DNA of 35,860 nucleotides, taken from IMG/VR virus record IMGVR_UViG_3300039448_000016, positions 1 to 35,860 of that record; one strand, written 5' to 3'. The DNA comes from a virus. Positions within the stretch are counted from its first letter, which is position 1; each line of letters begins with the position of its first letter. Both the position numbers and the translations under genes were made by a program. Below the pieces are notes generated by a model that saw only the letters and a program-made list of their open reading frames with translations, had not been told where the DNA came from and did no database searches. This document shows, piece by piece, positions 1-35,860 of this stretch.

Positions 1-10
1 GCGAACACAA

Positions 11-43
11 AAAAGCCGCTGACATCAATGATGTAGCGGCTTT
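11..43 (-). terminator. Rho-independent terminator of the host tRNA unit
   Basis: Perfect 9-bp stem (12-20 pairs with 35-43), extended by ACATC/GATGT in the loop. Read on the minus strand it is followed by a T run. It lies 35 bases beyond the 3' end of the host tRNA gene in the direction of tRNA transcription, so it originally ended the tRNA transcript. It is host DNA outside the prophage. Confidence 0.8.
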
Positions 44-77
44 CGTGTCGATCCCATCAGATGCGGAATCATTAATA

Positions 78-127
78 TGGTGGGCCCGCCCAGACTTGAA
101 CTGGGGACCTGCCGATTATGAGTCGGA
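78..127 (-). pseudogene. 3' half of the host tRNA-Ile2(CAU) gene, displaced at attL
   Basis: On the minus strand this reads from the anticodon stem through the variable loop, T arm, acceptor 3' strand and encoded CCA. The T stem pairs CCCAG with CUGGG. The 5' half (D arm, acceptor 5' strand) is absent here and is found at 35734-35776. Joining the halves at the shared 16-bp core rebuilds a full 77-nt tRNA with 7-bp acceptor GGGCCCG/CGGGCCC and anticodon CAU. C4-G69 and C5-G68 favour tRNA-Ile2 over elongator Met. Integration therefore split this gene, and this half alone cannot function. Confidence 0.9.
112..127. repeat. attL core, 16-bp direct repeat
   Basis: CCGATTATGAGTCGGA is identical to 35734-35749, and the match breaks on both sides (g/t on the left, a/t on the right). 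It spans the anticodon stem-loop of the tRNA, a common target of tyrosine integrases. The distance between the two copies, 35,622 bp, gives the prophage length. Confidence 0.92.
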
Positions 128-136
128 AAAACCAGT

Positions 137-229
137 AAATCAATAGAAATCAATAATTATTAAAACACCGCTGAATCCCCCTATTTAATTGACCTGTAGC
201 GTTTTTTCTGAAAAAATTGAAAGTCAATA
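137..229 (+). repeat. AARTCAATA direct repeats, candidate excisionase sites
   Basis: AAATCAATA occurs at 137-145 and again at 147-155, exactly 10 bp apart, so on the same face of the helix. A one-mismatch copy, AAGTCAATA, lies at 221-229. They fall between the attL core and the integrase arm-type repeats, where excisionase or accessory sites usually lie. The role is inferred from position only. Confidence 0.4.
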
Positions 230-250
230 AATCGCAAGTTGTATCAACAC

Positions 251-281
251 TGTGGCTCACTTTTGAGCCAAGTGAGCCACA
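251..281. repeat. Integrase arm-type sites, left pair (inverted 12-mers)
   Basis: TGTGGCTCACTT at 251-262 and its reverse complement AAGTGAGCCACA at 270-281, separated by 7 bp, form a perfect 12-bp inverted repeat. The same 12-mer occurs twice in tandem at 35632-35655 beside attR. Copies close to both attachment cores fit arm-type integrase binding sites. The left pair also lies 19 bp before the integrase start and could serve as its operator. Confidence 0.7.
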
Positions 282-300
282 CAATCTGCTGGGAGGGGTA

Positions 301-1617
301 ATGTTCAAAAGTGATAAGATGATCCGCGACCTTGAGGTGCGTGATGCTCGTTATGAGCAATCAGAAGAATGCCCTCCAATCGGTCGGCTGGTGGTTCGCG
401 TTCTCCCATCGGGAACGAAAACCTTTTATTTCAGGTATCGGCCGAACCGCAAAAGCGCCTATATCAAAATAGGGTCCGCATCTAATTTATCACTCGCCGC
501 AGCCAGAGCCAAGGCAAGAGATATTTCTCGCCAGGTATCGGAGGGTTCCGATCCCGTTGCTGAGAATCGCGAGGCCAAAGCAACTCGAAGTAGATTGGGC
601 ACATTCGATGATCTGCTGAATTACTACATCCGTGACCTTGAGCGCCGTGGTTCATCCAGCGCTTACAATGTGGAGCGCGCCTTCTCAACAAACATCAGAC
701 ACCGCTTCCCATCGTTGTTAGGGTTGCCAGCGAATGAAATCACCTCGCAGAATGTGGTAGATATTGTTGCCGACTACATACGCAGAGGTGCGACTACCGA
801 TGCCAACCGGTTGCGATCCTACCTGATGACCGCTTTCAATGTGGCCGCTGCAGCTGAGAACGACCCACTCAATGCCGCAACGAATTCAATCTTCTTCAAG
901 TTGGGTGCGAATCCTGTTGCAGTAGTTAAGCGCCAGGCTCAATTTGAGCGAGTAGGTGAGAGGGTAATTGAGCCTAATGAGCTGGCATCATTCATGCGGC
1001 TTTATGAGCAGCAGTCAAGCCCAGTGATGGTGGCGATGACTAAGGCGCTATTTTGGGCTGGTGGCCCTCGTGTGAAAGTATTGCGCGAGCTCCGCTTTGA
1101 GATGATCGATGATAGAGAGATGATCATTGATGTGCCTGGTGAACTCACCAAGAATGGCACACCTCAAATCATTCCAGTGCTGCCAGAGCTCTATGAGATA
1201 TTCGTTCAGATGGGCAAGCTCCACGGATCAGATGGCTACGTCTTCCCCAGTTATCGCAGCGGCGCCGCTCGGCCTGATACATTAATGAGCTCAACCTCGC
1301 TTGCTCAGTCATTCTCTCGCACGTTCAACCACTGTGAACACTTTAGCTCGCGCATGAAGCGATGCTCACTAGAACCTCGATGTGGAACCACTACGCTGCA
1401 GATACCTCGATTCGTTCCCAAGGATATACGCAGAACGGTTAAGACTTGGATGGGCATGGCTGGCATTGAGAAAAGCATTCGTGACCGGATACAGCACCAC
1501 GCATTGAGCGATGTGAGCTCCAAACACTATGATCGATATGATTACCTAGATGAGAAACGAGCGGCGATGAACACCTGGGGGGAGTGGTTAAACAAGGGTG
1601 ATTGCTTTAATGTGTAA
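301..1617 (+). CDS. int: Tyrosine recombinase, P4-type phage integrase
   Basis: Catalyses integration and excision between the phage attP and the tRNA anticodon region. The N-terminal domain resembles the DUF4102 arm-binding domain of P4-type integrases. Catalytic residues in the 438-aa product are R257 (in GGPRVKVLRELRF), K284 (LTKNG), R377 (KDIRRT), H399/H400 and Y410 (KHYDRYDYL). The usual first His of the HxxR box is Lys374, as in some P4-like members. A Cys-bearing insertion (HCEHF, KRCSLEPRC) precedes this box. I chose ATG 301, which follows a strong GGAGGGG ribosome site. ATG 217 would start inside the arm sites and has no Shine-Dalgarno sequence. The gene lies next to attL, reading inward. 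Confidence 0.95.
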   Translation: MFKSDKMIRDLEVRDARYEQSEECPPIGRLVVRVLPSGTKTFYFRYRPNRKSAYIKIGSASNLSLAAARAKARDISRQVSEGSDPVAENREAKATRSRLGTFDDLLNYYIRDLERRGSSSAYNVERAFSTNIRHRFPSLLGLPANEITSQNVVDIVADYIRRGATTDANRLRSYLMTAFNVAAAAENDPLNAATNSIFFKLGANPVAVVKRQAQFERVGERVIEPNELASFMRLYEQQSSPVMVAMTKALFWAGGPRVKVLRELRFEMIDDREMIIDVPGELTKNGTPQIIPVLPELYEIFVQMGKLHGSDGYVFPSYRSGAARPDTLMSSTSLAQSFSRTFNHCEHFSSRMKRCSLEPRCGTTTLQIPRFVPKDIRRTVKTWMGMAGIEKSIRDRIQHHALSDVSSKHYDRYDYLDEKRAAMNTWGEWLNKGDCFNV

Positions 1618-1638
1618 TAAAAATTTAGGGGGTGAATA

Positions 1639-2067
1639 ATGTCTGAAAGTGATGAGTCAAAAGGCCGTTGTAGTCAAAAGTTGAAATCAATAACAAAGGA
1701 TAGCCGATTCAGAAAGCTGAATGCCGACGAGCTTATTAATAATTACACCGGCAAGCTTCTCGCTCATTTAAGTGTTAGGGGATACGATTTAGATAACTTA
1801 GGTGCTGCGGCTAGTTATCGGGAGCGGTTAAGATTAGCCCTTAATGACAGAGATTCGCTGGTTGCGTCTTATAGGGATACTGTCAAGCAGGAAGCAAAGC
1901 TTGATCGTGCTTACCACCGAAGATTGATGTCGTTCCGTATTCTCACAGCCTTCTTCGTGCCTTTCGTGGCGATTGTCGGCCTATCCCTTGGGGCTGCATT
2001 GCTTAAATGCTTTGGCGTTGATGTGATTGCGCTTAATCTTTTAAGGGTCATACCTTCGATGGGGTAG
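1639..2067 (+). CDS. Small membrane protein of unknown function
   Basis: A 142-aa product starting 22 bp after int behind a strong TTAGGGGGTG ribosome site, so probably cotranscribed with it. Residues 1-95 are charged and probably helical. From about residue 98 there is one or two hydrophobic segments (FRILTAFFVPFVAIVG and the following stretch), suggesting anchoring in the inner membrane with the N-terminus in the cytoplasm. I do not recognise the family. The position beside int, convergent with the leftward operon, is often used for superinfection-exclusion or other accessory genes, but nothing in the sequence proves that. Confidence 0.75.
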   Translation: MSESDESKGRCSQKLKSITKDSRFRKLNADELINNYTGKLLAHLSVRGYDLDNLGAAASYRERLRLALNDRDSLVASYRDTVKQEAKLDRAYHRRLMSFRILTAFFVPFVAIVGLSLGAALLKCFGVDVIALNLLRVIPSMG

Positions 2068-2078
2068 TTAGACTACCC
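2062..2078. terminator. Hairpin between convergent genes
   Basis: GGGTAGT at 2062-2068 pairs perfectly with ACTACCC at 2072-2078 around a 3-base loop. It overlaps the stop codons of the two converging genes. No T run follows on either strand, so it is at best a weak bidirectional terminator or an mRNA 3'-end stabiliser. Confidence 0.35.
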
Positions 2079-2386
2079 TATAACTCACTCTCCTCGTGAG
2101 TAACCTCTACGGTGAACATCTGCGCGGATAAAAATTCATAAAGTAAGTCTGAGGTAATATCAAAAGCACCTGTACGCCGTAAGCTAGGTTTGTACCAGTA
2201 ATTCATTCGATTTTCCGGTTTGTTTCTTTCAGCTTCCAAAAACTCGGTGTTGTCATAACCCAGCATTAATCCACCCGGGATTTTCCGCACCGCAGTTAGG
2301 TTAAGCCTTTGGAATAATACCTTGCAACGTGGGTTATAGATAAACGTTTTCAAGTCGTTAATGGTGGTTACATATTTTGTAGCCAT
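2078..2386 (-). CDS. Hypothetical protein, last gene of the leftward operon
   Basis: A 102-aa product of unrecognised family. It has no clear signal or membrane segment and is rich in aromatic and charged residues (MNYWYKPSLRR). ATG 2386 follows AAGGAGAGTGATTG, one copy of a start-site module repeated in this operon. The C-terminus, EESEL, is encoded by another copy of that module (GAGGAGAGTGAGTTATAG). Here it has no start codon and no gene after it, as if a downstream gene had been lost. The in-frame alternative TTG at 2389 is less likely. Confidence 0.7.
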   Translation of the reverse strand: MATKYVTTINDLKTFIYNPRCKVLFQRLNLTAVRKIPGGLMLGYDNTEFLEAERNKPENRMNYWYKPSLRRTGAFDITSDLLYEFLSAQMFTVEVTHEESEL

Positions 2387-2478
2387 CAATCACTCTCCTT
2401 AAGTTTTTGCAGAGCTGCGCTTTACCGATCTACTTGTTATGAGCCTGCTAGGGAATTACAGCTGTACTCCATCGCTCG

Positions 2479-2685
2479 CTAGTCGGGGCTAATTATTCCA
2501 GAGCTAATCGCGCGCGTTACTGAGTGTATTGTCGTTTTAGTCCCAAGCCTATCTTTTATAGCATAAAGGTGAAACTTAACCGTGTCCCGTGAGATGTATA
2601 ACCTCTCACATATTTCGTTCTGGGTGTGGCCTAACGCTAGATTTTGAAGAACCTGAAGCTGCCTTGGTGTTAGTGTGTTTTTCAT
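2479..2685 (-). CDS. Stand-alone LuxR/GerE-type helix-turn-helix regulator
   Basis: A 68-aa protein consisting almost only of a LuxR C-terminal DNA-binding domain: LTPRQLQVLQNLALG, then QNEICERLYISRDTVKFHLY (recognition helix) and a dimerisation helix. It has no autoinducer or receiver domain, so DNA binding is likely but there is no obvious ligand input. The start at 2685 follows AAGGGGC. The upstream ATG at 2706 has no ribosome site. It lies near the end of the leftward operon and is the second GerE-type HTH in it, the other being at 5851-6267. Confidence 0.85.
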   Translation of the reverse strand: MKNTLTPRQLQVLQNLALGHTQNEICERLYISRDTVKFHLYAIKDRLGTKTTIHSVTRAISSGIISPD

Positions 2686-2712
2686 TCTGCGCCCCTTAGA
2701 GATCATCCATAA

Positions 2713-3045
2713 TTAACTATTCGCGAGTAATGCTTGTTTCGCTACGCACCAGTCACACAATTCCAATTCGACACCATCCAGCCTTACGCCGTAATTTTTG
2801 CGAGCCACCATCCCGTTTCGGCAAGAAGCTTCTGGGCAAGTCGCTGCCACCAGTAGCTTTTTAGCCACTCGCAGCTCTTCCTTCACCTTGAACTCCTCCT
2901 CCAGCAATCTAGGGTTAGCAGCTACCATAGAAAGCCTAGCTAAAGCTCTGGATAGTTCGTCTTTTGTGTAGCTGTCAATCTCTGCCATAATTAAGCTCAG
3001 CTTTTCGCTCAAATAACCAGAGCAAACTCCGTAACGATTAGCCAT
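2713..3045 (-). CDS. Small zinc-binding protein, unknown function
   Basis: A 110-aa product with an N-terminal helical part (residues 15-70, many K/E/L) and a C-terminal four-cysteine cluster, CPEASC followed about 20 residues later by CDWC. This spacing suggests a zinc ribbon. Its ATG overlaps the stop of the lipoprotein gene (TAATG), and the ribosome site GGAGAG lies inside that gene's final codons, so translation is probably coupled. I do not recognise the family. A DNA-binding or adaptor role in the recombination operon is possible but unproven. Confidence 0.7.
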   Translation of the reverse strand: MANRYGVCSGYLSEKLSLIMAEIDSYTKDELSRALARLSMVAANPRLLEEEFKVKEELRVAKKLLVAATCPEASCRNGMVARKNYGVRLDGVELELCDWCVAKQALLANS

Positions 3046-3269
3046 TACTCACTCTCCTCTGTGTGACGCAACTCACAATACCAAAAGACAGCTGTCTTGT
3101 AACAATAGCTCTCCAAATAGTTTGTTTCAGAGCACGTTCTGTATTGCTTTTCAATCAGTGCTAGCGCATCTTCTGAGCAGCTATAGCAATGAATATCATG
3201 CTCGTGAGGGTAATCACCACAGGAGCTCAATGTTAAAACAGCTAGCGCCGCCATTAATACCTTACCCAT
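3045..3269 (-). CDS. Small cysteine-rich lipoprotein
   Basis: A 74-aa product with a lipoprotein signal peptide: MGKVLM, a hydrophobic core AALAVLTL and lipobox LSSC, giving a mature protein of about 57 residues. The mature part has five or six further cysteines (CYSC, TC, YC, YWYC-type), suggesting disulfides in the periplasm. The ATG overlaps the exonuclease TGA, and a GTG three bases earlier is less likely. A secreted lipoprotein inside a recombination/regulation operon is unexpected. A cell-surface or exclusion role is inferred. Confidence 0.75.
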   Translation of the reverse strand: MGKVLMAALAVLTLSSCGDYPHEHDIHCYSCSEDALALIEKQYRTCSETNYLESYCYKTAVFWYCELRHTEESE

Positions 3270-3814
3270 CACTCACTCTCCTTGGTGTAATTACGAATCC
3301 CATAAATGTGCTCAATTTCAATCAGATGCTTAGCCTGGTGAATCGCATCATCCAAGGCGTTGTGGAGATCACCTTCACGAGCTGGTGGCTCCACTGGGAA
3401 TTGATTTTTCATTGTGCGGAAACATCGGTTGTTATAAAACTTCCAGGGTGCCTCCACTCCGATCCTATCAAAGGCATTTTCCAGAATAACGTTGTCAAAG
3501 TCAGAGCCATTCCCCCATACCTCTGACGGCCCGCCTGGGAAGTCTTTAATCATCCAGTTGGAAAGATTCCAAAGCGTTTCTCTAATTTCCGAATCTGCTA
3601 GAGCTATTTCAAGTCGAGGCCGACAAGCTTGCTTCAACCACCAGACCACAGCGTTGGCATCAATATCCATGCCGATACTGGCACAGCTTTCAAGTGATAT
3701 GGTCTGATAGAAGGTCTCAATAACCTCCTTATCAAATCGAACCGCTCCGATTGATACGATTGCGGCGTTGGAGCCAATTCCCATAGTCTCTAGGTCTATC
3801 ATTATTCTATTCAT
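3269..3814 (-). CDS. DEDDh 3'-5' exonuclease, DexA-like
   Basis: A 181-aa DnaQ-fold exonuclease. Exo I motif is MIDLETMG (D7, E9), Exo II is VWGNGSDFDN, and Exo III is LHNALDDAIHQ, with the His and Asp expected of the DEDDh type. The internal segment with DANAVVWWLKQ is typical of the T4 DexA / Rv2179c-like phage subgroup. It probably degrades single-stranded DNA or RNA 3' ends during phage recombination or replication. It sits in the leftward operon with SSB and a clamp-binding small protein. GAGAGG precedes ATG 3814. Its last codons carry the ribosome site of the lipoprotein gene. Confidence 0.9.
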   Translation of the reverse strand: MNRIMIDLETMGIGSNAAIVSIGAVRFDKEVIETFYQTISLESCASIGMDIDANAVVWWLKQACRPRLEIALADSEIRETLWNLSNWMIKDFPGGPSEVWGNGSDFDNVILENAFDRIGVEAPWKFYNNRCFRTMKNQFPVEPPAREGDLHNALDDAIHQAKHLIEIEHIYGIRNYTKESE

Positions 3815-3833
3815 TGACCTCTCTTCCTTTCTA

Positions 3834-4142
3834 TTACTGGAATAATCCTAGCTGCTCACCTTCAGCTGCAGGATCGGGCAGCTGATAAACTGCTTTGCTA
3901 AGCGATCCGACAGTCTCAATCTGAGCATCTGGGTGGCAAGCTACCGCAATAGCGTTTTTACCAATAGCCCAAAGCTTGCCAGGGCTATGGATGCTCTGCC
4001 TAAAGCAGCTATGGTGAATCACCTTCGCTCCCTTGGTGTGAACAAAGTTTTCACCAGAGCACTCAAGGTCTACTCCTTTGAGGTGCTTTTCGGCGTATGT
4101 GATGGTTTCTCTAAATGTGTAGCCGATGGGTTCGTTTTTCAT
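3834..4142 (-). CDS. Small protein ending in a beta-clamp-binding motif
   Basis: A 102-aa product whose C-terminus reads GEQLGLFQ. QLGLF matches the canonical bacterial sliding-clamp-binding pentapeptide (QLxLF), here exposed at the end of the chain. The rest (histidines and cysteines in CSGENFVHTKGAKVIHHSC) is unrecognised. The start is taken as ATG 4142, just after the stop of the preceding HTH gene. ATG 4175 would overlap that gene and lacks a ribosome site. Sitting next to the exonuclease and in one operon with SSB, it may tether to, or compete for, the host DnaN clamp. That role is an inference from the motif. Confidence 0.75.
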   Translation of the reverse strand: MKNEPIGYTFRETITYAEKHLKGVDLECSGENFVHTKGAKVIHHSCFRQSIHSPGKLWAIGKNAIAVACHPDAQIETVGSLSKAVYQLPDPAAEGEQLGLFQ

Positions 4143-4143
4143 G

Positions 4144-4356
4144 TTACGCTGCGCTCTTGAGTAGGTGGTTGTCATACCCTTTGATCTGGCTGATGTGCCA
4201 CTTCATCGGGGTGCCTTTGCCGTTATCCATAACAGGTCTAGGAAAGCCAGGGAGTGAAGGAGCACCATCACGCGCTGCTCTGAGAACGGTTGAGACTGAA
4301 ACCCCAAAGTGCTCAGCCACTTCTTCTACACTGAAATACTCTCGTTTCAACATCAT
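4144..4356 (-). CDS. AlpA/excisionase-like helix-turn-helix protein
   Basis: A 70-aa product. Residues 5-30 (YFSVEEVAEHFGVSVSTVLR) form the MerR-like winged HTH of the AlpA / HTH_17 group, followed by a Pro/Gly-rich wing and WHISQIKGYDNHLL. Proteins of this size and fold are phage excisionases or small activators. ATG 4356 is preceded by GGAG at good spacing. The earlier ATG 4386 lies inside the upstream gene. It is a reasonable candidate Xis for the repeats at 137-155, though it is far from int. Confidence 0.75.
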   Translation of the reverse strand: MMLKREYFSVEEVAEHFGVSVSTVLRAARDGAPSLPGFPRPVMDNGKGTPMKWHISQIKGYDNHLLKSAA

Positions 4357-4366
4357 CACCGCGCTC

Positions 4367-4525
4367 CTATTCCCTGGCGAAGTCAAACATGACGTTGGCT
4401 ATCTGCCCTGAAGCGATAGCCTTAACAGCAATCACGGCATCCTCATGCTCAAGGCCAGCTTCAACAAAGTATTCAACTGCATCATTCATCAGTGTTGATC
4501 GATACTTAACTTCATCTTCGCTCAT
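4367..4525 (-). CDS. 52-aa acidic hypothetical protein
   Basis: A short ORF beginning MSEDEVKYRSTLMNDAVEYF and ending MFDFARE. Its ATG overlaps the stop of the membrane/zinc gene (ATGA) and is preceded by AAGGAGGC, the strong repeated start module of this phage, so it is almost certainly translated. It is predicted to be a helical, acidic, soluble protein, with the next gene starting 10 bp beyond its stop. The family is unrecognised. Confidence 0.75.
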   Translation of the reverse strand: MSEDEVKYRSTLMNDAVEYFVEAGLEHEDAVIAVKAIASGQIANVMFDFARE

Positions 4526-4875
4526 GCGGCCTCCTTCATATCATCTGGCTTAGGAGCTGGCAGCAGCTTCGGCAATCGGGTTGCCATCGGCTTGCGGTAG
4601 AGTAATCGCTCATCCTTTGGTGAGATGAATGCAATGCGGCAAGCAAGACAAGCGTGATGCTTAACGGCATTCTCCTGGTGGGGCGCATAGAAGATATGCC
4701 CCTTACACTCAGGACACTCGCAATCTGCCTCTGGGTAGTAATCAACACGCGCCTGGTGGTGCGATACCACAGCATTCAGTGATACCTGCTTTCGAGCGCT
4801 AAGATTGACAACGGTTACTCGCCATAGCGCGAAGTAGACAATGCCCAGTGCTGCAATAATTAGAATCTCTTTCAT
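4522..4875 (-). CDS. Membrane-anchored zinc-ribbon protein
   Basis: A 117-aa product. Residues 2-22 (KEILIIAALGIVYFALW) form one transmembrane helix. A two-CxxC zinc ribbon follows at about residues 51-82 (CECPEC and HHACLACR). The tail is basic and proline-rich. ATG 4875 follows AGGAGCTTGACC and lies just after the SSB stop. A longer open frame continues upstream to 5349, but it overlaps SSB in another frame and is not credible. The gene ends in EAA, with the next gene's ribosome site built into its last codons. Function is unknown. Confidence 0.8.
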   Translation of the reverse strand: MKEILIIAALGIVYFALWRVTVVNLSARKQVSLNAVVSHHQARVDYYPEADCECPECKGHIFYAPHQENAVKHHACLACRIAFISPKDERLLYRKPMATRLPKLLPAPKPDDMKEAA

Positions 4876-4885
4876 GGTCAAGCTC

Positions 4886-5377
4886 CTAAAATGGAATGTC
4901 GGAATCGTTGGGATCACCAAAATCTGGTGATGTGCTGTGTGGCATACCTTGAGGCAGTCCACTGTTTGGTGATGCGTTCGGGTTGCGTGGTTGAGCTGGT
5001 TGTTGGGGTTGAGCTGCTGGTGTCTGAGTTCCACCTTCACGCGAGTCGAGCATCTGCATCTCGTTTGCAACAACTTCGGTGGTGTAGCGATCATTGCCAG
5101 TGTTTGGGTCCTGCCACTTACGGGTTCGGAGTGAGCCCTCGATGTAGACCTTGCTGCCTTTCTTGAGGTACTGGGCAGCAATCTCAGCGAGCTTATTGAA
5201 GAACACAATTCGATGCCATTCAGTGCGCTCCTGGGGCTGGCCAGTGTTCTTATCTTTCCAAGTTTCCGAGGTTGCCACAGAGATATTAGTGACAGCGGCA
5301 CCAGATTGGGTGTATTGGCCCTGTGGGTTATCGCCCAGGTTACCAACAAGAATGACTTTATTGATTCCTCGTGCCAT
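4886..5377 (-). CDS. ssb: Single-stranded DNA-binding protein
   Basis: A 163-aa bacterial-type SSB. The OB fold covers residues 1-110 (start [40 protein letters not shown]), followed by a Gln/Pro/Asn-rich linker and the acidic tip DSDIPF, which recruits host replication and repair proteins. It coats single-stranded DNA during phage replication and recombination. ATG 5377 follows CAGGAGGCTGCATAAC, encoded by the end of the MarR gene, so translation is probably coupled. The gene belongs to the leftward operon with the exonuclease. Confidence 0.96.
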
Positions 5378-5378
5378 G

Positions 5379-5756
5379 TTATGCAGCCTCCTGTTGTTCG
5401 TCAGCGCTATTCATTAGGGCATCATTTACAGCTTCCCATGCCTTCAATCCTTTCTTGGTGATGCTGATGTGTTTCTTACGGCGATCAAGGCGATCATCGG
5501 TAGAGCTCACATAACCAGCCTTTCTAAGCGCATCAACTAAGCGAGTCACACCAGATCGGTCGGTTCCACGGCGCTCAGCGATCTCGCTTGGCATGAGTGA
5601 ACCTTGCTCTTCATTCAGTCCATCAAGTATCTCGAAGTGCTGAGGGCGTAGGTCAGTGTATCCAGTGGTGTTGATCACCAGCTGCATATAGCGCTCTTGC
5701 TCAGCTAGGAAAGCTCGGCAAGCGGCGGCATATTCAAGATCAAGCAAAGTAGTCAT
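5379..5756 (-). CDS. MarR-family transcriptional regulator
   Basis: A 125-aa winged-helix protein. The HTH is at about residues 55-80 ([20 protein letters not shown]). The wing motif [16 protein letters not shown] matches the MarR D-x-R signature. ATG 5756 follows AAGGAATACCC. An in-frame GTG upstream (5795) would start inside the inverted repeat and is rejected. It lies directly downstream of a terminator/inverted-repeat structure (5783-5837) and directly upstream of ssb, so it may control the recombination part of the operon. The ligand is unknown. Confidence 0.88.
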
Positions 5757-5782
5757 GGGTATTCCTTTTTTGTAGTGTTGTT

Positions 5783-5837
5783 CTTTTTTAAGCACCCTCC
5801 ATGAAGATGCTTAAAAAAGGACCGGCGAACCGGTCAA
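5783..5837 (-). terminator. Terminator with overlapping inverted repeat, possible attenuator
   Basis: On the minus strand a GACCGG-TTCG-CCGGTC hairpin is followed by CTTTTTT, a strong intrinsic terminator after the LuxR/membrane gene. The same T tract also forms one arm of a perfect 12-bp inverted repeat, CTTTTTTAAGCA (5783-5794) with TGCTTAAAAAAG (5808-5819), immediately before the MarR gene. The two structures share the T tract. This could be an attenuator or anti-termination switch separating repressor genes from the recombination genes. Confidence 0.7.
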
Positions 5838-5850
5838 GGGGCTTGGGGAC

Positions 5851-6267
5851 TTAATGAATGATTATTTCAGTCTCACGGCGCGAGCGAGTGCGAACCCCAG
5901 AGCGAGCTCTGGCTCTGGCTCGAACCCCAACAGGACGCTCTAGGTGGTCGCCAGTTTGTGTGAGAGTGGTGATTGCTGAGAATTCGACAACGCTGATTAA
6001 TGCAAAAACCATGAGGCGCAGAATGCCAAGGCGACTCGCATTGAGTACCGTGTTTTGCATATTGGTTGATTTAAGTTTGTAGAAGATGTGCTGTGAGTAG
6101 CGAGTGACAGTGTTAGGAGTTACACCAACAACACGAGCAGTTTCTTTGATTGAAGCACCGCTGGCACGAACCACCAGCACACGAGACTCTTGAGGAGATA
6201 GTAGGCCGCTTTCGGCTTTTACTCCGTTGTACTCATAGCCCTCGGCTGTTCTTGTGACTGCATCCAT
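5851..6267 (-). CDS. LuxR-type HTH protein with membrane segment
   Basis: A 138-aa product. Residues about 20-85 form a GerE-type HTH (LLSPQESRVLVVRASGAS, then VVGVTPNTVTRYSQHIFYKL). A hydrophobic stretch (ILRLMVFALISVVEFSAI) of about 18 residues follows, then a very arginine-rich tail with RARARAR. ATG 6267 follows GGAGGG. It has its own promoter (6296-6322) and sits in the second position after the CI-type repressor, where lambdoid phages have regulatory genes. The hydrophobic segment may anchor the regulator to the membrane, or may be a buried helix. The exact target is unknown. Confidence 0.8.
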   Translation of the reverse strand: MDAVTRTAEGYEYNGVKAESGLLSPQESRVLVVRASGASIKETARVVGVTPNTVTRYSQHIFYKLKSTNMQNTVLNASRLGILRLMVFALISVVEFSAITTLTQTGDHLERPVGVRARARARSGVRTRSRRETEIIIH

Positions 6268-6295
6268 TGTTGATCCCTCCATGTTTAATAGAGAG

Positions 6296-6345
6296 ATTAT
6301 ATCTAATTTAATACTCCGTCAATACTTTTTGTATTAATTTAATAC
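6296..6345 (-). promoter_or_regulatory. Promoter and operator before the LuxR/membrane gene
   Basis: Minus-strand -10 TATAAT (6296-6301) and -35 TTGACG (6317-6322) with a short 15-bp spacer. Upstream of the -35 lies a perfect palindrome, GTATTAATTTAATAC (6331-6345). A partial copy (TTAATAC half, 6308-6314) falls between -35 and -10. A near-identical element occurs at 7249-7264, so one repressor may bind both. Confidence 0.55.
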
Positions 6346-6349
6346 TTTT

Positions 6350-7024
6350 TTATATAAGAGGAAGATAGCCACCAATCATCCAGATGATGTGCTCGACTTC
6401 AATATTGGTGAGAGTGGGGAAACTGGGGTTTGTGGCCACAAGTGAATACTTGCCGTTTGGTTCGCGGATCACCTTTCTTACGATCCACTCACTGGCATCG
6501 GCTACCTTAACAAGTCCGAAGTCGTTGGTGCCTTGATCGGCGCTTGGGTCGAATATAAGGATAGCGCCACGTTGTAGTGATGGGTAAACACCTGGGGGAG
6601 CTTCCATTGAAATGCCTTCCATCATCATGCCAAAGGCTTGCTCGCCAGCTGAATCTGGTGCGTGAGCATAATCAAGATCGAATGCTTCTGCAGCGTAGGT
6701 GACCACCTGATCGTGACCGGCCAGCAACGCATCGGCTAACTCTTCACCATTCTCCCAGTTCACGAGTGGCACGGACTTCAGCGTTTCCGTGTTTGTTTGA
6801 ACAGGCTCCTTATCAAGCATTGAGCCTTCGCCCGATACTAGCCAATTAAGGTTTACACCGGTCACCTTCGCCAGTGCTGGTGAGAATCGAGAGTCCTTAG
6901 TTGTTTTTGTCAGTGGCGTTATCCGGTTTGGGTGAACGCCCATCCTTCGAGCAATCTCAGCCTTCTTCAAGCCTGAGTGTTCGATAGCCATTATGACTCG
7001 CTTTGCAAACTCTGATTGTTTCAC
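6350..7024 (-). CDS. LexA/CI-type phage repressor with S24 peptidase domain
   Basis: A 224-aa lysogeny repressor. The N-terminal HTH is at residues 5-50 (MAIEHSGLKKAEIARRMGVH). The C-terminal self-cleaving domain has the scissile Ala102-Gly103 (LLAGHD), catalytic Ser139 (EGISM) and Lys184 (WIVRKV). The spacing resembles lambda CI (Ala111/Ser149/Lys192). It should hold the prophage silent and be inactivated by RecA-stimulated self-cleavage after DNA damage. I chose GTG 7024, 4 bases after GGAGGGG. It is divergent from the replication operon across a 333-bp control region. No cro-like gene lies opposite. Confidence 0.93.
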   Translation of the reverse strand: MKQSEFAKRVIMAIEHSGLKKAEIARRMGVHPNRITPLTKTTKDSRFSPALAKVTGVNLNWLVSGEGSMLDKEPVQTNTETLKSVPLVNWENGEELADALLAGHDQVVTYAAEAFDLDYAHAPDSAGEQAFGMMMEGISMEAPPGVYPSLQRGAILIFDPSADQGTNDFGLVKVADASEWIVRKVIREPNGKYSLVATNPSFPTLTNIEVEHIIWMIGGYLPLI

Positions 7025-7357
7025 TTTCCCCTCCAAGGGCTAGCGCCATGTACTGCGTATATCTGATAGCGCATCCGACTAATTACCGTTGCACACTACC
7101 CACTAGTGTAGTGGCTCGGCTAACTAACCTCAACGAAACGCAGTAAAATTAATACAAATTGCACATCAAATTACAGGAAAATAATAAAACGATGTGCGCT
7201 CATCGCCATGCAAGTACCTCTGATTAATGAACGGCCGCAATGATAAAAGTATTAAATTTAATATAAAATCATTGACATATATATGATATTGAGTCAAAAC
7301 TGTACCAGGCAGTCAGATGTTATGCCTGTTTATACATACAGTATTGAGGGGGCTACC
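7025..7357. promoter_or_regulatory. Divergent control region between repressor and replication operon
   Basis: 333 bp without a credible gene. It contains an inverted repeat CACTAC/GTAGTG (7094-7113) around ACTAGT, a rightward promoter candidate TTGCAC (7159-7164) / TAATAA (7182-7187) with 17-bp spacing, and a 7-bp inverted repeat GCACATC/GATGTGC (7161-7167 and 7191-7197) bracketing that promoter. A palindrome GTATTAAATTTAATAT (7249-7264) matches the one at 6331-6345. TTGACA at 7272 has no good -10. Only 11-codon reading frames exist here, so no cro is visible. Confidence 0.6.
7159..7187 (+). promoter_or_regulatory. Candidate early rightward promoter
   Basis: TTGCAC, a 17-bp spacer and TAATAA: five of six -35 bases fit the sigma-70 consensus, and the -10 is fair. 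It lies inside the GCACATC...GATGTGC inverted repeat, so a bound repressor would block it. It would drive the replication genes from 7358 on. Confidence 0.5.
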
Positions 7358-8170
7358 TTGCACTATTTCAAATTCAACATAAACGACTGGCGAGCGAATA
7401 CAGCTCATCTAACGCCAGTTGAAGAGTCGATATACCTTCGGCTCATAAGCTACTACTACGACTCAGAAACAGGCATTGATGCTCAGCAGCTAAAGGTTGT
7501 TGCTCGTAAGTGCCGGTTAAGTGGTTTTGAGGAAGAGATGGGATTGATTCTCGATGAATTCTTCTCGCTGGTGGATGGTGTTTATATCCATTCGAGAGTG
7601 GATCTGGAGATCGATGCCTACCATGCCAATGCAGAGCGAGCACGTTCGAATGGCAAGAAGGGTGGCAGACCCAGAGCAAACCCACCAACAGGTGGAGATC
7701 AAACCCAGTCAGAACCCAAAACAACCCCAGATAAAAACCCAGAAATAACCCAGTCGGTTTCCACTGAAAACCCAGACGGTTATGAAGTCGGAACCCAGAA
7801 AAAAACTAACCATAAACCATTAACCACTAACCAAGAACTAATAACCAATAACCAAGATACGAAAAGCGAAAAACGCTTTTCTTTCAAAGCTGCGCTTTTG
7901 GAGCTGGGAGCTCCTGAACAGCTTGCATCGGATTGGTTAAAGGTTCGCAAAGCTAAGCGAGCAGCCAACACACAAACGGCGCTCAAAGGGTTTCTCAATG
8001 AGGTGCAGAAGTCAGGTCGAACTCTGAATGATGTGCTTCAGCAGTGTGTGGAGCAATCGTGGGGTGGTTTCAAATCGGACTGGGCTTCAGCTGGTGGGCA
8101 GAAGGTGGTTCCACTGAGCCCCAAGTCTATGAGCACCACGGATCTTGTAAACGACAGGAGTTGGGCATGA
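7358..8170 (+). CDS. DUF1376 (YdaU-like) phage replication initiation protein
   Basis: A 270-aa protein whose first 90 residues (HYFKFNINDWRAN, LTPVEESIYLRLISYYYD) match the DUF1376 family, which holds the place of lambda O in many prophages. A low-complexity Asn/Thr/Pro region (residues about 105-170) is encoded by iteron-like DNA repeats. The C-terminal part is basic and helical. The start is taken as TTG 7358, six bases after GAGGGGG, because family members begin right at this HYFKF block. Upstream ATG 7322 lacks a good ribosome site. It probably binds the origin and recruits host replication proteins. Confidence 0.85.
   Translation: MHYFKFNINDWRANTAHLTPVEESIYLRLISYYYDSETGIDAQQLKVVARKCRLSGFEEEMGLILDEFFSLVDGVYIHSRVDLEIDAYHANAERARSNGKKGGRPRANPPTGGDQTQSEPKTTPDKNPEITQSVSTENPDGYEVGTQKKTNHKPLTTNQELITNNQDTKSEKRFSFKAALLELGAPEQLASDWLKVRKAKRAANTQTALKGFLNEVQKSGRTLNDVLQQCVEQSWGGFKSDWASAGGQKVVPLSPKSMSTTDLVNDRSWA
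7702..7881 (+). repeat. Iteron-like repeats, candidate phage replication origin
   Basis: AACCCAG occurs exactly at 7702, 7736, 7747, 7769 and 7792, with near copies at 7713 and 7723. A 7-bp periodic array of TAACCAN follows from 7807 to 7855, exact at 7807, 7821, 7828, 7842 and 7849. A perfect 8-bp hairpin, GAAAAGCG/CGCTTTTC (7861-7868, 7874-7881), closes the block. Lambda also places its origin iterons inside its replication initiator gene. Function is inferred. Confidence 0.55.
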
Positions 8171-8310
8171 GCAATTTCAACCAAGGTTACATCGAGGCAA
8201 AGCGCAAACAGCGAGATGCCATCCGCAAGCGTATGAAGGATTTTATCGCTAAGGGCGGCAAGGTTAAGCAGATTAAAACTGGCGTAATGACCAACAGGGA
8301 GGCGGCATAG
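8167..8310 (+). CDS. 47-aa basic hypothetical protein
   Basis: Begins MSNFNQGYIEAKRKQRDAIR. ATG 8167 overlaps the TGA of the replication gene and follows CAGGAG. The product is strongly basic and helical (K/R-rich), so it may bind nucleic acid. The last codons (NREAA) carry the ribosome site of the next gene. The same frame is open back to 8044, but that part overlaps the replication gene and has no start signal. The family is unrecognised. Confidence 0.75.
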   Translation: MSNFNQGYIEAKRKQRDAIRKRMKDFIAKGGKVKQIKTGVMTNREAA

Positions 8311-8311
8311 C

Positions 8312-8704
8312 ATGAACATTCACCACTTCATCGACTCAGCGACCGATCAGGCTCGCAAGACTTTCATCCTTCACGTTCTTGAGGTTGGCCGTGACCACGC
8401 CGACTGGAAAAACGCTGATGGTGTGCTCCTGGATAACCTGCACGTATTCCTCACGTTCCTTCGCCACACGCGCAAGCTTATGAAAATGGACATATACCGC
8501 TACTCAGCGCGAACCATTGTCGAGCACATGAGATTCAACAGTGATGTCAGTGACAGCGATGTGACCTTCAAGATCAACAACAACCTGATCCCAGACCTAG
8601 CGAGAATGGCGATGCTTGCTTTTCCTGTGCTTGATGGGTTCTTTGAAACACGCAACGGCAACCGTGATGTGGTCGTTCAAGCTTACTTCCAGGAGGCAGC
8701 ATGA
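8312..8704 (+). CDS. Hypothetical phage protein, early operon
   Basis: A 130-aa soluble protein (MNIHHFIDSATDQARKTF at the start, AYFQEAA at the end). ATG 8312 follows GGGAGGCGGCATAGC. It contains a central aromatic/basic region (FLRHTRKLMKMDIYRYSARTI) and no membrane segment. It lies between the replication initiator and the recombination nucleases, so a replication accessory role is possible. I do not recognise the family. Confidence 0.7.
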   Translation: MNIHHFIDSATDQARKTFILHVLEVGRDHADWKNADGVLLDNLHVFLTFLRHTRKLMKMDIYRYSARTIVEHMRFNSDVSDSDVTFKINNNLIPDLARMAMLAFPVLDGFFETRNGNRDVVVQAYFQEAA

Positions 8705-8946
8705 GTCAGCAAGCGCAGTTATCAACCATTCAGGCAGCGATTAAGCACGAGAAGGAAAAGCTACTCAAGGCGCGCTCAACTGAGAACTATCCAGCTGATG
8801 AAGTGCGAGCTGATTGCACATCGGCATTGAATCGCTTACTGGCCCTACGTGATCAGCTCACCAAGCCAAGAGTGGATCCAACTGGGGTGAGCCTCAAAAA
8901 CGCATTCTCGAAAAGCAAGAAGGTGGTTCACGACTATGCCGCTTAA
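8701..8946 (+). CDS. Hypothetical coiled-coil protein
   Basis: An 81-aa product. Residues 5-60 are predicted helical with heptad-like Leu spacing (KEKLLKARS, ALNRLLALRDQL). The ATG overlaps the previous stop (ATGA), behind CAGGAGGCAGC in the previous gene. It overlaps the Ref-like nuclease gene by 11 bases. Function is unknown. Confidence 0.7.
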   Translation: MSQQAQLSTIQAAIKHEKEKLLKARSTENYPADEVRADCTSALNRLLALRDQLTKPRVDPTGVSLKNAFSKSKKVVHDYAA

Positions 8947-9265
8947 GGGTAGAACTCCAAACGGTGCAGAGCGAGCATGGATGGGTGCAATCACCCAGGT
9001 CGGCTGTATCGTTTGTAGGCTTTACCACTACTGTGAAACACCAGCGGAGGTTCATCACCTCGAAGGGAAGACCACAGCAGGTTGCCACTTCAAGACCATT
9101 CCGCTGTGTGTTCGCCACCATCGCCACAGTGACAACCAGACACCACCACGGTGGCTCGCGTATCACGGTGACAAGAAAGCATTTATCCAGAAGTATGGTG
9201 ATGGTGAATTCCTGATTTCAGCAACGGAAACAATCATGGAGGCGCTGGGCATTGGTTCTTGTTGA
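8936..9265 (+). CDS. Ref-like recombination-enhancement HNH nuclease
   Basis: A 109-aa protein like the phage P1 Ref / DUF968-type nucleases. It has an early CxxC (CIVC), the HNH core EVHHLEG, then TIPLCVRHHRHSD with the catalytic and zinc-binding histidines and cysteine, and the family block PRWLAYHGDKKAF. P1 Ref is a RecA-dependent single-strand-directed nuclease that stimulates recombination, and the same role is inferred here. It sits directly before RusA in a recombination block. ATG 8936 overlaps the preceding gene by 11 bp. Confidence 0.88.
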   Translation: MPLKGRTPNGAERAWMGAITQVGCIVCRLYHYCETPAEVHHLEGKTTAGCHFKTIPLCVRHHRHSDNQTPPRWLAYHGDKKAFIQKYGDGEFLISATETIMEALGIGSC

Positions 9266-9608
9266 GTTGCCATATCCACCAAGCTTGAACTCACTTTACC
9301 TGGTGAACGCTGGTGGCCGTGGTGTTCGCAAGTCTCGCGCTGGTAAGGATTACACCAAGGCAGTCCAGTTGATGTGCTTAAGACAACCCATGACCGATGG
9401 GATAGTTTCGGTTGAAGTTGATGTATTCCCCCCAGATCGGCGCAAGCGTGACCTGGACAACCTACTGAAGATTCTGCTCGATGCGCTCACTGATGCGGCA
9501 CTCATCGAAGATGATTCAAAAATTGATCGCTTGCTAGTGAAGAGGCGTGATGTGATTCGTGGAGGGCGAGTCACTGTAGTCATTAAACCAATGGAGCGCA
9601 GTGCATGA
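9252..9608 (+). CDS. rusA: RusA-family Holliday junction resolvase
   Basis: A 118-aa product (E. coli RusA has 120). The start motif LPYPPSLNSLYLV and the catalytic block PPDRRKRDLDNLLKILLDAL with its conserved Asp residues identify the family. The tail has IEDDSKI. It resolves four-way junctions in replicating or recombining phage DNA. The start is TTG 9252, nine bases after GGAGG, overlapping the nuclease gene by 14 bp. The stop overlaps the next ATG (ATGA). Confidence 0.93.
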   Translation: MVLVELPYPPSLNSLYLVNAGGRGVRKSRAGKDYTKAVQLMCLRQPMTDGIVSVEVDVFPPDRRKRDLDNLLKILLDALTDAALIEDDSKIDRLLVKRRDVIRGGRVTVVIKPMERSA

Positions 9609-10807
9609 ACCTTATCCCTATCGATTACGAAGACCTCAAAGAGTTTGCAACCACGAGTGAGCAACAGCGAGTGCTTGAGTGCCTTCGCCAATGTGCCGGC
9701 AATACCGCCAAAGCTGCCAAAGCATCAGGCAAGAGTCAGCGAACCGTTCAGCGCATCCTTAAGGGCGTTAAGAGTCGAGCGGTGAATGCTGGTTGGGTGC
9801 CAGTTGAGCAAGACCCAGCCAAAGCGGTTGAGGGCTTCATGGTCACTGGTCGCTCTAAGCTACTTGATCACCGCAACGGTGGCGAGAAGATGCTTGAGTG
9901 GGTACTTGAGCGTAAAGATGCGAGCATAGTACATCAAACCATTCTCACAGCCATTGAAGCGATGACTGCAGAGGTGGATGGGAAGAGTACCAAGGTTAAG
10001 CGACCAACTCAGTGTGACTCTGATCTGCTAGTGACTTACAAGTTCGGTGATCCACACTATGGGATGCTTGCCTGGGGTAAGGAAACACGAGCGAGCGACT
10101 ATGACCTCAAGATCGCCTGTGACATCCACAATGCAGCAATCGCTCAAGCGGTAAGCCAAGCACCCAAAGCGAAAGTTTGCCGAGTGCTTAACCCTGGTGA
10201 TTTACTTCATGCCGATGATGGCACCAATCAGACTCGCCGCTCACGTAATGCACTCGACGTTGATGGCCGCTGGCAGTTCATCGTTGAGAAGTGTGTGCAG
10301 TCTCAGAAGTTCGCAATCGAAACAGCCAAGCGCAAACATGAAATGGTCCACTGGGTATCAAGCCCGGGCAACCATGATGATTATTCGAATGTAGCCATTG
10401 CGCTCATTCTGTCAGCTTACTACTCCAACGATCCACGAGTGGAGGTTGATACTCACCCAAGCCGAATCAAATACTTCGAGTTTGGTAAGTGTCTATTCGG
10501 TCTGGCTCACGGTGATGCGGCTAAGGTTAAAGACCTCGCATCCATTATGGCTCGCGATGAATCTGAGGCGTGGGGTCGCACCACACTCAAGCACTGGGAC
10601 ACTGGCCACCTTCACAATCAACAGCGCTTCGACTTCAACGGTGTAAGCGTAGAGGTGCTACCTGTTCTCATTCCGCCTGATGGCTGGCATGCCTCGATGG
10701 GATACGGTGCACGGCGCAAGATGCTCACCAGTGTCTACCACCGCGATGGCTATGAGCTCGCTCAATACAGTATTTCACCAATGCAACTACAACAGGAGGC
10801 GGCTTGA
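9605..10807 (+). CDS. Phage metallophosphoesterase with N-terminal HTH
   Basis: A 400-aa protein. Residues 20-55 form an HTH of the homeodomain/resolvase kind (NTAKAAKASGKSQRTVQRIL). The calcineurin-like phosphoesterase motifs follow in order: D149-H151 (GDPHYG), GD198-199, GNHD 255-258, H302 (AHGD) and GHLH 334-337. The set of metal ligands looks complete, so it is probably an active metal-dependent phosphatase or nuclease acting on nucleic acid. Similar phage proteins lie between replication and late-regulator genes. The C-terminus QQEAA embeds the next ribosome site. Confidence 0.88.
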   Translation: MNLIPIDYEDLKEFATTSEQQRVLECLRQCAGNTAKAAKASGKSQRTVQRILKGVKSRAVNAGWVPVEQDPAKAVEGFMVTGRSKLLDHRNGGEKMLEWVLERKDASIVHQTILTAIEAMTAEVDGKSTKVKRPTQCDSDLLVTYKFGDPHYGMLAWGKETRASDYDLKIACDIHNAAIAQAVSQAPKAKVCRVLNPGDLLHADDGTNQTRRSRNALDVDGRWQFIVEKCVQSQKFAIETAKRKHEMVHWVSSPGNHDDYSNVAIALILSAYYSNDPRVEVDTHPSRIKYFEFGKCLFGLAHGDAAKVKDLASIMARDESEAWGRTTLKHWDTGHLHNQQRFDFNGVSVEVLPVLIPPDGWHASMGYGARRKMLTSVYHRDGYELAQYSISPMQLQQEAA

Positions 10808-11106
10808 GTGGAGAGGCTACTTGGATTCATTGCGTTGCTTGCAAAGGCTCTGGATTCGTCATGGGTGTATTTACAAACGAAAGCCCATGTTTTGATTGTT
10901 TGGGTGTGGGCCTTCTGGACGGTGAGCAAGATATCATTCCTTATAGCGTTGCTACTCTGGCGCTCCGTTCGAGGGTCAACAGGCTTCAAGCAAAAGCCGA
11001 CCGACTTCAAGCGGAGCTCAACAGGCGACCAAAGCCCAAGGAAGCATTCGACCCCTACAAACACGCAAAGCGCCTGTCCGATGGCGCAATCTACGCAATG
11101 GACTGA
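10804..11106 (+). CDS. Small DnaJ-like CxxCxGxG zinc protein
   Basis: A 100-aa product with two CxxCxGxG repeats (CVACKGSG, CFDCLGVG) near residues 10-37, as in the DnaJ zinc finger and in the zinc motif of lambda Q. A coiled-coil segment (RLQAKADRLQAEL) and a basic tail follow. The start is TTG 10804 behind AGGAGGCGGC, overlapping the previous TGA. Its place just before the late region hints at a transcription or antitermination partner. This is unproven. Confidence 0.7.
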   Translation: MSGEATWIHCVACKGSGFVMGVFTNESPCFDCLGVGLLDGEQDIIPYSVATLALRSRVNRLQAKADRLQAELNRRPKPKEAFDPYKHAKRLSDGAIYAMD

Positions 11107-11120
11107 TGGAGATAAGCACA

Positions 11121-11723
11121 ATGAGACTTGATCAATCTGTTCCCAACCTCGTGAATGATGCCTACCTAATCCACCACCGTTGCCGTGGTAAGGATTACGC
11201 ACTTGAGCAGCAGAAGCGAAACATGGGGCTAGGATTCGCCAAAACAGGCGAGGGCACACCAGCTCACATGAAGGTTCGCAACGAGTGGGCCATTGTGGAT
11301 GCAGTTGAGGCAGGAGTGATCATCGACATTGTTGCTAAGCTCCGACCAGTTGAGCGAGCGTGGGCTGAGTGGGCTTATGTTGATGAGAATGCTGGCTATG
11401 GTGCAAACACCATCAATGCGCTGTACCAGGACTATGTGATCGCCGCGCTTAACCACTGGGGAGAGAGTAAGCGTGAAAAGGATAGTCAATCAGTATTGCG
11501 AGTGGTAACCAACACACTCAAGAGCTACCGCTTCTCGATCTTCTCAGGGACTCGCCACTCAGTTAGGCAGATCGCCACCACATCAAGCGTGAAAGCGGAT
11601 AACGCAGCGCGTGATTGGTCAGGTTGGGTTGATTGGGCTTATAGCTACGCCGATGACCTGGACAAGAACACACGAGTTCACTTCAGAAACCTTTACGACA
11701 TCCAAGACCAGGAGGCCGCATGA
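11121..11723 (+). CDS. Hypothetical protein, candidate late regulator by position
   Basis: A 200-aa soluble, largely helical and fairly acidic protein (MRLDQSVPNLVNDAYLI at the start). ATG 11121 follows GGAGATAAGCACA. ATG 11106 overlaps the previous stop but has no ribosome site. No domain is recognised. In lambdoid phages the slot at the end of the early operon, before the late promoter, holds antiterminator Q. The promoter/terminator pair at 12791-12869 fits that logic, but there is no sequence match that I can see. Confidence 0.65.
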   Translation: MRLDQSVPNLVNDAYLIHHRCRGKDYALEQQKRNMGLGFAKTGEGTPAHMKVRNEWAIVDAVEAGVIIDIVAKLRPVERAWAEWAYVDENAGYGANTINALYQDYVIAALNHWGESKREKDSQSVLRVVTNTLKSYRFSIFSGTRHSVRQIATTSSVKADNAARDWSGWVDWAYSYADDLDKNTRVHFRNLYDIQDQEAA

Positions 11724-12124
11724 GCAACCCCAAAGACAAGTATGGTGATGTTAAGCCACAGCTGCATCTCGTTCCTGCATCATCGCTGGTGGCTAGTGCT
11801 CGCGTATTCGAGTTAGGTGCCAAGAAGTATGGACCATTCAACTGGCGAGATGATCCGGTAAAGCTGAGCGTTTATGTAGCAGCAGCTAAGCGTCACCTTG
11901 ATAGCGCATTCGATGGGCAAGACCTCGATGGGGAATCAGGTGAGTCTCACTTTGCTCATGTGATGAGCTGCATGGCAATTCTGATTGATGCCGCGCATTG
12001 TGGAACGCTGATCGATGACCGACCACCACCAGGGAATGCACACGAGCTCATGGCAGCTAAGAAACCACTTGAGATTGTAGAGCACAGCCTAGCGCTCCAA
12101 ATGCGAGATAGACACTCTGCTTGA
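11720..12124 (+). CDS. MazG-like dATP/dGTP pyrophosphohydrolase-family protein
   Basis: A 134-aa protein of the phage dATP/dGTP diphosphohydrolase N-terminal (DUF5664) family. It starts KYGDVKPQLHLVPASSL, followed by FELGAKKYGPFNWRDD, an AAKRHLDSAFDG helix and ESHFAHVMSCMAILIDA, whose Glu/His/Asp residues fit the all-alpha MazG metal site. It probably hydrolyses nucleoside triphosphates to monophosphates and reshapes the dNTP pool. No PurZ or DatZ is present, so a Z-genome is not indicated. The ATG overlaps the previous stop behind CAGGAGGCCGC. Confidence 0.8.
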   Translation: MSNPKDKYGDVKPQLHLVPASSLVASARVFELGAKKYGPFNWRDDPVKLSVYVAAAKRHLDSAFDGQDLDGESGESHFAHVMSCMAILIDAAHCGTLIDDRPPPGNAHELMAAKKPLEIVEHSLALQMRDRHSA

Positions 12125-12150
12125 TCGTTTCACTTGTGGCGTTGTAGTAT
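12121..12150 (+). promoter_or_regulatory. Candidate promoter of the lipoprotein moron
   Basis: TTGATC at 12121-12126 and TAGTAT at 12145-12150 with an 18-bp spacer, just after the pyrophosphohydrolase gene and 38 bp before the lipoprotein start. An own promoter would allow expression in the lysogen. Confidence 0.45.
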
Positions 12151-12188
12151 GACCCATCAATTACTACTGGTTTAAACGGAGGGAAACC

Positions 12189-12776
12189 ATGAAAAAAGCC
12201 TTGATCGTGCTATTTGCTGTTTTATCGATTGGTTGTACTGGCGCTGCATTCGATGAGTTTTACGGACACGGACAGATTACCGTCACAAAAGACCATCTAA
12301 ATGCTTCCACAGACATAAAACTTACACCGGCGCATACCGCTGGGCCAGATGGGTCATTGAACACACTAAAAATTGGAGCGCGCTGGGATAGCTCAACTCC
12401 AACCTTTGCGGTTCTCGATCTGTCGTACAAGAGCAATAGTTCTGGAACAGTTTACCTATCGTATAACTCAGTCGATTTCAATGTTGATGGGGATAGGTAC
12501 GAGCTAGACTCAGGTAGGACTAGCATGAATAGGGGTGAGTGGAATGAGTACCTTGGTGCTTACGACACATTCAGTGAGGCTACGGTGATCATCTCAATGG
12601 ATCGCTTAGATAGAATAATGAGCGCTAAGAACGCGGTAGCTAGATTTTACACCAGCGATGGGTATATTGATGTTGATCTAAAGGCTCTCGAGCAAGAGAA
12701 TGGCATGATGATTTTGCTAGCATCTAGGCTGATAGAATTTAGGCAGGAAATTAGCAATTACCAAGAAGAAAAATAA
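12189..12776 (+). CDS. Lipoprotein, probable lysogenic-conversion moron
   Basis: A 195-aa product with signal peptide MKKALIVLFAVLSIGC (lipobox LSIGC, Cys16). A beta-rich mature domain follows, with alternating Ser/Thr/Tyr (AVLDLSYKSNSSGTVYLSYN), and a helical tail. ATG 12189 follows GGAGGGAAACC. Single-gene placement between the early and lysis regions, with its own promoter, matches the position of lambda bor. Exclusion, serum resistance or other surface roles are possible. The family is unrecognised. Confidence 0.78.
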   Translation: MKKALIVLFAVLSIGCTGAAFDEFYGHGQITVTKDHLNASTDIKLTPAHTAGPDGSLNTLKIGARWDSSTPTFAVLDLSYKSNSSGTVYLSYNSVDFNVDGDRYELDSGRTSMNRGEWNEYLGAYDTFSEATVIISMDRLDRIMSAKNAVARFYTSDGYIDVDLKALEQENGMMILLASRLIEFRQEISNYQEEK

Positions 12777-12790
12777 CCCCTAAAAAGCTG

Positions 12791-12823
12791 TTGACGGCAA
12801 TGAGCCATAAATGGCACTATATT
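12791..12823 (+). promoter_or_regulatory. Candidate late promoter
   Basis: TTGACG (12791-12796) followed by ACTATATT (12816-12823). The -35 is good, but the spacing to ACTATA (19 bp) or TATATT (21 bp) is long. It lies after the lipoprotein gene and immediately before a terminator, as lambda PR' lies before tR'. Confidence 0.4.
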
Positions 12824-12839
12824 CCTAGTTTCAGAAATT

Positions 12840-12872
12840 ACGCCTCGACATAACTGTTGGGGCGTTTTTGTA
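12840..12872 (+). terminator. Rho-independent terminator before the lysis genes
   Basis: ACGCCTC pairs with GGGGCGT (one U-G pair) around a 12-base loop and is followed by TTTTTGT. It ends the lipoprotein transcript. Being just downstream of a promoter candidate and upstream of all late genes, it could be the terminator that the late antiterminator must overcome. Confidence 0.75.
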
Positions 12873-12952
12873 TCTGATATTCCAGTTTATGCCACCGCTA
12901 AAGCAATCCAACCCCCCTCCAAGGTTGCTGGTGGCACCTATGAGAATCCCAA

Positions 12953-13240
12953 ATGACAGACTTAGTTCACACCTGGAGCGGCACGTTGAGAAACGCGCTG
13001 GGAATTGCTGCAGTTGTGGTGGTGTCTCTCTTTTGGGTGTTCGAGTCTCGCAGCGAGATTAATCAGCTCAGTCAACAACACGCTGCAGACATTCAGCGAC
13101 TCGAAACCGACATTGCACACCAGAAGGCGCTGGTGGAGGCTAACAGGAACCATGATCGTGAGCTTATTACCCAGATATTTGATCGACTGGACACGATCAT
13201 TGAAAAGATCGATAAGCTCGAAGACGAGCGCAGCGAATAA
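12953..13240 (+). CDS. Membrane/coiled-coil lysis protein (holin or spanin-like)
   Basis: A 95-aa product with one N-terminal transmembrane helix (residues 13-31, ALGIAAVVVVSLFWVF) and a long C-terminal coiled coil (residues 35-92). This is the layout of inner-membrane spanins and some class III holin-like proteins. ATG 12953 has only a weak ribosome site. The first late gene, it overlaps the DUF5675 gene and lies just before the 3-TM holin, so a lysis role is likely. The exact one is open. Confidence 0.7.
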   Translation: MTDLVHTWSGTLRNALGIAAVVVVSLFWVFESRSEINQLSQQHAADIQRLETDIAHQKALVEANRNHDRELITQIFDRLDTIIEKIDKLEDERSE

Positions 13241-13634
13241 GGCTCAAGTAGCAACCCTTAACAGGACCACTTACGCTCGCGGTTACACTTCAGGTGTAAT
13301 GCAGATCAATGGCCTCAAACTTCACACAATAGAAAAGCCCTGGAGAGATAACGCCGCTTGGATAAGCTGCATTCCAGAGGGCGCATATCAAGTAGTTCCT
13401 TGGGCATCACCAAAGTTCGGTGCTTGCTTCAAGCTGCTGGGCACTGAGCCACGCACTGACATACTGATTCATACGGGCAACACATCAAAGGATGTGAGTG
13501 GCTGCATAGCGGTAGGGCTTTCAGGCGAGCGAGGGTTTGTTTCTAGCTCCCGATCTGCGATGAGTGAGCTGCTAAAAGCTCAAAAAAAGCCTTTCACACT
13601 CACCATCAAGCACCGAGGAAGCTCAAATGATTAA
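13152..13634 (+). CDS. DUF5675 protein, candidate endolysin
   Basis: The recognisable DUF5675 domain runs from about nt 13245 (LNRTTYARGYTSGVMQING), through EKPWRDNAAWISCIPEGAY and SPKFGACFKL, to DILIHTGN and VSGCIAVG. The His of IHTGN and the Cys of GCI are reminiscent of L,D-transpeptidase-type sites, and the family is common in lysis cassettes. It is the only cell-wall enzyme candidate in the window. The start is uncertain: ATG 13152 (GGAGG 12 bases upstream) and TTG 13200 are possible. Both overlap the upstream membrane protein in another frame. Its stop overlaps the holin ATG. Confidence 0.72.
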   Translation: MIVSLLPRYLIDWTRSLKRSISSKTSAANKAQVATLNRTTYARGYTSGVMQINGLKLHTIEKPWRDNAAWISCIPEGAYQVVPWASPKFGACFKLLGTEPRTDILIHTGNTSKDVSGCIAVGLSGERGFVSSSRSAMSELLKAQKKPFTLTIKHRGSSND

Positions 13635-14001
13635 TTCAGTTATGGCTATTGCCGACCTAATCAAGACGGGTATTGATAAAGCTTTCCCAGACAAAGATAA
13701 GGCTAATGAGCTTAAAGCCGGCATTGATACCGCGCTCATTAACGCTGACTCAGCTGAGTTGGCCTCTGCTACTCAGGTTGTTATTGCTGAGGCATCAGGC
13801 GAGAGCTGGCTGCAGCGCAACTGGCGACCGCTCACAATGCTGTCATTCGTAGGGCTAATTGCCGCGCACTGGCTAGGCTTTACAGCCCCCAACCTAAGCG
13901 AAGGGCAATCCCTAGCATTGCTGGACATTGTGAAGGTGGGGCTAGGTGGTTATGTGTTAGGTCGCTCAGCCGAGAAGGTCGCCAAGGTCTGGAAGCAGTG
14001 A
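13627..14001 (+). CDS. Holin, 3-TM family
   Basis: A 124-aa protein of the 3-TM holin superfamily. An amphipathic N-terminal part (LIKTGIDKAFPDKDKANELK) is followed by the diagnostic SWLQRNWRPLTMLSF and hydrophobic segments (VGLIAAHWLGF; LLDIVKVGLGGYVLG). It forms inner-membrane lesions that time lysis. It starts inside the last codons of the DUF5675 gene and ends 3 bp before the minor tail gene. Confidence 0.9.
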   Translation: MINSVMAIADLIKTGIDKAFPDKDKANELKAGIDTALINADSAELASATQVVIAEASGESWLQRNWRPLTMLSFVGLIAAHWLGFTAPNLSEGQSLALLDIVKVGLGGYVLGRSAEKVAKVWKQ

Positions 14002-14004
14002 GCA

Positions 14005-14604
14005 ATGAACGTATCAATAAGGCATGACCTCGATGGGCTGAAGCGAAAGCTAACAGCTATGGAGCGGAGTCTTATACCAGCTGCTACATCCAAGGCGCTT
14101 AACAAGGTACGCACATCAGTCAGATCGGAGGTGGTTAAGGCCATCGCTGCTGAGACAGGCGTGAAGCAGAAAGATATTCGAAAGAAGATAACAATGGGCA
14201 GGGCCAGTAAGCGGCAGACCTGGGTGCGTATCAGCGCTAGGGATGCGAGAGCTAAGAACCTTATCCACTTTGTAGCAGCAGCTAAGCGCACACCAGGCGC
14301 ATTCAGAGTACGCAAGAAGAACGGTGAGTATAAGCAGCCAGGCGTGAGGGCTAGGGCTTGGGGAGCTACTAAGACCTACAAGGGCACATTCATCGGCGTT
14401 GGTCGAGGTGGTAACACTCTCGTGTTCAAGCGCTCAGCAGGGCGAGGGTCAAAGCTTGAGGCAGTGGTTGGTCCATCTCCTCGTGATAACTTCATCAAGC
14501 CTTACGCTCGCAACACCATGGTGAGAACTGTTAGATCGCGCCTACCAATAGAGCTTGAGAGAGCCATTAATCAGGAGCTCAGACGCTTCTATGCACGGCG
14601 CTAG
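14005..14604 (+). CDS. Minor tail protein Z-like
   Basis: A 199-aa, very basic protein matching the prophage minor tail protein Z family: an N-terminal helix with ALNKVRTSVRSEVVKAIA, VKQKDIRKKI, a central beta part (KTYKGTFIGVGRGG) and a C-terminal helix with ELERAINQELRRF. Lambda gpZ helps join tails to heads. It is displaced: lambda Z lies after FII, but here it sits between holin and terminase, left of the presumed cos. A 3-bp gap after holin suggests cotranscription with lysis genes. Confidence 0.82.
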   Translation: MNVSIRHDLDGLKRKLTAMERSLIPAATSKALNKVRTSVRSEVVKAIAAETGVKQKDIRKKITMGRASKRQTWVRISARDARAKNLIHFVAAAKRTPGAFRVRKKNGEYKQPGVRARAWGATKTYKGTFIGVGRGGNTLVFKRSAGRGSKLEAVVGPSPRDNFIKPYARNTMVRTVRSRLPIELERAINQELRRFYARR

Positions 14605-14713
14605 CCCAGTAAACACGGGTCCTTCCTAGTGTTTGCCTAGTGGGTACGCGGCACCGCCGAGTTTCGCTAGCCACAGGGCGCTCTAGGGACTTCCTTCCTT
14701 AGTCGAGATCATC
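14605..14713 (+). other. Candidate cos region
   Basis: 109 bp without a gene directly before the small terminase gene, the position of lambda cos. It has GTACG, a GCGGCACCGC near-palindrome and GTTTCGCTA (about 14643-14670). The order resembles lambda cosN (TTACG, then a GC-rich 12-mer, then GGGTTTTCGCTA). Two CCTAGTG repeats lie just upstream (14625-14642). No cleavage site can be assigned. Confidence 0.45.
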
Positions 14714-15277
14714 ATGGGAAAAATCGTAACCAAAAAAGAGCTCTCTGAAATCATCGGGGTGAGTGAGCGAACTATCACCACCTACCAGAAGAACGGGCTC
14801 CCCATTGAAATTGACGGTGGCCGTGGGCAGTCAAATTCCTACGACACCGAGGTGGTCATCAAGTGGTTAATCCATCGGGAAATGGAGCGGCTTCATTCCG
14901 ATGCCGGCGCTGATGGATCGGTGTTCGATTACGAAATGGAACGGGCGAGATTGACCCACCACCAAGCAAACAAAGCAGGGATGGAAGCTGAGGTGATGAA
15001 AGGCCAACTCATTCCATCACAGACAGTGAAGACTGTTTGGGGGGATATGCTAATGAACTGTAGAGCAAAGTTGCTCGCAATCCCAACCAAGGCGGCACAC
15101 ATCTTTGTAAACCTTACAGACCTATCGGAGATTCAGGATGCGCTTGATGTTCATGTATATGAAGCGCTTTCTGAATTGAGTGATTATGAGCCTAAGCAAT
15201 ACGGTATTGAAGTTATCGACCGAGGCGCTGGCGATGATGGCTCCGCCGCCGAAGTTGAAGGTGAGCGAGTGGGCTGA
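14714..15277 (+). CDS. Terminase small subunit, Nu1 family
   Basis: A 187-aa Nu1-like protein. Residues 1-45 form a winged HTH (TKKELSEIIGVSERTITTYQ, with a wing). A helical central part (ERARLTHHQANKAGMEAEVM) and a C-terminal region that binds the large subunit follow. It recognises cos and positions the large terminase on concatemeric DNA. Its 3' end overlaps the large subunit gene by about 90 bp in another frame. Confidence 0.93.
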   Translation: MGKIVTKKELSEIIGVSERTITTYQKNGLPIEIDGGRGQSNSYDTEVVIKWLIHREMERLHSDAGADGSVFDYEMERARLTHHQANKAGMEAEVMKGQLIPSQTVKTVWGDMLMNCRAKLLAIPTKAAHIFVNLTDLSEIQDALDVHVYEALSELSDYEPKQYGIEVIDRGAGDDGSAAEVEGERVG

Positions 15278-17012
15278 TGCAGAGCGAAGGCTCTCAAGTG
15301 AAGCATCCGCTGAACCTGGTAGATGGAGAACAGATCGAGCACCTTATCAGCGAGAAATCCTGAATGCAGTAAACGATCCATCGGTTGAGATGGTTGTGGT
15401 GATGAGTTCTGCACAGGTAGGTAAGACGGAACTGCTCTTGAATACCATCGGTTATTTCGTTGACTACGATCCAGCACCGATAATGTTACTGCAGCCAACC
15501 ACCACAATGGCAGAGGCGTTTTCAAAAGATCGACTCGCTCCAATGGTGAGAGATACGCCAGCCATTAACGGCAAGATTTCCGATTCGAAGTCGCGAGACT
15601 CGGGCAATACGATTCTCCACAAGAGTTTCCCTGGTGGGCACATCACCATGAGTGGTGCCAACTCACCAGCAAGCCTGGCATCTCGCCCGATTCGAATACT
15701 ACTCGCGGATGAGGTTGATCGATTCCCTGCATCAGCTGGTACAGAGGGTGACCCGTTCAACCTCGCTCGAAAGCGAACAACCACCTTCTGGAATAAGAAG
15801 GTGCTGGCAGTAAGCACTCCAACGGTTAAAGGTGCCTCGCGAATTGAGGCTCTATATGAGGAAAGTGACCAGCGGCGTTATCACCTCGAATGCCCAGAGT
15901 GCGGAACAGGCCAGCCGCTTAAGTGGGCGAACATAGACTTCAAAACAGTCTGCCACGCTTGCGAGCATTGCGGCGCGCTATCCAATCAGAACGCTTGGAT
16001 GGCTAAGCCTGGCGAGTGGGTTTCTTATGCTGAAAATTCTCGCGTTGCTGGGTTCCACTTGAATGAGTTGGTATCACCCTGGCGGCGTTGGGAAGACATC
16101 ATTGATGACTTCCTGAAAGCTAAGTCAAAGCCAGAATTACTCAAGACCTTTGTGAACACCTCGCTCGGTGAAACGTGGGAGGAAGAGGGCGATGGTGTTG
16201 ATCACGGCATTCTCTATCAGCGCCGCGAACATTACGACTCAATACCAGAGAAGGCGGTTGTGCTAACTGCTGCGGTGGATGTGCAGGATGATCGCCTTGA
16301 GATTGGTGTTGAGGCTTGGGGCGCTGGCGATGAGAACTGGAAAATTGACTACCGCATTCTGCGAGGTGATCTAGCGCTACCAGAGATATGGAAGCGCCTT
16401 GATGATGAACTGCAAAACACCTACCAGCACGAGTCTGGTGTTGAGCTTCGAATAGCTTGCACCACGATTGACTCCGGCGGTCACTACACCGAGCAAGTCT
16501 ACAAGTTCACCAAGCCTCGCGAGGGTCGGAGAATCTACGCGATTAAAGGGCGAGGTGGAGAGGGGCGACCTCTAGTATCTCGGCCATCAAAGTCTAACAA
16601 GGGCAAGGTTTCGCTCTTCTCGGTTGGTGTTGATACCGCTAAAGAGTTGGTATATGCGCGGCTTCAGAACCCCGAGCCTGGTGCTGGTTATATCCACTTC
16701 CCAGTGAAGGAAATATTCGATCCTGAATACTTCGAACAGCTCACTGCTGAGAAGCGGATCACTAAATACTCGAAGGGCTTTCCAAGACTTGAGTGGGTTA
16801 AAACCAGGAGCCGAAATGAGGCGCTGGATATTGCGGTTTACAACCTCGCCGCGCTGACAATTCTATCACCCAATTACACCAAGCTGGCGGCAAGACTGCA
16901 GCCAGAGGAACAGCCTGAACCTGAAAAGACCCACGCGCAAAAAGTTGTGGCTCAGCGCCGAAAGGCTAAGCACTCAAGAAACAAACAAGGATTCGTAAAC
17001 TCATGGCGCTAA
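15186..17012 (+). CDS. Terminase large subunit, lambda GpA family
   Basis: A 608-aa DNA-packaging motor and cos nuclease. Landmarks in order: PPPKLKVSEWADAERRLS, an adenine-binding/Q-like PYQREIL, Walker A-like SSAQVGKTE, Walker B LLADEVDRFP, a zinc-ribbon pair CPEC / CEHC, and the C-terminal nuclease with AVDVQDDRLEIGVEAWG and TIDSGGHYTE. The length matches lambda gpA (641). The start is uncertain: ATG 15186 gives the usual short leader, and GTG 15180 is also open. The end overlaps the GpW-like gene by 10 bp. Confidence 0.95.
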   Translation: MSLSNTVLKLSTEALAMMAPPPKLKVSEWADAERRLSSEASAEPGRWRTDRAPYQREILNAVNDPSVEMVVVMSSAQVGKTELLLNTIGYFVDYDPAPIMLLQPTTTMAEAFSKDRLAPMVRDTPAINGKISDSKSRDSGNTILHKSFPGGHITMSGANSPASLASRPIRILLADEVDRFPASAGTEGDPFNLARKRTTTFWNKKVLAVSTPTVKGASRIEALYEESDQRRYHLECPECGTGQPLKWANIDFKTVCHACEHCGALSNQNAWMAKPGEWVSYAENSRVAGFHLNELVSPWRRWEDIIDDFLKAKSKPELLKTFVNTSLGETWEEEGDGVDHGILYQRREHYDSIPEKAVVLTAAVDVQDDRLEIGVEAWGAGDENWKIDYRILRGDLALPEIWKRLDDELQNTYQHESGVELRIACTTIDSGGHYTEQVYKFTKPREGRRIYAIKGRGGEGRPLVSRPSKSNKGKVSLFSVGVDTAKELVYARLQNPEPGAGYIHFPVKEIFDPEYFEQLTAEKRITKYSKGFPRLEWVKTRSRNEALDIAVYNLAALTILSPNYTKLAARLQPEEQPEPEKTHAQKVVAQRRKAKHSRNKQGFVNSWR

Positions 17013-17245
17013 CAACTCGGCAGACTACTCGCAAAGCATACCTAGAGGAAACGCTCCCGAAAATCGAGGCGGCCATCGCTGGCAACTTGGGTGCGATGAA
17101 GATTCAACTCGAAGGTCGAGCTATTGAGCGTTATTCGCTTGAGGATCTTGAGAAGCTTCGCGTGAAGTATGACAGCGAACTCACTCGGCTTGAGCGCCGT
17201 GAAGCTGGCTCAACATCGACCAGCACAATCAAGGCGGTATTCTAA
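17003..17245 (+). CDS. GpW-like head-tail joining protein
   Basis: An 80-aa helical protein between the large terminase and portal, the place of lambda W (68 aa). The block RYSLEDLEKLRVKYDSELTRLERRE resembles the gpW/adaptor pattern of a beta hairpin followed by a long helix. It probably completes the head after DNA packaging. ATG 17003 overlaps the terminase gene, and the stop is adjacent to the portal ATG. Confidence 0.8.
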   Translation: MALTTRQTTRKAYLEETLPKIEAAIAGNLGAMKIQLEGRAIERYSLEDLEKLRVKYDSELTRLERREAGSTSTSTIKAVF

Positions 17246-18720
17246 TGGGGTTGTTTAACTTCTTTAAGCGAGGCGATGCGGAAACGCGCTCTCGAAAATC
17301 TCCTGGCAAGGTACGTATGTTCAATGCGGCTTCGGGTGATCGCCTGAATGCAAGCTGGACTAGCTCGGTCCAAAGCGCTGACCAAATGGTCTATGAAGGG
17401 CTTGAAACTCTCCGCGCTCGTGCTCGTGATCAGTTCGCAAATAATGACTATGTTCAACGGTTCGCTGGGCTCTGCCGAAACAACGTGATCGGGCATGAAG
17501 GCATCAACATCAAATCAAAGGTGGTGGATTTTAAGCAGCGCCCTGATGAGTTGGTTCGAGAGGCGGTGAATGCCAGCTGGCAGATGTTCACTGAGACTGA
17601 GCAATACGGCACGGACCTGATCGACCTTGAAGGTCTGATCATCAACTCTCTGGTCTATGATGGCGAGTCGTTTGTCATTACCCACTATAACCGAGAAAAC
17701 GTGATTGGTTATGAGTTGGCCGATGCAACGCTATGTGACGTTAAGCTTAATAAAACTCACCCGAATGGGAACCTGATTCGATTCGGCATTGAGTACGATG
17801 ATTCCAACACGCCGGTCAATTACTACTTCAAGAAAGCATCCTCCAATGCGGTAGGAATGAGTGACAGTGATCGCTACCTGATCATCTCTGCTGATCGCGT
17901 TCGCCACATATTCATCAAGGACTGGGCAGGACAGCGCCGTGGAATTCCTTGGGTTGCCACAGGGCTGCAGCGATTGAAGATGCTCACAGCATTCGAAGAT
18001 GCAGCGCTAGTTGCTGCGCGAATAGGCGCGTCGAAGATGGGGTTTTTCACTTCGCCTGAAGGTGAGAACTACGATGGTGAGTCGAATGATGATGGCGACA
18101 TTGTAATGAATGTTGAGCCTGGCACGTTTGAGGATATTGGTCAGCGCTCATTCCAGGCATTCGATCCCGACTATCCAAAGGGTGAGTTCGGAGAATTCAC
18201 CAGCGCTTGTTTGCGCGGTGTATCTGCCGGCCTGAATATCGACCACCATTCGATCTCCAACGATATGCGCTCTGTCAATTATTCATCAGCGCGTATTGCT
18301 CAGCTTGAGACTCGTGAAACGTGGAAGGCCCTACAGGGTTGGTTCATTCGCAAGGTGATGAAACCTATCTATCGCGAATGGCTATCACACTACTACGACT
18401 TTGGCCGAATCACTATACCAAGCAGAAATGGCTCGCCTAAAGCGCTTAATCGCCCACTTGCTTACTACCAGCCAGCGGTCTTCACCGGTCGCCGTTGGGA
18501 TTGGGTTGATCCACAAAAAGAAGTAAACGCAAAAAAGACAGCCATCGAGCTGGGCATTACCAGTCGCAGCGCAGTCATTCGCGAACGAGGGGAAGACCCT
18601 GATCTGGTATTCAAAGAGATTCAGGAAGAGCAGGAGCGCATGAAGGCGCTGGGGCTAACTACCGCAACCGAACAACCCAACGTAGAGAGTGAAGGCAATG
18701 ACACCGACGAAGACGAATAA
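17245..18720 (+). CDS. Portal protein, lambda family
   Basis: A 491-aa portal of the lambda/GpB family: N-terminal MFNAASGDRLNASW, the typical LRARARDQFANNDYVQRF block and CRNNVIGHEGINIKS, then DWAGQRRGIPWVATGLQRLK, and the C-terminal RRWDWVDPQKEVNAKKTAIELG. It forms the dodecameric ring at the capsid vertex through which DNA passes. Its end overlaps the capsid fusion gene by 23 bp. Confidence 0.96.
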   Translation: MGLFNFFKRGDAETRSRKSPGKVRMFNAASGDRLNASWTSSVQSADQMVYEGLETLRARARDQFANNDYVQRFAGLCRNNVIGHEGINIKSKVVDFKQRPDELVREAVNASWQMFTETEQYGTDLIDLEGLIINSLVYDGESFVITHYNRENVIGYELADATLCDVKLNKTHPNGNLIRFGIEYDDSNTPVNYYFKKASSNAVGMSDSDRYLIISADRVRHIFIKDWAGQRRGIPWVATGLQRLKMLTAFEDAALVAARIGASKMGFFTSPEGENYDGESNDDGDIVMNVEPGTFEDIGQRSFQAFDPDYPKGEFGEFTSACLRGVSAGLNIDHHSISNDMRSVNYSSARIAQLETRETWKALQGWFIRKVMKPIYREWLSHYYDFGRITIPSRNGSPKALNRPLAYYQPAVFTGRRWDWVDPQKEVNAKKTAIELGITSRSAVIRERGEDPDLVFKEIQEEQERMKALGLTTATEQPNVESEGNDTDEDE

Positions 18721-20515
18721 ACGGCTTGAGGGGGTGCAGCGCCGCTCAATCGAGCTAACGCGAAACACAGTAGATGAAGAGAGTAGAACCGTTGAGGTGG
18801 CTTTCTCTTCTGAGTTCCCAGTTGATCGCGGCTGGGGAATGGAAATCTTGGACCACTCTGAAAGCAGCATTCGCCTCGGTCGGTTGAATGCTGGTGGAGC
18901 GGTCCTAGTGGGTCACAACCACGATGACCAAGTGGGTGTGATTGATGAAGTAAGGATTGACTCAGACCGCACAGGTCGTGCGGTGTTGCGATTCGGAAAA
19001 TCCAGCCGAGCTGAAGAAATCTTCCAAGACGTTTTAGATGGCATCCGCCGATTCATCTCTGTTGGCTATCGCATTTATAAAAGCGAATACACCGAAGGTG
19101 AGCGTGGGACTCCCGACACTTATCGAGCTATCGATTGGGAACCTCACGAGATTAGCTTTGTATCTGTGCCAGCCGATCCAGATGTTGGAGTCGGGCGCGA
19201 TGACTCAGAAACGTCGAACCAGGTCGAAATGGTCACCACTAAGGTGGTTGAATCCGAAGAAATCAATCCTGAAAATATCCGAGAGGAAAGTCTAATGACT
19301 ACTGAAAACACTATGGCTCCAGTGGTAAACACTGAAGAGTCTTTGACGGCGGAGCGCGCTCGCGCTTCACGTATTAACGCACTAGGCCGTAAGCACGACT
19401 TGGGTGAAGAGGCAGAACGAGCCATTGATGAAGGTCGCTCGCTTGAGTCGTTCCAGAATGATGTGCTTGATCACCTTGCTTCTGATAACAGCGGAAAGCG
19501 CTCAGTTGCCAACCTTGAGTTGAATGAAAGCCAGGTTCGCCGCTATGACTTGTTCAAGGCGATTCGTGCAGCACAGACAGGTAACTGGAAGGGTGCTGAG
19601 TTCGAGCGCGAACTATCTCGCGAGATTGAAATGCGCTCTGGTGCTGAAGCTAAAGGCTTCTTTGTACCGTTCGATGTTCAGAACCGAACCATGACCGTTG
19701 GCGGTGCTGGTACGGGCGCTGAGCTTGTTGGCACTGATCACCTTGCAGGTTCATTCATTGACACGCTACGCACCAACTCAGTGTTGGGTCAAACGGGCGC
19801 AACGTATCTGACTGGCCTAGTGGGTGATGTTGATATTCCTAAGCGCTCTGGTGATGGCACTACTTACCACTTGGCTGAAGATGCTGATGTTGCTGATAGC
19901 GACCAGGTAACTAGCTCGGTGCTAATGGCTCCAAAGACCATCGCGACCTCGATTCCTCTGTCACGCCGCTTGCTTAAGCAGGGCTCTCCGAGCGCTCAAG
20001 CAATGGTGCTATCAGGTATCGCTGCGAACATGGCAATCGGCATTGATAATGCTGCTATCAACGGTTCGGGTGCTGCTGGTCAGCCTTTGGGTATCCTTAG
20101 CCAAACAGGTATCAACACTCAAGCTGTTGTCGCTCCTGGCTCACCTACCTGGGCTGAGCTTGTAGGCTTCGAGGCTGCTGTTGAGTTGGATGAAGCGCTT
20201 GCTGGCAACCTGTTCTATGTGGTGAATCCTGGCGTTAAGCAAGCACTAAAAACTACCTCTAAGGATAGTGGTTCTGGTCGCTTCCTTATGGAGAATGGTG
20301 AAGCTAACGGTTATCGCGTTATCAGCTCAACTCAGATTGGTGCGAACGGCATTCTGTTCGGTAACTTCTCCGACGTAGTTGTTGGTATGTGGGGAATGCT
20401 TGACATTGCTCCAGATGCCGCAGCGAAAGCTGCGAGCGGTGGCCTTGTGCTTCGAGCGTTCCAGGACTACGACATTGCGGTTCGCAATGCAGTGAGCTTC
20501 TGTAAGAACGCTTAA
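18698..20515 (+). CDS. Prohead protease / major capsid protein fusion
   Basis: A 605-aa fusion. Residues about 10-165 are a U35-type prohead protease with catalytic His (VGHNHDD) and Ser (ISVGYRI). A charged scaffold-like linker follows (about 170-300). The C-terminal 300 residues are an HK97-fold capsid protein (VGGAGTGAELVGTDHLAGSF, TIATSIPLSRRLLKQ, GIDNAAINGSGAAGQPLGIL). The protease presumably cuts itself and the scaffold away during prohead maturation. ATG 18698 is preferred over GTG 18689. A strong terminator follows. Confidence 0.95.
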   Translation: MTPTKTNKRLEGVQRRSIELTRNTVDEESRTVEVAFSSEFPVDRGWGMEILDHSESSIRLGRLNAGGAVLVGHNHDDQVGVIDEVRIDSDRTGRAVLRFGKSSRAEEIFQDVLDGIRRFISVGYRIYKSEYTEGERGTPDTYRAIDWEPHEISFVSVPADPDVGVGRDDSETSNQVEMVTTKVVESEEINPENIREESLMTTENTMAPVVNTEESLTAERARASRINALGRKHDLGEEAERAIDEGRSLESFQNDVLDHLASDNSGKRSVANLELNESQVRRYDLFKAIRAAQTGNWKGAEFERELSREIEMRSGAEAKGFFVPFDVQNRTMTVGGAGTGAELVGTDHLAGSFIDTLRTNSVLGQTGATYLTGLVGDVDIPKRSGDGTTYHLAEDADVADSDQVTSSVLMAPKTIATSIPLSRRLLKQGSPSAQAMVLSGIAANMAIGIDNAAINGSGAAGQPLGILSQTGINTQAVVAPGSPTWAELVGFEAAVELDEALAGNLFYVVNPGVKQALKTTSKDSGSGRFLMENGEANGYRVISSTQIGANGILFGNFSDVVVGMWGMLDIAPDAAAKAASGGLVLRAFQDYDIAVRNAVSFCKNA

Positions 20516-20518
20516 TTC

Positions 20519-20547
20519 TAAGGGGCTTCGGCCCCTTATTTATTTTC
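20519..20547 (+). terminator. Rho-independent terminator after the capsid gene
   Basis: TAAGGGGC-TTCG-GCCCCTTA forms a perfect 8-bp stem with a UUCG tetraloop, followed by TTTATTTTC. It starts 3 bp after the capsid stop inside the late operon. It may reduce expression of the tail genes relative to capsid, or be read through by antiterminated polymerase. Confidence 0.9.
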
Positions 20548-20567
20548 AACTGGAAGAGGGAAGTTAA

Positions 20568-20876
20568 ATGTCAAATTCAGTGAAGGTTGAGCTCCTAAAA
20601 GCTTGCGGCGTTGCCGGTAAAAGTTGTAAAGCTGGTGATGTAGTTGATGTCAGTGCGGCTGATGCTCGCTACTTAAAATCGGTAGGTAAGGCAAAGGATG
20701 TTCAGTCACAGTCTGACAACAATGACAGTGAGGGAGCTCCTAACCTCAAAAAGATGAACAAGGCTCAGCTTATTGAAGTGGCCAAAGAACTCGGCATTGA
20801 AGAGTTGAGTGGCACAAATGCAGAGCTTATTGAAGCAATAGAAGCTCTAGCGAATTCTGAAGATGATGAATCTTGA
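20568..20876 (+). CDS. GpFI-like DNA-packaging/head accessory protein
   Basis: A 102-aa product. The N-terminal half (VAGKSCKAGDVVDVSAADAR) resembles the small beta domain at the C-terminus of lambda gpFI. After an acidic Ser/Asp/Asn linker, the C-terminal half (LKKMNKAQLIEVAKELGIEE) is a SAP/Rho-N-like helical motif as at the N-terminus of gpFI. The two modules would be in swapped order. The position after capsid and before the joining protein fits FI. The ribosome site GGAAGAGGG precedes ATG 20568. Confidence 0.65.
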   Translation: MSNSVKVELLKACGVAGKSCKAGDVVDVSAADARYLKSVGKAKDVQSQSDNNDSEGAPNLKKMNKAQLIEVAKELGIEELSGTNAELIEAIEALANSEDDES

Positions 20877-21135
20877 GGATGTAGCTGCTGATTTCCTCGA
20901 TCCAGGGTTTCCTGGATACGAGGTGGCAGCGGTTGGGGAGATACCTGTTGAGGGAATCTTCACGTTTCAATATGTGGAGTTTGATGGAGTTGCTTCAAAC
21001 TATCCAATCCTCACCACTTTATATGGTGTTGTTCAAGAGGGTGACACCGTTGCAACGACTCGCGGCCACTTCACTGTTGAGCAAATTGAGGATGATGGAA
21101 CTGGCTTGCAGCGAAACATTCTGAGGCGAGCATGA
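20863..21135 (+). CDS. Head-tail joining protein (gpFII-like)
   Basis: A 90-aa beta-rich protein (EVAAVGEIPVEGIFTFQYVEF, TLYGVVQEGDTVATTRGHF). Size, place between the FI-like and tail-terminator genes, and composition fit the phage head-tail attachment protein family that includes lambda FII. It overlaps both neighbours by 4-14 bases, indicating translational coupling. The assignment rests mainly on synteny. Confidence 0.7.
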   Translation: MMNLEDVAADFLDPGFPGYEVAAVGEIPVEGIFTFQYVEFDGVASNYPILTTLYGVVQEGDTVATTRGHFTVEQIEDDGTGLQRNILRRA

Positions 21136-21560
21136 CACATCGAGCTAAACAGATTTTAGATCAACTGACAGTGGCGGTCACTGGACTACCGACCACCACT
21201 GATCGGGTGATGCAGACTCGCATTTACAAGAAGCACTCACTTCCAATGTTGGGCGTTTCTTGTGGGGCGATAAAGACTAGCGTGACATCGGGAAATGTAT
21301 CTGATGCAACGCTGGATGTTGCCATCGACATTTATGTTGAGGGTGATGAAGACTCACTTGACGATCAAGTTCTACAAATCCACTCCGAGATTCACACTGC
21401 GGTCATGGCCTCACCAGGGCTTGGCCTAGATTACGTGATTGACACCGTAGCGGTCGGGCTTGATGAGATTGATGTTCAAGTGGGCCAGAAGGCCATCGGC
21501 ACTTCGAGCGCCAGGTTCCAAGTTAAGTTCCGTCACAGCACGGACTCCTGGGAGGTTTAA
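21132..21560 (+). CDS. Tail terminator protein (gpU-like)
   Basis: A 142-aa product. It begins with a helical RAKQILDQLTVAVTGL and TTTDRVMQTRIY, then beta strands (ATLDVAIDIYVEGDED) and LDDQVLQIHSEIHTAVMA, the pattern of tail terminators (gpU/minor tail U). It would cap the tail tube and interface with the head. It lies directly before the tail tube gene, as U does before V. Confidence 0.75.
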   Translation: MTHRAKQILDQLTVAVTGLPTTTDRVMQTRIYKKHSLPMLGVSCGAIKTSVTSGNVSDATLDVAIDIYVEGDEDSLDDQVLQIHSEIHTAVMASPGLGLDYVIDTVAVGLDEIDVQVGQKAIGTSSARFQVKFRHSTDSWEV

Positions 21561-21562
21561 CC

Positions 21563-21679
21563 ATGACCACCAAATCAAAGAAAATGCAATTCGCGCCCAA
21601 GAAGGGCGGTTCAACAACCAATACGCCAAAGGTGAAAAAAGATGCCAAAGCTAAAAAAGCGCGAGCTGATCGCGGTTAA
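21563..21679 (+). CDS. 38-aa lysine-rich protein
   Basis: A short ORF starting MTTKSKKMQFAPKKGGSTTN with about 13 Lys/Arg in 38 residues. It starts 2 bp after the tail terminator stop behind a strong GGGAGGTTTAACC ribosome site. Its last 38 bases overlap the tail tube gene in another frame. It may be a tiny structural or nucleic-acid-binding protein, or a leader that couples translation into the tail tube gene. No family is recognised. Confidence 0.65.
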   Translation: MTTKSKKMQFAPKKGGSTTNTPKVKKDAKAKKARADRG

Positions 21680-22565
21680 GGTCGAAACCACTCAAGGTAT
21701 CGACGCAACTCCATCTGCAACGAACGATGCGGTTTTGGTGGAAAACCTTTCTTGGTCATTCGCGAATGCTCGAATGGTTGAGCGAGGCGCTACCAAGCCG
21801 ACTCTCGGCAAGTTGCAAGCGGTTCACGCTGGCACCTTGTTTGAGGTGAGCTTTGATGCTGAGCTCAAGGGTTCTGGCTCTGCTGGTACAGCACCAGAGA
21901 TTGGTCCAGTCCTTCGCGCTTGCGGCATGGCAGAAACCATCAACGCTGGGACCAGTGTTGTCTACGACCCAGCGAGTACAGATCACGAGTCTGTGACCAT
22001 TTACCTATGGGAAGATGGTTCTGTTTATCGCGTAACGGGTGCTAAGGGTACAGCCTCTCTCGCGGCCAACACCGGCGAGATCGGTAAGTTTAGTATCACG
22101 CTTACAGGTCACTTCGGCGGTCTAGTTGATGAGGCGCTTCCTGCTGCCACTTATGACAGTACGGTTCCTCCTGCAGTAATTGGAACCAGCTTCTCAGTCG
22201 GTGCCTTTGGTGCGGTGATCAATGCTGTATCGGTTGACCTTGGAAACGAGGTAACCACGCCACCATCAATGACTTCCGCTGATGGCTTCGGTTCAGTGTT
22301 GATTACCGACCGCGATGTGACCGGTTCATTCGATCCAGAGGCAACGCTTGTTGCAGATCAAGATTGGGTATCAGACTGGCAGAACGGAGCAACTCAGGCG
22401 ATTGATCTAAGCATTGGATCTGATGCTGGCAATCAGTTTGCGCTTTCTATTCCTACCGCATATTACAAAGAAATCTCCGGTGGTGACCGTGATGGTGTAG
22501 CCACTTATGAGATTGGCTTTGGTGCTGCTGGTGATGATGCGGCGGTTTCCTTCACATTCAGCTAG
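21642..22565 (+). CDS. Major tail tube protein
   Basis: A 307-aa, beta-rich, acidic protein in the position of lambda V. It has features of siphophage tail tube proteins: ETTQGIDATPSATNDAVLVE at the start, a strand-rich middle (GEIGKFSITLTGHFGG), and a C-terminal repeat-like domain (DRDVTGSFDPEATL ... ATYEIGFGAAG). It is expected to form hexameric rings of the tail tube. ATG 21642 overlaps the small lysine-rich gene, with AAAAAAGA upstream. Confidence 0.87.
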   Translation: MPKLKKRELIAVKVETTQGIDATPSATNDAVLVENLSWSFANARMVERGATKPTLGKLQAVHAGTLFEVSFDAELKGSGSAGTAPEIGPVLRACGMAETINAGTSVVYDPASTDHESVTIYLWEDGSVYRVTGAKGTASLAANTGEIGKFSITLTGHFGGLVDEALPAATYDSTVPPAVIGTSFSVGAFGAVINAVSVDLGNEVTTPPSMTSADGFGSVLITDRDVTGSFDPEATLVADQDWVSDWQNGATQAIDLSIGSDAGNQFALSIPTAYYKEISGGDRDGVATYEIGFGAAGDDAAVSFTFS

Positions 22566-22575
22566 GGGGTGTTTA

Positions 22576-22911
22576 ATGCGAATCAATACAGGTCTTTCCG
22601 AAGAGTGGTTTTCGCCACTCAACACTGAAACCGATGCGCGGTTTAAGCTTAAGCCACTCGACAACCTAACGATGGCAGACATTATCTCAGATGGTTCGAT
22701 GAAGGGGGGTAACTTCTCCCTTTCAAAAGCTGGTCGGAGATTGCTACTCGCTCAGGGCTTGGTGGGTTGGGAAGGGATCACCGATGAGAATGATGCGCCG
22801 GTAGAGTTTACTCAAAAGCATTTCAAGTCAATTCCATATCCCATCCTGTTAGAGATTGCGATGAAGCTCATTGAAATCTCAAGTGTGAGCGAGGAAGACC
22901 GAAAAAACTAA
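22576..22911 (+). CDS. Tail assembly chaperone, short form (gpG analogue)
   Basis: A 111-aa protein between tail tube and tape measure genes, with MRINTGLSEEWFSPLN at the start and a helical C-terminal part ending SSVSEEDRKN. ATG 22576 follows TAGGGGGTGTTTA. It ends at a slippery A AAA AAC followed directly by TAA. A fraction of ribosomes should shift -1 to make the longer form. It is expected to coat the tape measure protein during tail assembly and is absent from virions. Confidence 0.88.
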   Translation: MRINTGLSEEWFSPLNTETDARFKLKPLDNLTMADIISDGSMKGGNFSLSKAGRRLLLAQGLVGWEGITDENDAPVEFTQKHFKSIPYPILLEIAMKLIEISSVSEEDRKN

Positions 22912-23192
22912 TCATCGCGGTCGAAGTTGCTCGAAACATCAAAGACTTCGACTGCGCGAATTGCAAATGGGGTAGGCATTGTGACGAGCGCAACCCAGCC
23001 CCTTACGATAAATGGTCCATACCTGGAGTGATTGAGAGCAATGTTTGTTTGCTGCCAATGACCACGGACAGGGCGACCAACTTCATTAGACTGCACCGCT
23101 TCTACAAGAACCAAATACTTTTCACAGCTGGCGGTATATCCGATCAGCCGAACGCCTACGTTGAGGCGATGGAAATACTCGATCATGTCTAA
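22576..23192 (+). CDS. Tail assembly chaperone, -1 frameshift product (gpGT analogue)
   Basis: Slipping -1 on A AAA AAC (22902-22908) joins the 111-aa short form to a 94-codon open frame ending TAA at 23190-23192, giving about 205 aa. The added part has KDFDCANCKWGRHCDERNPA (three cysteines) and GVIESNVCLLPMTT. The -1 frame has no start codon of its own with a ribosome site, which supports frameshift expression. The fusion would recruit tail tube protein to the chaperoned tape measure, as gpGT does in lambda. It overlaps the tape measure start by 8 bp. Confidence 0.88.
22902..22958 (+). promoter_or_regulatory. Programmed -1 frameshift signal
   Basis: A slippery A AAA AAC (22902-22908) in the correct phase, a stop codon directly after it, a 7-base spacer, then a stem. 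CGCG+GTCGAAGT (22916-22927) pairs with ACTTCGAC and CGCG (22945-22952, 22955-22958) with a 2-base bulge. All three standard elements (heptamer, spacing, structure) are present. Confidence 0.9.
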
Positions 23193-25167
23193 CGATTACA
23201 CCTTCCGAATTAACGGGCGAGACAATACCTCTCGTGCGTTTCGCAGTGTTCAACGCTCGCTCACGCGAATGCGCTCAATGGTCAATTCATCGGCTGTTAG
23301 TGTGGCGGCCTTGGCTGGCGGTGCTGCGATGGGTGCTCTGGTTGCGAGCTCACTTCGCACTCAAGATGCGCTAGCGAAAACAGCAGATCGAATCAATGCC
23401 ACGACTGAAGGCTTGGCCTCTTTGCATCACCTCGCTGTGCTCAATGGCTCCTCGACTGAGAACATGAACAAGGGCCTTGAGAAAATGACTCGCTCTATCG
23501 GTGAGTATTCTCGCGGCACCGGAACAGCCAGACTTGCACTTGAAGAGTTAAACATCACCTCGGAAGAGTTGGCCGGCATGAATGCCGATGAGCAATACAC
23601 TCGAATTTCTAGCGCGATAGCAGGTGTGGCAGATCAGAGCCTTCAGGCTTCCTATGCTGCGGATATTTTCGGGCGTTCTGGTGTCGAGCTTTTGAACACA
23701 ATGCGCCAGGGTGAAGAGGGGATTCGCGCTGCCAGAGAAGAAGCTGAGCTTTTGGGGATTGCGGTCAGTCGAGTTGATACGGCCAAAGCAGAGATGGCGA
23801 ACGATTCCATCTTTAGAGCCAAGCAAGCTATCGCCGGAATGGGCAACCAGATCACTAGTCATGTAGGCCCAATCATCGAAGATCTAATGAACCAGTTTAC
23901 CGATGCCACGCGTGAGGCTGGTGGTATGGGTGAAGTGGTGAAAAGTGCTTTCGCAACGGGAGTGAAAGTCGTTGGTGTTTTCGCTGATGGTATCCACGGC
24001 ATCAAGGCTATCTTTGAGGGTGTAAAGCTCGCGGCCTATGGACTTGGATCTGTATTGACTATGGTAGTGAGCGGTGCGGTGAGTACCTTCATTGACCTGG
24101 GCAACACCATCACCAGCGCCGTGCTCGCACCAATCAAGTATGCGCTCGAAGGTCTAGCGATGATCTCCGATGATGCAGCGGAATGGTCCAACACCTTCAA
24201 CAGTGTCTATGACCAGATCACCAATGTTGAGCCTCCCAAAGCATTGACCGATGCAGTTGATTATATGCTTGATGGCACTCGCGAGGTTGCCACCAACCTT
24301 CACAACCTATTGATGGAAGACTTGCCGAGCGATGTTCTCAAGGGGCGATTTGATGAGATTCTAGCTGCAGCTGAAGTGCGCGCTCAGGAGATTGCGAACA
24401 ACGCTGGGGAAGCGCTTGGCTTACCTTCATCGGGTGAGGATGGCGGTGGCGATGAGTCACGCTTTGAAGCTGACCTGGAGCGCTTACGCTCTCAGGCTGA
24501 GTCTCGTGCGGTGCTACTGCAAGAACAATATGATGCCGACCTTGCCCTACTGAATCAGGCAAAGGAGCGCGAGAAGATCACTATTGAGCAATATGAGCGC
24601 ATGAAGGAAAACATCATCAAGAACTACTCCGACCGCAAAAAGCAAATGGAGTCTCGCGATGCGCGCTTCAGTGTTCAGACCATGCTCCAAAGCGGTGGGA
24701 AGGTTTTTGGTGCTTTTGCTAACAGCTCAAAGAAGATGTTTAAAATGCAAAAGGCCGCATCACTAGCCCAGGCTATGGTGAGGATTCCTTCAGCGGTAAT
24801 CGAATCATTCAACAACGGCGGTGGTTATCCGTGGGGATTAGTCCCAGCAGGTGCTATGGCGTTAGAGGGTGCAAGCCAAGTCGCCTCGATCAAGTCTCAA
24901 AGCTTAGGCGGGGGCGGTTCAGTCAAAACACCTTCCGGCGGTTCAAGCCCTTCCATGCCATCGATTGGTTCAATGAAGTCACCGGACTTCGGCTCTCAAT
25001 TCAGAGAGCAGGATGATACCCCAGCAAAGCAGATCAACTTCCACATTAAGAATATGCAGGGCAACGATGCCAAGAAAATCTTTGAGGAATTCAAAGAGAT
25101 CATTCGCGAGTCCGATGAGGTTCTTATTGAGCCAGGCACTCGCCAGGCAATGGAGCTCGCTGGCTGA
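23185..25167 (+). CDS. Tail tape measure protein
   Basis: A 660-aa protein: N-terminal basic coiled coil (DNTSRAFRSVQRSLTRMRSM), then a hydrophobic Gly/Ala segment (VSVAALAGGAAMGALVASSL) and the long helical block LADKTADRINATTEGL-type typical of tape measures. Further hydrophobic stretches are near 270-330, with a coiled coil near 440-500 and a Gly/Ser-rich C-terminus. At about 1.5 Angstrom per residue, a tail near 100 nm is expected. ATG 23185 overlaps the end of the frameshifted chaperone. The stop overlaps the next ATG. Confidence 0.93.
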   Translation: MSNDYTFRINGRDNTSRAFRSVQRSLTRMRSMVNSSAVSVAALAGGAAMGALVASSLRTQDALAKTADRINATTEGLASLHHLAVLNGSSTENMNKGLEKMTRSIGEYSRGTGTARLALEELNITSEELAGMNADEQYTRISSAIAGVADQSLQASYAADIFGRSGVELLNTMRQGEEGIRAAREEAELLGIAVSRVDTAKAEMANDSIFRAKQAIAGMGNQITSHVGPIIEDLMNQFTDATREAGGMGEVVKSAFATGVKVVGVFADGIHGIKAIFEGVKLAAYGLGSVLTMVVSGAVSTFIDLGNTITSAVLAPIKYALEGLAMISDDAAEWSNTFNSVYDQITNVEPPKALTDAVDYMLDGTREVATNLHNLLMEDLPSDVLKGRFDEILAAAEVRAQEIANNAGEALGLPSSGEDGGGDESRFEADLERLRSQAESRAVLLQEQYDADLALLNQAKEREKITIEQYERMKENIIKNYSDRKKQMESRDARFSVQTMLQSGGKVFGAFANSSKKMFKMQKAASLAQAMVRIPSAVIESFNNGGGYPWGLVPAGAMALEGASQVASIKSQSLGGGGSVKTPSGGSSPSMPSIGSMKSPDFGSQFREQDDTPAKQINFHIKNMQGNDAKKIFEEFKEIIRESDEVLIEPGTRQAMELAG

Positions 25168-25547
25168 TGTTTATTGATTACACTCCTAAGCGAAAATTGG
25201 TAAACGGTTCCAGTGGCGAGCTTCATTCAGATGCCCAGGATGTAAACCGCGAATCAAAGGACATTGCGAATCAGAAGCAAAGCCTGGCTGGTAACCTGGT
25301 CACTACCCTCACTCGCATTGAGGACACCATCACCATCAAGTCGGGGTGGATCGACACTAGCGAGATGCCGCTGTGGAAGGAGTTTCACGCTTCGGTTGCT
25401 GGTGGTGAATCCTTCACCCTTGATCCAGAGGGTGTGAAGGCCGTTCCCAACGACCCCATCACTGCCAAGCTCAAGACTGGCAGCTTCAAGTTCAAGCGCG
25501 AATCAGCGCAATATTTCACTGTAAGCTTCAAAGTATTCGAGGTATAG
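25167..25547 (+). CDS. Minor tail protein, distal tail region
   Basis: A 126-aa beta-rich protein directly after the tape measure, in the position of lambda M/L. Its middle (TRIEDTITIKSGWIDTSEM) and C-terminus (FKRESAQYFTVSFKVFEV) look like strands of a small tail-tip domain. No firm family can be assigned. It probably forms part of the tail tip joining tube and hub. The ATG overlaps the tape measure TGA, and the tip gene starts directly after its stop. Confidence 0.7.
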   Translation: MFIDYTPKRKLVNGSSGELHSDAQDVNRESKDIANQKQSLAGNLVTTLTRIEDTITIKSGWIDTSEMPLWKEFHASVAGGESFTLDPEGVKAVPNDPITAKLKTGSFKFKRESAQYFTVSFKVFEV

Positions 25548-28500
25548 ATGCGCTCAGGTTCAATCGAATGGTCCTCGCTTGCGAATGAGGACTCTCGCGA
25601 GCTCGTGCTCGTTGTAAAAGTCCACTACGCTACGCCGCTATATATCACCTCTGCATCTGTCGATGGTTTAAGCGGTCGGGTTCTTAGTGGTCTACTATCG
25701 GATGTATCTTCTCAGTCGCAGAAGATCAACCCAGAGCAGGGTCGATCAGAGATTGGTTCGATCAAGTTTGATGTGACGGATGAAGCTGGTGTATTCACTG
25801 CAGAGCTCAAGAGTGAGCTTGATGGTGGTGCTGGTATCAAAGGGAAGAAGGTTGAATTGTTCAGCGGCTTCGCTGGATTAAGTTTCGATCACTACCGACT
25901 TGAGCAGACTCAGATTGTTGATAAAGATGTCAGCATTGATAATGGTGTGGTCAGCGTATCGTGCGCGGATGTGCAGCGCACCCTTCGCCAAAACATATTC
26001 AACAAAGCCCAGACGGTTCTCACTCAATCAGCCACGAGTGATGACACGACCATCTACTGCGCGAGCACAGCTAACTTTGAACCACTGGCCCACTTCACCT
26101 CGAATTCTGCGGCTAACTCTGGAAGCTATTACTACTTCACCATTAAGTATAACGATGGGATTGAGGTTGTTAGGGCAACAGGGAAAACAGCGACCAGCTT
26201 CACAGGTTGTGAGCGTGGATTCTTTCAGACCTCAGCGCGAGAGCACTTGCTTGAAGAGTCGGATGAAGGGGTAAAGATTGAAGAGTGGGTCTACCTAGAA
26301 CTACCAGCACCGGCGATGGCTTATGCCTTAATGACCGGCAAGTTGATCACTCCCACTGGCACCCATGCAGCGATGCTACCTGATGGCTGGCATCTGGGGA
26401 TTGATGAGCAGTATGTTGATATTCAAGCATTCCGCAATATCGGCTCCGACTGGTTTGTTCCAGGTGATTACAGCAAGGGTAAGATTCTCAGGTTCGACAA
26501 CCCCAAAGCGCAAGATGGCAAGAAGTTCATCGAAAAGCAGATCATGTTGTTGCTTGGTGCGTTCATGCCCATTCGCGCTGATGGGGCTATCTCACTGAAG
26601 CGAATGACTGGCGTATTGTCTACCGCAGCATACTCTCAGGTTCTTGATGAGAGCGTGGTGGTTAAGTACAGCTCAATCAAAAGCGACCTGTCTCGCGTTT
26701 CTAACTCTTTCATGCTTGAGTGGGCCTACTTCACTGGTGAGGACAACAAGCCAGTTTATCTCCGCAAAAACCGCCTGGTTGATGCTGGAAGTGTCGCTCG
26801 CCACGGCTTAGGCAAAGAACAGACGCTTCGGTTCGAAGGCTTACACAATGCACGGCACACCTTTGGAACCATCAAGGATAGCTTCGATGCACTCCGCGAC
26901 CGCTACGCTGGCCCTCCCTTAACGCTCAAACTCGACTTGCTACCCAATCTCACATCGGTTGAAGTGGGTGATGTGGTTCGGGTTAAGCTTGCGAACGTCA
27001 CCGATCCTATTACTGGCGAAAGTTTAGATCGATCTTTTGAGGTTCAATCGATTGGCATTGACCAGAACTCTGGCAAGCTGAGCGTTTCACTTTTCGGATC
27101 CAGTGAGCGAGCGGATGCGATTGAGGATGTAGGCGCTGATGTTTCCGCTGAGCTTCCTGATTCATGGTATAGCGCGGTAGGGATAAACCTATCATCAGTT
27201 GTCAGTATTGATGGCTCTGGATTCGTTCAGGCTGATGCTTCGATTGATGGCGCTACAGATCAGCACACCATCTACTACCACGCTGGCGATCTAACCATCC
27301 CATCAGGTCGCACAATAACCACATCGGAAAACGTAGAGATTCGCGTTCGCGGTGTGCTAACAATCAACGGCCAGATTAAAACAGATTCAACCAATCGCTA
27401 CGCTGGATTCTTGGGAACCACCGTGGGCGGTAAGGGCACATCCAACGGGAGCACTGGCCCAACTAAATACTGGCGCGGCTCAAGAGCTCAGCCTTACGAC
27501 TTCCAGAATGCCACCACGCTTGAGGGTTACCATTCAGCATTCCCACAGATCAGCGTGATCAACAATGCCGGTGAGCTTGAAGGCTTGCCAGAGGATCAAC
27601 GTGGTTCTGGTGGTGGTGATGGTGCCGATGCCATTGCATTCAACCAAGTCGATGATCTATGGGACACTGTTGCAGCTGGTGGTATCGGTGGGTTTGCTGG
27701 TGGTGGTATTCGCATCATCGCTCGTGGTATTGCGTTTGGTTCGACTGGTAAAATCGATACCTCCGGTGATGATGGTACGCCTGGCACTGTTGGCCCGTTG
27801 GGGGTTGGTGGTTCGGGTGATGGTGGTGCTCCTGGTGGGGTGTTGCTGTTAGTCGATGGCAACCAGAATCCATTTCCAATTTTAACCGATAAGACTATCC
27901 CTGCTCGATTCGGTATCTCACCCAACCCAGTCCCAGGTGCTCATCCAGCAGATGATCAAGGCTTGGGGCAGTTAATGGGGAGCGCAGCAGCTAGGGCGCT
28001 ATTCGTTCCCACTTCTCGCACGGCCTACCCTGAATACTCAGCGGCCAAAGTGGTGCGCGGCTCTCAAGTTTTCCAGCAGGATGATGAGCCTACCAATGCA
28101 GATGCTCGCAGCCTAGCAGGGCGCAAGCTTAAGCGAGGCGATGTTTGGTTTAATTCCAGTGATCGAAACCGCCAGCACACCTACAATGGCAGCGCGTGGG
28201 AAGCTGGTGCTGTTACTATCACAAAAGATGATGTGACCGCTTCAGGTGTCGCAGCTTCGGACATTGGTGGCGAGACTCCTTCAGGTGCTCAGTCACGAGC
28301 GGATGCAGCGGAGCAAGCTGCCAAAGCCTACACAGATCAAAACTTTGTTGATGCGGTTACCTACGGCACGGACATTGCAGCGATTCAGGCGCAAGTTGAC
28401 GGCTCGATCACCAACTGGTTTTATGATGGAGTGCCAACGCTAGCTAATGCACCGGCAAGTACCTGGACAACGAACGCAATCAAGGACACCCACTTAGGCG

Positions 28501-30878
28501 ATACCTACTACGACAACAACACCGGTTACGCCTATCGCTTCCTTGAGGACGGTTCGAGTTACAAGTGGCAGCTGATAGCAAACTCTGACATCACTCAAGC
28601 ACTGGCAGCAGCGGCAACCGCTCAAGATACAGCTGACAGCAAGCGCCGTGTTTTTGTGACCACTCCGACCGTTCCTTATGATAATGGTGACCTATGGGAT
28701 ACCGGTTCAGGAATCAAGCGAGCCACGGCTTCAAAGAGCGCCGCACAGTCCTATGATTCAGCAGACTGGCAGCTCATCTCTGATGTAACAAACTACTCCA
28801 GCCCATTAATCAACAATGAGGAGCTGGCCGCAGATCCTAGAGTGAACAACCGCCGATTCCAGTTATCTGGTGGGCGTTTGCAATTCTTGAATGAGGGCGA
28901 CCAGCTTGAGGACTTTGGTGGTGTTACTCGCTTCGACATTGGGGCGGCCAGTGATTCAGAGTTCCTAATTGAAAAGCGTCGAAGTGTTGCAGTAAATCGC
29001 CGGGGCATGAAGCGAGAGCGTGTAGATCGTAATGCGCTGGTGGCTTCCTCTGGCGAGGTAATGACTGCGCGCTTACGCCAGGCTCGCCAGAATTTTGAGG
29101 TTAAGCGCTCCGATGAGAAGGCAGAGGAGGCGGTAGTTTTCGCTGAGAGTATAGCAGCCGAGAAAGCTCAAGAGGCTCAAAGTGCTGCGGCGCTGGTTGC
29201 CCAGGAGCAAGCAAGTCTCGCTCGCACTCAGGCGAATGCCTACGCAGATGGAAAGGTAACAGCCGAAGAGCAGCGAGCGATAGCTCAAGCGGAATTAGAC
29301 CTAGCAGCATCCAAAGCCTACGCCGATGCGCGCAAGGTAGAGGCGAATGCTTACGCAGATGGGATTGTAACTCAGGCAGAGCAAGATGCCATTGATGCAG
29401 CGAACTCCTACGCCGATGCACAAGCAGCGCTAGCCGAAACTAACGCAAACGCTTATGCAGATGGTGTGGCAGATGCCGCAGAGCTGGCCGCTATTTCAGC
29501 AGCAGAAGCTTATGCCGATGCGCGAAAGGTCGAGGCGAATGCCTACGCAGATGGGATTGTGACCACTGCAGAGCAAGCAGCCATCGATGCTTCAAACGCT
29601 TATGCCGATGCCCAGGCGAATGCTGCAGAGGTTACTTCCAAAGCCTACGCCGATGGGATTGTGACTCAAGCTGAGCAAGATGCCATTGATGCGGCGAATG
29701 CAGCGGCGGCTCAAGCCGAGGCGAATGCTATTGCAGCGAGTGACGCAGTTGGTTCTGCCAGTGCAGCTGAACAAGTGGCAAAGACTTATGCAGCACAACA
29801 GGCGGCATCCGCTCGCTCTGGTGCGTTGGCTGATGCGGTAGCTGATTCAAGGACTGCAAACAGCGCAGTGAGCTTGAGCGGATTGGGTTTCTTGGGTGAT
29901 ACCAATGCCAACTATGTATCGAACTCGACTATCGACGGTCGAGCGGATTCGCGGATTGATTCGCTGCGGCCTGATTCATGGGCTGAGACTTTGGCTGATG
30001 CCAGGGTTGGAGCGTTGCGCCCTGATTCAAACTACCGCAATTCAAATACTTCTGCAGCCGATGTTGGGCTTCCAAACGTAGTCGATGGTGCGGATATAAC
30101 CGATTATTCTGACAGTCGAATTTCCAACACTCAGGCGCTTGTTCTCGCTCGCCTCGATGAGGACCTTCGGAATAGCGCGTTCACCTTCAACTCTAACGGT
30201 GAGCTGAAGCGCAATGGGGCGCTAGTAGGTAAGGCAACGCTCGGTGGGCTTGGTTTCTCAGGCGATGCTAATGCCAACTATGTATCGAACTCGACTATCG
30301 ACGGTCGAGCGGATTCGCGCATTGGTTCGCTGCGGCCTGACTCAAGCTATAAAAACTCGAACGTCACAAAGAGTTCAGTGGGGTTGGGGTCAGTTGAGAA
30401 TAAGTCTAGCGCAAGTATCCGAGCTGAGATAACAAAAACAAACTTACTCAACACTGGACTCAGTGTGAGTGATGTTGGGGGGTTGACTCCCTCTGGTGTT
30501 AAATCTACCACCAGGGCAGATCAGAAATCTATTCCCCAGGTATTGAGTGGCGGCCTTGGCTCTCAGGTGAATGTGGTCCCGATCTCCGCTACTGATGCAG
30601 GATCGACTGCCAGAATCTCCGTAGCTTCCCATACGCGATACTATGGTGGGTTTAATGTAGGGCTTAACTCTGGCCTGATTTCCGGCCTTAACTTCAATAC
30701 TCCGTATTACGTTTATTACGATGACGCTTCTTATTCCGGCGGCTCGGTTTCCTACTTCGCAACTACCAATAAATATACAGCTGCATCGGGTATCGGGCGC
30801 GTCTACGTGGGGAAGATTACAACCCCATCCAATGGCGGTGCCGGCACACCTCCACCAGATATTGATGATCTTCGATAA
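25548..30878 (+). CDS. Large tail tip / central fiber protein
   Basis: A 1776-aa protein. Residues 1-530 look like a tail hub (SIEWSSLANEDSRELVLVVK, VEVGDVVRVKLANVTDP). Residues about 540-800 contain a glycine-rich adhesin-like domain (GGGDGADAI, GGIGGFAGGGIRI, GVGGSGDGGAPGG). Residues about 940-1085 hold modules with NWFYDG and GDTYYDN seen in tip proteins. Residues about 1228-1400 are tandem AYADG helical repeats, then two NANYVSNSTIDGRADSRI repeats. It probably combines hub and receptor contact, replacing lambda J. No frameshift or break is visible. Confidence 0.85.
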   Translation: MRSGSIEWSSLANEDSRELVLVVKVHYATPLYITSASVDGLSGRVLSGLLSDVSSQSQKINPEQGRSEIGSIKFDVTDEAGVFTAELKSELDGGAGIKGKKVELFSGFAGLSFDHYRLEQTQIVDKDVSIDNGVVSVSCADVQRTLRQNIFNKAQTVLTQSATSDDTTIYCASTANFEPLAHFTSNSAANSGSYYYFTIKYNDGIEVVRATGKTATSFTGCERGFFQTSAREHLLEESDEGVKIEEWVYLELPAPAMAYALMTGKLITPTGTHAAMLPDGWHLGIDEQYVDIQAFRNIGSDWFVPGDYSKGKILRFDNPKAQDGKKFIEKQIMLLLGAFMPIRADGAISLKRMTGVLSTAAYSQVLDESVVVKYSSIKSDLSRVSNSFMLEWAYFTGEDNKPVYLRKNRLVDAGSVARHGLGKEQTLRFEGLHNARHTFGTIKDSFDALRDRYAGPPLTLKLDLLPNLTSVEVGDVVRVKLANVTDPITGESLDRSFEVQSIGIDQNSGKLSVSLFGSSERADAIEDVGADVSAELPDSWYSAVGINLSSVVSIDGSGFVQADASIDGATDQHTIYYHAGDLTIPSGRTITTSENVEIRVRGVLTINGQIKTDSTNRYAGFLGTTVGGKGTSNGSTGPTKYWRGSRAQPYDFQNATTLEGYHSAFPQISVINNAGELEGLPEDQRGSGGGDGADAIAFNQVDDLWDTVAAGGIGGFAGGGIRIIARGIAFGSTGKIDTSGDDGTPGTVGPLGVGGSGDGGAPGGVLLLVDGNQNPFPILTDKTIPARFGISPNPVPGAHPADDQGLGQLMGSAAARALFVPTSRTAYPEYSAAKVVRGSQVFQQDDEPTNADARSLAGRKLKRGDVWFNSSDRNRQHTYNGSAWEAGAVTITKDDVTASGVAASDIGGETPSGAQSRADAAEQAAKAYTDQNFVDAVTYGTDIAAIQAQVDGSITNWFYDGVPTLANAPASTWTTNAIKDTHLGDTYYDNNTGYAYRFLEDGSSYKWQLIANSDITQALAAAATAQDTADSKRRVFVTTPTVPYDNGDLWDTGSGIKRATASKSAAQSYDSADWQLISDVTNYSSPLINNEELAADPRVNNRRFQLSGGRLQFLNEGDQLEDFGGVTRFDIGAASDSEFLIEKRRSVAVNRRGMKRERVDRNALVASSGEVMTARLRQARQNFEVKRSDEKAEEAVVFAESIAAEKAQEAQSAAALVAQEQASLARTQANAYADGKVTAEEQRAIAQAELDLAASKAYADARKVEANAYADGIVTQAEQDAIDAANSYADAQAALAETNANAYADGVADAAELAAISAAEAYADARKVEANAYADGIVTTAEQAAIDASNAYADAQANAAEVTSKAYADGIVTQAEQDAIDAANAAAAQAEANAIAASDAVGSASAAEQVAKTYAAQQAASARSGALADAVADSRTANSAVSLSGLGFLGDTNANYVSNSTIDGRADSRIDSLRPDSWAETLADARVGALRPDSNYRNSNTSAADVGLPNVVDGADITDYSDSRISNTQALVLARLDEDLRNSAFTFNSNGELKRNGALVGKATLGGLGFSGDANANYVSNSTIDGRADSRIGSLRPDSSYKNSNVTKSSVGLGSVENKSSASIRAEITKTNLLNTGLSVSDVGGLTPSGVKSTTRADQKSIPQVLSGGLGSQVNVVPISATDAGSTARISVASHTRYYGGFNVGLNSGLISGLNFNTPYYVYYDDASYSGGSVSYFATTNKYTAASGIGRVYVGKITTPSNGGAGTPPPDIDDLR
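29230..29745 (+). repeat. AYADG-type coding repeats in the tip protein
   Basis: The protein motif NAYADGIVTQAEQDAIDAAN and variants recur about seven times with a period near 25-30 residues, alternating with SYADAQ/KAYADARK units. The DNA copies (TACGCAGATGGGATTGTAAC-like) are similar but diverged. A long alpha-helical or coiled-coil shaft is likely. Confidence 0.85.
29904..30343 (+). repeat. 74-bp near-identical direct repeat in the tip gene
   Basis: 29904-29977 and 30270-30343 differ at only three bases, and the first 50 bases are identical. Both encode NANYVSNSTIDGRADSRI followed by SLRPDS. The distance is 366 bp (122 codons), so recombination between them would delete 122 residues in frame. 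Confidence 0.93.
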
Positions 30879-30887
30879 GGCAAAACA

Positions 30888-31238
30888 ATGAATTACAGCA
30901 AACATAAGACACTGGACCCTTCGCGAACAATCTACTCAGTGGGGGAGCTCTACGTTTCAATTAGGATCGTGCAGACTCATCAAGATATTGATGGCGATGA
31001 TGTGCCTGATTTTCTATGTGTTAAATCGAGCGGCTGCGTATGTGATGAGGATGGGGGCAGTCAGTTGAGTAGAGTGCCCGAGAAGGTTCGCTCTATTAGC
31101 CTATCCGCATTGAGCGAGGGAACACTTGATATAAATTCTGAGCTTAATGATGTTACGCAAGAGACTGTCGAGCGCGTTCTTAAGTTAAAGGCCGCGCATG
31201 AAGCGCTGGCACAAATTCCAACAGAGGAGAGCAACTAA
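30888..31238 (+). CDS. Hypothetical protein between tip and fiber genes
   Basis: A 116-aa product, N-terminal part beta-like (IYSVGELYVSIRIVQTHQD), with acidic DIDGDDVPDF and a Cys pair (SGCVCDED), then a helical C-terminus. ATG 30888 follows AAGGCAAAACA, 9 bp after the tip gene, and the stop overlaps the fiber ATG. It probably helps fiber assembly or attachment. No family is recognised. Confidence 0.7.
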   Translation: MNYSKHKTLDPSRTIYSVGELYVSIRIVQTHQDIDGDDVPDFLCVKSSGCVCDEDGGSQLSRVPEKVRSISLSALSEGTLDINSELNDVTQETVERVLKLKAAHEALAQIPTEESN

Positions 31239-34129
31239 TGGCGACCTGGTACGCAAGCGATTCATTCTCAGTTTCCAACGGGCAGACATTGGTTTCAGTC
31301 AGCGATGGGAGTGACCTCTCTGATATTCAGGAGGGTGATGCGCTGGTTCTCGCTGGCAATCCTCCGGTCGAGATTGAGGCCGTTGGCTCATCGACACTCT
31401 CACTTGCTGATACCTGGCAGTATGCCTCGGTGACCAACCAGACAGGTTGGGTGATTCCAACAGCTGGTAGCTTTGATGCTGCGACTTCAGCGCTTCGAAA
31501 CTCTGTTACTCAAACTGCCGATATGTATGCAGCGATGGAGTCATGGGGTAGCGATCTGGGAACTGTTACCTTCACCGATTACCAGGGCACGGATCACACC
31601 GTTAAAACGCTTCGCCAAATGGAAGCAGACTATAACTCAGCAATCGCCGCCGTGGGCTTATCGGTAGGTATGCGAGAGGTACTGTTTGAGTCTATCCGTG
31701 AAGCAAACAAACAGCGGTATCGTGCGAGTGGGTCTGTTAATTTTGGTAAGCATTACATTAACGGCTCTATAAATGATCCTATTAATGAAGGTCTGTTTAC
31801 TGTTAAGAATGTTCCGAATGTGCTGAGTATGGGGTGGAATAACGGTACTGAGATCGGAACTTCGGAATCAAATCTAGCTGTAATTAATTTGGCAGGGATT
31901 GAGTTCACGCTTGAGGATATGTTGGCGAATGTAGCATCAGGCAGGAGTGAGATCAAATTCCCAGAAGCACCAGACGGAACACTAACCTACAACCCTACAG
32001 ATGGAACAACCATCCAACACGTTGATGCAGCGACAGCCTTTGCCTACGGCAATGGACATGAGCCTGTTATCCGTCGAGTGGATATGTGGGGTTTCGAGTC
32101 GTGGTTGGAGGAAGTCACTTCAAGCAAGCCTTTCGTGTACCCTAATGGTCTTATTCAAAGCCAAGCCACTACGATGGATGATGTGCCTACCACCACCTCA
32201 AGTAGACCTGTTGCGTACTACGCAGTATACGATGGCGATACAGTTTCACAGGGTAGAGGTGTTGATTTCTTTGCTGCGACTGAGGCGAACCAGCGCAAGA
32301 TACTGAGCAACCCTAAGCACAACCTATTCTACGGTGATGATGGGAAGCTGTACCAGTGGCGACTACGCCAGAGAACTATTGCTGGGGTGGGGAATGGGGA
32401 TTGGAAGTTCACAGACTCAACGGGTGATACACTAGCTTTTAATAACATTAGCTATAACTTTATAAGACCACAAGGGCAGGAGGATGTACCACCTACGGGT
32501 TCTTATGGCGCTGGGAATACCTACCTAGGAACCAACTCCGTGTTACCTCGATATCACGACCACGAGAAAGGTTTGTTCCAAGCAAGAAACGTATCGGATA
32601 ATAACTTCGCAGCAGTTGAGGGGCACTGTTACTTCCTAGTATGCGGCACAGTAACCCGTTTAAACCAAGGGGCGTATCATCCGAGTTTCAACCCGTTTGG
32701 TGCTGGTGCATTTGCGTGGTCCACTGCAAATGCTGGTCAGGTAACTTGGTATGGTGCGGGTGGGACTTTGACTAAACAGCCGACTGGCGTACAGGATTGC
32801 TTTGTAAACGCTGACGAGGGAGGCTCTAAAACTACACTTTCCGACTCTGGTTCAATAGATCGGGGATACCAAGCTAGACCAGACGGTCGCTTCTACGATG
32901 CCATCTACGCAGATGGTGTAGGTGGAGTACAACAGGACTTACGCTTCGGTGTTCACCGTGAGGGATACACCCCAGCAACCGCTAAGGCAGCTATGCAGAA
33001 TGGTAGCTTCAGGGGGTTGCAGAAGTTGAGGGAGACTAAGGTTATGACGGGGGTGAGTCATACTAATTCAGCGCTTCATGTAGGCGGCACGTTAGTATAT
33101 GTAGACGGATTAATCGACTTCTTCGGTGGCGTGTACACATCAAGCAATTCGCATCCGTTTTGGGTGTCGTCCGATAACGCTACAAGGTGGTATAAAGTCC
33201 AATCTACAGGACAGGATGGTAGCGGTGATTACATCTACGTAGAGATATCAGCAGGCAACTTAACGTCAGAATTTCCGCTAGGGTCGAGGATAGTGCTACA
33301 GAAAGAAATCGACACATCAGTCGGTGGAGAGTTCCAACAGACAGACATCATCGGTGATCCTGCTAACATCCTAGCCACGCCAGCACTAGCTGATGGTTGG
33401 CTGGGTGGATGGGTTCCTCAGATTCCTGATGGGGTGGTTACTAATAACCAGTACACTATATCTCGAAAGCGGGTAGATTCTTCAACAATGCCCCTAATAA
33501 TGACCGACAATAACGGGGTCAGTTGGAGTACATCTTCAAGGACTTGGGATAGCACTACAAACGCAAATACAAGCACGGCAGCACTTCCATCGACACGAGT
33601 TGAGTTGTGGAACTACACCGCCTCATCCTACATGACGGAGGCAGCGGTTAATTCTAGAGTCTATCAGATGCTTGCGGGTATTGGCGATGTAATGGCATCA
33701 TCGAATGCGGTTGATCAGGCGTTTCAGAGCCTTGCAGAGTCCCTTGTTGGTAAGGTTCTAACCTCATCACCCGTCACTGTGGCAGAGGGTAAGAATATAT
33801 TAAGCCTTGTAAGTGTTGGCTTCGACCACAGGGATACTGAGCTGAAGCTGTTTGGCTACAATATCTCGGCAGGGACAACATCCCATCAGCCACTTACGCT
33901 AGGTGCGCCAAACAACTCGGGGCCAGCATTCAAAGCCCTAGACTACGTAACAGAGGAAAACGGTTTGCTCTACACCTGTTACGCCTACAACGAACTCATC
34001 TACGATGTGGACTGGGGGGATGATGGCAAGATTAAGATTGCCGATAACGACTCAACGGACATTGACGATAACGGAAACACCATCAAAGTTGGTACGCACA
34101 GATCAGCGCTACCGATAGGTTGGGCATAA
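31238..34129 (+). CDS. Tail fiber protein, probable receptor-binding protein
   Basis: A 963-aa protein. Residues 1-160 are a conserved-looking attachment part (MATWYASDSFSVSNGQTLV, DIQEGDALVLAGNPPVEIEA, then a helical RQMEADYNSAIAAVGLSVG). The remaining 800 residues are Gly/Ser/Thr/Asn-rich, beta-type and of no recognised family (MWGFESW, LPRYHDHEKGLFQARN). AT-rich codons increase after about nt 31740, suggesting that the distal part was acquired by domain exchange. The DUF4376 chaperone-like gene follows, as with other fibers. Confidence 0.8.
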   Translation: MATWYASDSFSVSNGQTLVSVSDGSDLSDIQEGDALVLAGNPPVEIEAVGSSTLSLADTWQYASVTNQTGWVIPTAGSFDAATSALRNSVTQTADMYAAMESWGSDLGTVTFTDYQGTDHTVKTLRQMEADYNSAIAAVGLSVGMREVLFESIREANKQRYRASGSVNFGKHYINGSINDPINEGLFTVKNVPNVLSMGWNNGTEIGTSESNLAVINLAGIEFTLEDMLANVASGRSEIKFPEAPDGTLTYNPTDGTTIQHVDAATAFAYGNGHEPVIRRVDMWGFESWLEEVTSSKPFVYPNGLIQSQATTMDDVPTTTSSRPVAYYAVYDGDTVSQGRGVDFFAATEANQRKILSNPKHNLFYGDDGKLYQWRLRQRTIAGVGNGDWKFTDSTGDTLAFNNISYNFIRPQGQEDVPPTGSYGAGNTYLGTNSVLPRYHDHEKGLFQARNVSDNNFAAVEGHCYFLVCGTVTRLNQGAYHPSFNPFGAGAFAWSTANAGQVTWYGAGGTLTKQPTGVQDCFVNADEGGSKTTLSDSGSIDRGYQARPDGRFYDAIYADGVGGVQQDLRFGVHREGYTPATAKAAMQNGSFRGLQKLRETKVMTGVSHTNSALHVGGTLVYVDGLIDFFGGVYTSSNSHPFWVSSDNATRWYKVQSTGQDGSGDYIYVEISAGNLTSEFPLGSRIVLQKEIDTSVGGEFQQTDIIGDPANILATPALADGWLGGWVPQIPDGVVTNNQYTISRKRVDSSTMPLIMTDNNGVSWSTSSRTWDSTTNANTSTAALPSTRVELWNYTASSYMTEAAVNSRVYQMLAGIGDVMASSNAVDQAFQSLAESLVGKVLTSSPVTVAEGKNILSLVSVGFDHRDTELKLFGYNISAGTTSHQPLTLGAPNNSGPAFKALDYVTEENGLLYTCYAYNELIYDVDWGDDGKIKIADNDSTDIDDNGNTIKVGTHRSALPIGWA

Positions 34130-34156
34130 TTCACAACAACATCAAAGGGATTGATA

Positions 34157-34777
34157 GTGATTTTTACAACGCTTGAAGATGTACCCGTAGCGATCAGGAG
34201 CTACTACATGAGTAATGATGACGGTGGAGTTGAATTGACTCCAGAAGCTCAAGAGAGCACCAAGACAACTGATGACCTAATGAGGATCATCCAGTTGTGT
34301 AAACCCCAGGCAGTCTATGATGCGTTCAAGCATAAGATCGAGCTGAATGATCATCGCATATACCGGCTAGCGTATGAAGCTTGGTTGGCTGAATGTGCAG
34401 ACGTTGATGAGTACAACCAGGGCACCTACTACAATGACGATGGTGTACTGACTCAGAATGAGCAGATGGACTACTCACCAGAGCCACAACTCAGCATGAC
34501 AGACTTCAGCCTCTATGACCTTGCATACTTCAAGGCAATGAGAACGATCCGAGTTGACCAGCTCACCACTGAGGTTGATGGCCTGATCTTTGATGCGGAT
34601 GAGTTGAGCCAGACGCGCATGGCGAGAGCTATTGTAGGGCTAACGGAATCGGGGCTACCTGATATATCGTGGAGGCTATACGATAACTCAGCGGCTACCG
34701 TCACCAAAGCTCAGTTGGCCCAGGCGCTCGTTCAAGCTGGGCAAGCTCAAACTGACATCTGGTTTCCTAGCGAGTAG
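34157..34777 (+). CDS. DUF4376 protein, tail fiber accessory/assembly
   Basis: A 206-aa protein. The C-terminal 90 residues (FKAMRTIRVDQLTTEVDGLI, DADELSQTRMARAIVGL, then TVTKAQLAQALVQAGQAQT) match the DUF4376 domain found at the end of phage tail fiber assembly proteins. It probably assists folding or oligomerisation of the fiber. I chose GTG 34157, 7 bases after AAAGGG. TTG 34151 is too close to that site. It is the last gene of the late operon. Confidence 0.82.
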   Translation: MIFTTLEDVPVAIRSYYMSNDDGGVELTPEAQESTKTTDDLMRIIQLCKPQAVYDAFKHKIELNDHRIYRLAYEAWLAECADVDEYNQGTYYNDDGVLTQNEQMDYSPEPQLSMTDFSLYDLAYFKAMRTIRVDQLTTEVDGLIFDADELSQTRMARAIVGLTESGLPDISWRLYDNSAATVTKAQLAQALVQAGQAQTDIWFPSE

Positions 34778-35095
34778 CTATTTGTTAGCAATCAGCATTC
34801 CGTCGATGATTGTATTCACGGCGGCTTGCTGTTCATCAGTCAGCATTTCAAACTTCATTAGGAATCGCGCTTGTTCGGTGTTGTACCGATTGATCCATTG
34901 ATGGTGGCCGATTCCTAATATTCCGCAGATGATCTCAATATCTTGAGGTTCCCACCTGGCAGCACCTTCGAACAGGCGATAGAAGCTAGACCTCGAATGA
35001 CGACCGTTCGATTCTACATATCTTCCATGCAGCCAACTCTTCCGCTTCCCTTCTAGTCGAAGTTTCGACTCAATCAATTCCACAAGGTCTAGCAC
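34778..35095 (-). CDS. HTH-type regulator at the right end
   Basis: A 105-aa product. A central segment (SRSSFYRLFEGAARWEPQDI, EIICGILGI) looks like an XRE-type HTH, followed by an amphipathic C-terminal helix (MLTDEQQAAVNTIIDGML). The GTG start at 35095 has no ribosome site. A -10 CAATAT at 35107-35102 would put the transcription start at about the GTG, suggesting a leaderless message as for some phage repressors. It is convergent with the fiber operon, its stop directly abutting that operon's last gene. It is probably expressed in the lysogen. Confidence 0.72.
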   Translation of the reverse strand: MLDLVELIESKLRLEGKRKSWLHGRYVESNGRHSRSSFYRLFEGAARWEPQDIEIICGILGIGHHQWINRYNTEQARFLMKFEMLTDEQQAAVNTIIDGMLIANK

Positions 35096-35101
35096 AGCGG
35101 C

Positions 35102-35147
35102 ATATTGCCGTTAATCTGGGACAAACTCAAAAAAAATCCCAGATTAA
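35102..35147 (-). promoter_or_regulatory. Promoter and 11-bp inverted-repeat operator of the right-end HTH gene
   Basis: TTAATCTGGGA (35111-35121) and TCCCAGATTAA (35137-35147) form a perfect 11-bp inverted repeat with a 15-base centre. On the minus strand the -35 (TTGAGT) lies in the centre, one arm covers the spacer, and the -10 CAATAT follows at 35107-35102. The layout suits autorepression. No T run follows, so a terminator is unlikely. Confidence 0.6.
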
Positions 35148-35187
35148 AGGACGAACGGTAGTTACTGTGGTTTAGTACGTTGTATAG

Positions 35188-35537
35188 GCGCTTAGCAACG
35201 CCGGGACACACATGGAGAGGTAAAATGACAAATGGATTAGTCGTGATAACTGCTGACAGTGATCAGCTGCTTTCTATCTGCTGTATGACTGGAGTAGTCC
35301 AGGTAGATTGTCGATCCAGGGATGGGTCGATAAAACGTACTAAGCAGAGAAAGCCAGAGAGCATACAAAGTCAGCGCCTAAGTAAGCGAGTGGCTATGGC
35401 TGCAAAGTTTAAGAGCTTTCGTGAAAGGTGTCGGGAGCTTAGCAACACTGAGACAGTGCCCACCGCTTTCCCCATACGGGTATTGCATAACGGTGGCCTC
35501 CCGACATAACGGGTGTTGTCTCTGCGTTGCTAAGCGC
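35188..35537. repeat. Three copies of a 19-bp element GCTTAGCAACRCNGRGACA
   Basis: Plus-strand copies at 35190-35208 and 35437-35455, and a minus-strand copy at 35517-35535. Sixteen of 19 positions are the same in all three. The outer two extend to a perfect 14-bp inverted repeat GCGCTTAGCAACGC (35188-35201 and 35524-35537) that brackets the 94-aa ORF. The nature is unknown: protein-binding sites or ends of an inserted cassette. Confidence 0.8.
35225..35509 (+). CDS. Hypothetical basic protein between terminal repeats
   Basis: A 94-aa ORF starting MTNGLVVITADSDQLLSICC, with a basic middle (SIKRTKQRKPE, RLSKRVAMAAKFKSFRERCR). ATG 35225 follows GGAGAGGTAAA, a good ribosome site. No family is recognised and coding evidence is modest. 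One copy of the 19-bp repeat lies inside it. It sits between the HTH gene and the element-borne tRNA, opposite in direction to both, and may be a moron. Confidence 0.5.
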   Translation: MTNGLVVITADSDQLLSICCMTGVVQVDCRSRDGSIKRTKQRKPESIQSQRLSKRVAMAAKFKSFRERCRELSNTETVPTAFPIRVLHNGGLPT

Positions 35538-35545
35538 ATTTTAAA

Positions 35546-35622
35546 TGGTGGGCCCGCACGGACTTGAACCGTGGACCTATCGATTATGAGTCGAGTGCTC
35601 TAACCAGCTGAGCTACGGGCCC
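35546..35622 (-). tRNA. Intact tRNA-Ile2 (anticodon CAU) carried by the prophage
   Basis: 77 nt with encoded CCA (35546-35548). Acceptor GGGCCCG/CGGGCCC, D arm GCUC...GAGC, anticodon loop CUCAUAA, T arm CACGG-UUCAAGU-CCGUG. All stems pair except 27-43, which is mismatched in the host copy too. C4-G69 and C5-G68 fit the TilS identity elements of tRNA-Ile2, which decodes AUA after lysidine modification. Elongator Met remains a less likely alternative. It lies inside the two attachment cores, so it belongs to the element and replaces the split host gene. Confidence 0.92.
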
Positions 35623-35631
35623 TTGTTTTTT

Positions 35632-35655
35632 TGTGGCTCACTTTGTGGCTCACTT
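35632..35655 (+). repeat. Integrase arm-type sites, right pair (tandem 12-mers)
   Basis: TGTGGCTCACTT at 35632-35643 and 35644-35655, head to tail without a gap, identical to the two copies at 251-281. They lie 79-102 bp inside the attR core and 10 bp upstream of the intact tRNA. They probably form the second arm of attP. Confidence 0.7.
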
Positions 35656-35733
35656 GGCAAATTGCCGAAAACAAAATTGTTGAATAATTCAGTATTCATG
35701 CGGCCTGTAGAGTAGTTGCTATTTTGATTCGTT

Positions 35734-35776
35734 CCGATTATGAGTCGGATGCTCTAACCAACTGAGCTACGGGCCC
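35734..35776 (-). pseudogene. 5' half of the host tRNA-Ile2(CAU) gene, with attR core
   Basis: On the minus strand it reads acceptor GGGCCCG, UA, D arm GCUC-AGUUGGUUA-GAGC, then the anticodon stem-loop. It ends at the 16-bp core (35734-35749), where prophage sequence begins. It has no T arm or 3' acceptor strand. With 78-127 it makes the complete pre-integration tRNA gene. It keeps the host promoter. Confidence 0.92.
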
Positions 35777-35800
35777 GCTGAATTGAATTCAACTGCCGCA

Positions 35801-35828
35801 ATTATAAAGAAAATTCTGGGATTTAAAA
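35801..35828 (-). promoter_or_regulatory. Host tRNA promoter, now reading into the prophage
   Basis: Minus-strand -10 TATAAT (35801-35806), 25 bp before the tRNA 5' end. The -35 is poor (TTTTAA, 35823-35828, spacing 16). Transcription would pass through the 5' tRNA stub and reach the prophage-borne intact tRNA about 150 bp further on. No terminator lies between. Confidence 0.55.
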
Positions 35829-35860
35829 TAGCTAAGAAGAGCTTTAGGAAAATAAATCGA

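Follow-up and report, generated by a model that had tools for sequence, protein, structure and literature searches.

The window analyzed here, by which we mean the whole 35,860-bp stretch of an IMG/VR virus record, is by its anatomy a provirus. Pfam matches and translations identify genes for an integrase, an S24-type repressor, a Nu1/GpA terminase, a lambda-type portal protein, and a capsid protein. The catalytic domain of the tyrosine integrase (Phage_integrase) scores under the Pfam cut-off, and the relatives of this enzyme sit at tRNA-Ile2 genes. The tail region encodes a 1776-residue protein (25548–30878, + strand) that contains numerous degenerate AYADGIVTQAEQDAI-type repeats. A match to sRNA-Xcc1 (RF02221; 35422–35506, − strand; 55.8 bits against an Rfam cut-off of 53) overlaps the last small open reading frame beside a tRNA gene carried near the right end, and is absent from the other tRNA-dependent elements, described below, that were scanned. 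The coordinates of all features are collected in Table 1.

The two ends of the provirus are marked by identical copies of a 16-bp core, CCGATTATGAGTCGGA (chance expectation 0.03), which corresponds to positions 27–42 of a tRNA, give or take one position at the edge, that is, to the anticodon stem-loop. The core is shared by two pieces of a host tRNA-Ile2 gene, of which the 3′ half is found at attL and the 5′ half at attR. Neither half is a functional gene. Together with the adjoining phage sequence, the attR half reaches only 29.8 bits with the Rfam tRNA model (cut-off 29), because the T arm is missing, and it is rejected by ARAGORN. The sequence past the attR core cannot complete a tRNA, and the only tRNA that ARAGORN calls in the occupied site is the one carried by the phage.

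This carried tRNA, which has a CAT anticodon and is the sole complete tRNA of the window, lies 111 bp inside the attR core. It is identical to the host tRNA at 68 of 77 positions, including the whole acceptor stem, and base pairing in its acceptor, anticodon, and T stems is as good as in the native gene. It differs from the native Ile2 of three further Cellvibrionaceae genomes at two positions, which form one compensating pair, 7–66. Judged by its sequence group, which is not that of the host gene, the carried tRNA is of foreign origin. Exact searches of viral contigs for this tRNA and for the attL end gave no match. A preliminary description of the locus had proposed that a 16-bp core in the anticodon stem-loop splits a host tRNA-Ile2 gene into two non-functional halves, that a complete tRNA with the same CAU anticodon and acceptor stem lies between the cores, and that the whole tRNA is supplied in place of the restoring 3′ part. 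The exact core copies, the blastn alignments of the halves, and the ARAGORN and Rfam calls bear out each of these points.

Table 1. Features of the window, followed by comparable elements and relic 5′ halves in related genomes.
Feature	Position or length	Strand	Basis or remark
Host flank 3′ of the tRNA-Ile2 gene, with terminator-like hairpin	1..77	.	Sequence; stops where the 3′ CCA of the joined tRNA starts
Host tRNA-Ile2 3′ half (tRNA positions 28–77), attL	78..127	-	blastn, 100% over 50 nt
att core, attL copy, CCGATTATGAGTCGGA	112..127	.	Exact match
Putative integrase arm-type site GTGGCTCACTT	252..262	+	Exact copy
Putative integrase arm-type site, inverted copy of GTGGCTCACTT	270..280	-	Exact copy
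Tyrosine integrase, 438 aa	301..1617	+	Translation; Pfam Arm-DNA-bind_3, Phage_int_M, and Phage_integrase (weak)
Complete phage-borne tRNA-Ile2(CAU)	35546..35622	-	ARAGORN; Rfam tRNA, 70.5 bits; 75/77 to native Cellvibrionaceae Ile2 (G811, G853, G864)
Putative arm-type site GTGGCTCACTT, between attR core and carried tRNA	35633..35643	+	Exact copy
Putative arm-type site GTGGCTCACTT, between attR core and carried tRNA	35645..35655	+	Exact copy
att core, attR copy, CCGATTATGAGTCGGA	35734..35749	.	Exact match
Host tRNA-Ile2 5′ half (tRNA positions 1–43), attR	35734..35776	-	blastn, 100% over 43 nt
Host flank 5′ of the tRNA gene, with TATAAT and G+C-rich discriminator, probable tRNA promoter	35777..35860	-	Sequence; inference
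Bounded element in G770	15.9 kb		Core 11 bp
Bounded element in G775	13.7 kb		Core 12 bp
Bounded element in G147	11.2 kb		Core 9 bp
Bounded element in G860	29.8 kb		Core 10 bp
Bounded element in G212	9.2 kb		Core 9 bp
Relic 5′ half in G361	C65:109650-109690
Relic 5′ half in G291	C1:496835-496875
Relic 5′ half in G842	C1:3083083-3083123

Joining the two host flanks at the core yields a single 77-nt tRNA with 7/7 acceptor, 4/5 anticodon-stem, and 5/5 T-stem pairs, the one mismatch, 27–43, being common to all Ile2 genes tested alongside. The empty site is real: this 77-nt sequence occurs exactly, once each, in Gilvimarinus chinensis, an uncultured Microbulbifer, and Bacterioplanes sanyensis, which have one such Ile2 gene each. 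When the 238-bp empty-site sequence was searched in two families, the matches hardly extended past the tRNA. ARAGORN labels all of these tRNAs as tRNA-Met, because the anticodon is what the program reads. By sequence, those of the window are classed as Ile2 bodies with a CAU anticodon and not as Met: the E. coli homologues are annotated as tRNA-Ile, and the CTCATAACCC and CTCATAATGC tRNAs found in related genomes stand apart, other CTCATAA-type tRNAs forming separate groups. Positions 4–5/68–69 are C-G, as TilS requires. tRNA-Ile2 reads AUA codons, and we assume that it is essential in these hosts. Nearly all of 144 Cellvibrionaceae genomes have just one copy. The Ile2 assignment and the usual single copy had both been put forward in the preliminary description and hold up here, and the empty-site relatives for which it had suggested looking exist in the three sequenced genomes. 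An intact tRNA at the empty site does not speak against the idea, because the model predicts an intact tRNA there.

The window very probably represents tRNA-dependent lysogeny. It combines a tyrosine integrase and an attB that overlaps a host tRNA gene with tRNA halves at both ends, a short common core that rebuilds the tRNA at neither attL nor attR, and a complete phage-encoded tRNA of the same isotype. An attP that brings the 3′ part and leaves one junction intact, as in ordinary tRNA-restoring elements, is not seen. In the mechanism that we propose, the phage integrase would recombine attP with attB in the anticodon stem-loop of the host tRNA-Ile2; neither junction would rebuild the tRNA, because the shared core is only 16 bp long, and AUA decoding would be taken over by the whole foreign tRNA-Ile2 carried by the phage. 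Lysogens should therefore live only if the carried tRNA works. Precise excision would rejoin the halves into the original gene, and imprecise loss should be lethal. We infer that the host of the window lacks any further Ile2, that it expresses and lysidinylates the phage tRNA, and that lysogeny requires this tRNA.

To learn how widespread the design is, a 5′-half pattern was run over the 144 Cellvibrionaceae genomes, a family name that rests on a search centred on Gilvimarinus. With pattern searches that allowed up to two or three mismatches in partly draft genomes, nine of the 144 had a complete Ile2 closely preceded, in the same orientation, by a 5′ half (G147, G212, G291, G361, G770, G775, G842, G858, and G860). 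Five of these are bounded at the other end by a matching 3′ half with an integrase facing it (Table 1), and in all five no complete Ile2 was found besides the carried tRNA. The latter is identical to the rebuilt native gene in G770 and differs from it at 2 to 13 positions in the other four. The layout recurs on unbroken contigs of 4.3–5.3 Mb (G212, G147, and G775). In G770, G775, and G860, a repeated GGGGTTAC motif is found beyond the tRNA and also on the integrase side, and the tRNA therefore seems to sit inside attP there. G858 repeats the case of G860 spread over two contigs, and has another Ile2 gene elsewhere in its genome. Outside the 144, a genome of an order-level sample (G070) has a 5′ half and a complete Ile2 as a pair near a contig end. 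Elements of 9–30 kb that carry this design may not be phages.

The remaining three genomes (G842, G291, and G361) retain the 5′ half and a complete tRNA-Ile2 of different sequence, and no 3′ half was found genome-wide at up to two or three mismatches. In G361, the anticodon of the half is mutated to CAC instead of CAT. These look like cases in which a mobile element may have completed the replacement of an essential tRNA gene. One further candidate, G830, was dropped because a group I intron (RF00028, 98 bits) interrupts its tRNA-Ile2 in the anticodon loop (L061, 451–699); just upstream (192–276) is a second, truncated Ile2-like gene. A separate arrangement occurs in G875, where two complete and identical tRNA-Ile2 genes lie 25 kb apart in direct orientation (C72, 191793–191874 and 217099–217179; L048, L049); no integrase related to that of the window was found between them.

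In all dependent cases seen, the carried tRNA is on the strand of the host gene and close inside the core, at 27–118 bp in the six bounded elements (the window and the five others), and the survey of 144 genomes found no lone half with a distant complete Ile2, which it would have shown. In the window, the tRNA starts just outside two of the four exact copies of an 11-mer, GTGGCTCACTT, that flank the cores, two beside each and none elsewhere (chance expectation 0.65 with at most one mismatch); these are probable arm-type integrase sites. A simple scan for sigma-70-like promoters found none near the tRNA on either strand, nor at the expected native promoter. Gaps of 27–38 bp leave hardly any room for a full promoter, and the carried tRNA is therefore probably expressed by read-through from the host tRNA promoter through the broken half. 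Tentatively, and with the balance of our judgment slightly against it, these elements could form a distinct variant, in which the substitute tRNA always lies just inside attR and is driven by the promoter of the broken gene, so that integration would switch on its expression. Such a variant would have arisen several times, would occur in phages as well as in other mobile elements, and would sometimes lead to permanent replacement of the host gene.

The same site is also used by ordinary elements that restore the tRNA. A displaced 3′ half at one end and an intact tRNA at the other were found in G787, G252, G852, G873, G010, and G209, as well as in G789 and G848 from the census; at ileX of E. 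coli ES8, an intact tRNA-Ile lies ~53 kb from a displaced 3′ half. The ES8 island itself (L302/L303, chromosome 685.8–739.4 kb) carries polysaccharide (capsule) genes and a distantly related integrase. The ES8 ileX island and the elements in G787, G010, and G209 have the same target tRNA as the window and integrases of the same lineage (about 28–35% identity). Unlike the attP of the window, however, theirs supplies a 3′ part of the tRNA by which the host gene is restored, and the displaced 3′ half is left behind. In the integrase tree, the window enzyme clusters with the restoring integrases of G787, G024, G010, and G209 (support 100/99), and the group of G770, G775, G860, and G858 has the restoring G789 as its sister. 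The integrases of dependent elements come from several lineages, and the tree shows at least three changes in the dependent mode. Among 80 related integrases in viral contigs, 20 adjoin an apparent enterobacterial Ile2 3′ half, and Ile2 is therefore a common target of this lineage. A single-protein search of viral contigs with the integrase gave no match, nor did a search of 369 genomes of the class at a strict threshold.

Other explanations have to account for the same arrangement. The phage tRNA could serve chiefly in lytic growth, by supplying AUA decoding or by resisting tRNA-cutting defences, with its place beside attP incidental and another Ile2 present in the host. Ile2 of this form occurs in at least 119 viral contig stretches, ATA accounts for 54 of 391 Ile codons in 16 phage open reading frames, and there are known phage tRNAs that act in these ways (see the discussion in PMC10865867). 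Nevertheless, we regard this as unlikely: as a control, 80 Ile2-bearing viral contigs were examined and none had the core within 400 bp upstream on the same strand, against the narrow spacing in the six bounded elements; the carried tRNA is moreover the window's only one, and the host gene is visibly broken.

It is also quite improbable that the element is defective or fixed, the carried tRNA having simply replaced the host gene and the mobile-element biology being gone. Such relics do seem to exist, as the three genomes with a 5′ half and a complete tRNA but no 3′ half suggest, one of them with the mutated CAC anticodon, but in the window the match of both halves is perfect, the core is present in two identical copies, the arm-type sites are there, and the integrase, repressor-like, terminase, portal, and capsid genes are all open. 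An assembly or nested-element artefact, in which the complete tRNA would be the true host gene and the halves debris of another event, is in our view very improbable indeed. The host flanks are only 77 and 84 bp long, and a misjoin of one end is possible in principle; against this, three genomes have genes that match the tRNA of the joined flanks at all 77 nt, the sequence group of the inner tRNA is another one, and the layout is repeated on the unbroken megabase contigs.

tRNA-dependent lysogeny, the reading that we prefer, is not new in principle, because it was published in 2024 for actinobacteriophages, Ile2 cases included (PMC10865867). The examples comprise Fionnbharth, Cluster L, Gaia, and the Gordonia phages OneUp and Mollymur, which use tRNA-Ile2-CAT, and the related integrases include restoring ones (PMC10865867). 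The core lengths of 8–17 bp and the Ile2-CAT targets agree with that experimentally tested system (PMC10865867). In Fionnbharth, the tRNA is served by a strong promoter of its own and is kilobases away from int (PMC10865867), whereas here the tRNA is close inside the attR core and on the strand of the host tRNA. The present phage further differs in being gammaproteobacterial and in having an Arm-DNA-bind_3 integrase, and the design extends to the 9–30 kb elements that are maybe not phages. As described in PMC11476347 and PMC12429752, Lo5R7ANS-like prophages in tRNA-Leu(UAG) of Sinorhizobium meliloti likewise break the host tRNA gene and contain a complete cognate tRNA of foreign origin, but involve another isotype and other hosts. 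Prophage Lj965 of Lactobacillus johnsonii, as cited in PMC10865867, also breaks a tRNA gene and carries a complete cognate tRNA.

What is new is a gammaproteobacterial phage with probable tRNA-dependent lysogeny, together with the same design in nine more Cellvibrionaceae genomes, five of them with both halves; the strategy thus appears to be used also by several unrelated mobile elements of marine gammaproteobacteria. The 2024 paper raised the question of how common tRNA-dependent lysogeny is outside the actinobacteriophages (PMC10865867). At tRNA-Ile2 of the Cellvibrionaceae, the nine cases in 144 genomes are similar in number to the ordinary restoring elements at the same site. Phage tRNA genes would thereby gain a clear role, with a possible addiction-like hold on the host, and the relics point to a way in which a foreign copy may take the place of an essential host tRNA gene.
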